Source: Roseobacter insulae
GTDB lineage: Bacteria; Pseudomonadota; Alphaproteobacteria; Rhodobacterales; Rhodobacteraceae
Direction of reading: 5' to 3'
Length of the DNA stretch: 64,000 bases
NCBI RefSeq assembly: GCF_019375555.1
Contig: NZ_JAHXDN010000001.1
Span: 1,031,501 to 1,095,500, forward strand
This document shows, in pieces, positions 1 through 64,000 of this stretch (positions are counted from its first letter, which is position 1; every line of letters starts with the position of its first letter). The position numbers were made by a program, and so were the translations under genes. Below the pieces are notes generated by a model. The model was given only the letters and a program-made list of their open reading frames with translations, did no database searches and was not told where the DNA came from.

Positions 1-419
1 GATTTTGCGGCGGCGATCACCCCCAGCGGCAGCGCCACCAGATAGACGAACAGAACGGCCGCCAGGTTCACGAGAACCGTCAGCCAGAGGGCGTCGCCAA
101 CGATTTCAGACACGGGACGGTCAAATTCGAAGGACCAGCCGAAATTGCCCTGAATGAGCCCGTACCACCCCTGCGGTCCCGGCGCCATACCGACCCAGAT
201 CAGGTATTGCTCCCAGATCGGACGGTCCAGCGCGTACTCTGTTCTGAGGAATTCGGCCTTCGCCACACCCTCTGCCTGACCCGTGGCGCGCAGCTCGGCG
301 ATCTGGTTGCTCAGATAGTCGCCCGGCGGCAGGTTGATGATCACGAAGATCATGATCGACACCACCCACAGCGTGATCAGCATGGTGATAAACCGGTAAA
401 CTGCGTATTTGAGAAACAT
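1..419 (-). CDS. ABC transporter permease, OppB/DppB type (partial, 3' end outside window)
   Basis: This is the N-terminal part of an inner-membrane permease of a peptide/opine-type ABC importer. The start is the ATG whose first base is 419; it overlaps the TGA of the binding-protein gene in an ATGA arrangement, so translation is probably coupled. The first ~30 residues form a membrane segment ending in VIINLPPGDY, matching the OppB pattern of a hydrophobic helix followed by a P-x-D-P/Y-like turn. A periplasmic region with YALDRPIWEQYLIW and GNFGWSFEF follows, then a second membrane segment near residue 115. About 139 residues are present of a usual ~330. The family is clear; the substrate cannot be read from this fragment. 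Confidence 0.85.
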   Translation of the reverse strand, partial: MFLKYAVYRFITMLITLWVVSIMIFVIINLPPGDYLSNQIAELRATGQAEGVAKAEFLRTEYALDRPIWEQYLIWVGMAPGPQGWYGLIQGNFGWSFEFDRPVSEIVGDALWLTVLVNLAAVLFVYLVALPLGVIAAAK

Positions 420-2341
420 CATTGGGTGAGCTGCTGGAACGGTTCGTCGTAATAGAACTCATCGACACGGTGAATGCCGAAATGCGCTCCGGGATCCCAA
501 GCCCACTTTGCCTCTTCCGGGACATTGCGCAGCTTGTTGGAGACGACAACAGGCTGCGGTGCTTCGGACAGAATACCAATGCCAAACTGCTGGTCGGCGT
601 GAATGGCCAGCATCTCGCGCCATATCTCTGCGCGTTCTTCACTGTCGGTTGTATGATCCCAGTCCCAGCTGAGCTGCATCAGGCGTTGCGCCGCTGGCAT
701 GTCGGGGGGTTCACCCAGTTCGCCGCCGGTCTGGTAATACTGGCCCCACTTCGGCCAGGCAAAAAACTCCTGATGCGTAGGTGCGAGGTACTCGGGCGGC
801 GTGTAGGGTTGTGGCAGGCCGTTGTCCCAGCCGTACCAGATCGCCGCCATGGAGAGACCGGAATACACCCGGTTGCGCAGGATATCGCGGTCAAGCGGGC
901 GCATGATCAGTTTGATCCCGATCTCGCGCCATGTGTCGGTCACGATGGCGAGCGCGTTCTCCACTTCCTGTCGCTCCCCGGCAGTTTCGATGACGAATTC
1001 CATGGGCCGCCCGTCGGGCAATTTACGAATGCCTGCGGGCGTCCGCTCCGTCAGTCCCATTTCATTCAGCAACGCATTGGCCTTTGCGGGGTAGTAAATC
1101 GACCACTTGAAGAGGTTGGCAGGATCAAAAAACGGGCTCCGTGCAAGCGCCGTCATGCCGCCTTCCTTGGCCAGCCCGAAATACAGCGCCCGGTTGATCA
1201 TCCGCCGATCGATCGCAAGGCTCAGGGCTCGGCGAAAACGTGCATCTCTGATGATCTCTCGCCAGACCGGGTCGGCGAAGTTCAGGTTTGGGTAGATCGC
1301 AATCTGGTTGGCCGCGCCGTTTGCCCACAGCAGGGTTCTGTACCCGGCGCCATCGGTTTCGCCTTTCTTGAGGATCGAGATATCCGGGAAATCGAGCCCG
1401 CGCGCCTGAAGATCGACCTCGCCGGCATTGGCCTTTGCCGCGATCAACCCGCCGCCGACAATCGTCATCTCGACCACATCAATGTAGGGCAACTGAACGC
1501 CGTTCGCATCGATGCGATGGTAGTACGGGTTGCGCACAAAGAGATGCCGGCTGGACTTGCTGCCGGAGGCATTCAACCACGGCTGCAGTGTCGGCAGGTC
1601 CGGGTTGTCGAATTTGTACATGTTGTCACGGTCGTTATGTAACGCAGCCCATGCCCGGACACGGGCCTTCTTGATCTTTTTCTTCAGGTCCTTGGCGTCG
1701 GCAAACTCGGCATGAAACTGTTTGAGGTAATGCGCGGGGCGGTAGATGAAAAAAGGGCTGGCCTGTGCCAGAAGCTGTAAAAACTGGGGGTTCGGCGTGG
1801 GCCATTCGATGATGACCGTGTGATTGTCGGGAAAGGACACATCCGCCAGAACGCCATCAACGATCATGTTTTGCGGCGGGCCGGAGGGGCTGAGTTCGTT
1901 GTTCAGCGCCACGTGTTTCCAATAGTATTCAAAGTCTTTCGACGTGAAGGGGTGGCCGTCCGACCACCGGTGCCCACGTCGCAGATGAAGCGTGAACTTG
2001 CGGCCTTCATGGACCTCGATATCACGCAGAATATCGGGGTAGAGTTCGTAGTTCTGATCATATCCGACCAGTCGCGCATATCCGTAGACCACCATCTGGC
2101 GCACATCCTTGGAGCGCGACACCAGGGTTCTGAGCGTACCGCCCTGCTCGCCAAAACTACGGCCCTTTGCCTCCAGGTCGACGACAAGCGGATCGTCGGG
2201 CAGACGTTGTTCAATCGGTGGCAGGGCGCGGCTTGTGACTTCCATCTGCCAGAACGAGCTTTCGGACAGCGTTGGTGTATCGGCTTGCGCCGTGATGGTC
2301 AGTGCCACGCATGCGAGTATGGTCAAGCAGAGTTTAAACAT
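419..2341 (-). CDS. ABC transporter substrate-binding protein, family 5 (peptide/opine type)
   Basis: This is a periplasmic solute-binding protein for the importer encoded on both sides. The chosen ATG at 2341 gives a clean signal peptide (MFKLCLTILACVALTITAQA); an upstream in-frame start at 2368 would put charged residues before it. The mature ~620 residues show the SBP_bac_5 pattern: a body with EGRKFTLHLRRGHRWSDG (the KFTLRxGxxWSDG motif typical of the family), then AIDRRMINRALYFG in the middle and a long C-terminal lobe. At 640 residues it is longer than DppA/OppA (~540), as in the subgroup annotated for large peptides or opines. It overlaps the ATPase gene by 8 bases and the permease gene by 3. 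Confidence 0.9.
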   Translation of the reverse strand: MFKLCLTILACVALTITAQADTPTLSESSFWQMEVTSRALPPIEQRLPDDPLVVDLEAKGRSFGEQGGTLRTLVSRSKDVRQMVVYGYARLVGYDQNYELYPDILRDIEVHEGRKFTLHLRRGHRWSDGHPFTSKDFEYYWKHVALNNELSPSGPPQNMIVDGVLADVSFPDNHTVIIEWPTPNPQFLQLLAQASPFFIYRPAHYLKQFHAEFADAKDLKKKIKKARVRAWAALHNDRDNMYKFDNPDLPTLQPWLNASGSKSSRHLFVRNPYYHRIDANGVQLPYIDVVEMTIVGGGLIAAKANAGEVDLQARGLDFPDISILKKGETDGAGYRTLLWANGAANQIAIYPNLNFADPVWREIIRDARFRRALSLAIDRRMINRALYFGLAKEGGMTALARSPFFDPANLFKWSIYYPAKANALLNEMGLTERTPAGIRKLPDGRPMEFVIETAGERQEVENALAIVTDTWREIGIKLIMRPLDRDILRNRVYSGLSMAAIWYGWDNGLPQPYTPPEYLAPTHQEFFAWPKWGQYYQTGGELGEPPDMPAAQRLMQLSWDWDHTTDSEERAEIWREMLAIHADQQFGIGILSEAPQPVVVSNKLRNVPEEAKWAWDPGAHFGIHRVDEFYYDEPFQQLTQ

Positions 2342-4103
2342 GACAACGCACCTTGTGTCCGGGCTCAAGTTCCTTCAGGGCAGGGGCGGCGACGCCTTCG
2401 AAGCGGAATTGCTCAGGCCAGCTTGATGGCAGACCGGCCCCCTTGGCCACAAGCCCCAGATCAATCGGACGGTTCACGTCGGGCTCCGGCTGGGCGGCGA
2501 TCAGTGCGCGGGTGTAGGGATGGCGCGGGTTGTAGAACAGCGTGTCGGGCGGCGCCTGCTCTACCACAACCCCCTGTCGCATCACGGCGACCTCATCGGC
2601 AATGCGTGCAACCACCGCCAGATCGTGACTGATGAACAGATAACTCAGACCAGCCCGGTCCCGGATATCTTCGAGGAGCGTCAAAATCTGCTCTTGCACC
2701 GAAACATCCAGCGCCGACGTGGGTTCATCGCACACCAGCAGAACCGGATCCAGTGTCAGCGCGCGCGCGATCGACAGACGCTGGCGCTGGCCGCCCGAAA
2801 AAGCATGTGGGAAGCGGCCCAGCATGGATGCGTCAAGCCCGACCCAGCGCAGCATCTCGGCGGCTTTTTCCTTCCGGTCGGCCTTGGTGCCCAGATTGTG
2901 TATTTCCATCGGTTCGGTCAGCGCCTGCTGGACGCGCATGCGTGGCGAGAGCGACGAGTACGGGTCCTGAAAAACCATCTGCGCCTGACGTTGGAACGCA
3001 ACCCGTTCGGATGCAGACATCGCATTGATGCATACCGGTTTAGCACCGGGGCTGGGGCGGAAGAGCACTTCACTGCCGCTGTCGGGTATCTCCGCTCCCA
3101 GCGCGATGCGGGCGCATGTCGTTTTGCCCGAGCCGCTTTCGCCGACCACGGCCAGCGTCTTGCCGCGCTGGAGCGGAAGATCCACTTCATGACAGGCCGT
3201 TATGGTCACCGGCTTGCTCCAGCCGCCCGCGCGCATCGTGTAGGTCTTTGTCACATTGCGCAGATCGAGGATAAGGTCGTCATGACTGCCTTCGCGGGCG
3301 GGGGCGGCGACTTCCGGGATCATCGGCGCCGCGGCGAAGAGCTTCTTGGTATAACCATGTGCCGGCGCACCCAGAACGGCGGCTGCCGGACCGCGCTCCA
3401 TCACCCGGCCCTTGTTCATCACAAGAACGGATTCGGCCATATTGGCAACAACGCCAAGGTCATGTGTCACCAGGATGACGGACATGCCCGTTTCTTTCTG
3501 CAAATCCTTGATCAGGCCCAACACCTGCGCCTGCGTGGTTACATCCAGGGCCGTTGTCGGTTCGTCCGCGATAAGCAGGTCGGGTTTGGCAACCATTGCC
3601 ATGGCGATCATCGCCCGCTGCCGCATGCCGCCCGACATCTCGAACGGGTAGGCCTTCCAGACACGGGACGGATCAGGAAACCCTACGCGTTCGAATGTAT
3701 CCAGAACGATCTTCTTGCATTCGGACGCACGCATGTCCCGGTGCAGGCGCAGAACCTCGGAGACCTGGTCCCCCAACCGGTGTAGGGGTGACAGGGATCG
3801 CATTGGCTCCTGAAAAATCATCGAAATCTGGTCACCTCGGATGGAGCGCATGACACGCTCGCTGCGGTCCATCAAATTGATGACCTTGCCGTTGCAGTTG
3901 AAGTCGATGGTACCGCCGTGAATCCGGGCCGCCTCTGGCAAAATGCGCAGAACGGCGCGGCAGGTGATCGTTTTGCCGGACCCGCTTTCACCGACCAGCG
4001 CAAGGGTTTCACCCGGCATGACCTGAAAACTGACATCCCGCACCACGGGGTCGCCTGACCCAAAGCCAATGCTCAGATCTTGCACATCAAGCAACGGGGT
4101 CAT
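2334..4103 (-). CDS. ABC transporter ATP-binding protein, fused DppD-DppF type
   Basis: Two complete nucleotide-binding domains lie in one chain, so one gene supplies the ATPase pair that oligopeptide systems usually encode as DppD and DppF. Walker A motifs GESGSGKT are at about residues 38-45 and 321-328. Signature motifs are MSGGMRQR near 157 and FSGGQRQR near 436, and Walker B motifs are LLIADEP near 176 and LLVCDEP near 456. The C-terminal NPRHPYTRALIAAQPEP is the usual oligopeptide-ATPase tail. The start is taken as ATG 4103; a GTG at 4106 is an alternative, with AAGGAAG a little upstream. It is first of three overlapping genes (ATPase, binding protein, permease); the second permease must lie beyond base 1. 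Confidence 0.93.
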   Translation of the reverse strand: MTPLLDVQDLSIGFGSGDPVVRDVSFQVMPGETLALVGESGSGKTITCRAVLRILPEAARIHGGTIDFNCNGKVINLMDRSERVMRSIRGDQISMIFQEPMRSLSPLHRLGDQVSEVLRLHRDMRASECKKIVLDTFERVGFPDPSRVWKAYPFEMSGGMRQRAMIAMAMVAKPDLLIADEPTTALDVTTQAQVLGLIKDLQKETGMSVILVTHDLGVVANMAESVLVMNKGRVMERGPAAAVLGAPAHGYTKKLFAAAPMIPEVAAPAREGSHDDLILDLRNVTKTYTMRAGGWSKPVTITACHEVDLPLQRGKTLAVVGESGSGKTTCARIALGAEIPDSGSEVLFRPSPGAKPVCINAMSASERVAFQRQAQMVFQDPYSSLSPRMRVQQALTEPMEIHNLGTKADRKEKAAEMLRWVGLDASMLGRFPHAFSGGQRQRLSIARALTLDPVLLVCDEPTSALDVSVQEQILTLLEDIRDRAGLSYLFISHDLAVVARIADEVAVMRQGVVVEQAPPDTLFYNPRHPYTRALIAAQPEPDVNRPIDLGLVAKGAGLPSSWPEQFRFEGVAAPALKELEPGHKVRCHV

Positions 4104-4278
4104 CACGCTACAGTCACTTCCTTGCTACTCTTCCGTCCCAAAAAGTTGCATGTTTATACTGACAGTCAACGCGATTTCGCTGCCCACGTCCAGCGCACAG
4201 ATACGTGAAGGACTTTGTGCTATCATTTTTGAAACAAAAGGCGCATGTGGGCGGGATAGTATTTACGAAGGTAGCCGC

Positions 4279-4764
4279 ATGAGCCGTCTGGATCTTTTCA
4301 TCAATCGAATGGTGTCTCAGCGGGCCTGCCTGAACCACGCCGCCAAACTCACGCAAGGCATGGCCGGCCCGGTTTTTGAGCTGGGGTTGGGGAACGGGCG
4401 CACCTATCACCACATGTGCGAGATCATGCCCGACCGTGACATCTACGTGTTTGAGAGGGCCGTCGCGTCGCACCCCGACAGTACCCCGCCGGATGATCGG
4501 GTGTTTCTCGGCGATGTGTTCGAGACACTTCCCCGGGCGTATGAGCGTTTTGGCGCGACGGCGAGCTTGATCCATGCGGACCTCGGCGGCCACAACGCCG
4601 AAAAGAACGATGTTTTCGCGCGTGAAATCTCCCCTTTGATCGCGCCGTTGATGGCAGAGGGTGGTCTGATGGTTTCCAGCGACAGGATGTATTTCGATGA
4701 TCTGAGAGAGATCGCCTTGCCGGATGATGCCATTCCGGGACGGTGTTTTATCTACAAGCGCTGA
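4279..4764 (+). CDS. class I SAM-dependent methyltransferase, small
   Basis: A 161-residue protein with a Rossmann-type SAM-binding loop, ELGLGNGRTY, at about residues 33-42, and an acidic residue in the next strand (IYVFER). A later block, SLIHADLGGHN, resembles motif IV. The ATG at 4279 is preceded by GAAGG seven bases upstream; the longer reading frame back to 4069 runs through the promoter region of the divergent ABC operon and is unlikely. The substrate is unknown. It stands alone, divergent from the ABC transporter and upstream of the TRAP operon. The family assignment is fairly sure, any specific role is not. Confidence 0.78.
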   Translation: MSRLDLFINRMVSQRACLNHAAKLTQGMAGPVFELGLGNGRTYHHMCEIMPDRDIYVFERAVASHPDSTPPDDRVFLGDVFETLPRAYERFGATASLIHADLGGHNAEKNDVFAREISPLIAPLMAEGGLMVSSDRMYFDDLREIALPDDAIPGRCFIYKR

Positions 4765-4818
4765 GGCTGACCTTTTCGGAACGGCTGGATCGCGGTGCAT
4801 TTGCGCCGCGATTTTTTG

Positions 4819-4847
4819 TTGCACGTATGGCGAGTGCCCTCTATCAA
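4819..4847 (+). promoter_or_regulatory. candidate sigma-70 promoter of the first TRAP operon
   Basis: TTGCAC (4819-4824) and TATCAA (4842-4847) are separated by 17 bases, upstream of the DctP start at 4906. The palindrome at 4859-4875 falls just downstream, where a repressor would block initiation or escape. Found by eye; moderate to low confidence. Confidence 0.35.
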
Positions 4848-4858
4848 AGTCGAATATA

Positions 4859-4875
4859 GTGAAATAAAGTTTCAC
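4859..4875. promoter_or_regulatory. palindromic operator candidate (IclR type)
   Basis: GTGAAA-TAAAG-TTTCAC is a perfect inverted repeat with 6-base arms and a 5-base centre, 31 bases upstream of the DctP start. The size and the A/T-rich centre fit IclR-family sites, and an IclR gene is the fourth gene of this operon. A half-site-like GCGAAATAAG follows at 4880. Assigning it to that regulator is inference. Confidence 0.45.
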
Positions 4876-4905
4876 ATTGCGAAATAAGTTTTGGGAGGAA
4901 CTGAG

Positions 4906-5961
4906 ATGATGACCCTGAAAAGCGCAGTTGTCGGGGCTGCACTGCTGGCCAGCGGCGCCATGGTCCAAGCGGAAACCAACCTGATCCATGGCGAGGCCGG
5001 ACCCAACCGCGGGGCGCGCGCCGCGGCACTTCAGTGGTTTGCCGATCAGGTTACTGCGCGGTCAGAGGGCGACATCCAGCTCGACATCCAGTGGGGCGGT
5101 GCGCTTTTCAAGGCCAATGCGGCAATGCAATCCATCGGGGATGGTGTCGCCGATATGGGATCGGTCATTGCCGTATATTATCCGCAGGAAATGGCCGCCT
5201 ACGGGATCGCGGATCTGCCTCTGGACAACCCTGACGCCTGGGTGGGCATGCGCGCGACAGATGCGCTGATGCGCAACTCGGCAGCAATTGCCGCGAACCT
5301 GAGGGAGAAAAACCTTGTCTACATAGGTACCTGGACAACCAGCCAGGTCAATATTGGCTGCAAGGGTGCCGCGATCCGTAAAGCCGAGGACATCGATAAC
5401 CTGAAGGTGCGTGGCGTGGGGGCTTATGGCAAGGTGTTTGGAGAATTGGGCGCCAACATGGTGCGCATGTCGATCTATGACGCCTATCAGGGGCTCGACA
5501 CCGGTCTGATCGATTGCAGCCAGGGATACAGCTATGCAGTTGCGGCGCTGAAGCAGGCCGAGGTCATGGACAGCTACACCCTGCTCAACTGGGGACAGGT
5601 TGGCGGTGTCGGCATGTTCATGAATGCCGATGTCTTTGACGGGCTTTCACAAGAGCAGCAGGCGCTGCTGAACGAGGTGGGCAGCGATATGGCAGATGAA
5701 TTCGGGCGCATCATTACGGCCGCCAATGAAAGCGCAATTGTGGCGATGCAGGAGGCAGGGGTCGAGGTGATCGAGCTTGCCCCGGAGGAACGCGCCAAGC
5801 TGGTTGAAAAGGGTGGCAAATTCCTGGCCGACTGGGTGAGCATTGCGGATGCCACCGGCCTGCCGGGTCAGGAATTGCTTGAGGAATACCAGGTGCTGAT
5901 CGCCCGGTACTCCGCTGAGCGCGATCAGAAAGGCTATCCTTGGGAGAGGGAAAGCAACTGA
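4906..5961 (+). CDS. TRAP transporter substrate-binding protein DctP
   Basis: A periplasmic binding protein of a TRAP importer. ATG 4906 follows GGAGGA at 4894-4899; a TTG at 4891 would destroy that spacing. Signal peptide residues 1-~22 (MMTLKSAVVGAALLASGAMVQA) precede a 330-residue DctP domain. The conserved middle region is NIGCKGAAIRKAEDIDNLKVR followed by GVGAYGKVFGELGANMV, the segment that in the family carries the Arg that pairs with the ligand carboxylate. This suggests an organic acid ligand. The membrane subunits and an IclR regulator follow, and then a fatty/dicarboxylic acid degradation set, so the ligand may be the acid degraded by those enzymes. Confidence 0.92.
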   Translation: MMTLKSAVVGAALLASGAMVQAETNLIHGEAGPNRGARAAALQWFADQVTARSEGDIQLDIQWGGALFKANAAMQSIGDGVADMGSVIAVYYPQEMAAYGIADLPLDNPDAWVGMRATDALMRNSAAIAANLREKNLVYIGTWTTSQVNIGCKGAAIRKAEDIDNLKVRGVGAYGKVFGELGANMVRMSIYDAYQGLDTGLIDCSQGYSYAVAALKQAEVMDSYTLLNWGQVGGVGMFMNADVFDGLSQEQQALLNEVGSDMADEFGRIITAANESAIVAMQEAGVEVIELAPEERAKLVEKGGKFLADWVSIADATGLPGQELLEEYQVLIARYSAERDQKGYPWERESN

Positions 5962-5972
5962 TCCGGAGCTTG

Positions 5973-6506
5973 ATGCCGAAAATGCAGTCAAAACTGGAAC
6001 AGGTGCTGTTGGCATTGGGCGCAATTGCGGTGCTCCTGCTCGGTGGGGTGATCACGGCGAACGTGATCGCGCGCGCCGCTTTTGGTTCAGCCGTGCCTGA
6101 CAGCGTGACCATTGTTCGCGAATTGATGGTCGCCGCGATCCTGTTGCCTCTGGCGGCGACAACAGCGGCGCGGGCACATGTTTGTGTGGATTTCATCTCG
6201 GATCGTTTTGGCGCGCGGCTGAGGTCATGGTTGATCGTTCTGGGCTCCCTCATGGGTATGATTGCCCTCGCGGCTCTGATCTGGGCAGGCGCGCGTGACC
6301 TGGGCAAAGTCTGGACGTCCGGCAGCTTCTTTTACGGCGATCTGAATTTGCCGAAATGGCCGGGAAGGCTGATCTTTGTGATCGGCATCGGTGCCTGCTG
6401 GTTGCGGCTTGCCGAACTGGCCTGGCGGGATACCGGCGTCATTCTGCGCGGCGGCGCGGTGTCCGATCGGCAGGACCATTCGCTGACCGGTGGCGGGGTC
6501 GACTGA
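5973..6506 (+). CDS. TRAP transporter small permease DctQ
   Basis: The small membrane subunit of the TRAP importer, about 177 residues with four predicted membrane segments (starting near residues 10, 45, 88 and 130). The start is taken at ATG 5973, preceded by GGAG at 5965-5968; ATG 5982 is a possible alternative. It begins 11 bases after the binding-protein stop and its TGA shares a base with the ATG of the large permease (TGATG). Position, size and the AARAHVCVDFISDRFG segment typical of DctQ support the call. Confidence 0.9.
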   Translation: MPKMQSKLEQVLLALGAIAVLLLGGVITANVIARAAFGSAVPDSVTIVRELMVAAILLPLAATTAARAHVCVDFISDRFGARLRSWLIVLGSLMGMIALAALIWAGARDLGKVWTSGSFFYGDLNLPKWPGRLIFVIGIGACWLRLAELAWRDTGVILRGGAVSDRQDHSLTGGGVD

Positions 6507-7846
6507 TGGATCCCGCAACAGTTGGTCTTATTGCCTTTGCGGCGGTGCTGGTGCTGCTCGCGCTGCGGGTGCCCATCGCCTTTGCCCTGGCCGCCGTCGC
6601 GACACTTGCCACGTCTTTCATCTTCGCCTTCCGGACGGGCACGTTCATGCCCGAAAGGGCCATTCGTGCCACCACCTCGATGGTGTTTTCCAACTCGTTT
6701 GACCTCATTCATTCCTATGACCTTTCGATGATCCCGCTGTTTGTCGCCCTGGGACACATCGCCTATCGCGCGGGGATTACGACGCGCATCTATGACGCCG
6801 CCAAAGTGTGGCTGACACGGGTGCCGGGCGGTGTCGCGATGGCCAGCGTGATGGGGTGCGGTGGTTTCTCCGCGATTACCGGCAGTTCAATTGCCTGCGC
6901 ATCGACGATGGGGCGGATTTGCACACCCGAGATGCTGCGCATGGGGTACGATCCACGTCTGGCCACGGCCAGCGTCGCCGCCGGCGGCACGTTGGGATCG
7001 TTGATCCCACCGTCGGTGTTGTTCATCATCTACGGAATTTTCACCGAGACGTCGATCTCGGCGCTGTTTCTGGCGGGCGTGCTGCCGGGGCTGCTGACAC
7101 TTCTTGGGTTCCTCGTCGTCATCGGTGTCTGGGTCTGGCGTGTACCCGGCATCGCGCCTGCAACGGATCGTCGGTATTCCACCCCAGAGCGGATGCGGGC
7201 GGCGCTGGGGGCCTGGCCGGCGGTATTGCTATTTCTGGTCATCATCGGGGGCATCTACGGCGGCATCTTCACGGCCACCGAAGCTGCAGCCGTCTGCGTC
7301 AGCGCCGCCATTCTGATCGGTTTTGCGCAACGCCGGCTGGATTTCGCGGGTCTGTGGATCTCCGTCAAGGAGACCTGCGTGCAGACGGCCGCCATCTTCT
7401 TCATCGCGGCCGGTGCCAAGATTTTCGTTGCCTTCATTGCCCTGACCGGTGTTGCGCCGATGATTGTTGAAACCGTGACGCAGGCGGATCTGTCGGTCTT
7501 TGTGCTCATGCTCGCCATCGCGCTGATCTACTTGCTGTTGGGCATGTTTCTGGACCCGATCGGCATCATGGTGCTGACCCTGCCGCTGATGATTCCGCTG
7601 GTGGAAAGCTACGGTCTAAACCTCATCTGGTTCGGCGTCGTGGTGATCAAACTGCTGGAGATCGGCCTGATCACGCCCCCTGTTGGTCTGAATGTCTTCG
7701 TGATTGCCAACGTGGTTGGCAAGGAGGCCCCGATAGACAAAATTTTTGCGGGTATTGCCCGGTTCCTGACCGTCGATATCATTGTTCTGATCCTGATCAT
7801 GAGCTTTCCGGCGATTTCACTTCTCATTCCCATGGCCGCAAGATGA
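6506..7846 (+). CDS. TRAP transporter large permease DctM
   Basis: The large membrane subunit (446 residues) that carries solute and sodium across the inner membrane. The start ATG 6506 overlaps the DctQ stop by one base; the longer frame from 6356 lies inside dctQ and is rejected. Family landmarks are visible: SVMGCGGFSAITGSSIACAS around residue 115, the following GTLGSLIPPSVLFIIYG, and near the end LITPPVGLNVFVIANV. It is the third of three contiguous TRAP genes, with an IclR gene overlapping its 3' end. Confidence 0.95.
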   Translation: MDPATVGLIAFAAVLVLLALRVPIAFALAAVATLATSFIFAFRTGTFMPERAIRATTSMVFSNSFDLIHSYDLSMIPLFVALGHIAYRAGITTRIYDAAKVWLTRVPGGVAMASVMGCGGFSAITGSSIACASTMGRICTPEMLRMGYDPRLATASVAAGGTLGSLIPPSVLFIIYGIFTETSISALFLAGVLPGLLTLLGFLVVIGVWVWRVPGIAPATDRRYSTPERMRAALGAWPAVLLFLVIIGGIYGGIFTATEAAAVCVSAAILIGFAQRRLDFAGLWISVKETCVQTAAIFFIAAGAKIFVAFIALTGVAPMIVETVTQADLSVFVLMLAIALIYLLLGMFLDPIGIMVLTLPLMIPLVESYGLNLIWFGVVVIKLLEIGLITPPVGLNVFVIANVVGKEAPIDKIFAGIARFLTVDIIVLILIMSFPAISLLIPMAAR

Positions 7847-8619
7847 ACAAACCTGACACAGATCGGAAATTCGCCAATACTCTGGCACGCGGCCTGAGCG
7901 TGTTGAGTGCGTTCCGGGCCAGTGACGACGGGTTGAGCCATGCGCAGATCGCCGAACGGACAGGTCTGCCTAAGCCCACCATTTCCCGCCTGACCTACAC
8001 TCTGTGCGAATTGGGTTTTCTCACGCACGCAAGCCGTAACGAGAAGTTCCGTCTGGGTCCGGCGGCCATTGCGCTGGGGTCCGTGGCCACCCTCTCCGCC
8101 TCTTTCTTTGATCTGATTGCCGAACCCATGCAGCAATTGGCCAATCAAACGGGAACGCTCGGCCTGATCGCCGTGCGCGACACGGACAGGATGATGCTGG
8201 TCAAGACGTGGCGGCCGGAAGGCACCGCGGCCATCTGGCTGGAACCGGGCCACCGCATTCCGCTCTTTGGCTCGTCATCGGGGCAGGCGACGTTGGCGGT
8301 GCTGGCGGATGACAAGTTCGAGGCGCTCGCACCGGATGCGGACTTGCGGGCCTTTCGTCAGGACGGGTATGCCCAGCTTCTTGCCCAGGGTTTTACCATC
8401 GCGCCGCGCCCGACGCGCTATGCCCGCACCGTGAACGCGGTTAGTGTGCCGTATTTCGCCCTGGAATTCGGGGCCCCGGTCAGCATCTCCTGTGGCGCCC
8501 TGCCCGAAATGCTGACGGATGAACGTATGTTGCAAGAAGTGGGTCCTGCACTGCGCGACGTCGTGCGCGATCTGGAACACCGCACCGGCCATGCACCGGC
8601 CTTGGCGCGGCGCGGCTGA
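7843..8619 (+). CDS. IclR family transcriptional regulator
   Basis: A 258-residue regulator with an N-terminal winged helix-turn-helix (LSHAQIAERTGLPKPTISRL, about residues 27-46) and a C-terminal IclR effector domain containing FGSSSGQATLAVL and the terminal cysteine region VSISCGALPEML. The ATG overlaps the dctM stop (ATGA), so it is translated with the transporter. It probably controls this TRAP operon and perhaps the downstream acyl-CoA genes, through the palindrome at 4859-4875. The effector is unknown; an imported acid or its CoA ester is the natural guess. Confidence 0.9.
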   Translation: MNKPDTDRKFANTLARGLSVLSAFRASDDGLSHAQIAERTGLPKPTISRLTYTLCELGFLTHASRNEKFRLGPAAIALGSVATLSASFFDLIAEPMQQLANQTGTLGLIAVRDTDRMMLVKTWRPEGTAAIWLEPGHRIPLFGSSSGQATLAVLADDKFEALAPDADLRAFRQDGYAQLLAQGFTIAPRPTRYARTVNAVSVPYFALEFGAPVSISCGALPEMLTDERMLQEVGPALRDVVRDLEHRTGHAPALARRG

Positions 8620-8639
8620 GCAAAGTGAGAAGAGAACAG

Positions 8640-10730
8640 ATGACAGATAAAATTGCATATGAGCGCCACGGCGATGTAGCCGTACTGCGTATCCAGAACC
8701 CACCGGTGAATGCCCTGAGCCACGAGGTGCGCAGCGGCCTGATGGCCGGAATGGATCATGCGGAGGCCGACGCCGGTGTCAAAGCGGTGCTGCTGGTGGG
8801 TGACGGTCGCGCCTTCATTGCGGGGGCGGACATCAAGGAATTCGGCAAGACTCCAAAGGAGCCGCACCTGCCGGATGTCTGCAACCGGATCGAGGCATCT
8901 CCGCTCATCGTGGTCGCCTCCATGCATGGTGTCAGCCTCGGCGGCGGGCTGGAGGTCGCCCTTTCTGCGCATTACCGCACTGCCCAGCCGGACGCCCGCT
9001 TTGGCTTGCCGGAGGTGCACCTGGGGTTGATCCCGGGCGCCGGCGGTACCCAAAGGTTGCCGCGGGTCACCGGCGTGGAAGCGGCGATTGACATGATCAC
9101 CTCCGGGCGTCACGTCAAGGCACCCGAAGCGCTGGACATGGGCGTAATCGACAGCATTGCCGAGGGTGACCCGCAGACGGTTGGTCTTGCCCACGCCGAG
9201 GCTCTCTTGGCGGAAGGTGCGACCCGTCGCCCGGTAAGCGAAATGCCCGCGCCCCCGCCCATCGACTGGGATGCGAGCTATGAGGCGGTTCTGAAGAAGG
9301 GTCGCGGTCAGATAGCGCCGGCACAGGCGGTCCGCGCGGTGCAGGCCAGTGTTGAGCTGCCCTTTTCCGAAGGGCTGAAAGCGGAACGCCAGATGTTCTG
9401 GGATCTGATGAAGACGGATCAGCGACAGGGAATGATCCACGCATTTTTCTCCGAGCGCGCGGTCAGCAACCTGCCGGAGCTCAAGGGCATCGAGCCGCGC
9501 GAACTTGCGGCGATCGGGGTCATCGGCGGTGGCACAATGGGCGCGGGAATTGCCACGGCGGCGCTGCTGTCGGGTTTGGCCGTCACGCTGATCGAAATGA
9601 GCGATGCGGCGGCAGAAGCCGCCAAGGCCCGGATTGCCGGGAACCTTGCGGGTGCGCTCAAACGTGGCAAGCTCTCACAGGAACAGCACGACAACATCTT
9701 GAATAGCGCACTGTCGTTGGCAACGGATTACGCGGCGCTGAAGGATTCCGATCTGGTGATTGAGGCGGTTTTCGAGGACATGGATGTCAAGAAATCGGTT
9801 TTCGGTGATCTAGACGCCATTTGCAAACCGGGCACCGTCCTGGCCACCAATACCTCGTATCTGGATGTCAATGAAATCGCCGCCAGCACATCACGTCCCG
9901 GCGATGTGATCGGGCTGCATTTCTTTTCTCCGGCGCATGTGATGAAACTGCTCGAAGTCGTGGTCGCTGACCAGACGGGACCCGATGTGGTGGCGACCGG
10001 CTTTGCATTGGGCAAACGGCTGGGAAAAATCTCGGTGCGTGCCGGTGTCTGTGACGGGTTCATCGGCAACCGCATTCTCAGCACCTACCGCACAGCCGCC
10101 GATCACATGATCCTGGACGGCGCATCCCCCTACCAGATCGACAAGGTGCTGACCGATTTCGGCTTTGCCATGGGGCCCTATGCGGTGGCCGATCTCGCCG
10201 GGCTTGATATCGGCTGGGCGATGCGAAAACGGCTGGCACCAACCCGGGATCCCCGCGAACGGGTGGGGCGATACCCTGATAAGCTCTGCGAAGCGGGTCA
10301 CTTCGGGCAGAAAACAGGCAAAGGCTTCTACGTTTACGAAAAAGGTCAGCGCGGCGGTACACCCAATCCGGAGGTGACGGCGCTGATCGAGGCGGAGCGC
10401 AAGGAGCGCAACATCACGCCGCGCGCCTTTTCCGATGTCGAAATCGTGCGGCGCTACATGGCGGCCATGGTAAACGAGGCGGCGAAAGTCGTTGGCGAAG
10501 GGATCGCGCGACGGCCCCTTGACGTCGATATGGTCCTGCTCTTTGGGTACGGGTTCCCCAGATACCGGGGCGGGCCTTTGAAATGGGCCGATCTGGTTGG
10601 GCTGCCGGATCTTCTGGCCGATATCGAGCGCTATGCCGAGGAAGATGATTACTTTTGGCGGCCTGCGCCCCTGCTGCGGGAACTGGTGGCCGATGGCCGC
10701 TGCTTTGATGATCTGAACAAGGACGCCTGA
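8640..10730 (+). CDS. bifunctional enoyl-CoA hydratase / 3-hydroxyacyl-CoA dehydrogenase (FadB/FadJ/PimF-like)
   Basis: Two beta-oxidation steps in one 696-residue chain: hydration of a trans-2-enoyl-CoA and NAD-dependent oxidation of the 3-hydroxyacyl-CoA. Residues 1-~190 are crotonase (AGADIKEFGK oxyanion region, SLGGGLEVAL, and GLPEVHLGLIPGAGGTQRLP, with both catalytic Glu positions kept). From ~295 a Rossmann domain (IGVIGGGTMGAGIA) is followed by the dehydrogenase catalytic GLHFFSPAHVMKLLEVV (His-Glu) and by the C-terminal domains. ATG 8640 is chosen over 8625 because the alignment with family starts (MTDKIAYERHGDVAVL) is better. It opens the acyl-CoA block 20 bases after the IclR gene. 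Confidence 0.93.
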   Translation: MTDKIAYERHGDVAVLRIQNPPVNALSHEVRSGLMAGMDHAEADAGVKAVLLVGDGRAFIAGADIKEFGKTPKEPHLPDVCNRIEASPLIVVASMHGVSLGGGLEVALSAHYRTAQPDARFGLPEVHLGLIPGAGGTQRLPRVTGVEAAIDMITSGRHVKAPEALDMGVIDSIAEGDPQTVGLAHAEALLAEGATRRPVSEMPAPPPIDWDASYEAVLKKGRGQIAPAQAVRAVQASVELPFSEGLKAERQMFWDLMKTDQRQGMIHAFFSERAVSNLPELKGIEPRELAAIGVIGGGTMGAGIATAALLSGLAVTLIEMSDAAAEAAKARIAGNLAGALKRGKLSQEQHDNILNSALSLATDYAALKDSDLVIEAVFEDMDVKKSVFGDLDAICKPGTVLATNTSYLDVNEIAASTSRPGDVIGLHFFSPAHVMKLLEVVVADQTGPDVVATGFALGKRLGKISVRAGVCDGFIGNRILSTYRTAADHMILDGASPYQIDKVLTDFGFAMGPYAVADLAGLDIGWAMRKRLAPTRDPRERVGRYPDKLCEAGHFGQKTGKGFYVYEKGQRGGTPNPEVTALIEAERKERNITPRAFSDVEIVRRYMAAMVNEAAKVVGEGIARRPLDVDMVLLFGYGFPRYRGGPLKWADLVGLPDLLADIERYAEEDDYFWRPAPLLRELVADGRCFDDLNKDA

Positions 10731-10733
10731 TAT

Positions 10734-11909
10734 ATGAAACAAGCAGTGATCGTTTCCGCCGCGCGGACTGGCCTCGCGAAATCGTTCCGCGGCTCCTTCA
10801 ACCAGACCCATGGTGCGACCATGGGAGGGCATGTGGTCGCCTCGGCGGTAGACCGCGCGGGTATTGCGCGTGACCAGATTGAAGACTGCATAGTCGGATG
10901 CGGGTTCCCGGAAGGCGCAACTGGCCAGAACATTGGTCGCCAGATTGCTTTGCGCGCAGGCCTGCCCGTGACAACCGCCGGCATGACGGTGAACCGCTAT
11001 TGCTCGTCCGGTCTGCAGACAATCGCGATGGCGGCAAACGCCATTGTAGCCGATGGTGCAGGACCCATGGTGGCCGGGGGCGTGGAGAGCATATCGCTGG
11101 TTCAGCCCAAGACCCAACCGACACCGGAGACCTGGCTCGCAGAACATAAGCCCGATGTCTACATCACCATGATCGAGACCGCTGATATTGTCGCGGCCCG
11201 CTACGGCGTGACCCGCGAGGCGCAGGATGAATACGGGTTGCGCAGCCAGCAACGGATCGCGGCGGCGCAGGAAGGCGGTCTTTTCGAGGATGAGATCGTA
11301 CCAATGAAGGCCACCATGGCGGTGCAGGACAAGCAGACGAAGGAGGTCTCGCAGCACGCGGTCACGGTTGACCGGGATGAGTGCAACCGACCCGGCACAA
11401 CCCTTGCCGGCCTGGCAGCGCTCGACCCCGTGCGCGACGGCGGCTTTGTGACCGCGGGAAACGCCAGCCAGCTCTCCGACGGTGCTGCCGCGGTTGTCCT
11501 GATCGAGGCTGACGAGGCTGAGCGACGGGGGCTTGAACCCATGGGGGCTTTCAAGGGCTTTGCCGTGGCCGGGTGCGAACCGGACGAGATGGGAATTGGT
11601 CCGGTTTTCGCGGTCCCGCGCCTGCTGGAGCGTCACGGCCTGAGCATCGGCGATATCGACCTTTGGGAGTTGAACGAAGCCTTCGCCAGCCAAGCGCTTT
11701 ACTGCCGTGACAGGCTGGGCATCGATCCCGAAAAATTCAACGTCAATGGCGGCTCTATCGCGATTGGTCATCCCTTTGGCATGACAGGCGCGCGGATGAC
11801 CGGGCACCTGCTGCGCGAAGGCAGACGACGCGGGGCAAAGCTGGGCGTTGTGAGCATGTGCATCGGGGGTGGCATGGGGGCCGCTGGTCTGTTCGAAATT
11901 TATTCGTGA
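10734..11909 (+). CDS. acetyl-CoA C-acyltransferase (thiolase)
   Basis: Cleaves 3-oxoacyl-CoA with CoA into acetyl-CoA and a shortened acyl-CoA, the last step of the cycle begun by the neighbouring enzymes. The 391 residues include the N-terminal nucleophile Cys in [14 protein letters not shown] (about residue 90), the catalytic His in [16 protein letters not shown] and the second Cys in [14 protein letters not shown] near the C terminus, so it should be active. It begins 3 bases after the upstream stop codon and is followed after 9 bases by the first acyl-CoA dehydrogenase. It resembles the PimB position in the pim operon of Rhodopseudomonas. Confidence 0.94.
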
Positions 11910-11918
11910 GAGCGAGAT

Positions 11919-13118
11919 ATGGATCTGAGCTATAGCGACGAGGAAATTGCATTCCGACGGGAGGTACGCGCGTTTCTGCAGGACAAACTGCCGCCGGAAC
12001 TGTCCGGGAAGGTGCGGGCCGGCAAGGAGTTGGCCAAGGCGGATTACGAGGGCTGGCATGCGATTTTGAACGCAAAAGGCTGGCTGGCTCCGAATTGGCC
12101 CAAGGCCTTCGGCGGGGCGGAGTGGAATGCCGTCCAGCGCCATATCTTCGAGGATGAATGCGCCCTCGCCTATGCGCCGCGTATCGTGCCGTTCGGGTTG
12201 TCGATGCTTGGCCCGGTGCTGCAGAAATTCGGCTCAAAGGCACAACAGGACCACTGGTTGCCACGTATTCTCAACGGCGAGGATTGGTGGTGTCAGGGGT
12301 ATTCCGAACCCGGTGCAGGGTCTGACCTTGCTTCGTTGAAATGCGCGGCTGTGCGGCAGGGCGATCACTATATCGTCAATGGTCAAAAAACCTGGACGAC
12401 ACTGGGTCAGCACGCCAACATGATTTTCTGTCTGGTGCGCACCGACAAAGACGCCAAGCAGCAGGAGGGTATTTCATTCCTGCTGATCGACATGGAGACA
12501 CCCGGCATCGAAGTCCGCCCCATCGTGTTGCTGGATGGCAGCGCCGAGGTCAATGAAGTCTGGTTCACCGATGTACGCGTGCCGGTCGCGAACCTTGTCG
12601 GCGAGGAAAACAAGGGCTGGACCTATGCCAAGTACCTGCTGACGCATGAGCGTACGAACATCGCTGGCGTCGGCTTTTCTCAGGCCGGGTTGGCGGCGGT
12701 TAAGCGGATTGCCAAATCCGAAATATCGGGGGGCAGACCGCTGATTGAAAATCCGCATTTCGCAGCCAGGATCGCTCAGGTCGAAATAGACCTGATGGCC
12801 ATGTCCACGACCAATCTGCGCATTGTCTCCAAGGCGGCGGCGGGGCAAGCCCCCGGCGTGGAAAGTTCCATGCTCAAGGTGAAAGGCACGATCATTCGCC
12901 AGCAGATCAACGATCTCGCACGGAGGGCGGCGGGCGTGTACGCGATGCCGTTCGCATCGGAGGCCGTGGAGGGTACCAATGCGCCTCTGCCCGATCCGCT
13001 GGCCGCAGGACCGGTTGCGAAACAGTATTTCAACAATCGAAAACTCTCGATCTTTGGCGGCTCAAACGAAATCCAGCGACAGATCATCGCCAAAACCACC
13101 CTTGGAGGCGCGAAATGA
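11919..13118 (+). CDS. acyl-CoA dehydrogenase, PimC-like large subunit
   Basis: An FAD-dependent acyl-CoA dehydrogenase of 399 residues. The sequence shows DWWCQGYSEPGAGSDLASLK (about residues 125-144) and NGQKTWTTLGQHA, both characteristic of the pimeloyl-CoA dehydrogenase large-subunit branch, and the C-terminal FFGGSNEIQRQI-like block (FGGSNEIQRQIIAK). From memory of the R. palustris PimC sequence, the similarity extends over the whole chain. The next gene, overlapping by 4 bases, is a PimD-like partner, so a heteromeric dehydrogenase acting on a dicarboxylyl-CoA is likely. The exact substrate is inference. Confidence 0.9.
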   Translation: MDLSYSDEEIAFRREVRAFLQDKLPPELSGKVRAGKELAKADYEGWHAILNAKGWLAPNWPKAFGGAEWNAVQRHIFEDECALAYAPRIVPFGLSMLGPVLQKFGSKAQQDHWLPRILNGEDWWCQGYSEPGAGSDLASLKCAAVRQGDHYIVNGQKTWTTLGQHANMIFCLVRTDKDAKQQEGISFLLIDMETPGIEVRPIVLLDGSAEVNEVWFTDVRVPVANLVGEENKGWTYAKYLLTHERTNIAGVGFSQAGLAAVKRIAKSEISGGRPLIENPHFAARIAQVEIDLMAMSTTNLRIVSKAAAGQAPGVESSMLKVKGTIIRQQINDLARRAAGVYAMPFASEAVEGTNAPLPDPLAAGPVAKQYFNNRKLSIFGGSNEIQRQIIAKTTLGGAK

Positions 13119-14248
13119 ATTTCGACCTGACCGATGAACGGCAGATGCTTCAGGATACGCTGCGGCGGTTCCTGACGGACCGCTACACAACGCAGGTGCG
13201 AAATGACATTCTGAGCATTGAGGCCGGACAGTCGGTTGAGATATGGACAGAGCTGGCGGAACTCGGAGTGGTTGGCGCGCTGTTCACCGAAGACTGTGGC
13301 GGCTTTGGCGGTCTGGGCTTCGACCTTGCTGTCGTCTTCGAGGAACTGGGACGCGCAGGTGTGGTCGAACCGTTTCTGGATAATGCCGTGCTGGCCGGCG
13401 GGCTGGTGGCTGCATTGGGCGACGAAACGCAGCGGGCGCAACTGGATGAGGTCATCCAGGGGCGTCTGCAAATGGCCCTTGCCCATGGCGAGCCGACCAC
13501 CCGTTACGACCTGAGCCGCGTCAACACGACCGCGGTTGAGAAAGAGGAAAGCATCGTTTTGAACGGACGCAAGGCGGTGGTGGTCAATGCGGAAGCTGCG
13601 GATGTTCTGGTCATCTCCGCGCGCGAGGCGGGCGCGGTCGATGATGAGGCCGGGATATCCCTGTTTCTGATACCCCGAGATGCGCAGGGGCTGACGGTAG
13701 AAGGCTATGCACTATTGGCTGGCGGACGGGCGGCGGAAATCGTTCTGGAGGATGTCACAATCCCGGCCTCTGCACGGCTTGGCGTTTCAGGTGAGGCCTT
13801 TGCCGCAATCGAAGACCGGATCGCTGCTGCGAATGTTGCCATATGCGCCGAAACGCTGGGCGCGATGGAAACGGCGACCCGACTGACGCAGGAATACCTG
13901 ATGACACGCAAGCAATTCGGCCGTCCGATCGGCAGTTTTCAGGCGCTGGCGCATCGTATGTCGGATCTGCTGATCGAGATGGAACAGGCGCGCTCTGCCG
14001 TGATCAATGCAGCCGGGCATCTGGAAAGCGACCGGGTGATCCGCGAACGCCACGTGTCTGCGGCAAAGAATCTGATCGGTCGCGCGGGTCGGCTGGTGGC
14101 CGAAGACAGCATTCAAATGCATGGCGGGATCGCCATGACGCAGGAATACGAGCTTGCGCATATCGCCAAGCGCATCGTGATGGCCGAGCACAGGTTCGGC
14201 GACTGCGATCATCATCTGGAGCGGTTCATTGCCCTCTCCGCAGCCTGA
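13115..14248 (+). CDS. acyl-CoA dehydrogenase, PimD-like small subunit
   Basis: A second acyl-CoA dehydrogenase of 377 residues starting at the ATG that overlaps the stop of the previous gene (ATGA). The N-terminal helical domain is MNFDLTDERQMLQDTLRRFL; the middle contains LNGRKAVVVNAEAADVLVI, a pattern seen in PimD-type subunits, and the C-terminal domain has TRKQFGRPIGSFQALAHRM and QMHGGIAMTQEYELAH. Pairing with the PimC-like gene directly upstream suggests one heteromeric enzyme. Its end overlaps the following thioesterase gene by 20 bases. Confidence 0.9.
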   Translation: MNFDLTDERQMLQDTLRRFLTDRYTTQVRNDILSIEAGQSVEIWTELAELGVVGALFTEDCGGFGGLGFDLAVVFEELGRAGVVEPFLDNAVLAGGLVAALGDETQRAQLDEVIQGRLQMALAHGEPTTRYDLSRVNTTAVEKEESIVLNGRKAVVVNAEAADVLVISAREAGAVDDEAGISLFLIPRDAQGLTVEGYALLAGGRAAEIVLEDVTIPASARLGVSGEAFAAIEDRIAAANVAICAETLGAMETATRLTQEYLMTRKQFGRPIGSFQALAHRMSDLLIEMEQARSAVINAAGHLESDRVIRERHVSAAKNLIGRAGRLVAEDSIQMHGGIAMTQEYELAHIAKRIVMAEHRFGDCDHHLERFIALSAA

Positions 14249-14630
14249 ATTCCCGATCAGCGGTGCGCAGGGGTTGATCGGCTACGAGGTGGCGCTTGAC
14301 CGGCAGGCCGGACGCGCAGAGGTGATCCTTGACATCATGCCGCATCATCTGAACCGGAATGAAAGCCTGCACGGCGGTATTCTGGCGATGATGCTCGACA
14401 GTGCGGCAGGCTTTGCCGCCTCGCTCAGCTTTGGCGGCGATCCGCTGGCGCGGGTTGTTACGGTGTCGCTTACCACGCAATTCGTTGCGGCGGTGCAGGC
14501 CGGGCGGGTTGTGGCGACCGGCAACGTGGCTGGCGGAGGGCGCAGGATCACCTATGCGGATGCGGAAATGCGGGACGCTGCGGGCACGCTGATTGCCAAG
14601 GCGTCCGGAGTGTTCAAAAGGGTGTCGTGA
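14229..14630 (+). CDS. PaaI family (hotdog-fold) thioesterase
   Basis: A 133-residue hotdog thioesterase that would hydrolyse acyl-CoA. The helix-and-loop motif NRNESLHGGILAMMLDSAAG (about residues 38-57) carries the HGG and the acidic residue used in catalysis, and the strand VSLTTQFVAAV follows. The start appears to be TTG 14229, inside the end of the acyl-CoA dehydrogenase gene; no ATG in frame gives a comparable N terminus, but the exact start is uncertain. In this cluster it may rescue CoA from dead-end intermediates. Confidence 0.85.
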   Translation: MPSPQPEFPISGAQGLIGYEVALDRQAGRAEVILDIMPHHLNRNESLHGGILAMMLDSAAGFAASLSFGGDPLARVVTVSLTTQFVAAVQAGRVVATGNVAGGGRRITYADAEMRDAAGTLIAKASGVFKRVS

Positions 14631-15400
14631 TGGCGAGGATAGAAGACATGGGTGATCGTGTGGTCATCTGGAACGGCAATGCGACACGGCGCGGTGCGCT
14701 GACCCCGGAACTCTACGGCTGTATTGATAAGGCGATGCAGCTTGCGGCGGAACCGCGTGTGCGCGCCGTCATCCTGACGTCAGACGGTAGTTTCTTCTGC
14801 GCGGGCGGCGACCTCAACGTATTGATCGAACGTCGTAAGCTGTCAGAACCGGAACGCCGGGAAAAGGTGGATGGTCTGCATGATCTGGTCAGGGCGATGC
14901 GGTCCTGCCCGGTACCGCTGATCGCCGGCATTGAAGGGGGTGCCGCCGGAGCGGGCCTCTCGCTGGCGCTGGCCTGTGACCTGATCGTTGCCGCGCAGGG
15001 GGCGGTGTTTACCGCGGCCTATGTCAAGGCGGGGTTGGTGCCCGATGCCGGGTTGACGGCGTCGCTGGCGCGATGCCTGCCACGGCCTCTGGCGATGGAA
15101 ATGTGTCTGCTGGCGCGCCCTGTCACCGCAGAGCGGATGGCCGGGTTGGGCGTGGTGAACGAGCTTGCGGCGCCCGGTGCGTCATTTGCCGCGGCGATGG
15201 CGCTGGCCGATAGGCTTGCGCGTGGCCCGCGGGATGCTCAGCGGGTGATCCGCGCGCTTGTCGCGGCGGCATATGAAACGCCTCTGTCCGCGCAGCTGGA
15301 CGCGGAACGGGACGCCATCGCGCATGCGGCGGGCGGGCCAGAAGCCGCCGAGGGGATCGCGGCATTTCTGGAAAAACGCACACCGGAGTATGGCAGATGA
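14630..15400 (+). CDS. enoyl-CoA hydratase/isomerase family protein
   Basis: A stand-alone crotonase of 256 residues. It carries the oxyanion-hole segment CAGGDLNVLIER (about residues 60-71) and the second segment IEGGAAGAGLSLALACDLIVAA (split by the conserved glycines), then AYVKAGLVPDAGLTASLARCL. In the last segment an Asp (VPDAG) sits where many hydratases have the catalytic Glu, so it may be an isomerase or act on a special substrate. The ATG shares a base with the preceding stop (TGATG); GTG 14627 is an alternative start. It is the second crotonase of the operon. Confidence 0.88.
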   Translation: MARIEDMGDRVVIWNGNATRRGALTPELYGCIDKAMQLAAEPRVRAVILTSDGSFFCAGGDLNVLIERRKLSEPERREKVDGLHDLVRAMRSCPVPLIAGIEGGAAGAGLSLALACDLIVAAQGAVFTAAYVKAGLVPDAGLTASLARCLPRPLAMEMCLLARPVTAERMAGLGVVNELAAPGASFAAAMALADRLARGPRDAQRVIRALVAAAYETPLSAQLDAERDAIAHAAGGPEAAEGIAAFLEKRTPEYGR

Positions 15401-16398
15401 TCTGGAATACCGAACTGACCCGACGTCTCGGTATCAGACGCCCGATTGTCGCAGGTGGCCTGCAGTGGCTTGCCGATGCGCGCTATGTGACGGCGGCTGC
15501 ACAGGCTGGGATCATGGGGTTCATTACCGCCGCGAGCTTTCCCGATCACGCCGATCTGCGGGCTGAGATTACCCGCGCCCGCGCCGCCTGTGGCGATCTG
15601 CCTTTTGGTGTCAACGTCTCCATGTTGCCCAAGCTGGTGCCCGGGGATCAGACAGAGGATGTCTTCCGGCTGATCGCGGATGAAGGGGTGCGCGTGGTCG
15701 AAACCTCCGGGCGCAACCCCGAGCCCTATATCCCGCTCCTGAAAGATCTCGGATTGATGGTGCTGCACAAGGTGCCCGCAGTCCGTTACGCGGTCAAAGC
15801 GCAATCGGTTGGGGTTGATATGGTGTCCATCGTCGGGGCGGAGTGCGGCGGTCATCCGGGCATGGACATGATCGGATCATTCGTGAACGGCGCCATGGCG
15901 GGTGAGGCTCTGGATATCCCCTTCCTGATCGGGGGCGGGGTCGGACATGGCAGTCAGTTGATCGCGGCGCTGGGGATGGGTGCAGCGGGCGTCGTTATGG
16001 GAACGCGCCTTTTGGTGTCGGAAGAACTCGGCGCGCACGAAGACTACAAGAAAGCACTGGTTGCCGCCACGGAGCGTGATACGGCGCTGACCATGAGTTC
16101 GCTGCGCAACACGGTGCGCACGCTGGCAAATGACACCACGGCGGAAGTCTTGCGGATGGAAGCGGACACCCCCGATATCACCATTCGGGACCTCATGCCT
16201 CTGGTGTCCGGCAGGATTGGCCGCAAGGCCTACGAGACAGGCGACGTCAGTCGCGGCCTGCTTTCGGCAGGGCATGCGCTGGGACTGACGGATCGCATCG
16301 AACCCATGGCCGATATCATCGCCCGGATCGAGGCGCAGGCCGCCACCGCGCAACAACGCATCGTCGGAACTCTGCAAATGTCCGAGGCCGCCGAATGA
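15397..16398 (+). CDS. nitronate monooxygenase-like FMN flavoprotein
   Basis: A TIM-barrel FMN protein of the 2-nitropropane dioxygenase/FabK superfamily, 333 residues. Visible landmarks are RRPIVAGGLQWLADARYVTA-like N terminus (PIVAGGLQWL), GAECGGHPGMD with the conserved active-site His, and the FMN phosphate loop IGGGVGHGSQLIAALGMGA followed by GVVMGTRLL. The ATG overlaps the hydratase stop by 4 bases. Such genes are found in CoA-based degradation operons where their role may be as an enoyl reductase or electron sink rather than nitronate oxidation; that role is inference. Confidence 0.87.
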   Translation: MIWNTELTRRLGIRRPIVAGGLQWLADARYVTAAAQAGIMGFITAASFPDHADLRAEITRARAACGDLPFGVNVSMLPKLVPGDQTEDVFRLIADEGVRVVETSGRNPEPYIPLLKDLGLMVLHKVPAVRYAVKAQSVGVDMVSIVGAECGGHPGMDMIGSFVNGAMAGEALDIPFLIGGGVGHGSQLIAALGMGAAGVVMGTRLLVSEELGAHEDYKKALVAATERDTALTMSSLRNTVRTLANDTTAEVLRMEADTPDITIRDLMPLVSGRIGRKAYETGDVSRGLLSAGHALGLTDRIEPMADIIARIEAQAATAQQRIVGTLQMSEAAE

Positions 16399-17888
16399 CC
16401 ACCCGGGTGGAGAGCTTTCTGAACGACCAATGCGCGCAGCGCCCTGACGGGTTTGCCATGTCGGACGGAACGGGCGTGGAATGGACATGGCGGGACTTGC
16501 ACGAGGCCAGTGACGCGGCCGCCGATTGCCTGTCCGGCCACGGTGTTCAGCCCGGAGACCGCGTTGTCATCCTGTGCGAAAACTGCACCGCTGCCGTCGC
16601 ATTTCTGTTTGGTGCATGGCGTGTTGGTGCCATCGCGGTTCCGGTGAATGCACGGCAATCCGCATCCGAACTGGCGCGCATTCTGGATCACGCCGCCCCA
16701 TCGGTCACGGTTCTGACCACCGCCGTCTCCCCCGATGCCATCGCACATGCGGACCGATTGGGGGCAACGGCAACTACCGGGAAATACGGAACCGTACATC
16801 TCGCCAAGACGCATGCGTCAAACCCGGAGGATGACATTCGCATTGCCGTGCTGCTTTACACCACCGGCACAACCGGCGTTCCGAAGGGCGTAATGCTCAG
16901 CCACGAGAATTTGCGGTTTGGCGGCATGGCGTCGGCCCATCTGCGGGAGATGACATGCAAAGATGTGATTTACGGCGTCCTGCCGATCACGCATGTTTTT
17001 GGACTGGCCTCAATCGTGACTGCCGCCTCCTACACAGGCGCTGCCATCCGGTTTGAAGCGCGGTTTTCTGCGGCAAAGCTTTATGCGGCGCTGGGTCGGG
17101 GCGTCACGCTTTTGTCGGCCGTGCCGCAAATGCACGCACTCCTGATGCAATACACGGCCGAGCAAGGGTTTGCGCGATTGGGATCAAAGGACCTTCGCTA
17201 CGTGTCGTCGGGGGCCGCCCCGCTGGATCCTGCGTGGAAGCGCAAGGCCGAGGCTTTTTACGGTGTGCCGCTGCAAAACGGCTATGGCATGACCGAAACC
17301 ACCGCGGGCGTCTCGATCACCAAAAATCCGCTCGGATCGCCGGATATCTCGGTGGGGCCACCCTTGCCCGGCGTGGAGGTGCGCATCGATGAGAGCGTTC
17401 CGGGCGGCGGCCACGGTATGGGCGAAGTTCTGACGCGGGGGCCCCATGTGATGCTGGGGTACTTTCGCAATCCGTCTGAGACGGAAAGGGCGCTCGATGC
17501 GGGGGGTTGGATGCATACCGGTGACCTGGGGAAGTTTGATGATACGGGCCATCTGCATATTCTTGGCCGGTCAAAAGAGCTGATCATCCACGGCGGTTTC
17601 AATGTCTATCCGCCCGAAGTCGAGGCGGCGATCAATGAGCATCCGCAGGTTGTTCAGTCGGCGGTGGTCGGTCGTATGAAGGCTGGTGACGAAGAGGTGC
17701 TGGCCTTTGTTCAGGTGTCGGAAAACTGCGATCTGACGGCTGATGATCTGGCGGCATTTCTGCGCGACCGTCTGACGGGATATAAGCGCCCCGCTGTCAT
17801 CGTAATCGGCACGCAGCTGCCCGCAGCACCGACCGGCAAGATACTCAAGCACAAACTCTTGGACGCCTTTGCCGCTCAATTGTCGTAG
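16395..17888 (+). CDS. acyl-CoA ligase (AMP-forming), last gene of the acyl-CoA operon
   Basis: A class I adenylate-forming enzyme of 497 residues that would activate the imported carboxylic acid with ATP and CoA. The core motifs are complete: YTTGTTGVPKGVMLSHENL (about 155-173), YGMTETTAG, TGDLGKFDDTGHLHILGRSK and the C-terminal catalytic Lys in APTGKILKHKL. It overlaps the flavoprotein gene by 4 bases. As the only ligase of the block it is the entry enzyme; in the pim operon the equivalent is PimA. Chain length and structure of the substrate cannot be read from the motifs. Confidence 0.92.
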   Translation: MTTRVESFLNDQCAQRPDGFAMSDGTGVEWTWRDLHEASDAAADCLSGHGVQPGDRVVILCENCTAAVAFLFGAWRVGAIAVPVNARQSASELARILDHAAPSVTVLTTAVSPDAIAHADRLGATATTGKYGTVHLAKTHASNPEDDIRIAVLLYTTGTTGVPKGVMLSHENLRFGGMASAHLREMTCKDVIYGVLPITHVFGLASIVTAASYTGAAIRFEARFSAAKLYAALGRGVTLLSAVPQMHALLMQYTAEQGFARLGSKDLRYVSSGAAPLDPAWKRKAEAFYGVPLQNGYGMTETTAGVSITKNPLGSPDISVGPPLPGVEVRIDESVPGGGHGMGEVLTRGPHVMLGYFRNPSETERALDAGGWMHTGDLGKFDDTGHLHILGRSKELIIHGGFNVYPPEVEAAINEHPQVVQSAVVGRMKAGDEEVLAFVQVSENCDLTADDLAAFLRDRLTGYKRPAVIVIGTQLPAAPTGKILKHKLLDAFAAQLS

Positions 17889-17897
17889 TGCGACAAT
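17879..17897. terminator. stem-loop at the end of the acyl-CoA operon
   Basis: ATTGTCG-TAGTG-CGACAAT is a perfect 7-base stem that includes the ligase stop codon. It lies between two convergent genes (ligase and rpe). There is no T tract, so it may protect or pause rather than terminate. Confidence 0.35.
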
Positions 17898-17926
17898 GGC
17901 GCGCGCAGGTGCGACGCCGTCAGGGA

Positions 17927-18616
17927 TCAGACGTAAGTACCATTCGCAGCCTGCCGGATTGCCCGGATGTTATCACCATAGGGTGCCGGATCACTGACCG
18001 ACCCGCCCCGAAAAACGGCCGATCCGGCCACGAGAACATCCGCGCCAGCTTGCGCCACCGATGGTGCGGTCTTTGGATCGACACCGCCATCGATCTCGAT
18101 ATGAATGGGGCGATCCCCGATCATAGCGCGCAAGGCTTTGATCTTGCTTGTCATATCGATGAACTTCTGGCCGCCGAAACCTGGGTTGACCGTCATCACG
18201 CAAATCAGATCGATGCTCTCCATCAGTTCTGAAACCGCCTCGGCCGGTGTTCCGGGGTTAAGCGCAACCCCCGCTTTCGCGCCCGCGGCGCGAATGGCCT
18301 GCAAGGTGCGATGGATGTGCGGTCCTGCTTCAACATGCGCCGTAATCACATCTGCCCCGGCCTGCGCGAAGGCATCAATGTAGGGATCCACCGGCGCAAT
18401 CATCAGATGCACGTCCATCACCCCCTTGATATGGGGGCGGATCGCCGCGCAGGTCGCCGGACCAAAGGTGATGTTCGGCACGAAGTGACCATCCATCACG
18501 TCCACATGCACCCAGTCGGCCCCCTGCGCCTCGATCGCTTCGCATTCCGCACCGAAGTTGGCGAAATCCGCGGCCAGGATGGAGGGGGCAATTTTAATGG
18601 ATCGGTCGAAGGACAT
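17927..18616 (-). CDS. rpe: ribulose-phosphate 3-epimerase
   Basis: Interconverts ribulose 5-phosphate and xylulose 5-phosphate in the pentose phosphate and Calvin pathways. The 229-residue TIM barrel shows all family blocks: IAPSILAADFANFG at residues 10-23, VHVDVMDGHFVPNITFGP with metal-binding His/Asp, VDVHLMIAPVDPYI-type segment, VMTVNPGFGGQKFI, IEIDGGVDPKTA and VAGSAVFRGG. It is convergent with the acyl-CoA operon. Length and motifs are fully typical. Confidence 0.97.
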   Translation of the reverse strand: MSFDRSIKIAPSILAADFANFGAECEAIEAQGADWVHVDVMDGHFVPNITFGPATCAAIRPHIKGVMDVHLMIAPVDPYIDAFAQAGADVITAHVEAGPHIHRTLQAIRAAGAKAGVALNPGTPAEAVSELMESIDLICVMTVNPGFGGQKFIDMTSKIKALRAMIGDRPIHIEIDGGVDPKTAPSVAQAGADVLVAGSAVFRGGSVSDPAPYGDNIRAIRQAANGTYV

Positions 18617-18786
18617 GCGGTGTGCCTCTGGTCAGGGTCAGGTTCCCTCGGGCTATAGCGCCGCACCTTGGCCCAAAGCAAGCGCAGAGCAGGCTGGCGT
18701 TCGGATCTTTGCGGGATCTGGAACGGGTTTTGGCCGGTGCGGTCATCCTGTTCGTGCTGGTCAGAACGTCTGTGCCGCTGGCAGAT

Positions 18787-20124
18787 CTAAGGTGCCGGTG
18801 TCACCAGTGCTGCCAATTCGGCAAAACGCGTGCCCGGTTCCAGCAGTTTCTCCCGCATTGCCCAGATGCTGGCGGCGCGATCATGTCCCAGCGTTGGCCC
18901 GGCGAAGTTGTGGAACTTGCGTGCGACCTCTTCCTCGGAAAGTGGCGCATCGAGCCCCCCGCGTGCATGGGTATCGCCTGACTCAAATCGGCGCCCGTCT
19001 TTGCAGAGAACCGTCACATCCGCCGTGCGATACATGGGAAAACGCGCGTTGTGGCGCGCTTCTACGCGAACGGAAATGCGCGGTATCAATCGCGCGACCT
19101 CGACGTCCGTCAGGCCGGTGCCCGCGATATGTTCAGGCCCCACATGCCCGTAGCGCCACAGCGTCGCCATGGCAAAGTGAAGCGAGTATTGCGCCTGCCC
19201 GGTGGTGGTGGGCATATCCGCGTAAAGGGCGGCACTTTCGGTGAAAGTCCCGATGCGGAGGGTGTCAATGTCACCATGCGCAAGGTTGTTTTGGCGCATG
19301 AGGGCGTCCAGAGCATCCAGCGGCGCATGAGCCCAGCGGCAAATCGGATAGGGCTTGATGTAGTTTTCATCGATTGTCCAACGCGCGCCGAGATCCTGCC
19401 AGAACGGCGCCGCCTCGGCAGCTTCCACGGTAATCGCCGGCGCGCCCTCGAACCCGCGCAAAGCGAGCAAGGCCGCCATTGATCCGGTCAGCGCACCCAT
19501 GCCGGAGCCGTCGTGCAACATCGTCGGATGCGCGATTTCACGCATCATCTGGCTGCGCGGGCCGTGGTATTCTGCAATGCCCAGGGCCTCGCGCAGCTGC
19601 GCCTTGCTGGCCCCGCGCAATCGGCACCCAAGGGCCGCAACAGCCAGCGCATTCCACGCACCCGATGTGTGATAATCCGAGACTGTCGCATGCAGCGCAA
19701 GCCCCGCGCGCGCGCCCACTTCGTAGGCGATCACCAGAGCGTCGAGAGCGTCGCATGCCGCGAGGTCCGGCATCTTGGCCGAAAAAGCCAGAAGGGCGGG
19801 CACCACGGCACAGCCGATGTGCCCCTTGACCGGGTTGAACCCATCGTGGCCGTCCAGATTGTCGATCTGAGTTGCTGCGGCAAATGCTGCGCCGGGCACG
19901 GCGGCGAAACGCCCGTCAAACAGCAGGGGAGCCGCGAGATCGGGGGAGCCCGCCGCGTGAAAATCCACGGCAAAGTCGCGGGCGATCCTTGATGGCCGCA
20001 ATGCTGTTGCACCGGCCCCGACGCCAAGCGTGTCGATCAGCAGGAGGGCCGCCCTGCGGCGGGCAGTTTCCGGCACGTCGGGGGCGGATACGAACCGGTA
20101 CACGGTGTCGAACTGGGCGGTCAT
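18787..20124 (-). CDS. MmgE/PrpD family protein (2-methylcitrate dehydratase-like)
   Basis: A 445-residue member of the MmgE/PrpD family, which includes iron-independent 2-methylcitrate dehydratase and cis-aconitate decarboxylase. The all-helical N-terminal domain has ALLLIDTLGVGAGA and FNPVKGHIGCAVVPALLAF; the lid region has KPYPICRWAHAPLDALDAL, matching the family K-P-Y-P-x-C block. ATG 20124 is chosen because GAAAGGAT lies just upstream; an upstream extension to 20385 would overlap the divergent peroxiredoxin gene. Its substrate is unknown; many members act on dicarboxylates or tricarboxylates. Confidence 0.88.
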   Translation of the reverse strand: MTAQFDTVYRFVSAPDVPETARRRAALLLIDTLGVGAGATALRPSRIARDFAVDFHAAGSPDLAAPLLFDGRFAAVPGAAFAAATQIDNLDGHDGFNPVKGHIGCAVVPALLAFSAKMPDLAACDALDALVIAYEVGARAGLALHATVSDYHTSGAWNALAVAALGCRLRGASKAQLREALGIAEYHGPRSQMMREIAHPTMLHDGSGMGALTGSMAALLALRGFEGAPAITVEAAEAAPFWQDLGARWTIDENYIKPYPICRWAHAPLDALDALMRQNNLAHGDIDTLRIGTFTESAALYADMPTTTGQAQYSLHFAMATLWRYGHVGPEHIAGTGLTDVEVARLIPRISVRVEARHNARFPMYRTADVTVLCKDGRRFESGDTHARGGLDAPLSEEEVARKFHNFAGPTLGHDRAASIWAMREKLLEPGTRFAELAALVTPAP

Positions 20125-20300
20125 GGGTATCCTTTCGGTAAGGTCCTGCCTCAGCAAGCCTGCGAATTCACCCGCTGGCATGTCTGTCTGCGACATGATT
20201 TCCGGAATGAATTTGCACAAGTATAAGTGATCGCCCGGCGCTGGCCCTGACGTGGTTTCCATGAAAAGACCAGTGCAGACCCTTAAAGCCGGAGACCGAT

Positions 20301-20837
20301 ATGCTTGTGCCACGTCAGAAAGTACCCGACCTTGTCCTGCCATTGCTTGATGGCGAAACCTTCGATCTGTCACGCGACGATGCAAAGACGGGGACTGTTG
20401 TGTGCTTTTACCGCGGGTTGCATTGCCCTATCTGTGCGAGCTACCTGACCGAGTTCGAGAAGCGCACGGCGGATTTTGCCGAACGCGGTGTGACGACAAT
20501 TGCCGTGAGTTCAGACGGTGAGGAACGCACACGCGCCATGGCGGAGAAAATCGACGCCAAGGCGTTGAGGTTCGGGTATGATCTGTCTCTCGGAAAAGCC
20601 CGGGAGTGGGGTCTTTATGTGTCAACCTCGCGCGGGAAAACCTCTATTGGCATTGAAGAGCCGGCGCTGTTTTCCGAACCGGGGCTTTTCATGATCACGC
20701 CCCAGCAAACGCTTTACTACGGATCGGTGCAGACAATGCCCTTTGTGCGCCCGCATTTTTCCGAGTTGGTGGGGGCCTTGGATTTTGCGATCAAAAACGA
20801 CTATCCCGCGCGCGGCGAGTACACCGGCGCTGTCTGA
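20301..20837 (+). CDS. peroxiredoxin-like (AhpC/TSA) family protein
   Basis: A 178-residue thioredoxin-fold protein. FYRGLHCPICASYLTEFE (about residues 35-52) gives a CPxC active site on the first helix, as in the peroxiredoxin-like group, and the TIAVSSDGEERTR strand follows. It probably reduces peroxides or thiols in the cytoplasm. The ATG is preceded by GGAGAC. It is divergent from the MmgE/PrpD gene with a 176-base intergenic region and convergent with the acyl-CoA synthetase. Confidence 0.87.
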   Translation: MLVPRQKVPDLVLPLLDGETFDLSRDDAKTGTVVCFYRGLHCPICASYLTEFEKRTADFAERGVTTIAVSSDGEERTRAMAEKIDAKALRFGYDLSLGKAREWGLYVSTSRGKTSIGIEEPALFSEPGLFMITPQQTLYYGSVQTMPFVRPHFSELVGALDFAIKNDYPARGEYTGAV

Positions 20838-20867
20838 AAAATGCGCGGCTGCGCCGCACGCCATGTC

Positions 20868-20896
20868 CCGGATAAATCCCGCTGGGATTTTTCCGG
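20868..20896. terminator. stem-loop between convergent genes
   Basis: CCGGATAAATCCC and GGGATTTTTCCGG form a 13-base stem with one mismatch around a GCT loop. The run of T in the right arm and its location 31 bases after the peroxiredoxin stop and 43 bases from the synthetase stop suggest a bidirectional terminator. Confidence 0.6.
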
Positions 20897-20938
20897 TGCG
20901 GGTGCCCTTTGCGGGACGTCGGTGCTTCGTACCACTCG

Positions 20939-22630
20939 CTAACGCCGGCTCGCAAGCTCCTCGAGCATCTGGTCGCGCATGATGAATTTCTGCGGCTTGC
21001 CCGTGACCGTCATCGGTAGTTCTTTTCTGAAAGAGACATGTGCGGGCACTTTGTAATGCGCGATATTGTCCCTACAGAACTGCCTGATGTCTTCAGAAGA
21101 CACGGTCGCACCATCGCGTCGTACGATCCACGCGCAGACGATCTCCCCCAATGTGTCATCTGGGATGCCAAAAACCTGCGCTTGCGCCACCCCCGGATGG
21201 GTATAGAGGAACTCTTCGATCTCGCGGGGGTAGATGTTTTCGCCACCGCGCAGGATCATGTCCTTGACCCGTCCGGTGATCGTGCAGTACCCGTTGACGT
21301 CCAGCGTGGCCAGATCGCCGGTATGCATCCAGCCGTCGGCATCGATGCTTTGTGCCGTTTGCTCCTCTTCGCCCCAGTAGCCCTTCATGACCGAATATCC
21401 ATGCGTCAGCAATTCACCCTGTGTTCCGACGGGCACAGTCTTGCCGCTGTCATCCACGATCCTGACCTCGACATGGGGATGAATGCGCCCAACTGAGGCA
21501 ACGCGTTGTTCCAGCGGATCATCGACGTTGCTTTGAAATGACACCGGCGACGTTTCGGTCATACCGTAGGCGATGGTCACGTTATGCATGTTCATCCGGG
21601 CCTGAACTTGCCGCATCACTTCGATCGGGCAGGGAGCGCCGGCCATGATCCCGGTGCGCAGGTGGGACAGGTCGTATGTGTCGAACTTCGGCAGGGCCAG
21701 TTCATTGACGAACATCGTGGGCACGCCGAAGAGCGCCGTGCAGTGCTCTGCCGACACGGCCGCGAGTGTGTCGTGCGGGTCGAAACCCTCTCCGGGCACG
21801 ACGATGGTGGCGCCCTTGGTCACGCAGCCGAGGGTGCCCATGACCATCCCGAAGCAGTGGTAAAAGGGAACCGGTATGCACAATCGGTCATTTTCCGTGA
21901 ATTCCATCGCATCGGTCACGAACCGCGCATTGTTCACGATGTTGTGGTGGGTCAGGCTGGCACCTTTCGGGCTTCCGGTAGTGCCCGAGGTGAACTGAAT
22001 ATTGATGACATCTTGAGGGTCCAGCGCTTTGCCAAGCGCATTCAGATCGGCCCGTGGTGCGGCCCGACATATCGTATCGAAGCTCAACATGCCGGGCGCG
22101 ATATCACCCCCAAGAACGACAATACTGCGCAAGTGTGGCAGGCGGTCTGCGTGCAGATCGCCGGGTGTGGCGGTTGCCAGCTCCGGTGCCAGTTCGGTCA
22201 GCATCGCCGTGTAGTCGGATGACTTGAAACGCCGTGCGGTGATCAGCGCGCTGCATCCGACCTTGTTTAGGGCAAATTCGAGTTCAGCGCGTCGGTACGC
22301 GGGGTTGATGCAGACCAGGATCGCCCCGATGCGGGCCGTCGCAAACTGTGTCAACAGCCATTCGGCCCGATTGGGGGACCAGATGCCCACGCGGTCGCCC
22401 TTGCCAATCCCGAGGTTCAGGAGCCCCTGGGCCAGCCGGTCGACTTCGCGCAGGAGGTCCGAGTATGTCCATCTGATGTTCTGAGCGCGAAAGACTGCGG
22501 CGGGATGATCTGGCAGGCGCTCGCAGGTGTGTCGCAGCAGGTCGGACACCGTGATATTCCATAGCGGCTGGGACGTCTCGCCAATCACATGGGACAGGCC
22601 GTTGCGCGGGCTGCGGTCGTGGTCGGTCAT
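20939..22630 (-). CDS. acyl-CoA synthetase (AMP-binding, FadD family)
   Basis: An adenylate-forming acyl-CoA synthetase of 563 residues. Motifs are complete: IQFTSGTTGSPKGASLTHHN (about residues 200-219), YGMTETSPVSFQS, TGDLATLDVNGYCTITGRVK, RGGENIYPREIEEFL and the C-terminal MTVTGKPQKF Lys. This arrangement is that of fatty acyl-CoA synthases for medium to long chains. It stands alone on the minus strand, 78 bases upstream of nothing transcribed with it except the RpiR gene start region behind it, so the physiological acid is not indicated by context. Confidence 0.92.
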   Translation of the reverse strand: MTDHDRSPRNGLSHVIGETSQPLWNITVSDLLRHTCERLPDHPAAVFRAQNIRWTYSDLLREVDRLAQGLLNLGIGKGDRVGIWSPNRAEWLLTQFATARIGAILVCINPAYRRAELEFALNKVGCSALITARRFKSSDYTAMLTELAPELATATPGDLHADRLPHLRSIVVLGGDIAPGMLSFDTICRAAPRADLNALGKALDPQDVINIQFTSGTTGSPKGASLTHHNIVNNARFVTDAMEFTENDRLCIPVPFYHCFGMVMGTLGCVTKGATIVVPGEGFDPHDTLAAVSAEHCTALFGVPTMFVNELALPKFDTYDLSHLRTGIMAGAPCPIEVMRQVQARMNMHNVTIAYGMTETSPVSFQSNVDDPLEQRVASVGRIHPHVEVRIVDDSGKTVPVGTQGELLTHGYSVMKGYWGEEEQTAQSIDADGWMHTGDLATLDVNGYCTITGRVKDMILRGGENIYPREIEEFLYTHPGVAQAQVFGIPDDTLGEIVCAWIVRRDGATVSSEDIRQFCRDNIAHYKVPAHVSFRKELPMTVTGKPQKFIMRDQMLEELASRR

Positions 22631-22708
22631 GTCACGGCTCCTGATGAGAAAGTTGCCCGCAGTATCCCGGTTTCGCCGGTCGCAGGCAATGTGTCTGGGT
22701 CCGCCAGA

Positions 22709-23581
22709 TCAGGTGAATTTCCGGAAGAGCTTGGTTTGATCGAACATATCCTCCAGCGTTTGCATCCTGTTCTTTGTGTCTTCCCAGTTCAGGTCCTGCA
22801 CCGCTGCGATCATCGTTTCGATGAGCAGCAAGGTTGTGGCTGCGGAATCCCATGCAGACGGCACGACAATCCGGCTGGAGAAGGAAATGTCTGCCAGGCG
22901 ATGCACGGGAGAGCGCCACTGATCGGTAAAAAGAATGATCCTGGCACCGCGCTGGTGGGCCATCTCCGCAAGCTTCAGTGTATTGCTCTCATACCGCCGC
23001 ACATCGAAGATCACGAAGGTGTCGCCGGGTTTCACATCGAGCAGGTAATGCGGCCATGCGTTTGACGTGGACTGGATGTGGGTAACATCCGGCCGGATCA
23101 TCTGCATGTGCAAGAAAAGATATTCCGCCATCGTGTGCGTGATGCGGCCACCGACGATGTGCAGCCGGGCAGAGGTGTCGGCCAGTTGCGCGCATGCCGC
23201 ATCGAAATCGCCGGTATCGATCTGACCCAGCGAATGACGGATGTTGTCGATCACCGCCTCGGTAAAGCGGTTGAGCATGTGACCGGAGGGCGCGCCTTCG
23301 GCCCAGGTATCGTGCTTGGCGATCGGATTCTTGACCTTTGCCTTCAGCTCTTCGCGCAGTTCTGCCTGAAATTCCGGATATCCTTTGAAGCCAAGTTTCT
23401 GCACCATGCGCGCCACGGTCGGTGTTGAAACCTCGGCGTCATTTGCAAGGGTCGAGATCGGACCAAGGCCGGAGGCCGGGTAGTTTTCGAGGATCGAATG
23501 TGCCAGCTGCCGCTCCGCGCGCGTCAGGGTTTCAAGCCGGTCCTGAATACGGTCTGCGATGGTCAGATTTGCGTCACCCAC
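22709..23581 (-). CDS. MurR/RpiR family transcriptional regulator
   Basis: A 290-residue regulator with an N-terminal helix-turn-helix of the RpiR type (ISTLANDAEVSTPTVARMVQ, about residues 42-61, followed by KLGFKGYPEFQ) and a C-terminal sugar isomerase (SIS) domain starting near residue 130 (RLHIVGGRITHTMAEYLFLH). It is divergent from the amidohydrolase-TRAP-glutamine-synthetase-like operon, and the shared 121-base region holds a palindrome, so it probably controls that operon. The ligand would be expected to be a phosphorylated or amino compound, but this is not visible. Confidence 0.9.
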   Translation of the reverse strand: MGDANLTIADRIQDRLETLTRAERQLAHSILENYPASGLGPISTLANDAEVSTPTVARMVQKLGFKGYPEFQAELREELKAKVKNPIAKHDTWAEGAPSGHMLNRFTEAVIDNIRHSLGQIDTGDFDAACAQLADTSARLHIVGGRITHTMAEYLFLHMQMIRPDVTHIQSTSNAWPHYLLDVKPGDTFVIFDVRRYESNTLKLAEMAHQRGARIILFTDQWRSPVHRLADISFSSRIVVPSAWDSAATTLLLIETMIAAVQDLNWEDTKNRMQTLEDMFDQTKLFRKFT

Positions 23582-23616
23582 GATGTACTGCCTTTGTTTT
23601 GACGGATTTTGTTACA

Positions 23617-23645
23617 GAAAGAATGTATCTGAAAAAATTCTTTCA
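23617..23645. promoter_or_regulatory. operator candidate in the RpiR divergent region
   Basis: GAAAGAAT at 23617-23624 and ATTCTTTC at 23637-23644 form an 8-base inverted repeat 12 bases apart. Inside it, TGAAAAAATTCTTTCA (23630-23645) is itself nearly palindromic, with 7 of 8 pairs. A TTGACA hexamer at 23654-23659 lies just beyond, facing the amidohydrolase gene, though no good -10 box follows. Confidence 0.4.
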
Positions 23646-23702
23646 TTATTGTGTTGACAGAATCCCGATCCGGCAAGAAGTTTGTGCCGAACGAGGGGTA
23701 AA

Positions 23703-24476
23703 TTGACGTCAAAAAGTCAGATAAACGCTGTGGTTGAACCTGCGATCGTGACCCGCGCGGATGCGGGCTCGGGTATCGTATTGGTCTGCGAGCACGCATC
23801 GAACCACTTTCCCGATGTCTACGATGGCCTGGGGTTGAGCGAAGAGGTGCGCAACAGCCATGCCGCATGGGATCCTGGTGCGCTCGGCGTCGCGGAGCGT
23901 CTTTCCGAAAAGCTCGACGCCCCGCTGATCGCGGGGGCCGTGTCGCGGTTGATCTATGACTGTAACCGCCCGCCAGATGCACCGGGTGCGATGCTTACAC
24001 GCAGCGAAGCCTATGATATCCCCGGTAATATTGGATTGAGCGCTGATGAGAAGGCGGCCCGGGTTGCGCAGATCTATGACCCTTTTCACGCAACGGTGTC
24101 GGCGGTGCTCGACAAGGCGAAGGCCCGTGTGATGATCACCGTGCATAGCTTCACGCGGGTGTATCTGGGCCAATCCCGCGCTGTTGAAATTGGTGTGTTA
24201 CACGATAGTGACGCCCGTTTGGCGGATGCCATGCTGAAGACCGCAGGTGATCACATCGCGCTGGTGACCCAACGCAATGCGCCATACGGACCCGGCGATG
24301 GCGTGATGCACACGCTCAAGAAACACGGCATCAGTCGCGGCATCCCGCATGTGATGCTTGAGGTGCGAAACGATCTGATCGAGACCCCGGAAGCCCGCGA
24401 GGGGATGGCGACACAGCTGGCTGCATGGCTTCACCATGCGCTCTCGCAACTCGGCGCGGAGCACGCGCGCATATGA
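23703..24476 (+). CDS. N-formylglutamate amidohydrolase family protein
   Basis: A zinc-type amidohydrolase of the FGase family (257 residues). Motifs are IVLVCEHASNHFPDVYDGLG, AAWDPGALGVAERLSEKL, SRLIYDCNRPP and ITVHSFTRVYLG, all typical. The start is uncertain: TTG 23703 sits 5 bases after GAGGGG, TTG 23682 and GTG 23730 are alternatives. The known reaction is N-formylglutamate to glutamate plus formate in histidine breakdown, but no hut gene is nearby. In this operon, with a gamma-glutamyl ligase homologue, an alternative is removal of a glutamyl or acyl group from a pathway intermediate. Confidence 0.87.
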   Translation: MTSKSQINAVVEPAIVTRADAGSGIVLVCEHASNHFPDVYDGLGLSEEVRNSHAAWDPGALGVAERLSEKLDAPLIAGAVSRLIYDCNRPPDAPGAMLTRSEAYDIPGNIGLSADEKAARVAQIYDPFHATVSAVLDKAKARVMITVHSFTRVYLGQSRAVEIGVLHDSDARLADAMLKTAGDHIALVTQRNAPYGPGDGVMHTLKKHGISRGIPHVMLEVRNDLIETPEAREGMATQLAAWLHHALSQLGAEHARI

Positions 24477-25051
24477 CCGGGTTGGCTGCTCGATATGTCC
24501 GTGTCGTTGACGCGGTGAATTACCGGATCGGTCGGATCATGATGTACGGCATTTTCGTGATGATGGGCATTCTGCTCTGGTCATCGATCTCGAAAACCTT
24601 CTTCCTGCCCTCGCTGTGGACACTGGAGATCGCGCAGTTCGCAATGGTGGCATATTACATCATGGGCGGGCCCTATGCCGTGCAGCTTGGCGCTAATGTG
24701 CGGATGGACCTGTTTTACGGCAATTGGACGCCGCGCAAGAAAGCGTGGTTCGATGCGTTCACCGTGCTGCTGCTGATCTTCTACCTTGGTGTTCTGCTCT
24801 ATGGCGGGTTGGCCTCCACGGCTTATTCACTGGGCTATTGGGGGCAGGAGCCGCTGGCCTATTTCGCAGGGCTGGCGACCGGCACCGAAGAGATCGGGCG
24901 GCTGGAACGATCGAGCACCGCATGGCGGCCTTACATCTGGCCCGTCAAAACCATCATGGTGGCGGGGTTTTTCCTGATGCTGCTGCAGGCGATTTCCGAG
25001 TTGATCAAGGACATTGCGACGATCCGGGAGGTCGACCTGAATGTCCTATGA
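24473..25051 (+). CDS. TRAP transporter small permease DctQ
   Basis: A 192-residue small TRAP membrane subunit. ATG 24473 overlaps the amidohydrolase stop (ATGA). Segments MYGIFVMMGILLWSSISKTF, AMVAYYIMGGPYAVQ, a VLLLIFYLGVLLYGG helix and a final IMVAGFFLMLLQAISELI helix give four membrane passes. The GANVRMDLFYGNWTPRKKAW cytoplasmic loop is as in the family. It overlaps the large permease by 11 bases. Confidence 0.88.
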   Translation: MTGLAARYVRVVDAVNYRIGRIMMYGIFVMMGILLWSSISKTFFLPSLWTLEIAQFAMVAYYIMGGPYAVQLGANVRMDLFYGNWTPRKKAWFDAFTVLLLIFYLGVLLYGGLASTAYSLGYWGQEPLAYFAGLATGTEEIGRLERSSTAWRPYIWPVKTIMVAGFFLMLLQAISELIKDIATIREVDLNVL

Positions 25052-26363
25052 AATGATCGCGATCCTGATGTTCGCGTCGATGATGCTGATGTTGATGACG
25101 GGGCAAAGGGTGTTCGGGGCCATTGGAGGCGTCGCAGCGGTTGCAGCGATCCTGCTGTGGACACCGGGTGGTGTGAACATCCCGTTTTCATCCGCGATGA
25201 AGCTGATGAAATGGTATCCGCTGCTGACCCTGCCGATGTTCATTTTCATGGGCTACGTGTTGTCGGAGAGTAAAATCGCCGATGACCTCTACCGCATGTT
25301 CCACGTCTGGATGGGGCCGGTCTCGGGCGGGCTGGCGATCGGGACCATCGGGCTGATGGTGCTGGTCTCGGCGATGAACGGGCTGAGCGTTGCGGGCATG
25401 GCCATCGGCGCGACCATCGCGCTGCCGGAACTGCTGCGGCGCGGCTATGACAAACGCATGGTGACCGGAGTCATTCAGGCGGGATCGTCCCTGGGCATTC
25501 TTGTGCCACCCTCGGTGGTGCTGGTGCTCTACGCGATGATCGCGCGACAACCGGTGGGGCAGCTCTGGCTGGCAGGTGTGCTGCCCGGTCTGATGATGGC
25601 GGCCGCTTTCATCCTCTATATCTATCTGCGGTGCAAGGCGAACCCGGCTCTGGGGCCGGTACTGCCACCAGAAGAGCGCACCGTGCCGATGCGTGAAAAG
25701 CTTCGGCTTTTGCGCGCGGGCCTGCTGCCCGTGGTGATCTTTCTGACGATGATGGTGCCCTTCGTGAACGGATGGACGTCGCTGGTGGAAAGCTCCGCAA
25801 TCGGCGCGATCACGGCGTTTCTCGCAGCGGTGCTCAAAGGACGGATGAACCGCGAGGTGTTCGAAGTCTCCGTGCGGCAGACACTGGCCATTTCCTGCAT
25901 GTTCATGTGGATCATCCTCGCGGCCCTTGGATTTGGCGCGGTCTTCGACGGGTTGGGCGCGGTGAATGCCATCGATGACCTCTTTACCGAGAAGCTCGGG
26001 CTTGACCCCTGGCTCATCCTGATCCTGATGCAGCTCAGCTTTCTGCTGATGGGTACGTTTCTGGATGATACCGCGATGCTGGTGATCGTGGCACCACTTT
26101 ATGTGCCGCTGGTCAAGGTGCTGGGGTTTGATCTGATCTGGTACGGCGTGCTTTACACCATCACGACCCAGATCGCCTATATGACGCCACCCTTCGGCTA
26201 TAACCTCTTCCTGATGCGCGCGATGGCGCCGCCTGAAATAACCCTTCGCGACATTTATGGTTCGATCCTGCCATTTGTGGCGGTCATGCTGGTGTGTCTT
26301 GCTTTGATTATGGCCTTCCCGCAGATCGCGCTGTGGCTGCCCAATTACGTTTACGGAAAATAA
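25041..26363 (+). CDS. TRAP transporter large permease DctM
   Basis: The large TRAP membrane subunit, 440 residues, starting inside the end of dctQ. Diagnostic stretches are VSAMNGLSVAGMAIGATIAL (about 105-124), GSSLGILVPPSVVLVLYAMI and, near the C terminus, IAYMTPPFGYNLFLMRAMA, plus MGTFLDDTAMLVIVAPLYVP. It belongs to the same operon as the amidohydrolase, binding protein and oxidoreductases. Confidence 0.94.
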   Translation: MSYEMIAILMFASMMLMLMTGQRVFGAIGGVAAVAAILLWTPGGVNIPFSSAMKLMKWYPLLTLPMFIFMGYVLSESKIADDLYRMFHVWMGPVSGGLAIGTIGLMVLVSAMNGLSVAGMAIGATIALPELLRRGYDKRMVTGVIQAGSSLGILVPPSVVLVLYAMIARQPVGQLWLAGVLPGLMMAAAFILYIYLRCKANPALGPVLPPEERTVPMREKLRLLRAGLLPVVIFLTMMVPFVNGWTSLVESSAIGAITAFLAAVLKGRMNREVFEVSVRQTLAISCMFMWIILAALGFGAVFDGLGAVNAIDDLFTEKLGLDPWLILILMQLSFLLMGTFLDDTAMLVIVAPLYVPLVKVLGFDLIWYGVLYTITTQIAYMTPPFGYNLFLMRAMAPPEITLRDIYGSILPFVAVMLVCLALIMAFPQIALWLPNYVYGK

Positions 26364-26369
26364 CCAAGA

Positions 26370-26384
26370 CCCCGGACGACGGGG
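26370..26384. other. stem-loop in the dctM-dctP spacer
   Basis: CCCCG-GACGA-CGGGG is a perfect 5-base GC stem between the permease stop and the binding-protein start. It could mark the 5' end of a stabilised dctP transcript; no T tract is present. Confidence 0.35.
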
Positions 26385-26410
26385 CGTCACTTTCAACAAG
26401 GAGAACCACC

Positions 26411-27445
26411 ATGACAACACGACGTAAGTTTCTCACCACCGCCGCCGCGGGTGCTGCGGCGGCACCGCTGGCGGCCCCGGCGCTGGCGCAATCCACGATC
26501 AAGTGGCGGATGCAGACCTATGCGGGTCCGGCGCTGGCAGAGCATGTGATCAAACCCGCGATTGACAGCTTCAACAAGATTGCGGGCGACCGGATGCAGA
26601 TCGAGCTGTTCTTCGCCGACCAACTGGTGCCCACGGGGGAGCTGTTCCGTGCGATGCAGAACGGCACCATCGACGCGGTGCAATCGGATGATGACTCCAT
26701 GGCCTCGCCCACAGAGGTCACCGTGTTCGGCGGCTATTTCCCCTTCGCCTCGCGCTATTCGCTGGATGTGCCGGTACTTTTCAACCAATACGGTCTGAAT
26801 GAGATCTGGGACGAAGAGTATTCCGCCGTTGGCGTGAAACACATCAGCGCCGGTGCCTGGGACCCGTGTCACTTTGCCACGAAAGATCCGATCAACAGCC
26901 TTGAAGATCTCAAGGGCAAACGCGTCTTTACCTTCCCCACCGCGGGTCGGTTCCTGACGCAATTCGGTGTCGTCCCGGTTACGCTGCCATGGGAAGACAT
27001 TGAAGTCGCCGTTCAAACCGGCGAGCTTGACGGGATCGCATGGTCGGGCATTACCGAAGACTACACCGTGGGCTGGGCCGACGTGACCAACTACTTCCTC
27101 ACCAACAATATCTCCGGGGCATGGGCGGGGTCGTTCTTTGCCAATATGGAAAGCTACAATGCGCTGCCGCCAGACCTGCAGGAATTGCTGAGGGTTTGCA
27201 TGGATCAGTCGCATTATTATCGCCAGTGGTGGTACTGGGGCGGCGAGGCCAACCTGCGGGTCAATGGCACCAAGATGCAGCTGACCTCGATTCCGGATGC
27301 CGAATGGCAGCAGGTCGAAGACGCCGCGCTGAAGTTCTGGGACGAGATCGCGGCGGAAAGCGAGACCAAGGCGAAGGTGGTCGAGATCTTCAAGCAGTAC
27401 AACGCTGATATGGTGAAGGCTGGACGCCCTTACCGTTACAGCTAA
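26411..27445 (+). CDS. TRAP transporter substrate-binding protein DctP
   Basis: A periplasmic TRAP binding protein, 344 residues. ATG 26411 follows AAGGAG. The N terminus TTRRKFLTTAAAGAAAAP with AxA at PALAQ is a Tat-type signal, so it may be exported folded. The body has IKWRMQTYAGPALAEHV and the block LKGKRVFTFPTAGRFLTQFG carrying the ligand-pairing Arg region, then a C-terminal helix. Unlike most TRAP operons the binding protein comes after the two permease genes. It closes the transport part; the enzymes follow after a strong hairpin. Confidence 0.92.
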   Translation: MTTRRKFLTTAAAGAAAAPLAAPALAQSTIKWRMQTYAGPALAEHVIKPAIDSFNKIAGDRMQIELFFADQLVPTGELFRAMQNGTIDAVQSDDDSMASPTEVTVFGGYFPFASRYSLDVPVLFNQYGLNEIWDEEYSAVGVKHISAGAWDPCHFATKDPINSLEDLKGKRVFTFPTAGRFLTQFGVVPVTLPWEDIEVAVQTGELDGIAWSGITEDYTVGWADVTNYFLTNNISGAWAGSFFANMESYNALPPDLQELLRVCMDQSHYYRQWWYWGGEANLRVNGTKMQLTSIPDAEWQQVEDAALKFWDEIAAESETKAKVVEIFKQYNADMVKAGRPYRYS

Positions 27446-27452
27446 TCTGACC

Positions 27453-27483
27453 GTCGGGGGCGGTCGTCACAGTCGCCCCCGAC
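27453..27483. terminator. stem-loop after dctP (attenuator candidate)
   Basis: GTCGGGGGCG (27453-27462) and CGCCCCCGAC (27474-27483) pair perfectly over 10 bases around an 11-base loop, 8 bases after the binding-protein stop. The next gene on the same strand starts at 27507, so it more likely trims or stabilises the transcript than ends it. There is no T tract. Confidence 0.55.
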
Positions 27484-27506
27484 CCTTACCAAAATGGATA
27501 CTTCCG

Positions 27507-28871
27507 ATGCGCGGCACCCTGAGCTTTGATCACCTGAAATCCCAAGTGTCAGACGGTACGATCGACACTGTGCTGGTCTGTGCCGTGGACATGCAGGGCC
27601 GTCTGATGGGCAAGCGGTTCCACGCGGCGAACTTCGTCGATCATTCCCATGCGGAGACGCATTGCTGCAACTATCTGCTGGCCACGGATCTTGAGATGGC
27701 CACACCGGATGGCTATGCCAGCACGTCGTGGCAATCGGGGTATGGCGATTATGTGATGCGGCCCGATCTGACCACGATCCGACCGGTCCCGTGGCTTGAG
27801 GGCACAGCAATGGTGCTGTGTGATCTGCTGGACCATCATACGCATGAACCGGTACGACATTCGCCACGTGCCGTGCTGAAAAAGCAAATCGCAAGGCTGG
27901 ACGACCTGGGGTTCACCGCGATGATGGCCACCGAGCTTGAATTCTTTCTCTTTGAGAAAAGCTTTGACGACATTCGCAAAAGCGGGTTCCGCGACCTCGC
28001 GCCGATCAGTGGTTACAACGAAGATTATCACATCCTGCAGACCACTAAGGAAGAAGCCATCATGCGCCCCTTGCGCAACCATCTCTATGCCGCCGGCATT
28101 CCGGTAGAGAATTCGAAGGGCGAGGCGGAAACCGGTCAGGAAGAGCTGAATATTCGCTATTCCGAAGCGCTGGCCTGCGCGGATCACCACACATTTGCAA
28201 AACATGCGGTCAAGGAAATTGCCTGGCAAAACGGCCGCGCCGCAAGCTTCATGCCAAAATGGAACGCCGCCAAGGTTGGCAGTTCCAGCCATGTGCACCA
28301 ATCCCTTTGGGAGGATGGCAAACCGCTGTTCTATCAGGAAGGTGCCGATTTGGGCATGTCCGATCTGATGAAACACTACATGGCCGGTCTGATCGCATTC
28401 GCGCCCGACTACGTGGCGTTTCTTGCACCTTACGTGAACAGCTATAAACGCTTCGCAAAGGGCACATTTGCACCGACGAAAACCGTCTGGTCGGTGGACA
28501 ATCGCACAGCCGGGTTCCGTCTGTGCGGTGACGGGACCAAGGGCGTGCGGGTCGAATGCCGGATCGGTGGCTCGGATCTCAACCCATATCTGGCGCAGGC
28601 CGCTATGCTCGCCGCGGGGATCAAGGGGATCGAAGACAAGATGGCGCTTGCACCGCCGACGACGGGTGACGTCTACGAAGATGATAAGGCGGCCGACATT
28701 CCACAGACGCTGCGAGCGGCCACCGAGACACTGCGACATTCCATGATGCTACGCCAGGCGATGGGCGACGACGTCATCGATCACTATACCCGCGCCGCGG
28801 AGTGGGAGCAGGAAGAATTTGACCGCGCTGTGACCGACTGGGAAATCGCGCGCAGCTTTGAGAGGGCCTGA
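27507..28871 (+). CDS. glutamine synthetase family protein (gamma-glutamyl-amine ligase type)
   Basis: A 454-residue glutamine-synthetase-fold ligase. The catalytic C-terminal domain shows ELEFFLFEKSF (first Glu ligands), NSKGEAETGQEELNIRYSEA (about 199-218), the ATP-binding MPKWNAAKVGSSSHVHQSLW and VECRIGGSDLNPYLA with the conserved Arg. Length and the missing adenylylation loop place it with PuuA/GlnA3/GlnA4-like enzymes, which join glutamate to polyamines or ethanolamine, rather than with true GlnA. It is followed 3 bases later by an aldehyde dehydrogenase and then an alcohol dehydrogenase, as expected for oxidation of a gamma-glutamylated amino alcohol. The amine is not known. Confidence 0.88.
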   Translation: MRGTLSFDHLKSQVSDGTIDTVLVCAVDMQGRLMGKRFHAANFVDHSHAETHCCNYLLATDLEMATPDGYASTSWQSGYGDYVMRPDLTTIRPVPWLEGTAMVLCDLLDHHTHEPVRHSPRAVLKKQIARLDDLGFTAMMATELEFFLFEKSFDDIRKSGFRDLAPISGYNEDYHILQTTKEEAIMRPLRNHLYAAGIPVENSKGEAETGQEELNIRYSEALACADHHTFAKHAVKEIAWQNGRAASFMPKWNAAKVGSSSHVHQSLWEDGKPLFYQEGADLGMSDLMKHYMAGLIAFAPDYVAFLAPYVNSYKRFAKGTFAPTKTVWSVDNRTAGFRLCGDGTKGVRVECRIGGSDLNPYLAQAAMLAAGIKGIEDKMALAPPTTGDVYEDDKAADIPQTLRAATETLRHSMMLRQAMGDDVIDHYTRAAEWEQEEFDRAVTDWEIARSFERA

Positions 28872-28874
28872 GCC

Positions 28875-30248
28875 ATGACCATCACCTGTCTGTCTCCGAT
28901 CGACGGCTCGGTTTATGCAACCCGGGCCACATTGAATGAATTCGAAGCGGCCGAGGCGGTTGCCAAGGCCAGGGCCGCGCAGGCGGCATGGGCCGCGCGC
29001 CCCCTGGCGGAACGGGTTGACCTGGTGCTGGCGGGCGTGGCCAACGTGGGCGCGATGAATGACGAGATCGTTCCGGAACTGGCGTGGCAGATGGGCAGGC
29101 CTGTTCGCTATGGCGGCGAATTCGGCGGGTTCAATGAACGCAGCCAGTACATGGCGGATATTGCAGGCGACGCACTTGCAGAGATCGCGCTGGAAGACAG
29201 TACCGAGTTCAAACGCGTGATCAAGCGTGTGCCGCACGGGGTGGTTCTGGTCGTTGCGCCGTGGAACTATCCTTATATGACGGCGATCAACACCGTTGCG
29301 CCAGCATTGATCGCAGGCAACACGGTCCTGTTGAAACATGCCAGCCAGACACCGTTGGTCGGTGAACGTATGGCGCGGGCATTCCATGCTGCAGGTGTGC
29401 CGCAGGACGTGTTTCAGAACGTGTTCCTGACCCATCAGGCGACCTCTGCCCTGATTGCCGACCGGGCCTTCGGATTTGTCAATTTTACCGGCTCGGTTGC
29501 CGGTGGTCGGGCCATGGAAGCCGCCGCCCAGGGCACGTTCACCGGGCTGGGGCTGGAACTGGGCGGCAAGGATCCCGGCTATGTGATGGAGGATGCTGAC
29601 CTTGATGCCGCCGTCGATACGTTGATCGATGGTGCGATGTTCAACTCCGGCCAGTGCTGCTGCGGCATCGAGCGGATCTATGTTGCCGAGAGCCTGTTCG
29701 ACGCCTTTGTGCAAAAGGCCGTGACCGTTGTTGAAGGATACAAGTTGGGCAATCCGCTGGACCCCGACACAACCCTTGGGCCCATGGCGCAGGCGCGTTT
29801 TGCAGATACTGTGCGCAGTCAGACCGCGGAGGCGGTTGCGGCGGGGGCAAAAGCACTGATCGATCCCGCGCTTTTCCCACAAGACGGCGGTGCCTACCTG
29901 ATGCCTCAAATTCTGGTGGATGTGGATCACTCCATGCGGGTCATGCGCGAAGAAAGCTTCGGGCCCGTGGTTGGCATCATGCCCGTCAAGGATGATACGG
30001 AGGCGATCCGACTGATGAATGACAGCGACTACGGGCTGACTGCATCGCTCTGGACGCAGGATGCCGCGCGGGCTGAATCCATCGGGGATGCCATCGAGAC
30101 CGGCACCGTTTTCATGAACCGCGCAGATTACCTCGACCCGGGCTTGTGCTGGACCGGGTGCAAGGATACGGGACGCGGCGGCGGGCTGTCCGTCATCGGT
30201 TATCACAACCTGACACGCCCTAAATCATACCATCTCAAGAAGGCTTGA
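28875..30248 (+). CDS. NAD(P)-dependent aldehyde dehydrogenase
   Basis: A 457-residue aldehyde dehydrogenase. It has the cofactor-binding VVAPWNYPYMTAINTVAPAL (about 119-138), the general base Glu in GLELGGKDPGYV and the nucleophile Cys in NSGQCCCGIERIYV; EESFGPVVGIMPV lies near the C terminus. All catalytic residues are present. It lies between the glutamine-synthetase-like ligase and an iron alcohol dehydrogenase, 4 bases before the latter, so it probably oxidises the aldehyde made by that enzyme. It resembles the PuuC/succinate-semialdehyde group in size. Confidence 0.94.
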   Translation: MTITCLSPIDGSVYATRATLNEFEAAEAVAKARAAQAAWAARPLAERVDLVLAGVANVGAMNDEIVPELAWQMGRPVRYGGEFGGFNERSQYMADIAGDALAEIALEDSTEFKRVIKRVPHGVVLVVAPWNYPYMTAINTVAPALIAGNTVLLKHASQTPLVGERMARAFHAAGVPQDVFQNVFLTHQATSALIADRAFGFVNFTGSVAGGRAMEAAAQGTFTGLGLELGGKDPGYVMEDADLDAAVDTLIDGAMFNSGQCCCGIERIYVAESLFDAFVQKAVTVVEGYKLGNPLDPDTTLGPMAQARFADTVRSQTAEAVAAGAKALIDPALFPQDGGAYLMPQILVDVDHSMRVMREESFGPVVGIMPVKDDTEAIRLMNDSDYGLTASLWTQDAARAESIGDAIETGTVFMNRADYLDPGLCWTGCKDTGRGGGLSVIGYHNLTRPKSYHLKKA

Positions 30249-30252
30249 CCCG

Positions 30253-31398
30253 ATGTCACTCACAGCAAACTGGTCCTATCCGACGGCAATGCGGTTCGGT
30301 GCCGGACGCATCTCGGAAATCGCTGACGCCTGCCACGCGGCAGGCATCACCAGACCATTGTTGGTCACCGATAAAGGTCTGGCCGACCTGCCGATCACAC
30401 AGAACACGCTGGACCTGCTGACCTCTGCCGGGCTGGGCCGCGCGATGTTTTGTGACGTCGATCCGAACCCGACAGAGAAGAACGCCGAAGAGGGCGTGCG
30501 CGCCTATCGCAAAGGCGGGCATGACGGCGTGGTGGCCTTCGGCGGTGGCTCTGGCCTCGATTTGGGCAAGGTTATCGCGTTCATGGCGGGGCAGACCCGG
30601 CCCTTATGGGATTTCGAGGACATCGACGACTGGTGGACACGGGCCGATGCCGCGGCCATCGCGCCCATCGTTGCTGTGCCCACCACCGCTGGCACCGGGT
30701 CCGAAGTGGGGCGCGCCAGCGTCATCACCAATTCCGAGACCCACGAGAAGAAGATCATTTTCCACCCGAAGATTCTGCCCGCCGTCGTGATCTGCGACCC
30801 CGAACTGACCGTCGGCATGCCACCGGCAATCACCGCGGGCACGGGAATGGATGCTTTTGCCCACTGCCTTGAGGCCTATTGCTCTCCGCACTACCACCCG
30901 ATGAGCCAGGGTATCGCGTTGGAGGGGATGCGACTGGTGAAAGACAACCTGTTGCTGGCCTACCAGGACGGCACCAACCTGACCGCCCGCGCACACATGA
31001 TGTCTGCGGCGGCCATGGGGGCCACGGCTTTTCAGAAGGGGCTTGGGGCTATCCACGCGTTATCACATCCCATCGGTGCGGTGCATCATACCCATCACGG
31101 GACGACGAATGCGGTTGTGATGCAGCAGGTGTTGATGTTCAACCGGCCCAAAATTCGCAAGCATCTGGCGCGCGCGGCGAATTACCTGAGTGTCTCTGGC
31201 GGATTCGACGGCTTTTATGAATTTGTCGGCGGGTTGAACGGCAAGCTGGGTATTCCCAAGAACCTTACGGAACTGGGCGTTAAAGATCCGAACATCGAGG
31301 CTCTGGTCGCCTCGGCGCTTCAGGATCCGAGCTGTGGTGGTAACCCGGTGAAAATGACCGTGAAGAATACAACCGAGCTGTTGGAAAGCTGCCTCTGA
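30253..31398 (+). CDS. iron-containing alcohol dehydrogenase
   Basis: A group III metal-dependent alcohol dehydrogenase of 381 residues. The NAD-binding GGGSGLDLGKVIAFM (about 95-109) and TTAGTGSEVGRASVITN are followed by the metal-binding residues in GMDAFAHCLEAYCSPHYHP and HALSHPIGAVHHTHHGTTNA, giving the usual Asp and three His ligands. It is last in the operon and would convert an alcohol (perhaps a gamma-glutamyl amino alcohol) to the aldehyde for the preceding dehydrogenase. It converges on the TauE/SafE gene with a 13-base gap. Confidence 0.94.
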   Translation: MSLTANWSYPTAMRFGAGRISEIADACHAAGITRPLLVTDKGLADLPITQNTLDLLTSAGLGRAMFCDVDPNPTEKNAEEGVRAYRKGGHDGVVAFGGGSGLDLGKVIAFMAGQTRPLWDFEDIDDWWTRADAAAIAPIVAVPTTAGTGSEVGRASVITNSETHEKKIIFHPKILPAVVICDPELTVGMPPAITAGTGMDAFAHCLEAYCSPHYHPMSQGIALEGMRLVKDNLLLAYQDGTNLTARAHMMSAAAMGATAFQKGLGAIHALSHPIGAVHHTHHGTTNAVVMQQVLMFNRPKIRKHLARAANYLSVSGGFDGFYEFVGGLNGKLGIPKNLTELGVKDPNIEALVASALQDPSCGGNPVKMTVKNTTELLESCL

Positions 31399-31411
31399 CG
31401 ACCGGGCCGAC

Positions 31412-32161
31412 CTAGCTGTACCAGATGGCCCGGCGCAGAAGGTTCAGCCCGAGGAAGACAAAGAGTATCAGGATCGCGTTGCGGAAGGCTGCCGCCGAGA
31501 GCCGGTTCCGCAACACTTCGCCCGCGCTGAAACCCGCAATCGCAGGGATGAGCATGATCGCAGAGGCCCCGGCAAGCGGCCCGGTCAGGAATCCGAGCTG
31601 GGCATAGGCTATGCATAGCGGCAGGCTGCCGACAAAGATCAGATAGCCGGTGGCACGCACGAATTCGTCCTTGTCTACCCTTTTGGTTGCCAGATACATC
31701 GCCAGCGGCGCACCCCAGCCTGCGGTCATGCCACCCACCACGCCGGCCAAGAGTCCAAAGCCGATCTGTGCCTTGCGATCATGGTGCTCAGGCAAGGGCG
31801 GCACCAAACCACGCCAGCTGACGGCGACAAAGACGAGGATGACGACCCCCAGGACCGCAAGCAGCGCGCGGTCTCCGGTGTTCTGGGTGACAAAGGTTGT
31901 CGCGGCGACCCCGACCAGCAAGACGCCGGCAAACATCGCGTACCGGCGGGCGGTGCGTCTCAGGTGCCCGGCCCGAAAGACCTGCCAGGCGTTGGAACCG
32001 ATCATCGGAAACAACACCAGGGCAATCGCCGTGCGGGGGTCGAAGAACAGCGTCATCAATGCAATTGCGGCTGTGGGCAAGCCAATTCCGGCAACGCCCT
32101 TGATCGCCCCCGAGATCAGAAAAGCGATGGCTGCCACAAGCAGGAGTGTCGTGAATTCCAA
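31412..32161 (-). CDS. TauE/SafE family sulfite/anion exporter
   Basis: An inner-membrane permease of about 249 residues with seven or eight hydrophobic segments. The family repeat is visible: AFLISGAIKGVAGIGLPTAAIA near the N terminus (motif GxxxGxGxG-like, split here) and LAGVVGGMTAGWGAPLAMYL in the second half. The start is taken at TTG 32161 because GGGATGG precedes it; a GTG at 32194 would extend it by 11 residues. Members export sulfite, sulfoacetate or similar anions. It is convergent with the alcohol dehydrogenase operon, and a link with it is only a possibility. Confidence 0.85.
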   Translation of the reverse strand: MEFTTLLLVAAIAFLISGAIKGVAGIGLPTAAIALMTLFFDPRTAIALVLFPMIGSNAWQVFRAGHLRRTARRYAMFAGVLLVGVAATTFVTQNTGDRALLAVLGVVILVFVAVSWRGLVPPLPEHHDRKAQIGFGLLAGVVGGMTAGWGAPLAMYLATKRVDKDEFVRATGYLIFVGSLPLCIAYAQLGFLTGPLAGASAIMLIPAIAGFSAGEVLRNRLSAAAFRNAILILFVFLGLNLLRRAIWYS

Positions 32162-32324
32162 ACTAAACCATCCCGTTCCGGTCGCGCGGCGCACGAGCGC
32201 AGTTCGACTGAAACTTCGGCAAGTGTCAATTGGACGCGGCTGGCGGGTGTCTATCGGGTTGCAGTTGAAGCACCCGGATCACTGTGCAAAACTCTGCTGA
32301 ACACGACTTTTTCGGGAGCTTCTG

Positions 32325-32726
32325 ATGTCTGCTTTGAAAACCACTGCCGCCGAGATGGTTGCCGATGCCCGTGCGAGGATCGAAGAGATCGAGACGGCGG
32401 ATTTGATTGCGATGGTTGACGATCCTGACGTGGTGATCGTGGACATTCGGGATGTGCGGGAGAGGGAGCGCAGCGGGTTTATTCCCGGCAGTTTTCACGC
32501 GCCACGCGGTATGATCGAGTTCTGGGTTGATCCCCAAAGCCCTTACTTCAAGGACATATTTGCGCAGGACAAGAAGTTCGTGTTCCACTGTGCGTCGGGC
32601 TGGCGCTCCGCTCTGACGACCGCCACCTTGCAGGATATGGGGTTCAAGGCGGCTCATCTCAAAGAGGGGTTTTCCAGTTGGGAAAAGCACGGTGGCCCGG
32701 TCGCTTACCCCGAGCCCAAAAAGTAG
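32325..32726 (+). CDS. rhodanese-like domain protein
   Basis: A single rhodanese domain of 133 residues, a possible sulfurtransferase. The strand VVIVDIRDVRERERSGFIPG (about 43-62) matches CH2A, and the active-site loop HCASGWRSALT near residue 90 keeps the catalytic Cys and Arg/Ser, so it should be active. It is divergent from the TauE/SafE exporter; the pairing of a sulfur-transfer protein with a sulfite-type exporter may be functional. ATG 32325 follows TTCGGGAG. Confidence 0.88.
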   Translation: MSALKTTAAEMVADARARIEEIETADLIAMVDDPDVVIVDIRDVRERERSGFIPGSFHAPRGMIEFWVDPQSPYFKDIFAQDKKFVFHCASGWRSALTTATLQDMGFKAAHLKEGFSSWEKHGGPVAYPEPKK

Positions 32727-32935
32727 GCTCCCATGCCGGTGGGGGGACACCCGGATCTTCGACGTTTTGCCGTCGTACGGCCCGCTTCCATGATAGCAAG
32801 TGCCTGGACTGAATATCGATCAGAGGGCAAAAGGGCCGCGCAAATCGTCGCATGACGGTATGCTTTTTGCAAATCCCGCCTATCTGAGCCTCAAGCGCCG
32901 GACACGCGTTCGGAGCGGGTTTTGAGGGCCTCACA

Positions 32936-34324
32936 ATGGACACATTACTTCTGTCGCGCATTCAGTTTGGTGCGAATATTTCGTTCCATATTCTGTTCCC
33001 GACGATCACCATCGCGTTGGGATGGGTGCTGCTGTTCTTCAAGTTGCGGTTCAACGCGACGGGTGAACAGAAATGGATGGACGCCTATATGTTCTGGGTG
33101 AAGGTCTTCGCGCTTTCCTTCGCGATGGGCGTGGTGTCCGGCATCACGATGTCCTTCCAGTTCGGCACCAACTGGCCCGGTTTCATGGAAACCGTCGGGA
33201 ATGTCGCCGGACCGCTGCTGGCCTACGAAGTAATCACCGCGTTCTTCCTTGAGGCGGTATTTCTGGGGATCATGCTGTTCGGCGCCTCACGCGTAAAGCC
33301 ATGGGTGCACACGCTGGCGACTTTCCTTGTGGCATTCGGAACCACGATGTCTGCCTTCTGGATCATCGTTTTGAATTCGTGGATGCACACTCCGCAGGGC
33401 TACGAATTGCGTGACGGGGTTGTTTTTGCCACCGACTGGTGGGCGATCGTTTTCAACCCGTCCATGCCGTACCGCTTTATCCATATGCTTCTGGCCTCCG
33501 GTTTGACGGTGACATTCCTGATCGCCGGGGTGTCCGCGCTGAGGCTGCTCTGGGGGGATCGCGCCGAAAACGTGAAATCCACCTTTCGGTTTGGTGTCAT
33601 TACCGCGGCAGCGCTCATCCCGCTTCAAATTCTGGCAGGCGATTTTCACGGCCTGAATACGCTTGAGCATCAGCCTGCCAAAGTGGCGGCGATGGAGGGA
33701 AACTGGGAAACGGGCCCGAATGTGCCGTTACTGCTCTTTGCGATTCCGGATCAGGCGCAGCGCGAAAACCACTTTGAAATCAGCATTCCCAACGGCGCCT
33801 CCCTGATCCTGACCCATAAGCCGGATGGCGTGGTGCCCGGTCTTAACGATTTCGTTGCCGAGGACGGCACGCTGCTGCATCCACGTGTCGCGCCCGTATT
33901 CTTCAGTTTCAGGGTGATGGTGGGCACCGGTATGGCGATGTTGCTGCTGTCCTGGGCGGGGGTCTACTACCTTCGCAGGTATGGTGCCGGCGACATGCCG
34001 CGGCTTCCGCTCTATGCCTTTACCGCGATGAGTTTCAGCGGGTGGATCGCGACACTGGCGGGATGGTACACAACCGAAATCGGTCGCCAGCCGTGGCTGG
34101 TACAGGGTCTTCTGACCACGAAGCAGGCGGTGAGCGACGTACCCTCCGGCATGGTCCTGAGCACGCTGATCGGGTACCTCGTCGTCTACGCGGTGCTGAT
34201 CGTTGCCTATATCGCCGTGATCACCTATCTGGCCCGAAAAGCGACCCGCGGTGAACTGGCGACGACACGCAATTATGCCCGCAGCGGCGAGGCCGAAGTT
34301 GCGGCACTTCATCCGGGAGAATAG
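32936..34324 (+). CDS. cydA: cytochrome bd-type ubiquinol oxidase subunit I
   Basis: Subunit I of a bd-type quinol oxidase (462 residues), the inner-membrane enzyme that reduces oxygen with ubiquinol and builds a proton gradient without pumping. The N-terminal LLLSRIQFGANISFHILFP includes the haem-ligand His, GVVSGITMSFQFGTNWPGFM the second, and EMLFG-like LEAVFLGIMLFG the Glu region. The Q loop is short, as in the CIO (cyanide-insensitive) type rather than in E. coli CydA. The start is supported by GAGGG upstream. The cydB gene follows after 2 bases. Confidence 0.94.
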   Translation: MDTLLLSRIQFGANISFHILFPTITIALGWVLLFFKLRFNATGEQKWMDAYMFWVKVFALSFAMGVVSGITMSFQFGTNWPGFMETVGNVAGPLLAYEVITAFFLEAVFLGIMLFGASRVKPWVHTLATFLVAFGTTMSAFWIIVLNSWMHTPQGYELRDGVVFATDWWAIVFNPSMPYRFIHMLLASGLTVTFLIAGVSALRLLWGDRAENVKSTFRFGVITAAALIPLQILAGDFHGLNTLEHQPAKVAAMEGNWETGPNVPLLLFAIPDQAQRENHFEISIPNGASLILTHKPDGVVPGLNDFVAEDGTLLHPRVAPVFFSFRVMVGTGMAMLLLSWAGVYYLRRYGAGDMPRLPLYAFTAMSFSGWIATLAGWYTTEIGRQPWLVQGLLTTKQAVSDVPSGMVLSTLIGYLVVYAVLIVAYIAVITYLARKATRGELATTRNYARSGEAEVAALHPGE

Positions 34325-34326
34325 CG

Positions 34327-35337
34327 ATGGAAATCTTCGGCGATCCGGCAGTCTGGCTGCCGTGGACTTTCGCAGCGCTGATGGGGCTCTCCATCCTGAT
34401 CTACGTGATCCTTGATGGGTTCGACCTTGGTGTCGGGCTCTTGATGCCCCTGGCCGACGCCCGCGAAAAGGATCGACTGGTCGCGTCTATCGGCCCTTTC
34501 TGGGACGCGAACGAGACATGGCTTGTACTGGCGATCGGTCTGTTGCTCGTGGCCTTCCCGACAGCACATGGCGTCATTCTGACGTCGCTCTACATGCCGG
34601 TTTTCATCATGCTGATCGGGCTGATCCTGCGCGGCGTCTCCTTCGAGTTTCGCGCCAAGGCGCCTCTCGCCCAGAAATCAAAGTGGAATGCCGCTTTTTT
34701 TGCCGGGTCGCTCATGGCTTCCATGAGCCAGGGTTTCATGCTTGGCATGTACATCATGGGGCTGACGTGGACGTGGAGCCATATCGCCTTTGCCCTGCTG
34801 ACAGCCGTTTTTCTGACCGTTGGATACAGCTTCATTGGTGCGGCATGGCTTATCGGCAAGACCGACGGAGTTTTGCAGGCGCGCGCAGTTGGCTGGGCAA
34901 AAGGTGGCATCTGGGGCCTGATTCTGGGGATCGTGGCGATTTCGCTGGCAACCCCTTTCGTAAGCGAGCGCATCTTCGCGAAGTGGTTCAGCTTTCCGCA
35001 ATTCTTCTACCTGTCACCGCTGCCGGTGTTGTCGGGCATTCTGGTCGGGTACATATGGTGGCAAATCCGGCGCTTGCCGCAAGAACACGACCGGCGCGCA
35101 TGGGGGCCGTTTTCAGCGGCGATGGCGCTTTTTGCGCTGGCGTTTGGCGGGATGGCCTATTCCTTCTACCCCTATGTCGTCCCGGAAAAAATAACGATCT
35201 ACGAAGCAGCCTCCGCGCCGGAAAGCCTGTTCATCATCCTGATCGGAACGCTTTTTGTCCTGCCGGCGATCTTGGGGTACAGCTGCCTTGCGTATTATAT
35301 CTTCCGCGGCAAGGCGACAGATCTGCGCTACGACTAG
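34327..35337 (+). CDS. cydB: cytochrome bd-type ubiquinol oxidase subunit II
   Basis: Subunit II of the bd oxidase, 336 residues, eight membrane segments. Family blocks are DGFDLGVGLLMP (about 32-43), the GPFWDANETWLVLAIG segment with conserved Trp/Asn/Glu, and GVSFEFRAKAPLAQKS. It starts 2 bases after cydA stops, so the two are one operon. No cydX-like small frame was seen between cydB and the convergent amidohydrolase gene. Together they give high-affinity or cyanide-resistant respiration under low oxygen. Confidence 0.94.
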   Translation: MEIFGDPAVWLPWTFAALMGLSILIYVILDGFDLGVGLLMPLADAREKDRLVASIGPFWDANETWLVLAIGLLLVAFPTAHGVILTSLYMPVFIMLIGLILRGVSFEFRAKAPLAQKSKWNAAFFAGSLMASMSQGFMLGMYIMGLTWTWSHIAFALLTAVFLTVGYSFIGAAWLIGKTDGVLQARAVGWAKGGIWGLILGIVAISLATPFVSERIFAKWFSFPQFFYLSPLPVLSGILVGYIWWQIRRLPQEHDRRAWGPFSAAMALFALAFGGMAYSFYPYVVPEKITIYEAASAPESLFIILIGTLFVLPAILGYSCLAYYIFRGKATDLRYD

Positions 35338-35357
35338 GGCGCCGTGATGCACGCCCG

Positions 35358-36983
35358 TCAGGTCAGGGCGCCTTGCAACCGCTCTTCACCGAAAAAGGCC
35401 GCCAGACGGGTCCACTGCGGGGTGTCAGGGCGAAGCCCAAGGTAGGTGATCGCGTTGTCGTGAAATACCGAACGAATATCCAGCCCGACGGACCGGGTGA
35501 CGTTTTCTATGCGCCCGATGTAGTTGGGGTGGGTCGGCTCGCGCGCCAGCATCGACCAGTCGGTGCCGAACATCAGGCGGTCCGGCAGGGTGGGATATTG
35601 CCGGATCAGCGTGCGCAGCCTGCGCCGGATTCGTGATGTTTCTGACGCGGGGCCGTCATATGCCGCAACCCAGTAGCCAAGATCGGAATAAAGACCATCG
35701 TTGCTGGCCACCAGTTGCGCTGTGAGCTCTTCCCAATCCGTCGGACCTCCGTTGCACGTGTCGTCTGCGCCGGTTTCGTCGAAACGTCCGAAATGCGCCA
35801 GATTAACACGCAGGTCCGGATATGCCGTCAACACTGGCTCCCAGAGGGCGGGCGAGGCATTGAGTGCAGTGCAAACGCCCGCGGCATTGGAATTGGTGGC
35901 GTGGGATTTTATCGGGACATCATGCCGTGAACACCACGTGTACAAAGCATCAAGCTCGCGGTTGATGTCAGCGCCCCGTACCTTCTTTCCGGGTTTCTCG
36001 CCAAAAATCCCGGTGTCGTCATTGTCCGTCGGTTTGTAGCCGAGCGGCGGGTAAAGTTTGACACCGGCGAACCCGCGCCGGAAAACAGCCCGTTCCAGAA
36101 GCGCAAGCGGGTTGCGGCCCCGGGCGCGTTCCAGCGCGGCGCGGATCGGGCAGAACTGCAGAAAATTCAGGACCAGCATATCATCATTCCGGCGGGCGAT
36201 TTCCGACATGACCTCAACCTGATCAGCCATGGGCGAGATCTGGTCATTGGCCCGAAACCAAAGCTCGAAATCCAGTACCGACGGCGACACCACCGCGACG
36301 TTGCCGCCGGCTTTGTAGAGCGTAACGTATTCATCCAGGATCCGGCTGCGCGGGCGTGTAAGCAGCCCAGCCCAGCGGACCGTCTGAAAGATGCGCGAAT
36401 TGCGCAGGTAGGTGTTCTGGCCGGCGCGGCGTTCATAGATCCGCTGCGCCGTGGCGAAATCCGCAGGAGCGCCGATGGACGGCGCGAGATCGGGTTGCTG
36501 GCCGTCAGGTCCGCCGAGCAATTCCAGCAGCTCCTGGTCAGGGTCGCTGCCGTCCAGCGAAGGTGCTGCGTCCCGGTTTGCAAGATCGGCGCGGAATTTG
36601 GCAAGCGCACGGGCCACCGCGGCGGCGTCACCGGCATCGGACCGGCCGGTCACTGTGGGCGCGAAATCCCCCTCAGGTGCCGTGCGCAGAAAACTCAATT
36701 CGGTCTCCGCATCGGGCGTGGCTTCTCTGAGGATGAAGACGAGCAGGCGCAACAGCGCCCCAAGAAGGCCGGGCGGTTCGATATCCGAATGCGGATCGCG
36801 CAGGAACACCTGATCCAGATAGCCCAGAACGGGTATGTCCGTGCCGTTGAAGATATGCCCGTGAATATCGATGACCGGAAAATCGAAATCCGTGGGAAGG
36901 AGCGGTCTGAAGACCGAGCATCCGCCCAGCCCGGTCGCCGCGCCCATTGCGGCGTCCCGAAGAAAAGTGCGGCGATTATACAT
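35358..36983 (-). CDS. Tat-exported lipoprotein, amidohydrolase (TIM-barrel metal hydrolase) family
   Basis: A 541-residue protein with an unusual export signal: NRRTFLRDAA twin-arginine motif at residues 3-12 and a lipobox-like LGGC at about 19-22, so it is probably a periplasmic lipoprotein sent through Tat. The mature part starts with VIDIHGHIFNGTD (the metal-binding HxH), then HDVPIKSHATNSN, LRVNLAHFGRFDE and MFGTDWSMLA near the C terminus, giving the His and Asp ligands of the amidohydrolase-2 family. An insertion of about 130 residues (90-220) separates the first two blocks. The substrate is unknown. Confidence 0.85.
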   Translation of the reverse strand: MYNRRTFLRDAAMGAATGLGGCSVFRPLLPTDFDFPVIDIHGHIFNGTDIPVLGYLDQVFLRDPHSDIEPPGLLGALLRLLVFILREATPDAETELSFLRTAPEGDFAPTVTGRSDAGDAAAVARALAKFRADLANRDAAPSLDGSDPDQELLELLGGPDGQQPDLAPSIGAPADFATAQRIYERRAGQNTYLRNSRIFQTVRWAGLLTRPRSRILDEYVTLYKAGGNVAVVSPSVLDFELWFRANDQISPMADQVEVMSEIARRNDDMLVLNFLQFCPIRAALERARGRNPLALLERAVFRRGFAGVKLYPPLGYKPTDNDDTGIFGEKPGKKVRGADINRELDALYTWCSRHDVPIKSHATNSNAAGVCTALNASPALWEPVLTAYPDLRVNLAHFGRFDETGADDTCNGGPTDWEELTAQLVASNDGLYSDLGYWVAAYDGPASETSRIRRRLRTLIRQYPTLPDRLMFGTDWSMLAREPTHPNYIGRIENVTRSVGLDIRSVFHDNAITYLGLRPDTPQWTRLAAFFGEERLQGALT

Positions 36984-37294
36984 GTGTCAAATCCCTGAAC
37001 TTCGCACTGGCTGACGACAGTCGCACCCACAGGACAAGCGATGCGCAGCGCGCGCTAAAATTGAACAAATAGAATCCACGTAACGCCAAGGTCGCATTTT
37101 TTGGGATTTTTTGGTAAGGTTTTTAAACGCCAATCCGCGGGCGGACCATTTGGGGTCGAGGTGGATCGTACGCGGCGCAGGCCGCCTGGCGCAGGTTGAT
37201 GTGCGATGGTGATTGGCCGGAAAGCGGCATTTTGGCCTCGCGAGCGTTCGTCAGCGCCCGCTTTTATTGGAACGACATTTTAGGAGGGGTATTG
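36984..37294. other. intergenic region between divergent genes
   Basis: About 310 bases between the amidohydrolase (minus) and the amidase (plus). It contains A/T-rich promoter-like sequence around 37060-37130 (including TTTTTTGG and TAAGGTTTTTAAACG). No frame with a family motif was found; the frame open from 37196 is the upstream extension of the amidase gene. No repeat or RNA structure was recognised. Confidence 0.5.
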
Positions 37295-38113
37295 ATGAAA
37301 CGATTTTCGAAAAACGGAATTGGGATACGGATGCTGGCCGCGGTGGCTTTGTCGGTGATCGCAATCGGCAGCATGCTGCACGCGCATGGCAGCGACGAGC
37401 AGGAGCAGGGCGTCGCCCCCGAGATTGCCAATTCTGCGCTGGCCCGGGTTGGTGGGCTGACGGAGTATTTCGACTCAACGGTCGATATGGATGCGGATAT
37501 GGCGCCACCGTTTGTAGGAGAGATCATTCCGATCGCGGACATGGTCAGTAACGGGGACACCAGCACGTTGTACGATGTGATCCTGCAGCCCGGACACTAC
37601 GGGCGTACCAGCGGGTCAACCGGCGGCGGCGGGGCGCTCATCTCTGAACAAAAGCTGGCGGCAGGTATCGTGGAACGGCTGGCCAGCCGTCTGAAGGAAT
37701 TGGGCCATTCGGTCGCCGTGATCCCGGCGGACGGTTTTGCGCGCCCGCTGAAAGGCTATGTCTTCCTGTCGATCCACGCCGACGGCAGCAGCTCGCCCTG
37801 CGCATCGGCCCCGAGCCTCGGATATGACGACGGGAGCGACTTGCTGGGCATGCACCTTGTGGCATATGGTCTGGGCACCTCGCTGGGCTATACCTACAAT
37901 GAGTTCATGAACGACAATTTCACCGCCAACCTGTCGTCTTACTACGTTTACAAGCACATCAAGTCGCGCATCTTCGAAGGGGTTCTGGAAGTTGGCGAAC
38001 TGTCCTGCCCGGAGGAAGAACAACTGCTGATCGACCGTAAGGACATTATCGCCGACAATCTCGCATATGCGCTGGATGCTGCGGTCACGATCGGGAAACT
38101 GGCTGGTCGGTGA
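37295..38113 (+). CDS. N-acetylmuramoyl-L-alanine amidase (Amidase_3 family), secreted
   Basis: A cell-wall amidase of 272 residues that would cut the bond between muramic acid and the stem peptide in the periplasm. ATG 37295 is preceded by AGGAGGGG at 37282-37289. An N-terminal hydrophobic segment (MLAAVALSVIAIGSMLHA, residues 10-27) is a signal or anchor. Zinc-site blocks follow: ILQPGHYGRT (His), GALISEQKLA (Glu), FLSIHADGSS (His) and the catalytic-Glu segment LEVGELSCPEEE near the C terminus. No peptidoglycan-binding domain is present. It is not in an operon with other division genes. Confidence 0.86.
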   Translation: MKRFSKNGIGIRMLAAVALSVIAIGSMLHAHGSDEQEQGVAPEIANSALARVGGLTEYFDSTVDMDADMAPPFVGEIIPIADMVSNGDTSTLYDVILQPGHYGRTSGSTGGGGALISEQKLAAGIVERLASRLKELGHSVAVIPADGFARPLKGYVFLSIHADGSSSPCASAPSLGYDDGSDLLGMHLVAYGLGTSLGYTYNEFMNDNFTANLSSYYVYKHIKSRIFEGVLEVGELSCPEEEQLLIDRKDIIADNLAYALDAAVTIGKLAGR

Positions 38114-38202
38114 CGGTTGGGCCAAGCGCGGGTGCCCGGATAATCCGAACCGGTCTGTCGTTTCCCCGTCGCTTTTGGTGAGCGGTCGTGCAGGGCGTCG
38201 GT

Positions 38203-38649
38203 ATGCACCAGTATGACATACGCATGGCCACTCTGGCAGATGCTGGGCCACTGGCCGCGTGTATTGATCAAGCTTATGCGCATTATGAAGAGACCATACC
38301 TGACCTGCCGGATGTATCTGCAGGGATTGAGGAGGACATCTCTCGAAACTCGGTTTGGGTTGCGACAAAGTCCGGCCTGGTCGTTGGCGGGGCCATCGTG
38401 ATCGTGCAGAATCCCGACGCTGTCCTGACAAACATCGCTGTGGCGCCTGTCGCGCGGGGTACGGGGCTGGGCCGTGCTCTGATGGCCCGCGTCGAAGATG
38501 ACTGCCGCAGGCTTGGTGTGCACAGGCTGACACTCAGTACGCATGTGCTGATGCCCCGGAACATCGCGCTCTATCAGCACCTGGGATGGCAGGAAAGCGG
38601 TCGAGACGGCAACAAGGTCCGGATGGAAAAACGGCTTGTTTCGCACTAA
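38203..38649 (+). CDS. GNAT family N-acetyltransferase
   Basis: A 148-residue acetyltransferase. It starts at ATG 38203 (a GTG at 38188 is an alternative) with IRMATLADAGPLAACI, and the acetyl-CoA-binding motif A is VAPVARGTGLGRALM (about 85-99), followed by motif B with NIALYQHLGW. The acceptor is unknown. It is separated from the amidase by 89 bases and from HyuA by 144 bases; no operon link is evident. Confidence 0.86.
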   Translation: MHQYDIRMATLADAGPLAACIDQAYAHYEETIPDLPDVSAGIEEDISRNSVWVATKSGLVVGGAIVIVQNPDAVLTNIAVAPVARGTGLGRALMARVEDDCRRLGVHRLTLSTHVLMPRNIALYQHLGWQESGRDGNKVRMEKRLVSH

Positions 38650-38793
38650 GCCTGCGCAGACCAGGTGCCGGGCGCGTCGCAGTCTAGCCGGGCCACAGGA
38701 TCCGGAAACTCCGTCACATGTCTTGGAAATAAAAATTTGAAGCCAGCGTGATGCGGTGCTTAGGTGATCGCAACACGCAGGCAGGTAAAGCGC

Positions 38794-40872
38794 ATGACTT
38801 CTTCTTCGATACGCCTTGGCGTTGATATTGGCGGAACCTTCACAGACGTCGTTCTTGAGACAGATGGCAACGCATTTTCAACCAAGGTGCTGACCACCTA
38901 CAGCGCCCCTGAGATCGCAATTATCGACGGCATGCATCAGGTGTGTGCGAAGGCCGGAGTGCACCCGTCCGACATTGGTCAGATCATCCATGGTACCACG
39001 CTCGCGACAAATGCGCTTATCGAACGGCGCGGGGCGAAAACGGCGCTGATCACCACGCAGGGCTTTCGGGACGTCATCGAGATGCGCACCGAAAGCCGGT
39101 TTGAACAATATGACCTGAACCTCAATTTGCCCGAGCCGCTGCTGCCGCGCCAGAGGCGCTACACCGTGGCGGAACGCGTTGATGCAAGGGGGGACGTGCT
39201 GATCGCGATTGACCGGGCGCAGGTGGAAAAAGTGGTGGAGCAGATTGCCGGGGCGGGTTTTGAAAGTGTCGCTATTGGCCTGATACACTCCTACCTCAAT
39301 GATGCGCACGAAAGGCTGGTGGCGGAGGTTGTCGCCGAAAAGATGCCCGGCGCGATGATATCCTTGTCGGCCGAAGTGTCACCACAGATGCGCGAATATG
39401 AGCGTTTCAACACGGTTGTCGCGAATGCCTATATCAAACCCTTGATGAAGTCTTATCTCGGGCGGCTCGAAGGTCGGCTGCGGGACGAAGGTATCACCTG
39501 CAGGATCTTCCTGATGCATTCTGGCGGGGGCATCATGTCGCTTGAAAATGCCGCCGAGTTTCCCGTGCGGCTGGTCGAATCTGGTCCGGCGGGCGGGGCG
39601 GTCTTTGCGGCTCATATCGCGGCACGGTACGGGCTGAACAAGGTGCTGTCCTTCGACATGGGAGGCACCACCGCAAAGATCTGCCTGATCAAGAACCAGA
39701 CGCCCAAAACAAGCCGTGTTTTCGAGGTTGCCCGGACCTACAGGTTCAAGAAGGGATCGGGGATGCCGATCTCGATCCCGGTGATCGACATGGTCGAAAT
39801 CGGCGCAGGCGGCGGTTCCCTGGCGCATGTCGATGCGCTGCGTCAGATCCGCGTCGGGCCGGAAAGCGCCGGGTCCGAACCGGGGCCGGCCTGTTACGGC
39901 CGGGGCGGTGACAAGCCGGCGGTCACGGATGCAGACCTTGTACTTTGCAGACTGGATCCGGATAATTTTGCCGGCGGATCGATCCCGCTGCATCCAGCCA
40001 GGTCTAAAGCAGCCCTTGCGGCGGTAGTGGGCGACGTGCTCGACATGGATGCCACGACCGCCGCCTTCGGTCTTGCGGAGGTGGTCGACGAAAACATGGC
40101 CAATGCCGCGCGCGTTCACGCGGTGGAAAACGGCGAGGATCTCAGCGAATACACGATGATCGCCTTTGGCGGCGCGGCCCCGCTGCACGCGGGACGATTA
40201 TGTGAAAAGCTGGGCGTGGACCGTCTGCTGGTGCCCCCCGGTGCCGGGGTCGGATCAGCCATCGGCTTTTTGCGTGCACCGATCAGCTTTGAGGCCAATC
40301 GGTCCGTGTATATGAAGCTGTCGGATTTCGATGGCGACAAAATCAAATCCCTGTTGGTCGAGTTGCAGTCCGAGGCGGTAGGGTTTGTCCGCAGTTGCGA
40401 CGCGACAGCTGACATCCTGTCACAGTTCAAAGTGTACATGCGCTATACCGGGCAGGGTTGGGAGATACCCGTGGTACTTGGGGAAAACGACGCGCGGGCA
40501 CCGGATGCTACGAGGTTCGAACGTCTGTTTGAAGAGAATTACACCCGGCTCTTTGGCCGGACCGTGCAGGGGCTTGATGTCGAAATCACGGTGTGGTCGG
40601 TCAACGCAACCACCCCGGCAGAGAAAGCCGCCGCTGTCGCAACGGCCAAGACCGCGGGCGCTGCGCCTGTTGCGGCGCAGAGACAGATGTTCGATCCGGC
40701 CAAATCCGACTACCTGGACACTTGCGTTGTACGACGCGATGCGATGGAGACCGGGGCCAATATTGCTGGCCCGGCTGCGATCACAGAAGACGAGACAACC
40801 ATCATCGTGCCGTCCAGCCGCACCGCGATACGGCAACCCGACGGTTGCATCGACGTCATTCGGAAAGGTTAG
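38794..40872 (+). CDS. hydantoinase/oxoprolinase family protein, subunit A (HyuA type)
   Basis: The ATP-binding subunit of an ATP-dependent hydantoinase/5-oxoprolinase-type enzyme, 692 residues. The N-terminal RLGVDIGGTFTDVVLE (about residues 8-23) is the phosphate-binding loop of the ASKHA fold, HGTTLATNALIERRG follows, and SFDMGGTTAKICLI near 290 is the second phosphate loop. ATG 38794 is preferred to GTG 38764 on alignment and an AGGTAAAG sequence upstream. Members hydrolyse cyclic amides or carboxylate aromatic ketones; the substrate cannot be told. Subunit B follows 4 bases later. Confidence 0.92.
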   Translation: MTSSSIRLGVDIGGTFTDVVLETDGNAFSTKVLTTYSAPEIAIIDGMHQVCAKAGVHPSDIGQIIHGTTLATNALIERRGAKTALITTQGFRDVIEMRTESRFEQYDLNLNLPEPLLPRQRRYTVAERVDARGDVLIAIDRAQVEKVVEQIAGAGFESVAIGLIHSYLNDAHERLVAEVVAEKMPGAMISLSAEVSPQMREYERFNTVVANAYIKPLMKSYLGRLEGRLRDEGITCRIFLMHSGGGIMSLENAAEFPVRLVESGPAGGAVFAAHIAARYGLNKVLSFDMGGTTAKICLIKNQTPKTSRVFEVARTYRFKKGSGMPISIPVIDMVEIGAGGGSLAHVDALRQIRVGPESAGSEPGPACYGRGGDKPAVTDADLVLCRLDPDNFAGGSIPLHPARSKAALAAVVGDVLDMDATTAAFGLAEVVDENMANAARVHAVENGEDLSEYTMIAFGGAAPLHAGRLCEKLGVDRLLVPPGAGVGSAIGFLRAPISFEANRSVYMKLSDFDGDKIKSLLVELQSEAVGFVRSCDATADILSQFKVYMRYTGQGWEIPVVLGENDARAPDATRFERLFEENYTRLFGRTVQGLDVEITVWSVNATTPAEKAAAVATAKTAGAAPVAAQRQMFDPAKSDYLDTCVVRRDAMETGANIAGPAAITEDETTIIVPSSRTAIRQPDGCIDVIRKG

Positions 40873-40876
40873 CGCG

Positions 40877-42586
40877 ATGGGACAAGAGCATTCGAATGTC
40901 GCCTATCAGGTCATGTGGAACCGCCTGATCTCTGTGGTTGAAGAGCAGGCGCAGGCGCTTGTGCGCACCGCATTCTCAACCTCGGTGCGAGAGGCCGGGG
41001 ATCTTTCGGCGGGCGTGTACGATACCCATGGTCAGATGCTGGCGCAGGCGGTCACGGGCACGCCCGGTCACGTGAATGCTATGGCTGATGCGGTTGCGCA
41101 TTTTATTCGGCGCATCGGTCGGCAGAACATTTTCGAAGGTGATATCTATATCACCAACGACCCATGGGAAGGGACAGGTCACCTGCACGATATCACGATG
41201 GTGACACCTTCGTTTCACAACGGTTTGCTGGTCGGATTTTTCGCCTGTACGGCTCATATTGTCGATATCGGCGGGCGCGGATTTGGCGCGGATGCAGCGA
41301 GCGTGTACGAAGAAGGACTGTACATCCCGATCATGAAATTCGCTGCGGGGGGCGATGTTGATCAGACACTTGTTCAGATCATCCGTGGCAATGTCCGCGC
41401 GCCCGATCAACTGATCGGAGATATCTATGCGCTGGCCACCTGCAACGAGATCGGGCATCGCCGTCTGATCGATATGATGCGAGAATTCGGACTGGATGAT
41501 CTGGACGGCATCGCGGGCTTCATCCTGGAAAACTCGCGTCGCGCAACGCTGGAGCGGATCGCGGCCTTGCCGCCCGGAGAAGCCTGCGGCGAAATGACCG
41601 TGGACGGTTTCGACACGCCGATTACGCTCCGGGTCAGACTGACAATTGAAAAAGACCGTATTCTTTCGGATTTTTCAGGTACGTCCGGGGTGGATAAAAA
41701 GGGCATCAACTGCCCGCTTGTCTATACGAAAGCCTATGCGTGTTACGGCTTGAAATGTGCGGTTGCGCCTGAAATTCCCAACAATGCCGCCTCGCTGGCG
41801 CCTTTTGAAGTCTCGGCAGAAGCAAACTCCATCGTGCATGCGCTGCACCCGGCACCGGTCGCATTGCGCCACATTGTCGGGCACTTCGTACCCGATGCCG
41901 TTTACAATGCGCTCGACAAACTCCTGCCGGGCGTTGTGCCCGCCGAGGGGGCAGGATGCCTGTGCAACTTTCAGGTCAGTCTGCGCCCACGGACCGACGC
42001 CCCCGCACCCGTCGATGCGGTGCGGTCCGAAGTGCTCACCTTCAATTCCGGGGGATCCGGGGCAAGGCCCGAGCATGATGGGCTGAACGCGACGGCGTTC
42101 CCCTCCGGGGTGATGACAATGCCGATCGAGGCGACGGAGCACGCAGGCCCGGTCATCATCTGGCGCAAGGAACTGCGTCCGGATTCAGGCGGCGCGGGAC
42201 GGCAGCGGGGCGGTCTGGGGCAATACATGGAGGTTGGGGCGCGTGACGGGCATGAGTTCGATTTTCAGGCCATGTTTGACCGGGTCGATCACCCGGCGCG
42301 TGGACGGCGCGGCGGCGCGCCGGGCGCGCCGACGACAATTGCACAGGACAACGGTACCTCGATGCGCGGCAAGGGAAAACAATTCGTGGCGCATGGGCGC
42401 AAGGTCGTCTTGGCTTTTCCCGGCGGTGCCGGTTACGGCGATCCCGCCGGGCGCGACAAAGCGCTGGTCAAGCGTGATCTTGCCCGCGGGTACATCTCGG
42501 CCCGGGTTGCGGCATCGGAGTACGGACTGAGTGATGACGACATCGCTGCGGTGCAACGCACGCTCCGCCTGGGAGAAGATATCTGA
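40877..42586 (+). CDS. hydantoinase B/oxoprolinase family protein (HyuB type)
   Basis: The partner subunit, 569 residues. It begins GQEHSNVAYQVMWNRLISVV and shows TAFSTSVREAGDLSAGVYD, the ITNDPWEGTGHLHDITMV block with metal-binding residues, and the C-terminal FPGGAGYGDPAGRD motif typical of HyuB. The ATG at 40877 is chosen; the frame is open further upstream inside hyuA but that is a shadow. It lies in one transcription unit with HyuA and the damaged dehydrogenase downstream. Confidence 0.93.
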   Translation: MGQEHSNVAYQVMWNRLISVVEEQAQALVRTAFSTSVREAGDLSAGVYDTHGQMLAQAVTGTPGHVNAMADAVAHFIRRIGRQNIFEGDIYITNDPWEGTGHLHDITMVTPSFHNGLLVGFFACTAHIVDIGGRGFGADAASVYEEGLYIPIMKFAAGGDVDQTLVQIIRGNVRAPDQLIGDIYALATCNEIGHRRLIDMMREFGLDDLDGIAGFILENSRRATLERIAALPPGEACGEMTVDGFDTPITLRVRLTIEKDRILSDFSGTSGVDKKGINCPLVYTKAYACYGLKCAVAPEIPNNAASLAPFEVSAEANSIVHALHPAPVALRHIVGHFVPDAVYNALDKLLPGVVPAEGAGCLCNFQVSLRPRTDAPAPVDAVRSEVLTFNSGGSGARPEHDGLNATAFPSGVMTMPIEATEHAGPVIIWRKELRPDSGGAGRQRGGLGQYMEVGARDGHEFDFQAMFDRVDHPARGRRGGAPGAPTTIAQDNGTSMRGKGKQFVAHGRKVVLAFPGGAGYGDPAGRDKALVKRDLARGYISARVAASEYGLSDDDIAAVQRTLRLGEDI

Positions 42587-42626
42587 TGTGCTGACAGGCG
42601 TGGCGTCAGCTAAAAGGGAAATGAAC

Positions 42627-43333
42627 ATGACAGATGAGAAAGTTGCACTGATCACGGCGGGCGGCAGTGGTATGGGCGCAGACTGCGCGCGCGCGCTTGC
42701 CGCGGATGGCTTCAAGGTGGGCATCCTGTCGTCTTCGGGAAAAGGCGAGGCATTGGCCAATGAACTCGGCGGCGTGGGCATCACCGGGACCAATCAATCG
42801 ACGGAAGACCTGCAAAAACTCGTCGACGCCGCGATGTCCCGTTGGGGCCGCATCGACGTTCTGGTGAATTCGGCAGGGCACGGGCCGCGCGCGCCTGTGC
42901 TGGAGCTGACGGATGACGACTGGCACACCGGAATGGATGTCTACTTCCTCAATGTCGTTCGCCCCACTCGTCTGGTCACGCCGATCATGCAAACGCAAGG
43001 GGGCGGCGCGATCATCAATATCTCTACCTTTGCAGCTTTCGAGCCGAACCCCGTCTTCCCGACGTCCGGCGTGATGCGCGCCGGTCTTGCAGCCTTCTCC
43101 AAGCTTTTTGCCGATACATATGCATCCGAAAACATCCGTATGAACAACGTTCTGCCGGGATTCATCGACAGCCTTCAGGAAAAGGAAGAGTTTCGGGCCA
43201 TGGTGCCGATGGGTCGTTACGGAACTCGCTGACCGAGATCGCTTCGGTTGTGGCCTTTCTTGCGTCAGAGGGTGGTGGTTATATCACCGGGCAGAACATC
43301 CGGGTGGATGGCGGCATTACACGGTCGGTCTGA
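42627..43333 (+). pseudogene. short-chain dehydrogenase/reductase, frameshifted near the C terminus
   Basis: An SDR-fold gene starting at ATG 42627 after AAAGGGAA. Its intact frame gives 201 residues (TAGGSGMGADCARAL cofactor loop, VNSAGHG, INISTFAAF) and ends at a TGA at 43230-43232 after GRYGTR. The missing C-terminal part continues in another frame: LTEIASVVAFLASEGGGYIT then GQNIRVDGGITRSV, ending at the TGA 43331-43333. One lost base near 43226 explains it. The Tyr and Lys of the usual YxxxK are replaced (FPTSGVMRAG), so even the intact version belongs to a branch without the standard catalytic pair. A sequencing error is possible. Confidence 0.75.
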
Positions 43334-43370
43334 GGGCGGCTATCGCCTGCCCGCCGTCGCGCAGCCGCAG

Positions 43371-43658
43371 TCATGCACCTTCGACGATGAGGAAATCGGC
43401 GTCCGCGTTTGCAGCCCGTATCTTTCGGGCCGCCTGATACTCTGGCGAGTGGTAGCAGTTTAGCGCCGTGTCATAGTCCCTGAATTCGACGACGACATTG
43501 CGGTCGCGTGCAACACCTTCAAGCGCCAGATAGCGACCGCCCCGCACCAGAAAGCGCGCTCCGAACTTCTCGAACGCCGGTCGTGCAGCGTTGAGGTAGG
43601 CCGGGTATTTCTCTGCGTTTTTTACCGAGACACGTACAACCCAATATCCTTTGGACAT
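43371..43658 (-). CDS. DUF1330 domain protein
   Basis: A 95-residue ferredoxin-like-fold protein of the DUF1330 family. ATG 43658 follows AGGGAG. The pattern is GYWVVRVSVKNAEKYPAYLN then FGARFLVRGGRYLALEG, FRDYDTALNCYHSPEYQAAR and DADFLIVEG, matching the family throughout. Its function is not known. It lies 17 bases downstream of the globin gene on the same strand, so they may be co-transcribed. Confidence 0.9.
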   Translation of the reverse strand: MSKGYWVVRVSVKNAEKYPAYLNAARPAFEKFGARFLVRGGRYLALEGVARDRNVVVEFRDYDTALNCYHSPEYQAARKIRAANADADFLIVEGA

Positions 43659-43675
43659 GGCAAAACTCCCTGATT

Positions 43676-44125
43676 CTAAGCTGTTTTGGAGGAGAAAGAG
43701 CCGCAGCGCGACGGATGCTGCGCCGCGCCGGCCTGCATCTGCGTGGCAATGAGGCCAAAGGCGTCTGCCCATGCGGATTTCACCCGTGGCGTCCACGCTT
43801 CGCCAAGCCCTTGTTCCAAGGTCCAAAGCAGGGCCGTGCCGACGCTGTCGTAGTGATGGGCCTCAACACCATATCCGGCATGGCGACGCCCGAGGCTCTC
43901 GACGTCCCGCAGGATGCTGTCCGGTGCATGGAGGTTGGAAATGACCGCGGCGAGGGTCTGCAGTAGCTTGCCCTTTTGCTGTGACATATCCGTTGCCGCA
44001 AACATGCTTCGGGTGCCTGGATCGATGGCAAAAAGGCGGTTGTAAAACAGATCGGCGGCCGTGTCGGCAATGGGGACCACCTGTTGCCACGTTTCCTGAA
44101 CCAAGGCGATATTCTCACGTTCCAT
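43676..44125 (-). CDS. single-domain globin (haemoglobin-like)
   Basis: A 149-residue globin. ATG 44125 is preceded by AGGAGC; the upstream extension to 44185 lies in the promoter region. It shows ALVQETWQQVVPIADTAADL in helix A, LFAIDPGTRSMF and the proximal-His segment GRRHAGYGVEAHHYDSVGTA. No reductase domain is attached, unlike flavohaemoglobins. Such globins bind oxygen or NO. It is followed by the DUF1330 gene and is divergent from a LysR regulator 124 bases away, which may control it. Confidence 0.88.
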   Translation of the reverse strand: MERENIALVQETWQQVVPIADTAADLFYNRLFAIDPGTRSMFAATDMSQQKGKLLQTLAAVISNLHAPDSILRDVESLGRRHAGYGVEAHHYDSVGTALLWTLEQGLGEAWTPRVKSAWADAFGLIATQMQAGAAQHPSRCGSFSSKTA

Positions 44126-44226
44126 GCTATGCTCCTGACTGAATAACCGAACGAAGACGCGCGCTTTTGCGCATGATGTTCTCAATAGCGCTTTCCTTTG
44201 GTCATAAAAAATGAATAATTAAGATA

Positions 44227-44242
44227 TTTTTGATCTCAAAAA
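44227..44242. promoter_or_regulatory. palindrome upstream of the LysR gene
   Basis: TTTTTGA-TC-TCAAAAA is a perfect 7-base inverted repeat ending 7 bases before the LysR start, in the region shared with the divergent globin gene. It could be an autoregulatory site, but it also overlaps the expected ribosome-binding region and is A/T-rich, so chance is possible. Confidence 0.35.
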
Positions 44243-44249
44243 GTGATGT

Positions 44250-45152
44250 ATGGACCTGCAGGAACTGAGAATCTTTGCCACGGTGGTTCAGGAAGGTGGC
44301 ATTACAAAAGCTGCCAAGCGTCTGAACCGTGTGCAGTCAAATGTCACCACGCGCGTACGTCAGCTGGAGGATCGCCTGCAAACGGAACTCTTCCACCGAC
44401 GCGGCAAGCGGCTGATTTTAACGCCTGCGGGGCAGACGCTTCTGGAATATGCCGAGCGGTTGCTAGCCCTCGCCAGCGAGGCAGAGGCGGCAGTGCAGCA
44501 TGACACGCCTCGGGGAGTTTTCCGATTGGGTGCAATGGAAAGCACGGCAGCCGTAAGACTGCCGGAACCCTTGTCCGTTTACGCGAAAAAACACCCCGAC
44601 GTGGTGCTGGAGTTGAAAACGGGTAACCCGACCCAATTGTCGAAAGCGCTGATGGCGGGCGAGATTGATGCCGCGCTTGTTGCCGAACCGGTGGCAGAAG
44701 CGCGGTTTGACTGGATCGTCGCCTTTGACGAAGAGCCGGTGATCGTGACAGGGCAAGACCACCCGCCGATCAGCGATAGCGGAGACCTGCCAAGAACGGT
44801 CATCGTGTTCGAACACGGCTGCCCGCATCGCCGCAGGCTTGAGGAATGGTATGCGGAGCGTCGGGACCTGCCGCAAAGAACGGTTGAACTGGGTTCTTAT
44901 CACGCGATGCTGGGCTGCGTTCTGGCGGGCATGGGTGCGGCACTTGTCCCGCGCAGTGTCATTTCGAGCTTTCCGGAAGCACACCGTCTGAGGATACATC
45001 GCCTGCCCAAACATCAGCAAAGACTGCGCACGTTGCTGATCTGGCAAAAGGGCGCCTGCCCACCGAAAGTCGCGGCATTGCGGCGTATCTTACAGGGTGG
45101 CGACCGCCCGAATACCGACCAGGATCCAGCGAATGGCCCGTCGCACAAATAA
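44250..45152 (+). CDS. LysR family transcriptional regulator
   Basis: A 300-residue LysR-type regulator. The N-terminal helix-turn-helix MDLQELRIFATVVQEGGITK and AAKRLNRVQSNVTTRVRQLE is followed by the linker and a periplasmic-binding-like effector domain from about residue 90 (FRLGAMESTAAVRLPEPLSV). It is divergent from the globin-DUF1330 pair. LysR proteins usually regulate a divergent neighbour, so control of the globin gene is plausible. No ligand is indicated. Confidence 0.93.
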   Translation: MDLQELRIFATVVQEGGITKAAKRLNRVQSNVTTRVRQLEDRLQTELFHRRGKRLILTPAGQTLLEYAERLLALASEAEAAVQHDTPRGVFRLGAMESTAAVRLPEPLSVYAKKHPDVVLELKTGNPTQLSKALMAGEIDAALVAEPVAEARFDWIVAFDEEPVIVTGQDHPPISDSGDLPRTVIVFEHGCPHRRRLEEWYAERRDLPQRTVELGSYHAMLGCVLAGMGAALVPRSVISSFPEAHRLRIHRLPKHQQRLRTLLIWQKGACPPKVAALRRILQGGDRPNTDQDPANGPSHK

Positions 45153-45155
45153 TTT

Positions 45156-45169
45156 TCGAATAAATTCGA
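45156..45169. promoter_or_regulatory. palindrome in the LysR-YceI spacer
   Basis: TCGAAT-AA-ATTCGA is a perfect 6-base inverted repeat located 3 bases after the LysR stop and 62 bases before YceI. No regulator is assigned; it could also be chance in an A/T-rich stretch. Confidence 0.25.
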
Positions 45170-45231
45170 CCCCTCGCGCGTTTTCTAGATGTTGACTGAG
45201 CCATTCACCAGAAACCGGGAGGTAATATTTC

Positions 45232-45816
45232 ATGAAATTTCTTGCTACCGTCGCCACTGCAACCTTGTTTGTGGCAACCGCGGCGTTTGCCGGCGGGCAT
45301 GCCAACTGGGCGTCCGTCGATGGCGAGTCGAGCGTTGCCTTCGGATCCATCAAGAATGACACGGCCGGGGAGGTGCATCATTTCAGCGCCGTCAAAGGGT
45401 CGGTCAGCGAAGCCGGAGAACTGGCAATCATGATCGACGTGTCCTCCGTGGAGACCAACATCGACATCCGCAACGAGCGGATGACCGAGCATGTGTTTCA
45501 GGGTGGGAGTGCGACGGCCGTCTTAAGCGGTGAAATCGACATGGAAGAACTGACCGCACTGGAGGTCGGGGCAACCCGGTTGATGGACATTGAAGGTACA
45601 TTGACTTTCGGCGGGCTCGAAACGGATGTCGAAGCGAAAATGCTCGTGGCCCGGCTTGGTGAGGATCGCGTGCTGGTCACAACGGCCGATTTCATCATGC
45701 TGTCGACCGAAGATCTTGGCATTGACGCGGGGATCGATGCGCTGATGGAGCTTGCCAGCCTGTCCGGCATCACTCGGGTGACCCCGGTCTCTGTGCGCAT
45801 GGTTTTTGAAAAGTAA
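45232..45816 (+). CDS. YceI family protein (periplasmic lipid-binding lipocalin-like fold)
   Basis: A 194-residue exported protein of the YceI family, which forms a beta-barrel binding isoprenoid lipids such as quinone precursors. Residues 1-20 are a signal peptide (MKFLATVATATLFVATAAFA). The barrel has VEGKVSEAG-like VKGSVSEAGELAIMIDVSSV, TNIDIRNERMTEHVF and TPVSVRMVFEK. The family often sits beside cytochromes; here the adjacent cytochrome gene is degraded. ATG 45232 follows GGGAGG. An ECF sigma factor and anti-sigma gene are downstream on the same strand. Confidence 0.9.
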   Translation: MKFLATVATATLFVATAAFAGGHANWASVDGESSVAFGSIKNDTAGEVHHFSAVKGSVSEAGELAIMIDVSSVETNIDIRNERMTEHVFQGGSATAVLSGEIDMEELTALEVGATRLMDIEGTLTFGGLETDVEAKMLVARLGEDRVLVTTADFIMLSTEDLGIDAGIDALMELASLSGITRVTPVSVRMVFEK

Positions 45817-45817
45817 C

Positions 45818-46106
45818 ATGGTAACAAGTGCTTTCCCGCATCGTGCCCGATGTGCGATGCGGGACAGTGATTTCGACGCTCCGATCGGAGCAAAGCGTGC
45901 GGGAATGCCATTCGACAGTGTCGTGCTACAATCAGGTCTGCCCCGGGGCGGGGAAGTGCTGGCCAGAAAGACCCTATGCCAGGCACCACGATGGCAGTCG
46001 CGAATTGCAAAGGGCCGGTCAGATCGACGGTGTGATTGCCTATCTGGCTGCAACAGGTGAAAGACGCGCCATGCAGGCGGCGGCTACGACTGAGGGGATG
46101 TTTTGA
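45818..46106 (+). pseudogene. degraded cytochrome c gene
   Basis: The 290 bases between YceI and the sigma factor contain a small c-type cytochrome broken by several lesions. TGC at 45898 and TGC-CAT at 45906-45911 would spell the haem motif CGxCH but are one base short of being in frame. DPMPGTTM (45970-45993), the usual Met-ligand loop, is in one frame, while the C-terminal helix GQIDGVIAYLAATGE (from 46017) is in another, explained by one G lost near 46012. The last frame ends at TGA 46104-46106, overlapping the sigma factor start. Because two or more separate shifts are needed, real decay is more likely than one sequencing error. Confidence 0.6.
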
Positions 46107-46636
46107 CATTTTGGCGCAACGATCAGGCTCAGGATGCTGTTCGGAATGGGATTCCGGACATCTTGCCGCGTATTTGGCGCTACAGTCTGACACTGACGGG
46201 CACAGCTGACCGCGCCGATGATCTGGCGCAGGGCGCCATTCTCAAAGCGCTGGAGAAGGCAGAGCAGTTCGAGGTTGGCACCCGGCTGGACAGATGGATG
46301 TTCCGCATCGCTCACAATCTGTGGGTAAGTGACATGCGCAAGAACGCGGTACGTGCTGGCGGCGGTCTGGTGGCAATAGAAGAGACCGATATCATCAGCC
46401 CCGATGCCGGACCGGAAGCCGCTGCCATGCACCGGGAGGTTCTGATGGCGGTGCTGCATTTGCCGGAGGCACAGAGGGTGACCGTGGTTCTGGTCTACGT
46501 CGAGGGATATTCGTATCGCGACGCGGCAATGATACTGGACATTCCGCTGGGTACCGTGATGAGCCGTCTGGCTACCGCCCGGGCAACTTTGGGCCAGAAA
46601 TTCCGCGAAGAAGGAAGGGCGCGTGATGCAAGATAG
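46103..46636 (+). CDS. RNA polymerase sigma factor, ECF type
   Basis: A 177-residue sigma-70-like factor with region 2 (YSLTLTGTADRADDLAQGAI, about 25-44, and the LDRWMFRIAHNLWVSDMRKN -10-recognition part) and region 4 (LPEAQRVTVVLVYVEGYSYR then DAAMILDIPLGTVMSRLATA). There is no region 1.1 or 3, as in ECF factors. The start is TTG 46103, 5 bases after GAGGGG and overlapping the stop of the cytochrome remnant (TTGA). A membrane protein gene overlaps its 3' end and is the likely anti-sigma factor. Confidence 0.88.
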   Translation: MTFWRNDQAQDAVRNGIPDILPRIWRYSLTLTGTADRADDLAQGAILKALEKAEQFEVGTRLDRWMFRIAHNLWVSDMRKNAVRAGGGLVAIEETDIISPDAGPEAAAMHREVLMAVLHLPEAQRVTVVLVYVEGYSYRDAAMILDIPLGTVMSRLATARATLGQKFREEGRARDAR

Positions 46637-47369
46637 ATATTTCACCGATGAAGAGCTTGTCGCCTTTCTGGATGGCGAAAATGACCTTGCCCCCGTGGAA
46701 GAGATTGCCCGGGCCGCGGCATCGAACGCAGCTCTTGTCCGGCGTATTGACGCGTTGAAAATTGACGAGGACGCAATTGCCTCCAGCTTTGATCTTTTGA
46801 GGGTTTCATCTCGTCCAATGCCGGTTCTGCCCGACACGCCACACCGACAACCGCGCTTTCAGATCGCGGGTATGGCCTTGGCGGCAAGTGTCGCTTTGGT
46901 GGTCGGGTTGGCGGCTGGCGCGTTTTATGGCAGCGCGCGTCACCCCGGTTGGGCGGAATACGTGGCCTCGTATCAGGCGCTCTATTCCAACAGCACATTG
47001 GCGCATGTCAATCAGGATCAGACCGCCAAACAGTCGGAGCTTGACCGGGTGGCAGCGGCCATCGGTAAGACGGTCGCGGTTGATGCGCTGCAGTCTTTTC
47101 CAGAGATGGAATACAAGCGCGCTCAGGTGCTGAGCTTCAAGGGCCGTGCCCTGATCCAACTGGCCTTCCTGACCAGAACGGGGGATCCGGTCGCCCTGTG
47201 TATCATCAGAACAGAGGGTGACGCCACCGAAGGACCGGTGATGAGCGACATGGAGGGTATGAGCGCCGCGCGGTGGACGCGGGGCGGATTTGAGTATCTG
47301 TTGATCGGGGGAAGCGATGACTCCCTCATCCGGCGTGTCGCTGACACGTTTTCGTCACGGGACATCTGA
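46626..47369 (+). CDS. probable transmembrane anti-sigma factor
   Basis: A 247-residue protein whose start lies within the last codons of the sigma gene (ATG 46626), so synthesis is coupled. The N-terminal cytoplasmic part begins FTDEELVAFLDGENDLAPVE, typical of the sigma-binding helices of anti-sigma factors; a single membrane segment (IAGMALAASVALVVGLAAGA) is at about residues 79-98, and ~145 residues follow outside. No zinc-binding HxxxCxxC motif is seen, so it is not of the ZAS type. The signal it senses is unknown. Function is inferred mainly from position and architecture. Confidence 0.8.
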   Translation: MQDRYFTDEELVAFLDGENDLAPVEEIARAAASNAALVRRIDALKIDEDAIASSFDLLRVSSRPMPVLPDTPHRQPRFQIAGMALAASVALVVGLAAGAFYGSARHPGWAEYVASYQALYSNSTLAHVNQDQTAKQSELDRVAAAIGKTVAVDALQSFPEMEYKRAQVLSFKGRALIQLAFLTRTGDPVALCIIRTEGDATEGPVMSDMEGMSAARWTRGGFEYLLIGGSDDSLIRRVADTFSSRDI

Positions 47370-47417
47370 TCTGGCGGCTTGCTCGCCGGCTCTGCCATCA
47401 CTGCCACAGTAGTGCCG

Positions 47418-48431
47418 TTATTGCGGACGTGTTGTTTGCCCGGGCACGAATTCGATGGGAAGAACCGTACATGTGTCGGTTTTTGCACCGTTGATCCGCG
47501 CCAGCAGATTGCGTGCGCCGACAATGCCCATGAGCTTGCGCAGCGTGCGCACTGTTGTCAGTTCCATCGGCAGCACGCTTGCCAGATCCAATTCGTTGAA
47601 CCCGATGATCCCGATGTCGTCCGGCACAGAGAGGCCCTTCGCCTGGCAACTCATCATCCCGCCGAATGCCATGTGGTCATTGAGGTAGCAGATGAGGTCG
47701 GGGACATCGCCGCTCAAGAGTTCCGAGGTGCCCTGAAAACCCGTGGCGAAGTTGTTGTCAGATGCGATGCGCGACGACAGAACGGGCGCAGATTTAAGAC
47801 GTGCAAACACCTCGCGGACACCTTCCAGGCGGGCGTCTGCGCGGGTGTCATGGCCGCGTGCCGTGCTGACAAAAGCAGGACGCGCATACCCCAGCGCGAC
47901 AGCATGTTCGCCGATCATCTGCCCTGCCTTGAAGTGGTCGATGCCCACGCAAATGTCGATTGGATCCTCGCTCTGGTCCCAGATTTCCAGCACTGGAATG
48001 GGCGCAGCCCGCAACAGGTCTTGTGTCTCCGGAGTGTGATCGGTGCCCGTCAGAATAATGCCCGCTGGTTGCCATGATAAAAGGCGCCGCACCCAGTTAA
48101 GCTCGGCTTCGGGGCTGTATTCGGTGGTATCAATCACGCTGGAGTAGCCCGCGGAATCGAAAGTCTTGCGCATGCCGTTGAGGATGTCGGCAAAGACTTC
48201 ACCGGCAAAAGTCGGTAGCGAAATGCCAATGAGGTTTGAGTTCGCAACGGCAAGGGAGCGGGCGTTGCTGTTCGGCACATACTTCATTTCCCGCGCCAGC
48301 CGGAGGATTTCCGCACGCTTTTTCTCGGACACGCCTTCGACGCCGCGGATCGCCCGGGACACGCTCATGATGCTGACATTCGCCCGTGCCGCCACGTCCT
48401 CGATCTTGGTGGGTTTGCTGTCCTTGACCAT
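47418..48431 (-). CDS. LacI family transcriptional regulator
   Basis: A 337-residue LacI/GalR regulator. The N-terminal DNA-binding domain is TKIEDVAARANVSIMSVSRA at residues 8-27 with the hinge helix KYVPNSNARSLAVANS, and the sugar-binding core follows (LIGISLPTFAGEVFADILNG). It is divergent from a carbohydrate ABC importer, and the space between them holds a palindrome of the LacI type, so it probably represses that operon in the absence of sugar. GGGGAGC lies upstream of ATG 48431. Nothing unusual in length or domain order. Confidence 0.93.
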   Translation of the reverse strand: MVKDSKPTKIEDVAARANVSIMSVSRAIRGVEGVSEKKRAEILRLAREMKYVPNSNARSLAVANSNLIGISLPTFAGEVFADILNGMRKTFDSAGYSSVIDTTEYSPEAELNWVRRLLSWQPAGIILTGTDHTPETQDLLRAAPIPVLEIWDQSEDPIDICVGIDHFKAGQMIGEHAVALGYARPAFVSTARGHDTRADARLEGVREVFARLKSAPVLSSRIASDNNFATGFQGTSELLSGDVPDLICYLNDHMAFGGMMSCQAKGLSVPDDIGIIGFNELDLASVLPMELTTVRTLRKLMGIVGARNLLARINGAKTDTCTVLPIEFVPGQTTRPQ

Positions 48432-48490
48432 AGCGCGCGCGCTGCTCCCCGTGGAAATACTATTTTATATCAAAATATTAAGTGTCAGAT

Positions 48491-48508
48491 AACGTTAACG
48501 CTAACGTT
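48491..48508. promoter_or_regulatory. LacI-type operator candidate
   Basis: AACGTTA-ACGC-TAACGTT is an 18-base inverted repeat with 7-base perfect arms and a central CG, the form expected of LacI/GalR sites. It is 60 bases from the lacI start and 95 from the ATPase start, so it can serve both promoters. Confidence 0.65.
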
Positions 48509-48602
48509 GTTTATTGCTTTTTCACTTCGCGAAAGCCAGTCCTTTGTGCACTTTTGAAACCTAGGCGAGAGCATCGCAGTCGTGGTGCAGGTGGGGGATC
48601 AC

Positions 48603-49685
48603 GTGCCGAAAATTATTTTTGATCAAGTGTCCAAGAGCTATGGATCGGTGGAGGTCCTGCCGCCGTTTGACCTGACCTTCGATGATGGGGAATTCACCGT
48701 TCTGGTCGGGCCTTCAGGGTGCGGCAAGTCAACGACGCTGCGCATGCTCGCCGGGTTGGAAACGCTGACCGGCGGCGAGATCTACTTTGATGACAAACCG
48801 ATCAGCAAGCTGGACCCCAAGGAGCGGGACCTTGCGATGGTGTTCCAGGATTATGCGCTCTACCCGCACATGAACATCGCCAAGAACATGTCCTTTGCGT
48901 TGCGTCTTGCCCGGGTCTCCAAATCCGAGATCGAGGAGAAGGTTCAGCGCGTCGCAAAGATGCTGAACATAGCGCATCTGCTGGATCGCAAACCTGCAGA
49001 ATTGTCCGGCGGGCAGCGCCAGCGGGTGGCTATGGGTCGTGCTCTGGTGCGGGATGCAGGCACGTTTCTGTTCGATGAACCGCTGTCAAATCTTGATGCG
49101 AAGCTGCGCGGCAAGATGCGCGCGGAACTGGCAGAGATGCGCGATACGATCGACAAGAACATGGTCTACGTGACCCATGATCAGGTCGAAGCCATGACAT
49201 TGGGAGACCGGATTGTCGTGATGAGCGATGGGTTCATTCAGCAACAGGGCACCCCGGAGGAGTTATTCAAACGCCCGGTCAACAAGTTCGTGGCCGGCTT
49301 TATCGGATCGCCCACGATGAACTTCCTTGACGGGGAACTTGCGCAGGAGGGTGACGCGATGTGGGTACGCGGCGATGGGTATGCCTTGCCGCTTGATGCG
49401 GAAATGGGTGCCCGCCTGAAATCTGCCGCCGCAAAGGACGTGACGCTCGGCCTGCGGCCATCCAGTTTCACCTCCGAAGGCACCGAAGGCGCGCCGATCG
49501 AGCTGCGTGTGATCGTCTCTGAATATCTGGGCGCGCAGTCGGTGTTGGTCACCCGCTGTGGCGCGGCCGATGTTCTGGTGGAGACGCAAAGTGCAGCGCC
49601 GATCAGATCCGGTATCGTTCAGACCTTTGGCGTGCTGACGGGCGAAATCATGATCTTCGACAAATCAACAGGGCTCAGGCTCTGA
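48603..49685 (+). CDS. carbohydrate ABC transporter ATP-binding protein (MalK/UgpC type)
   Basis: The ATPase of a sugar importer, 360 residues. The start is taken as GTG 48603, which has GGGGGA 5-10 bases upstream; GTG 48582 is an alternative. Walker A is GPSGCGKSTTLRMLAGLE (about 35-52), the signature LSGGQRQRVAMGRALVRD near 134, Walker B TFLFDEPLSNLDAKLR, and a C-terminal TOBE domain from about 275 (VTLGLRPSSF). The Q-loop MVFQDYALYPHM is MalK-like. It is first in a five-gene operon with binding protein, two permeases and a b561-like protein. Confidence 0.93.
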   Translation: MPKIIFDQVSKSYGSVEVLPPFDLTFDDGEFTVLVGPSGCGKSTTLRMLAGLETLTGGEIYFDDKPISKLDPKERDLAMVFQDYALYPHMNIAKNMSFALRLARVSKSEIEEKVQRVAKMLNIAHLLDRKPAELSGGQRQRVAMGRALVRDAGTFLFDEPLSNLDAKLRGKMRAELAEMRDTIDKNMVYVTHDQVEAMTLGDRIVVMSDGFIQQQGTPEELFKRPVNKFVAGFIGSPTMNFLDGELAQEGDAMWVRGDGYALPLDAEMGARLKSAAAKDVTLGLRPSSFTSEGTEGAPIELRVIVSEYLGAQSVLVTRCGAADVLVETQSAAPIRSGIVQTFGVLTGEIMIFDKSTGLRL

Positions 49686-49720
49686 CACAAGCCGAATGTG
49701 GCATTAGGGAGGAACCAAGA

Positions 49721-51058
49721 ATGCTATCACTCAAATCAATTCTGACAGGAACGGCGGTATCCGTCTCCATGGCGGGGGTCGCGGTTGCGGACGGTCATGG
49801 CGGACCGTATGCGCCATACGACGGGACGACGTTGGTGATCAACGTGCCAGCGCACCCACATTATAACGCGATGATGAAGATCCTGCCTGAATTCACCAAG
49901 GAAACCGGGATCGAGGTCGAGGTCGACCAGTTGCAATATCTCAAGATGCGCGAAAAGCAGACACTGGAGTTGACCAAATCCAGGGGCGACTATGACATGA
50001 TCGCTTATGTCGTCTTTTCCAAGGCCGATTACGTTTTCGCGGACCAGCTTGAAAACCTCGCGCGGTTCTTCATGGACCCGAAACTTGCCGACCCGTCTTA
50101 TGATGCCGAGGACCTGATAGACGGCTATGTCGCCAACATTGGTATCGCAGGCGGGTTCAAGGGGTATCTTCCGGGGGCAACCGGGTCGTTGTTCGGCATT
50201 CCCTATGGGTCGGAAACATCCGTGCTGGCCTACCGCAAGGATATCTTCGAAAAACACGGCATCGATGTGCCGCAAAACTATGACCAGCTTTTGGACGCAG
50301 CCTGCAAAATACCCGAAGTGGAACCGGGCATGGGCGGAATGGCATCGCGTGCGGCGTCGGGTCATCAGGCCTCCCACGCATTCCTGCTGCACCTCGCGCC
50401 TCTGGGCGGTCGGGTCTTTGACGACAGTTGGGAGCCGATCATCAATAACGAGGCCGGTGTTGCTGCGGCTAACGCGCTGAAGACCATCGTGGATTGCGGC
50501 CCCGAGGGATCCCAGACATTTGGCCCCGCCGAAGCTGCGGCAGCCTTCAGTCAGGGGCAGGCGGCGATGTTCATGGATTCCATCGCCTTCGCCGCGGGCT
50601 TTGAAGATCCCAGCAAGTCGAAAGTGGCCGGTAAGGTTGGTTATGCGCTGCATCCCGAAGGCGTGCGCCGTGGATCGCAAACCGGCGGGTTTGGCATCGC
50701 GATCCCCAAGAATGCTCAAAACAAGGAAGCCGCTTTCCTGCTGATGCAGTGGCTGACGTCCAAGAGAGGCGACCTTCTGGTGGCGATGGCAGGGGGCAAC
50801 CCGTCACGGTTCTCGACCTATCAGGATCCGGGGCTGAACGAGAAATACCCCTATTCCGCGACCTTTGGTGAAGCGCTGAAATACGCCGATCCGGACTGGC
50901 GCCCGATCATCCCGACATGGGGCAAGATCAACGCGGATATCGGCACAACGATGAGCCAGGTGCTGACCGAAGGGCTCGACCCTCAGGAAGCGCTCAACGG
51001 TGTGGCCGAGCGCGCGCGCGCCATCATGGACGAGGCTGGGTACTACACCTGGCAGTAG
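49721..51058 (+). CDS. carbohydrate ABC transporter substrate-binding protein
   Basis: A 445-residue periplasmic binding protein of the extracellular family 1 (sugar/polyol). Residues 1-23 are a signal peptide (MLSLKSILTGTAVSVSMAG then VAVADG). The fold is shown by TTLVINVPAHPHYNAMMKIL, SRGDYDMIAYVVFSKADYVF, a hinge strand near GSLFGIPYGSETSVLAYRKD and the C-terminal FLLMQWLTSKRGDLLVAMAG. GGGAGGAA precedes ATG 49721. It follows the ATPase by 35 bases and is separated from the permeases by a hairpin. Confidence 0.92.
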   Translation: MLSLKSILTGTAVSVSMAGVAVADGHGGPYAPYDGTTLVINVPAHPHYNAMMKILPEFTKETGIEVEVDQLQYLKMREKQTLELTKSRGDYDMIAYVVFSKADYVFADQLENLARFFMDPKLADPSYDAEDLIDGYVANIGIAGGFKGYLPGATGSLFGIPYGSETSVLAYRKDIFEKHGIDVPQNYDQLLDAACKIPEVEPGMGGMASRAASGHQASHAFLLHLAPLGGRVFDDSWEPIINNEAGVAAANALKTIVDCGPEGSQTFGPAEAAAAFSQGQAAMFMDSIAFAAGFEDPSKSKVAGKVGYALHPEGVRRGSQTGGFGIAIPKNAQNKEAAFLLMQWLTSKRGDLLVAMAGGNPSRFSTYQDPGLNEKYPYSATFGEALKYADPDWRPIIPTWGKINADIGTTMSQVLTEGLDPQEALNGVAERARAIMDEAGYYTWQ

Positions 51059-51071
51059 ACCTCTCCCAGCG

Positions 51072-51100
51072 GGGTCGGGCGGCACCTTGCTGCCCGGCCC
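51072..51100. other. stem-loop after the sugar-binding-protein gene
   Basis: GGGTCGGGCGGCA and TGCCCGGCCC pair around CCTTGC with one bulge and one G-T pair, 14 bases after the stop. As with the TRAP binding proteins in this window, it probably stabilises the upstream message or reduces read-through. Confidence 0.45.
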
Positions 51101-51127
51101 ACCCCCTGCTTCCTTGGACATCAGATC

Positions 51128-52045
51128 ATGCAAAGCGCCAATGTAAACAGAGCAACGCCCTACTTGTTTCTGGCCCCCGCGGCGCTGGTGATGGCGGTCG
51201 CTCTGCTCTACCCGATCGGGTATATGATCTACGCCAGCTTTCTGGACTGGAATCCGAGCCAGCGCATTGGCGAAGCGGAATTCGTGGGGCTTCGCAACTA
51301 TATCAACCTGCTGGGTGACGCCGCCTTTCGCGAAAGCTTTTACGTAACGCTGAAGTTTGCCACCGTGGTGGTCAGCCTCGAAATGGTTCTCGGGGTCGGG
51401 CTGGCGCTGCTGCTTGACCGAAATATTCGCGGCATGTCGGTGCTGCGGACGCTGTTCATCCTGCCGATGATGATCGCACCCATCGTGGTCGGGCTGATGT
51501 GGCGCTACATGTACCACCCTTCCGTCGGCGTCTTTAACCGCACACTGAAATCCCTGGGCCTCGACCCGATCCCCTGGCTGTCTGACGGGAACTGGGCCTT
51601 TGCATCCGTCGTCATCGCCGACATCTGGCAGTGGACGCCCTTCATTTTCATCCTGTCGCTTGCCGCGTTGCAGTCGCTGCCGCAATCCGCGATGGAAGCG
51701 GCCCGGATTGATGGCGCCACCGGGTGGCAACAGGTCATCTACATCAAGCTTCCCCTGATGATGCCCGTCTTGATCGTGACGCTGCTCTTGCGCCTGATCG
51801 ACGCTTTCAAGGTCCTCGAAGTGATCCTCGTGCTGACAAACGGCGGGCCCGGCCTGTCTACCGAGATCCTGTCCTTGCGCATTTCCCGCACCGCGTCGGA
51901 GTTCCGGGAGTTGGGCGAGGCGGCGGCGATGTCGAACTACCTGCTTATCCTGCTGGTGATCCTCACCTTCGCGATGTTCGCCTATAACAAGGCAACCGAG
52001 GCGCGCACTGCCCGGTTGCGAAAAGCGGCCGAGGAGGACGTGTGA
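51128..52045 (+). CDS. carbohydrate ABC transporter permease (MalF/UgpA type)
   Basis: The first membrane subunit of the sugar importer, 305 residues, six membrane segments. The ATPase-contact EAA loop is AMEAARIDGATGWQQVIYIK at about residues 191-210, with the conserved G. The N-terminal ATPYLFLAPAALVMAVALLY helix is typical of MalF-like proteins. Its TGA shares a base with the next permease ATG (TGATG). Confidence 0.93.
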   Translation: MQSANVNRATPYLFLAPAALVMAVALLYPIGYMIYASFLDWNPSQRIGEAEFVGLRNYINLLGDAAFRESFYVTLKFATVVVSLEMVLGVGLALLLDRNIRGMSVLRTLFILPMMIAPIVVGLMWRYMYHPSVGVFNRTLKSLGLDPIPWLSDGNWAFASVVIADIWQWTPFIFILSLAALQSLPQSAMEAARIDGATGWQQVIYIKLPLMMPVLIVTLLLRLIDAFKVLEVILVLTNGGPGLSTEILSLRISRTASEFRELGEAAAMSNYLLILLVILTFAMFAYNKATEARTARLRKAAEEDV

Positions 52046-52917
52046 TGGCGGACAAGTCATACGACAAACAGAACCCGGCCTATTACGCGTTGCTTGTCGC
52101 TTTGGTGGTGATGGCCGTGGGGCCGATCGCGATGATGCTGATGACCTCGCTCAAGCTGAATGTCGACATCATGTCAGATACCTCTTCGCTGCTGTTCATG
52201 CCGACCTTGCGCAACTACGAGACCGCCCTGTGTGACTTCTTGTGGTACGAGGCGCCGCATATCGACTACTGCGACAAAACCTTCGGGCGCGCCCTGATCA
52301 ACTCGCTGACGATCTCGCTGATCTCCACGGTGCTGACACTTGTGATCGGCTGTATGGCGGCCTACGCCCTCGTCCGCTTCCGGTTCATGGGGCGCGACAC
52401 GGTGTCTTTATCGACACTTGCGATGCGCATGGTGCCGCCTGCGGTGCTGCTGGTGCCGGTGTTTGGCATCTGGACCTTCCAGTTCCAGATCGACGGGACG
52501 CGCGCGGGGATCATTCTGGTTTACGTGGCGATGAACCTGCCTTTCGTGATCTGGATTTTGCAAAGCTTTATCGTGCAGGTTCCGATCCAGTTGGAAGAGG
52601 CGGCCCGGATGGACGGCGCTGGCCCGTTTCAGGTCTTCTTTCTTGTCGTCCTGCCCCTGATCAAACCGGGGCTGGCCGCCGCCGCCATCTTTACGTTTCG
52701 GGTGGCCTGGAACGAATTCCTGCTGGCCAACGCGCTTGCCGACCGCAACTCACGCACAGTGCCTGTGACAATCGTGAATTCCATCACCGAGTTCGATATC
52801 GACTGGGGCGTCATCATGGCCACCGGCATGCTGCTGGCCATTCCGCCGATCATCTTCACATTCGTGGCGTCTCGCCAGATCATCACCGGCATGACCGCAG
52901 GCGCGGTAAAGGGTTGA
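52045..52917 (+). CDS. carbohydrate ABC transporter permease (MalG/UgpE type)
   Basis: The second membrane subunit, 290 residues, six membrane segments. The EAA loop is LEEAARMDGAGPFQVFFLVV at about residues 176-195. An extracytoplasmic loop with CDFLWYEAPHIDYCDKTFG between helices 1 and 2 contains two Cys that could form a disulfide, a slightly unusual insertion. The start ATG 52045 overlaps the first permease stop; its own stop overlaps the start of the b561-like gene. The C-terminal segment AMTAGAVKG-like ITGMTAGAVKG is standard for MalG. Confidence 0.93.
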   Translation: MADKSYDKQNPAYYALLVALVVMAVGPIAMMLMTSLKLNVDIMSDTSSLLFMPTLRNYETALCDFLWYEAPHIDYCDKTFGRALINSLTISLISTVLTLVIGCMAAYALVRFRFMGRDTVSLSTLAMRMVPPAVLLVPVFGIWTFQFQIDGTRAGIILVYVAMNLPFVIWILQSFIVQVPIQLEEAARMDGAGPFQVFFLVVLPLIKPGLAAAAIFTFRVAWNEFLLANALADRNSRTVPVTIVNSITEFDIDWGVIMATGMLLAIPPIIFTFVASRQIITGMTAGAVKG

Positions 52918-53648
52918 TGATGGAGTGGCTATCGGCCCCGATGGACGCAGCCCGAATGCACGAGGTGGGCTGGCATCTGAGCTGGCATGCCCGTCTCATG
53001 GTCGCCGCCTGGGGGGTGCTGGTGCCGTTGGGCATCTTCATTGCGCGCTATTTCAAAATTATGCCCGGCCAGCAATGGCCCGACAAACTGGACAGCCACT
53101 TCTGGTGGAACACGCACCGCATCTGCCAGTATTCGGCCTGTCTGCTCATGGGCGTTGGCCTCTGGCTTGTCCTGACGGCACCCGCTTTCGTATCGCTGCC
53201 GGGGCCTCACGCCCTGCTGGGTTGGACAGCGCTGTCGCTGGCCGCCGTGCAGATTGTGGGCGGCATCCTGCGCGGCACCAAGGGCGGGCCAACGGAACCT
53301 TCCGCCGACGGCTCCCTGCATGGTGACCATTTTGACATGTCGACGCGTCGGCTGGTTTTTGAATACGTCCACAAGACCATCGGCTACGCCGCCCTGTTGC
53401 TGTCGGTGCTGACCATTCTGTCTGGCTTGTGGCAGGCGAATGCGCCGAACTGGATGTGGGTTTGTTTAGCCGTCTGGTGGGCAGGGCTGGTGGTTGCATC
53501 GGCTGCATTGCAACGGCGTGGCATGGCGGTGGACACGTATCAGGCCATATGGGGCCCTGATCCGTCGCTGCCGGGGAACCAGCGCAAACCCATCGGTTTG
53601 GGGGTCGAACGCCCTTCGGTCGAAACCCTGCCGCAACCAAACGACTGA
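52917..53648 (+). CDS. cytochrome b561-like membrane protein
   Basis: A 243-residue membrane protein with five or six hydrophobic segments and four in-membrane His positions typical of b561 haem ligation: WHLSWHARLMVAAWG (about 20-34), WWNTHRICQYSACL, GPHALLGWTALSL and FEYVHKTIGYAALL. It would carry electrons across the inner membrane between a periplasmic or quinone donor and an acceptor. The ATG shares a base with the preceding permease stop (TGATG), so it is translated as the last gene of the sugar ABC operon, which is unusual. ATG 52920 is an alternative start. A role in reducing or oxidising the imported compound is only a guess. Confidence 0.8.
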   Translation: MMEWLSAPMDAARMHEVGWHLSWHARLMVAAWGVLVPLGIFIARYFKIMPGQQWPDKLDSHFWWNTHRICQYSACLLMGVGLWLVLTAPAFVSLPGPHALLGWTALSLAAVQIVGGILRGTKGGPTEPSADGSLHGDHFDMSTRRLVFEYVHKTIGYAALLLSVLTILSGLWQANAPNWMWVCLAVWWAGLVVASAALQRRGMAVDTYQAIWGPDPSLPGNQRKPIGLGVERPSVETLPQPND

Positions 53649-53660
53649 CCCGCAATAGAT

Positions 53661-53690
53661 CCGGGCCTGAGACAGCGTCTTGCGGCCCGG
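53661..53690. terminator. long stem-loop between convergent genes
   Basis: CCGGGCC (53661-53667) pairs with GGCCCGG (53684-53690) and, inside it, AGAC pairs with GTCT. The structure starts 12 bases after the b561-like stop and lies 21 bases from the convergent gamma-glutamyltransferase stop, so it is a good bidirectional terminator candidate, though without a long T tract. Confidence 0.6.
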
Positions 53691-53711
53691 CAGGTCGGCA
53701 CGCAAAAGAAG

Positions 53712-55307
53712 CTAAAATCCCACCGCCATACCATCTTTTCGGGGATCGGACCCGGCCACGTACCCTCTGCCTGGAAGGCGGTGGATCAATTGCGCCCCGC
53801 CAAAGCCAAAGGCATTGTCGGGCGCTTCCAGAGAAACCTGATGGCCCATGGCACGCAGCGCCTCCAGAACATCTCGAGGCATCGTGGTCTCGCAGGCAAC
53901 CCCCAGCCCCTCCGTCACTCGCCACCGCGGGGCGTCAACCGCCATTTGCGGGTCCTGGTCGAACAGCTGTGTTCTCAGCACCATTTGCACATGCCCCTGC
54001 GCCTGCATCGGGCCGCCCATCACACCAAAGCTCATCACCGGACCGGCAGACCCCATCAGGAAGCCGGGAATGATCGTGTGGAAAGGCCTTTTCCGCGGGC
54101 CGACCCTGTTTTGGCTCAGGGGGTTCAGGGAAAAACCGGCGCCACGGTTTTGCAGGGACACACCTGTGCCGGGCACGACAACACCCGACCCGAAGCCCGC
54201 GTAGTTCGACTGGATGAAAGAGACCATCATGCCGGAGGCATCTGCGGCAGTCAGATAGACTGTCCCGCCCTGACGGGGTGCGCCCACGCCGAAATCCGTT
54301 GCGCGTGCGGTGTCGATTTCCTTGGCCCGAGCCGCCAGATACCCATCGTCAAGCAGGTCGGCAACCGTGATGTTCCGCATATGATCAAGATCGGCAACGT
54401 AGTGTTCGGCATCGCGCAGCGCCAGTTTCATGGCCTCGATTTGCAGGTGAAACGCTTGCGGATCATCCGCCCCAAGATCGCGGATATTGGTGTGGGACAG
54501 AATGCCCAACCCCATCAATGCCGCGATCCCCTGACCGTTGGGCGGGATTTCATGCAGGGTCACGTCATCAAATCCCTTGGAGATTGTTCCGCACCAGTCT
54601 GCCTGATGTGTCGCCAGATCTTCCAGAGAAAGCGCGGCGTTGTGCTTCTGGGCGAATGCGACGATTGCTTCAGCAATCTCGCCTTCATAGAAGGCCTTAC
54701 CGCGGGTTTCTGCAATGCGCTGTAGAGTTGTTGCATGACCCGGGCTCGAAAAGTACTCGCCCGCTACCGGAGCTCGGCCCTCGGGCATGAATGTCCCGGC
54801 GAACCCCGGTTGCTTTGCCAATTGCGCGGCGCCGCGCTGCCAGAGCGCTGCAATGACCGGCGAGACGGCAAAGCCGTTTTCCGCGTAGCCGATTGCCGGC
54901 TCAAACAGGCTCTCGAATGGCAGGCGCCCGAACTTCTCTGACAGGCTCACCCAGGCTGACACGGCGCCGGGCACTGTCACGCTTTCCCATCCGTGAAACG
55001 GCATCTTCTGCAGCCCGTCGAACCGGTCGGGTGACCAGCCTGCCGGAGATCGCCCGGATGCATTCAGCCCGTGCAATTCGCCGCCGTCCCAGAGGATCGC
55101 GAAGGCGTCTGAACCGATACCGTTACCCGTGGGTTCGACAACCGTCAGGGTGATGGCGGCAGCGAGGGCGGCATCAATCGCGTTGCCGCCGCGCGAAAGC
55201 ATCGACAGGCCCGCCTGTGCAGCGAGCGGATGCGAGGTTGCCACCATGTTGTCCGCAGATACGGCGGACCGGCGAGAAGGGTAGGGGTGATGTGATCTGA
55301 GGTGCAT
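53712..55307 (-). CDS. gamma-glutamyltransferase family protein
   Basis: A 531-residue Ntn-hydrolase of the gamma-glutamyltranspeptidase family, which cleaves itself and then moves or hydrolyses gamma-glutamyl groups. The N-terminal part has MVATSHPLAAQAGLSMLSRG then GNAIDAALAAAITLTVVEP (residues ~21-60); the self-cleavage and nucleophile Thr is in QGGTVYLTAADASGMMVSF near residue 340, with IQSNYAGFGSGVVVPGTG after it. No signal peptide is present, unlike E. coli Ggt, so it is predicted to be cytoplasmic. Its substrate might be a gamma-glutamyl compound from scavenging pathways. It stands alone. Confidence 0.9.
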   Translation of the reverse strand: MHLRSHHPYPSRRSAVSADNMVATSHPLAAQAGLSMLSRGGNAIDAALAAAITLTVVEPTGNGIGSDAFAILWDGGELHGLNASGRSPAGWSPDRFDGLQKMPFHGWESVTVPGAVSAWVSLSEKFGRLPFESLFEPAIGYAENGFAVSPVIAALWQRGAAQLAKQPGFAGTFMPEGRAPVAGEYFSSPGHATTLQRIAETRGKAFYEGEIAEAIVAFAQKHNAALSLEDLATHQADWCGTISKGFDDVTLHEIPPNGQGIAALMGLGILSHTNIRDLGADDPQAFHLQIEAMKLALRDAEHYVADLDHMRNITVADLLDDGYLAARAKEIDTARATDFGVGAPRQGGTVYLTAADASGMMVSFIQSNYAGFGSGVVVPGTGVSLQNRGAGFSLNPLSQNRVGPRKRPFHTIIPGFLMGSAGPVMSFGVMGGPMQAQGHVQMVLRTQLFDQDPQMAVDAPRWRVTEGLGVACETTMPRDVLEALRAMGHQVSLEAPDNAFGFGGAQLIHRLPGRGYVAGSDPRKDGMAVGF

Positions 55308-55529
55308 GCGCCAGGCTCTCGTGTCAGATGCCGATCCGTCGGGGTCAGCGGGAACACGGCCTTACTAAAGCACTGCGCGACCCAAGGCGATGGGCAAATA
55401 AGAGCACGAATGCCGCCGGTTCGCATGTGCATCGCTTGCCACAAGAGAAAGATCGCAAAGGGGACATGCCGATCATGCCCCCTTTTTGAAATGGATCAGC
55501 CGCAGGGGTCTGCATCCAGCCGTTGCTGG

Positions 55530-56606
55530 TTACCCGACTTTATACCCCCAAAGACTTGTCTGAGTGGCACTGAAGTATCCGTCAAATCCGCGCAGATGCC
55601 CCTGCAGTTCCAGCGTGTCACCGGCGCTGAGCATCACCATGGTCTGCACGTTCAGGACGGTCTGATCAGACACATGTGGCCCGGTAATTTCGCCGACAGA
55701 TCCCGAGACGACTTCAACTCCGTTGCGCACCAGTCGGGCACCGATCCGCGCCTGATCGGACGCATTCTGTTTGAAGGTAAGGGATGCCCCGAAAACGTAG
55801 CTGCCGGGTGCCGGCGCGACGAAGTGATTATTCGCCGAATCAAAGGCATTCTGGTCGTTAAATTCCGTCAGGTTGATGGCAATTTTCGTCCATGTATCCG
55901 CTGGCAGGTAATTGTCGAAGTTGGTGACCCCCTTGAACCGGGGCAGATTTGGCTGATCAACGACCCCCGTGGCAGCATCGACAATCAAGCCGTCGTGGAA
56001 CGCCAGGCCATCCGCCGAGGTCGCAAGGCGCAGGTTGTCACTGCCGAACAGGCCAAACAGCGCGCGCGTGGCAAAATCCTGCTGGAATATGAAACCGGCA
56101 TCGTCCGCGCTGGTTTCCTTGTTCACCGTCGATATCAGGCTGCCGTCACCGCCATCGGCTTGGTAAAGCGCGGTCCAGAGCGCCGCGTTCAGCTTGGCCG
56201 AGAAGGGCGTCGCCGGCAGCGAGATCATACCCAGTCCGAAAGCTTCGATTTCCTGGAGTTCCGCACTGTCGAGGTCAATCCAGTCCGTGCCATCGTGCAC
56301 GATGAGTGTTTCGCGGTTCAGCACATAAGCGCGCCAGCCGCCCTTGGGCGCAAAGAACTGCCACAGGCCATTTTCAAACAGCGCAACGTCACCATCGTGT
56401 CCAAGCCAGGCATCGGTACCATTATCACCCACGATGTAGCGCTCGCCCTCTGTCGGAGATACCGGCGGCGTTGGCTGATCGTCCGCCAGCACGCTCAGTT
56501 GCGTCAGCACATCCAAAATGCGCAATGCCTCGTTGTGAGTGACGTGCTTCTGAGCCTGGTTTGGCTGGATGAACGGCAAAGACAGGCTGCTAGAAGTATC
56601 GGCCAT
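55530..56606 (-). CDS. DUF2793 domain protein
   Basis: A 358-residue protein. ATG 56606 follows GGGGAAA. Its N-terminal ~120 residues are the DUF2793 domain, with SLSLPFIQPNQAQKHVTHNE at about 7-26, GERYIVGDNG and GLWQFFAPKGGWRAYV. This domain occurs in tail- or surface-associated proteins of prophages and gene-transfer-agent-like regions of Rhodobacterales, but no other phage gene is near. The C-terminal part (about 200-358) is a beta-rich C1q/TNF-like fold candidate with GSYVFGASLTFKQNASDQAR and a final GYFSATQTSLWGYKV, as in secreted adhesins. Its role is unknown. Confidence 0.82.
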   Translation of the reverse strand: MADTSSSLSLPFIQPNQAQKHVTHNEALRILDVLTQLSVLADDQPTPPVSPTEGERYIVGDNGTDAWLGHDGDVALFENGLWQFFAPKGGWRAYVLNRETLIVHDGTDWIDLDSAELQEIEAFGLGMISLPATPFSAKLNAALWTALYQADGGDGSLISTVNKETSADDAGFIFQQDFATRALFGLFGSDNLRLATSADGLAFHDGLIVDAATGVVDQPNLPRFKGVTNFDNYLPADTWTKIAINLTEFNDQNAFDSANNHFVAPAPGSYVFGASLTFKQNASDQARIGARLVRNGVEVVSGSVGEITGPHVSDQTVLNVQTMVMLSAGDTLELQGHLRGFDGYFSATQTSLWGYKVG

Positions 56607-56874
56607 TGGTTTCCCCATGAGACTAGTTGTGATCGGCGCCAAGGTGCGGCATTCGTGTTTCTGGCCTGTTAACCTGTCGTGCGTAGCAGTAAGATTCTGA
56701 AAATATGTGATTTTGCTGGACAGTGCCGAATTATTGCCGCAGGCGCATGCGCGGCTTTAGCGCAGTGGGAATTAGTGTTAACCTTTTGCTCACCTGCCGG
56801 TGGCTGGACACGGCAAGAAGCCCGGAGCGATTTTGTATCCGGCGTGAAAAACCATTTTAGAAGAGTATGTGGAC

Positions 56875-57396
56875 ATGTTTTTTGTAAAACGATTTGCAAG
56901 CGCCCTGTTGTTGGCCGCATTTTTACCCGTATCCCAACCTGCCGAGGCGCAGGTGCCGCCGAATTGCGAGGTGAGCACGGCCGCCGATCCCGACAGGGAG
57001 GTGCTGGTCTGCGCCTTTGGCCTCGTGATCGAAATGGAAGCGGCCGCACAGATGGGTTTCACAGGTGCGGTGTCGGACACCGACGCGACAGTGATCGAGC
57101 TGAACGACGGTGCCGCGCTATTCGACGTCGAACCGGGGCAGGCCCGACCGCAAATCAGAACACCGCATGCCATCGCTGCCGTGCGCGGCACCATTTACAT
57201 CGTTGATGTAAGCGCGTCCCAGACGTCCGTGTTCGTCGTGCAGGGCGAGGTCGCGGTCTCCACCCTCGACGACAGCTCAGGACCGGTGACGCTTGTCGCA
57301 GGAGAGGGGGTTGATGTGGTCCCGGGTACGCCGCTTAAGGTGGTAAGCTGGGGCAAAGAGCGTGTGTCGGCATTGTTGGCGCGCTTTGGGAGATGA
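56875..57396 (+). CDS. secreted FecR-domain protein
   Basis: A 173-residue exported protein with a signal peptide MFFVKRFASALLLAAFLPVS ending near QPAEA, and a C-terminal FecR-type domain (RTPHAIAAVRGTIYIVDVSA and VVQGEVAVSTL). GTG 56869 is an alternative start. FecR domains sense periplasmic ligands or bind partners. The gene overlaps a CHASE2-cyclase by 4 bases (ATGA), so the two probably form one signalling unit in which the FecR-domain protein feeds the periplasmic CHASE2 domain; this is inference. Confidence 0.82.
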   Translation: MFFVKRFASALLLAAFLPVSQPAEAQVPPNCEVSTAADPDREVLVCAFGLVIEMEAAAQMGFTGAVSDTDATVIELNDGAALFDVEPGQARPQIRTPHAIAAVRGTIYIVDVSASQTSVFVVQGEVAVSTLDDSSGPVTLVAGEGVDVVPGTPLKVVSWGKERVSALLARFGR

Positions 57397-59225
57397 GACG
57401 CGGTAGGCCGACGTCCGTCTGGACGAGTGTCCTCGCCCTGGCACTGACCACGATCTGGCTTTACGTCGTGTGCCTGCCGCATGTTTCGGGAACGCATAGC
57501 AGCCTTGACCGGCTGGAATCCGCGTTGCTCGACATGCGGTTCACCACCTTTGGCCCGGTCGCGCCGGTTGATGACGTGGTTATCGTCGCCATTGATGATG
57601 TCACGCTGAACGCGACTCAGGCGACAGTTGCCGAGAGTCGGTTGCTCTTGGCAAAAGTCCTTGAAAGCATCAGCGCAGCGGATCCGAAAGTTGTCGGGCT
57701 GGACGTCATTCTTGCCGACGCCGGTGCGCCGGAAACGCATAACAAGCTTGCCGCGGCACTCGCCGGCCTGCCCGCCGTGATTGCCGTGGCAGGAAGCTTC
57801 TCTCAACCCTTGTTGCCTGCGGAAATCGCGGCGCCGGATTCGGTGTTGCGACCGCAGAGCGTATTTGCAAATGCGGCGGAAACGGGCCTCGTCAATGTGT
57901 CGACCGACGTCAGCGGTACACCGCGCCACATGCCCGTTGTCTTTCTGACCGCGGAAGGTGTCGAGGCATCGCTGCCCTTGCGGGTCGCAGCCATCTTTAC
58001 CGGGGAGGAACCGACTATCGCGCCAGACCGGCTGGAACTGGGCGGCATCGTCGTTCCCTTGGATCTGGGCCTTCAGATGCCGCTGCGGCTGGATGGACCT
58101 GAAGGCACGTTACCGACGCTGTCGGCGCTGGATGTGCTCGCAGGCACTCAGAATGAGCGTTTGCAGGGCAAGGCGGTGATCGTGGGATATACGGCGACCG
58201 CCTTTGGTGACCGCTTCCCCAGTGCGTTCGGAGAAGACACACCCGGTGTCGAAATCATTGCGACAGCCGTGTCTCAACTGCTTGGCGGGCATAGCCTGCG
58301 GCGGGATATGACCATTCGCTGGGGCGATGTCGGCGCGTCACTGGCGCTTGCCTTCGCCAGCGTGATCCTGATCCTCGCCCTGCCATTATCATATGGCGTG
58401 CCCTTGGCCGTGGGGTTTCTGGGCGCCTACATGGGGTTTGTCTGGTTCGCATTTTCCCGTGGCATCTGGCTCAGCGCGGCTGTGCCCCTGGCCGGGGTTG
58501 CGCTGCCGATGGCGCTGGCGTCTGTCACCCGCTACTTCGGCGAGAAACGCCGCGCAAACCACGGCGCGCGCGCGCTTGCTGCACTCAAGCGCTTTCAATC
58601 ACCCGTGCTGGCCGAAATCATCGCAGAGAACCCGGCCTTCCTGAGAGAGCCGACCCCCAAGACACTGTCAGTCCTTTTCGTCGATCTTAGTGGCTTTACC
58701 TTGCTGTCAGAAAAACTTGGACCCGCGAAAACGCAGGATTTCCTCAAGCGCTTTCATCAGGTGATCGATGATCAGGTCGAAGGTCGGGAGGGTATCATCC
58801 TGAACTACATGGGCGATGGTGCGCTGGCGGTTTTTGGCATGACCAGCGCCGCCGAAGACAGCGCGGACAATGCCCTGCGAGCAGCCTTTGAACTGGTATC
58901 CGATGTGCAGCGTCTGGGGCAGATTGCCTTTGGTTTTCCGTCGCTGGGATGTCGCGTCGGTGTTCATCGCGGCGAGGTGGTGCTGTCCAGGCTGGGCGGC
59001 GAACGCCACCAACAGGTATCGGTGGCCGGCGATACGGTCAATCTGGCCAGCCGTTTGATGGAGATCGCCAAGGCTGAAGGCGCGGCCATTGCCGCCACGG
59101 ACGATTTGGTTCAGGCCCTCAGGGACAGTCCGCTATATCAGGCCGGGGAGGTCAAACCGGTTGAAGTGCGCGGGCGTCAGGAGCGGGCCCTAGTACATCT
59201 TTGGTATGCGCCCTTTGCGGGTTAG
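57393..59225 (+). CDS. CHASE2 domain adenylate/guanylate cyclase
   Basis: A 610-residue membrane receptor. A first membrane segment (SVLALALTTIWLYVVCL, about 11-27) is followed by the periplasmic CHASE2 domain (to about 290), then three membrane helices around 308-378 and a cytoplasmic class III cyclase domain from about 425. The cyclase core has LSVLFVDLSGFTLLSEKLG with one metal Asp, and ILNYMGDGALAVFG with the second, plus VAGDTVNLASRLMEIAK near the C terminus, so cAMP or cGMP synthesis is expected. It overlaps the FecR gene upstream and, tail to tail, the IclR gene on the other strand by 4 bases. Confidence 0.93.
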   Translation: MRRGRPTSVWTSVLALALTTIWLYVVCLPHVSGTHSSLDRLESALLDMRFTTFGPVAPVDDVVIVAIDDVTLNATQATVAESRLLLAKVLESISAADPKVVGLDVILADAGAPETHNKLAAALAGLPAVIAVAGSFSQPLLPAEIAAPDSVLRPQSVFANAAETGLVNVSTDVSGTPRHMPVVFLTAEGVEASLPLRVAAIFTGEEPTIAPDRLELGGIVVPLDLGLQMPLRLDGPEGTLPTLSALDVLAGTQNERLQGKAVIVGYTATAFGDRFPSAFGEDTPGVEIIATAVSQLLGGHSLRRDMTIRWGDVGASLALAFASVILILALPLSYGVPLAVGFLGAYMGFVWFAFSRGIWLSAAVPLAGVALPMALASVTRYFGEKRRANHGARALAALKRFQSPVLAEIIAENPAFLREPTPKTLSVLFVDLSGFTLLSEKLGPAKTQDFLKRFHQVIDDQVEGREGIILNYMGDGALAVFGMTSAAEDSADNALRAAFELVSDVQRLGQIAFGFPSLGCRVGVHRGEVVLSRLGGERHQQVSVAGDTVNLASRLMEIAKAEGAAIAATDDLVQALRDSPLYQAGEVKPVEVRGRQERALVHLWYAPFAG

Positions 59226-60001
59226 CTGTTGATCAGTTCGGTCAGCTCTTGTGCTGCCGCTTTCAAGGCTTCCGCGTTTTTGATCAGGCCTGCGAGATTG
59301 TGGCGCTGTAGCGGGGCATGCACGGACAGCGTTGAAACCACCCGCTTGCGATCATCCAGCACCGGCACGGCAATGGCGGCCATGCCTTCCATAAACTCCT
59401 GATCATCGGTGGAGTATCCGCGCTTACGCGTCGCTTCGATTTCCGCCTTGAGCTTGTCTTTGTTGGTGATTGTCCCGGGTGCCCGCTTTTCCAGAGTGGC
59501 CGTGGCGAGAAACCGATCCAGATAGGCCGGGCGCAGCGATGACAGGTACATCTTGCCACTCGCGGTGCAGTAGAACGGAACCTGCGTGCCGACGGGCAGT
59601 TGAATTCGCAAGGGCCAGTGCGTTTCAACGCGGTCCAGATACGTCATGCCGTCGCGATCCGGAATCGCGATGTTGCAGGTTTCGCCGACCTTTTCGGCAA
59701 CGCTGCGCAGGATCGCAAGCCGCACGGTGCGAATGCGCTGTGACGAGATCGTATTGACAGACAACTGCCGCAGCCGGGGGCCTGGTCCGTAGGACTTCCC
59801 GTCGATATCGCGTTGCAGGAACCCGGATGCCTCGGCCGTGTTAAACAGCCGATGCAACGTTGGTTTTGGCAGGTTCAGAGTGTCCTTCAGTGCCGATGGC
59901 GTGACCGGCACACCCGCTTTTGCCACTTCTTCCAGCAGGACCAGCAACCGTAGATTGGTTGGGATCTGGCCCTGCGGGTTATTTGCAAAATCGTCGGGCA
60001 T
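59222..60001 (-). CDS. IclR family transcriptional regulator
   Basis: A 259-residue IclR regulator. ATG 60001 starts 14 bases after the stop of the TRAP large permease gene; an upstream extension to 60070 would run into that gene. The winged helix is TPSALKDTLNLPKPTLHRLF (about 33-52) and the effector domain carries FYCTASGKMYLSSLRP, TLEKRAPGTITNKDKL and the C-terminal GMAAIAVPVLDD. It is translated behind the third TRAP system and probably controls it, and possibly the divergent GMC oxidoreductase. The effector is unknown. Confidence 0.9.
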   Translation of the reverse strand: MPDDFANNPQGQIPTNLRLLVLLEEVAKAGVPVTPSALKDTLNLPKPTLHRLFNTAEASGFLQRDIDGKSYGPGPRLRQLSVNTISSQRIRTVRLAILRSVAEKVGETCNIAIPDRDGMTYLDRVETHWPLRIQLPVGTQVPFYCTASGKMYLSSLRPAYLDRFLATATLEKRAPGTITNKDKLKAEIEATRKRGYSTDDQEFMEGMAAIAVPVLDDRKRVVSTLSVHAPLQRHNLAGLIKNAEALKAAAQELTELINS

Positions 60002-60015
60002 GATCAGACATTCTA

Positions 60016-61371
60016 TCAGTTGGGTAGCAGCATCAGCGCCAGATTTGGCACCATCGCCACCAATATCCAAACCGCGAGAAGCGAGAACAGATACATTGTA
60101 GAATATCTGAGCAGGCGGAAATAGGGAACGCCTGTCACGCCCGACGCCACGTAAAGGTTCAGACCATATGGCGGAGTGATGAAGCCGATGGAGGCACCCA
60201 CCAGGAAGACCACCGCGAAGTGAATGGGATCAACACCAACCGAGGCGGCAATCGGCGCCAGGATCGGCGCCATGATGATTGTCACGGGAAGGCTTTCGAG
60301 GATCATTCCGGCCACGAAGACCATCGCCATTGCGGTGAAGAGCACCGGATAATATCCGCCCATGCTGGTCACGAACCCGCCAATGGTTTCCTGTGCGCCC
60401 AACAGCGACAGGATCTGCTGCATCACCACGGAGACCGCGATCAGCGGCGCAAGAATGCCGGTGATCTGGGCAGAGCGCACAACGATGGAGGGGATTTCCG
60501 GGAAGGTAAACCCTTCGACCACAAACATCGACGACACGGATTTCTGGTCTACGGGAATGCTGGAGTCGCTGCCCATCAGCTTGTTCAGCGGGTAACAGAT
60601 GAGGCCAACAATGATCCCGAAGCCCACCGTGACGCCCGCCGCTTCAGTGGGAGAGAACTTGCCGGTGTAAATGCCCCAGAGGACAAGGCCGATGGCGAAG
60701 AAGCCAAGCCACGCGCCAATCGCCGTCTTAATGATTCGCGAAATGCTGATGTTCGTGAGGATCCCCCATTTGTTGGCCGTACAGACGACAAAGCAAACCA
60801 GCATCATCGCGACAACCATCAGGACACCCGGTATGATGCCGGCCAGGAACAGCTGACCCACTTCGAGGTTCATCAGGAAGCCGTACACGATGAAGATGAT
60901 CGAAGGTGGAATGATGATCCCCACGGTGCCGCCCGCAGCTGCCGTTGCCGCGGAAAAGCGTTCGTCATACCCGCCTTTCACCATTTCGGGGTGCAGCATC
61001 GACCCGATCGTGGCCGTCGTCGCGGAGTTTGACCCGGAGATCGCGGCAAAGAGGCCGCAAGCGCCGATGGATGCCATCGCAAGACCCCCGCGCAACCAGC
61101 CCAGACAGGCATAGGCGTAGTCCGACAGCCTTTTGGCGATCCCCGACTTGTTGATCAGGTCACCGGTAAGGATAAAGAGCGGCATCGCAAGTAGCGCAAA
61201 GCCATCCTTGAAGACGTTCAGCATCTCCGACCCGGTGTTATCCAGCGTCAGGTCAAGAACGAAACTGCAGCCCACGACCCAGTAGAAGATGATGAGCAAA
61301 ACCGGCGTGCCAAGCATGAAGAGAAAGGTCACCCCGAGAGAAATAAGTGTAATCCATGTTCCGTCAGACAT
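60016..61371 (-). CDS. TRAP transporter large permease DctM
   Basis: The large subunit of the third TRAP importer, 451 residues. It starts with TWITLISLGVTFLFMLGTPV and has the family blocks SIGACGLFAAISGSNSATTA at about 100-119, GTVGIIIPPSIIFIVYGFLM and, near the C terminus, SIGFITPPYGLNLYVASG. The ATG shares a base with the stop of the small subunit. It is followed by the IclR gene. Confidence 0.95.
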   Translation of the reverse strand: MSDGTWITLISLGVTFLFMLGTPVLLIIFYWVVGCSFVLDLTLDNTGSEMLNVFKDGFALLAMPLFILTGDLINKSGIAKRLSDYAYACLGWLRGGLAMASIGACGLFAAISGSNSATTATIGSMLHPEMVKGGYDERFSAATAAAGGTVGIIIPPSIIFIVYGFLMNLEVGQLFLAGIIPGVLMVVAMMLVCFVVCTANKWGILTNISISRIIKTAIGAWLGFFAIGLVLWGIYTGKFSPTEAAGVTVGFGIIVGLICYPLNKLMGSDSSIPVDQKSVSSMFVVEGFTFPEIPSIVVRSAQITGILAPLIAVSVVMQQILSLLGAQETIGGFVTSMGGYYPVLFTAMAMVFVAGMILESLPVTIIMAPILAPIAASVGVDPIHFAVVFLVGASIGFITPPYGLNLYVASGVTGVPYFRLLRYSTMYLFSLLAVWILVAMVPNLALMLLPN

Positions 61372-62042
61372 CAGACATCTCCCCCGATTACGGCCTGTTC
61401 AATCAACGGCTCTCCGTTGCGGTACTTCGTGAGATCCTCGAACGTGTTTTCGAGAACCCGCCCGGCCATCATCACAAAGCAGATTGGCATGGTCACGATG
61501 AACCACCAGCGCATGACATTGTCCGTTCCCAGCACGATGGCGAAGTTGTCATAGGTGTTGACCGTCACGCGGGCGGTTGTAGTGACCACGATGATGCAGA
61601 AGATAAACCACAGAACATTGTCGAGCATCAGGCAGGCGATCTGCCCGTTGGGGCTCATTTTGCTGCGGAACTCGTTGAAGCTGAGATGCGTGCGCAACTT
61701 GACGTTATACGAACACCCGTACCACGCCATGATCATGAACAGCAGAGGCGGGATTGTCGTCGACCAGGGCACTTGAGCCGAAAACACGAAGCGCTGGATC
61801 ACCCCGACGAAGATGATCAAGGCAATAACGATATACGTGTAAACGATGATTGTGCGTTCGAGGTGCCGGTCGATCCAGGGCACTTTCTTGTAGATGAAGA
61901 GTACCAGAAAAGCACCGATCACGGTCAGTGGGCCAAAAACAAACCACGCGGCCGGTGACCGATACGCCTGTACGACTTTGAAATCAATATCGCCACTCAA
62001 CGTCGCACCGACGATGGTGCCCATATCCGCCAAGATTGACAT
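61371..62042 (-). CDS. TRAP transporter small permease DctQ
   Basis: The small subunit of the third TRAP importer, 223 residues, longer than the other two in this window (177 and 192). Four hydrophobic segments are seen, among them WFVFGPLTVIGAFLVLFIYK, TYIVIALIIFVGVIQRFVF, and a loop with YNVKLRTHLSFNEFRSKMSP. ATG 62042 is preceded by GGGAGGG. It is 203 bases downstream of the binding-protein gene, which a terminator separates from it. Confidence 0.87.
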   Translation of the reverse strand: MSILADMGTIVGATLSGDIDFKVVQAYRSPAAWFVFGPLTVIGAFLVLFIYKKVPWIDRHLERTIIVYTYIVIALIIFVGVIQRFVFSAQVPWSTTIPPLLFMIMAWYGCSYNVKLRTHLSFNEFRSKMSPNGQIACLMLDNVLWFIFCIIVVTTTARVTVNTYDNFAIVLGTDNVMRWWFIVTMPICFVMMAGRVLENTFEDLTKYRNGEPLIEQAVIGGDV

Positions 62043-62192
62043 CTGGCGCCCTCCCTATGTTGTTCTCGTCCGATGCTGCCCGAAGAGCCTCATCGGATCA
62101 AAGCACTTTCAGCACGGCCAGAGCTTTTTCGCGCGGGTTGTTCCTTTTGGGCAAACCCCGGGACAGCACCCCCCGTAAATCTGAAAGTTATG

Positions 62193-62223
62193 AAAAAAGC
62201 CGGCCCGTGATGACGGACCGGCT
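62193..62223 (-). terminator. rho-independent terminator or attenuator between dctP and dctQM
   Basis: Read on the minus strand, AGCCGGTCCGT-CATC-ACGGGCCGGCT forms an 11-base stem with one mismatch followed directly by TTTTTT. It is 23 bases after the dctP stop and 150 bases before dctQ, so it should end most dctP transcripts and let only part read through into the permease genes. Confidence 0.8.
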
Positions 62224-62245
62224 CACTTTCAGCGTGGAGCCGGTA

Positions 62246-63478
62246 TTAGGCTTTCCACCAGCGGCGCGGTTCCACATTCTCCGGCAGCGTATCTTCGTCA
62301 ATCTCGCGCGCGATGTCGTAGATTTCCTGATACGTGTCCAGACCGCCGGACCAACCGTTGAGCCGCGAGCGCCAGTCTTCCCACAGTTGGGGCTGGAACT
62401 CTGGCGAGCACATTTCTTCGGCCTTGCGACGCTCTTCCTTCGACAGGAAGGCATTGCGCACGTTGTTCTGTGCAAAGATCGTGTTTGGCAGGATGGGGTC
62501 GGACAGACCAACGGTCTTGACCAGTGCTGCTTCGTTTGCGGCCTGAACGTGGACCTGGCTCCAGTAGGAGCTTTCCATGACCGCGTCCTGCAGTTCGCCA
62601 CCCAGACTGTCGAAGACGCCTGCATTCATCGCCGTGTGCTCTGTGCCGCAGAAGAAGTCGAGGTGCACCGACTGGGACACAACCGGCGACATGTTGGCGT
62701 AGGCCACGGCGGACGCCCATGTTTCTGCACCGTCGATCAGGCCTTGTTTCAGACCGTCGAGTGTTTCCTCCCATGCCACCGGAACCGGGTTCAGGTTCAG
62801 AGCAGTCATCGCGATGCGACCCAGCTGCGTGCCCGTGACGCGGTTTTTCGTGCCGAAGAGTTCCTCGATGCTGGTGACTGTCGGCTTGTCTTCCCATGCC
62901 AGACCGAGCTGGATGCCGCGCAATTCAGCGTGGCTGAAGAGGAATTTCAGACCGTGACGCTTTTCATAGGGTTCACGCAACAGCGCCTGCGACTTGGGGT
63001 GATAGAGGAAGTGGTATTGATCTGCCCGGCTGCGGAACATGAAGGCGTAGTCCAGAACGTTCAGATAAGGCGCGCCGCCCGCGGAGTTCTGGGTCGAAGC
63101 CGCGTAGATGTCGACAATGCCCTGCTGAGCTTTTTCAACACAGGAGACCTGGCCGCAAATCTGGTTGTCACCGATAAACTCCACGCGAATCTCACCGTCT
63201 GTGCGGCTTTCCAGATCGCGGGCGAATTCCAACGCGCCGGCGCGTTCGATCAAAAGGTTGCGCGCATTGAAGCCTGCCGCGCCGAATTTCAGCGTGAATT
63301 TGGCCTCTTTCGCGAAACGTTTTTCGTAGGTCGATTCCGCCGCTTTTGCCAAGTTTGCAAGGCTCATTGCGCCCCCGAAGCTACCCGCCGCGAGCAAGGT
63401 CGAGCTCATCCCGTAACGCCCCGCGACGCGGAAGAGATCCCGACGCGAAATATGGTTTAGTTTATCGTAGATTCCCAT
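62246..63478 (-). CDS. TRAP transporter substrate-binding protein DctP
   Basis: A 410-residue TRAP binding protein with a clear Tat signal: ISRRDLFRVAGRYGMSSTLL at residues 10-29, then AAGSFGG. ATG 63478 follows GGGAGGAAG; a start at 63499 is unlikely. The mature domain has FTLKFGAAGFNARNLLIERA and a middle block containing TGTQLGRIAMTALNLNPVPV with the ligand-binding Arg region. It is first of the operon and its message is delimited by a terminator. The divergent gene is a GMC oxidoreductase, so the ligand may be an alcohol-acid or its precursor. Confidence 0.9.
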   Translation of the reverse strand: MGIYDKLNHISRRDLFRVAGRYGMSSTLLAAGSFGGAMSLANLAKAAESTYEKRFAKEAKFTLKFGAAGFNARNLLIERAGALEFARDLESRTDGEIRVEFIGDNQICGQVSCVEKAQQGIVDIYAASTQNSAGGAPYLNVLDYAFMFRSRADQYHFLYHPKSQALLREPYEKRHGLKFLFSHAELRGIQLGLAWEDKPTVTSIEELFGTKNRVTGTQLGRIAMTALNLNPVPVAWEETLDGLKQGLIDGAETWASAVAYANMSPVVSQSVHLDFFCGTEHTAMNAGVFDSLGGELQDAVMESSYWSQVHVQAANEAALVKTVGLSDPILPNTIFAQNNVRNAFLSKEERRKAEEMCSPEFQPQLWEDWRSRLNGWSGGLDTYQEIYDIAREIDEDTLPENVEPRRWWKA

Positions 63479-63503
63479 GACTTCCTCCCTGAATGTCATT
63501 TAT

Positions 63504-63520
63504 TGAGACTATTAGTCCCA
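63504..63520. promoter_or_regulatory. palindromic operator candidate in the dctP-GMC region
   Basis: TGAGACTA-T-TAGTCCCA is a 17-base inverted repeat with 7 of 8 pairs, 26 bases upstream of the dctP start and 66 bases upstream of the GMC start. It is a candidate site for the IclR regulator at the end of this operon. Confidence 0.45.
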
Positions 63521-63585
63521 AAAAACACTAGTATAGTATTCCCTTTTTGCATAGACTTTTTTTCAACTTGGTTTGGGAGGTCGCA

Positions 63586-64000
63586 ATGGAAGCTGATTTT
63601 ATCGTCGTGGGGGCCGGATCCGCGGGGTGTGTTCTGGCGAACCGTCTGAGCGAAGACCCAAAAACCAAGGTTATTTTGCTAGAGGCCGGCGGGCGCGATC
63701 TGAACCCCTGGATTCACATTCCGGTCGGGTATTTCAAAACGATCCACAACCCTTCGGTTGATTGGTGCTATAAAACCGAACCCGATCCCGGCTTGAACGG
63801 ACGGTCGATCGAATGGCCCCGTGGCAAGGTGCTGGGCGGGTCTTCGTCGCTGAACGGGTTGCTTTATGTGCGGGGGCAACCGCAGGATTATGATCGCTGG
63901 CGGCAAATGGGAAACACCGGCTGGGGCTGGGACGATGTGCTGCCGCTATTCAAACGAGCCGAAAACAACGAACGCGGGGCAGACGAATTCCACGGTGACC
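63586..64000 (+). CDS. GMC family oxidoreductase (choline dehydrogenase-like), 3' end outside window
   Basis: The first 138 residues of a FAD-dependent alcohol dehydrogenase/oxidase of the GMC family. ATG 63586 is preceded by GGGAGG. The FAD-binding [20 protein letters not shown] lies at residues 7-26, LLEAGGRD at about 31-38, and the family signature [20 protein letters not shown] at about 83-102, then [20 protein letters not shown]. The gene continues past base 64000. It is divergent from the third TRAP system and probably oxidises the alcohol that system imports, but this is only inferred from position. Confidence 0.93.

Follow-up and report, generated by a model that had tools for sequence, protein, structure and literature searches.

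The locus considered here, from the marine bacterium Roseobacter insulae, raises the question of which amine its enzymes would degrade, which of them would remove the glutamyl group again, and whether such a combination of genes is new. Within the window (the whole stretch of 64,000 nucleotides that was analysed), ORF calls and a Pfam search revealed at 22709-31398 a divergent RpiR regulator and a run of seven genes, in the order FGase-family amidohydrolase, DctQ, DctM, DctP, glutamine synthetase (GS)-like ligase, aldehyde dehydrogenase (ALDH) and iron alcohol dehydrogenase. This gene set had been claimed by a sequence-only reading and is indeed present, with strong Pfam matches and coordinates that agree with the ORFs. 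The features are listed below, with the names of the MED193 operon discussed further on given in brackets.

22709..23581, minus strand: RpiR/MurR-family regulator (HTH_6 and SIS; Pfam), divergent, by position MED193_10021
23582..23702, no strand: divergent promoter region, which contains a TTGACA box as well as an inverted repeat of 8+8 (inspection and pattern search)
23703..24476, plus strand: FGase-family (PF05013) amidohydrolase, predicted gamma-glutamylglycine amidohydrolase (GGAH; Pfam), by position MED193_10026
24473..25051, plus strand: TRAP small permease DctQ (EtoV; Pfam and comparison with the MED193 operon)
25041..26363, plus strand: TRAP large permease DctM (EtoW; Pfam and comparison with the MED193 operon)
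26411..27445, plus strand: TRAP solute-binding protein DctP (EtoX), ethanolamine-binding by homology (identity to the 4uab/4xf5 chain)
27507..28871, plus strand: GS-like ligase, predicted gamma-glutamylethanolamide synthetase (ETAGA; identity to 5dm3 and NCBIfam scores)
28875..30248, plus strand: aldehyde dehydrogenase, predicted gamma-glutamyl-acetaldehyde dehydrogenase (GAADDH; Pfam, position as MED193_10051)
30253..31398, plus strand: iron-containing alcohol dehydrogenase, predicted gamma-glutamylethanolamide dehydrogenase (GETADH; Pfam, position as MED193_10056)

The regulator matched SIS and HTH_6 in the Pfam search, and the run gave 137 bits for FGase, 60.6 for DctQ, 224 for DctM, 71.9 for DctP, 332 for Gln-synt_C and 386 for Aldedh, with 163 bits (Fe-ADH) and 139 bits (ADH_Fe_C) for the alcohol dehydrogenase. 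Inspection placed the probable start of the amidohydrolase at TTG 23703, preceded by a GAGGGG box, for a protein of 257 aa. The probable DctQ start, ATG 24473, overlaps with the stop of the amidohydrolase gene, and that of DctP, which carries an RRKF twin-arginine-type signal, is ATG 26411.

We conclude with high confidence that the locus is the eto operon, responsible for the glutamylation-dependent uptake and catabolism of ethanolamine. This operon is already known, the window holding one further copy of it. In Phaeobacter sp. MED193 the ethanolamine operon (MED193_10021 to _10056) consists of RpiR, GGAH, EtoV, EtoW, EtoX, ETAGA, GAADDH and GETADH, its EtoX binds ethanolamine with a Kd of 7.9 uM, and phosphorylethanolamine raised five of the operon proteins (Westermann et al., 2023, PMC10132767). 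The pathway is termed "predicted" in the Fig. 5C legend of that paper, and in the literature available to us only binding and induction are shown for the alphaproteobacterial operon. The sequence-only reading had called the pathway an undescribed combination, which is wrong: PMC10132767 gives a name to every gene of the operon, and a corresponding role of an FGase-family protein was proposed in PMC6529630. The chemistry that it inferred did stand, being in essence the published prediction, with FGase replacing PuuD, and its substrate can now be named as ethanolamine.

In the proposed pathway, periplasmic ethanolamine would be bound by EtoX (DctP) and imported by EtoVW (DctQM), whereupon the GS-like ligase would use ATP to join ethanolamine to the gamma-carboxyl of glutamate, forming gamma-glutamylethanolamide. 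Through two oxidations of the alcohol end, by the iron alcohol dehydrogenase and then the aldehyde dehydrogenase, this would become gamma-glutamyl-acetaldehyde and next gamma-glutamylglycine, which the FGase-family hydrolase would split into glycine and regenerated glutamate, while RpiR would sense the substrate or an intermediate and govern the divergent promoter. We infer that the window proteins act as their relatives do, that both oxidation steps take place, that the FGase-family protein is active as the hydrolase, and that RpiR is the regulator.

Part of the evidence for the substrate comes from the binding protein. Ethanolamine-binding Csal_0678 is known to have no equivalent of Arg-147 (PMC4646407). 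Where two other TRAP proteins, SmoM and 4yzz, have an Arg, the window DctP has a Phe in the alignment, and Phe or Tyr stands at that position in all 69 aligned DctP; on our reading of the alignment this Arg would be Arg-147. Over 318 residues, the identity of DctP to the PDB 4uab/4xf5 chain, which we take to be Csal_0678, is 83.6%, and the protein thus combines the two marks of an eto binding protein, relatedness to Csal_0678/EtoX and absence of the Arg-147 equivalent.

The GS-like ligase is 71.5% identical over 453 aa to 5dm3, presumably Csal_0679. It scored 253 bits on GlnA (TIGR00653), under the curated cut-off of 429.15, and also fell under the gln_synth_III cut-off (NCBIfam), and the genome encodes a separate true GlnA with 659.1 bits (L084). 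From its score under the GlnA cut-off and the presence of this second protein, a ligase making only glutamine seems unlikely. A polyamine pathway of the Puu type could be read from the 206.3 bits that the ligase obtained on the gamma-glutamylputrescine synthetase model GGputSyn (NF045547), but the cut-off of this model is 650, the run is without a PuuB-like oxidase or PuuD, and the genes for import are those of a TRAP system, with a DctP that shares 83.6% of its residues with the 4uab chain. This reading was rejected on the ligase score and the absence of PuuD from the run, and its probability is close to nil. The same chemistry might alternatively serve a different or broader amino alcohol, for instance 2-aminopropanol or 3-aminopropanol, with ethanolamine as only one ligand. 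The 4xf5 structure was reportedly solved with an aminopropanol, and the best NCBIfam match of the Fe-ADH was 4-hydroxybutyrate dehydrogenase, at 351.6 bits under a cut-off of 500, so that the enzymes leave the chain length unpinned. Nevertheless, ethanolamine is a fragment of membrane lipids and common as a lipid head group, MED193 EtoX binds it at the micromolar level given above, phosphorylethanolamine raises the operon proteins, and the analogues named for EtoX in the accessible text of PMC10132767 include no other amino alcohols. We therefore consider such a broader role quite improbable.

For deglutamylation, too, a rival reading was considered. Since FGase is the Pfam family of the protein (137 bits) and a PuuD-like protein is encoded in the genome, the gene could be a passenger that deformylates N-formylglutamate in the breakdown of histidine, the glutamyl group being removed by an enzyme encoded elsewhere. 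However, the operon FGase obtained just 16.8 bits on the HutG model TIGR02017, against a curated cut-off of 278.75, and the genome has a separate HutG (L002) of 356.3 bits adjoining HutH. On these grounds the HutG reading of the amidohydrolase was rejected, and a strict specificity for N-formylglutamate is, judging from the scores, unlikely. FGase is also kept in one run with the ligase in 66 of 80 loci (the best 80 of at least 590 relatives), and MED193_10026, at the same position, is among the proteins rising on phosphorylethanolamine (PMC10132767), where it is named GGAH. The main text of PMC10132767 names no family for it ("n-formylglutamate" occurs 0 times); what links it to the window FGase is its position. 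We regard the passenger explanation as very improbable indeed, and retain the FGase-family protein as the predicted hydrolase of the eto pathway. A formylglutamate-amidohydrolase-family protein has been proposed to hydrolyse gamma-glutamylglycine (Krysenko et al., 2019, PMC6529630). The predicted structure of the window FGase (mean pLDDT 94.1) is closest to 2odf (TM 0.91), followed by the N-formylglutamate amidohydrolase 2q7s (TM 0.69), and weakly matches zinc carboxypeptidases and amidases; these matches of the model would fit the removal of glycine bearing a free carboxylate. As had been claimed, Pfam places no PuuD in the operon, the six PF07722 matches lying elsewhere in the genome. The highest-scoring match, at 198 bits, belongs to the PuuD-like protein at G000:C10:524511, to which the passenger explanation would assign deglutamylation and which has 142.4 bits against the NCBIfam curated cut-off of 266.

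Recurrence of the neighbours, whose failure was one of the outcomes that the sequence-only reading would have taken as refuting it, was examined in the best 80 of at least 590 relatives ranked by score, a sample that for this reason leans towards close kin. The eight-gene order and orientation are kept in 58 of these 80 loci, so the arrangement is not due to chance, and the regulator is divergent from the amidohydrolase in 64. ALDH is absent between ligase and ADH in seven (L030, L032, L034, L036, L043, L054 and L059) and Fe-ADH in L017 and L026, where the stretch continues beyond, indicating that the cluster can lose single dehydrogenases. FGase is absent in 14 of the 80, five of which (L035, L038, L049, L059 and L082) are short contigs ending near the ligase. 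For eight of the nine remaining loci, with the upstream ORFs of L032 left out, a Pfam search of 19 selected neighbour ORFs found no PuuD-like or FGase-like substitute. An M24 (creatinase/prolidase-type) peptidase lies immediately upstream of the ligase in L030, and an alpha/beta hydrolase nearby in L043.

Two further routes were considered. The Eut (ethanolamine ammonia-lyase) pathway was rejected, as EutB (PF06751) gave 0 matches in the genome, the control search being positive in E. coli (1/14). At L046, a PhnD-type ABC importer and HAD-family phosphatases lie immediately upstream of ligase-ALDH-ADH. A relative of its binding protein occurs in 80 of 295 genomes, and in none of the 20 of 80 such places whose neighbourhoods were examined, two of them ended by contig ends, was a GS, ALDH or ADH beside it. 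The L046 neighbourhood accordingly looks a one-off, and import of phosphoethanolamine was rejected as an idea. The binding protein may be related to the glycerol-phosphate protein GpxB (PMC12718374).

At 23617-23644, in the divergent promoter region of the window, lies the inverted repeat of 8+8, GAAAGAAT/ATTCTTTC. A pattern search found this repeat in 0 of 64 intergenic regions of relatives; among palindromes listed, a 7+7 version occurs in L004 and ATTCTGT/ACAGAAT-type pairs in a few others, further loci have different palindromes, and many have none. A conserved RpiR operator was rejected on this account, and none is claimed. Of 65 homologous intergenic regions, which share ancestry, 60 have the TTGACA box, while 20 shuffles gave 5.1 on average; the box may simply be a -35 box.

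Across the loci, the same operon slot is alternately filled by two forms of DctP, A and B, about 65% identical, an alternation that may be new. Form A is that of the window and of 4uab, form B that of, for example, L004 and L024, and close relatives exchange A for B, with RpiR, ligase and dehydrogenases 83-96% identical between A and B loci in six of the seven pairs compared. Nineteen positions consistently differ between the forms, including H143W, W149Q, H153N, F172Y and W193Y (numbered from the Thr following the start Met), F172Y being the position of the lost Arg. Because of these differences, we tentatively raise the possibility, in itself rather unlikely, that form B binds some other small amine or another amino alcohol, or ethanolamine with another affinity, and is swapped as a cassette retuning the same catabolic pathway.

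Among known systems, the Puu pathway degrades putrescine by glutamylating, oxidising and deglutamylating it, and shares this logic with the window operon; it uses the PuuB amine oxidase and the PuuD hydrolase of class-I amidotransferase fold, whereas the window has Fe-ADH and FGase. Another is the Csal_0678 region of Chromohalobacter salexigens, a gammaproteobacterium, from which we take the structures matching DctP (83.6%, 4uab/4xf5) and the ligase (71.5%, 5dm3) to derive. For Csal_0678, both PMC10132767 and PMC4646407 cite Vetting et al. (2015). The GlnA4 ethanolamine pathway of Streptomyces coelicolor (SCO1611-1615) is alike in its proposed four-step chemistry, including a hydrolase of the formylglutamate-amidohydrolase family, and GlnA4 has been shown to make gamma-glutamylethanolamide; it differs in its regulator, EpuRI (SCO1614), and in that a TRAP importer is not among the genes named in the accessible text (PMC6529630). 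The nearest counterpart remains the MED193 eto operon: compared by named function and position, no gene-content difference was found, and the eight gene functions, their order and their orientation, as given in the Fig. 5C legend of PMC10132767, are alike in both.

The operon under study, predicted to serve ethanolamine uptake and glutamylation-dependent catabolism, and its two flanking genes are laid out as follows (operon genes by ORF and family match, flanking genes by family match).

20939-22630, minus strand: AMP-binding acyl-CoA ligase, outside the operon
22709-23581, minus strand: RpiR regulator
ORF from 23682 (probable start 23703), plus strand: FGase-family amidohydrolase
following the amidohydrolase, plus strand: TRAP genes DctQ, DctM and DctP in that order, DctP at 26411-27445
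27507-28871, plus strand: glutamine synthetase (GS)-like ligase
28875-30248, plus strand: aldehyde dehydrogenase (ALDH)
30253-31398, plus strand: iron alcohol dehydrogenase (Fe-ADH)
31412-32194, minus strand: TauE-family permease, outside the operon

Adjoining genes of the plus-strand run overlap or lie no more than about 60 bases apart, as in an operon. Further along, at 32936-35337, are two adjoining membrane-protein ORFs whose translations, inspected by eye only, resemble cytochrome bd-type oxidase subunits.

The substrate of the operon is indicated by its proteins' closest matches among solved structures. In a PDB search the window DctP is 83.6% identical over 318 residues to the chain of 4uab/4xf5 (629.6 bits, against 66.5 for the runner-up), and the ligase is 71.5% identical over 453 residues to 5dm3. 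The tool's entries carry generic molecule names only; we take 4uab/4xf5 to be Csal_0678 of Chromohalobacter salexigens in complex with ethanolamine or an aminopropanol; 5dm3 would be Csal_0679, encoded next to Csal_0678. Csal_0678 binds ethanolamine and lacks the equivalent of Arg-147 of ordinary TRAP proteins (PMC4646407). A Phe of the window DctP aligns with the Arg of SmoM and of 4yzz, a position that we take, from the alignment, to be the Arg-147 equivalent, and all 69 aligned DctP proteins have Phe or Tyr there.

These 69 proteins fall into two forms, A (46 proteins, whose identity to the window protein is 80% or more) and B (23 proteins, 62-74%, with that of locus L073, at 74%, intermediate). 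Mean identities are 85.7% (A) and 80.2% (B) inside each form and 64.7% across forms; the chain that we presume to be Csal_0678 is of form A. Comparison of the window gene (26411-27445) with those of loci L004 (from 8898 onwards), L024, L019, L029, L044 and L041 shows the two forms replacing each other in this operon position among close relatives, whose regulator, ligase and dehydrogenases stay similar. Between the window and L004, RpiR is 92%, the ligase 91%, ALDH 89% and Fe-ADH 93% identical, and DctP 64%; between L024 and L027 the values are 96, 89, 95 and 94%, and 65% for DctP. Six of the seven A/B pairs compared share 83-96% identity in the regulator, ligase and dehydrogenases; the remaining pair shares 72-84%. 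DctQ and DctM diverge as well between the window and L004 (69 and 85%), and less so between L024 and L027 (83 and 90%). The amidohydrolase changes quickly in every pair and is no marker of the exchange, since it is only 58% identical even between two form A loci, the window and L005. On a ligase tree made by a quick method and with many weak forks, DctP form requires 12 changes, five of them forced by starred branches alone; form is also clustered on this tree, because shuffled labels require 19.5 changes on average and none of 500 shuffles was as low as 12. With L073 excluded, 19 positions are form-specific (at least 95% agreement inside each form), and, judged by offset from the lost Arg and by the SiaP residue numbering that we assume, several would lie near the usual TRAP pocket.

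Among the best 80 of at least 590 relatives from a genome scan, all eight genes occur in order with RpiR divergent at 58 loci; the amidohydrolase is present at 66, RpiR diverges from it at 64, and the three TRAP genes are complete at 66. Presence of the amidohydrolase tracks that of the complete TRAP set: both are found at 65 of these 80 loci, only L083 has the former alone, only L032 the latter alone, and 13, including loci ending at contig ends, have neither, the TRAP set being partly present at L038 and L075. At seven loci (L030, L032, L034, L036, L043, L054 and L059, the last a short contig) no ALDH homologue separates the ligase from the Fe-ADH downstream of it, and Fe-ADH was not found at L017 and L026 among the 80, which argues against strict conservation of the gene set. 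Neither TRAP genes nor the amidohydrolase were found within the locus stretches of L030, L036, L043 and L054. Related DctP genes occur in 17 plasmid records; the two plasmids that were opened both carry the full set.

Several loci have other genes before the ligase. In an Amylibacter contig (L046:4749-13895) a PhnD-type ABC importer and HAD-family phosphatases immediately precede ligase-ALDH-ADH, an arrangement with no repeat at 20 other places checked. At L079:5497-13896 the ligase-ALDH-ADH set comes after genes for a GntR/aminotransferase-type regulator, a GMC oxidoreductase and a DAO-family oxidase, which take the place of the TRAP genes. An M24 (creatinase/prolidase-type) peptidase gene immediately precedes the ligase at L030:8623-9825, a locus without an FGase-family gene, and in Litoreibacter ascidiaceicola (L083:8444-10011) a DeoR-family regulator and the amidohydrolase do so, without TRAP genes.

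By model score the amidohydrolase is not HutG, reaching 16.8 bits on TIGR02017 against a cut-off of 278.75; HutG lies elsewhere in the genome (356.3 bits), adjoining histidine ammonia-lyase, and a third paralogue scores 113.6 bits. The window protein is 28% identical to HutG and 22% to the third paralogue. In an alignment of the window protein with 53 of 64 locus proteins, H31, D57, D86, N88, R89, H148, N192 and E220 are among the invariant residues. H31, D86, N88, R89, N192 and E220 are common to both paralogues, which would fit a retained metal site; H148 also matches, at a point where the three-way alignment seems doubtful. The structure closest to the predicted model is 2odf, deposited as a hypothetical protein (TM 0.91; 52.8% identity by HMMER), followed by the N-formylglutamate amidohydrolase 2q7s (TM 0.69). 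Weak matches to metallo-carboxypeptidases and N-acetylmuramoyl-L-alanine amidases are unspecific, because nucleoside phosphorylases are matched too (E below 0.001). N-formylglutamate and gamma-glutamylglycine are both amides of an amino acid bearing a free carboxylate, so a change of role from hydrolase of the one to hydrolase of the other would be chemically easy.

No match to EutB was found in the genome of the window. It holds four GS-family genes, namely true GlnA (659 bits), the window ligase and two adjoining GS-like genes on contig 15 (36042-39072; L085 and L087) beside an FAD-dependent amine-oxidase-like gene, which probably belong to a separate amine pathway, possibly another gamma-glutamylation route. 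Six PF07722 matches lie beyond the window.

The sequence-only reading had proposed a gamma-glutamyl amino-alcohol pathway with the FGase-family enzyme in the deglutamylation role, and had thought the combination undescribed. Its key inference is well founded, yet not new, since both the operon (PMC10132767) and the GlnA4 chemistry, by which the Streptomyces coelicolor enzyme produces gamma-glutamylethanolamide (PMC6529630), are in print. The operon is real and previously described, and the reading of it was well made. In Phaeobacter sp. MED193, EtoX binds ethanolamine with a Kd of 7.9 uM, and five operon proteins, the amidohydrolase included, were raised on phosphorylethanolamine, in a pathway that the figure legend labels "predicted" (PMC10132767). 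The main text of that paper nowhere gives the family of the amidohydrolase. The MED193 operon runs RpiR - GGAH (amidohydrolase) - EtoV - EtoW - EtoX (DctQ, DctM, DctP) - ETAGA (ligase) - GAADDH (ALDH) - GETADH (Fe-ADH), a gene order identical, function for function, to that of the window (PMC10132767).
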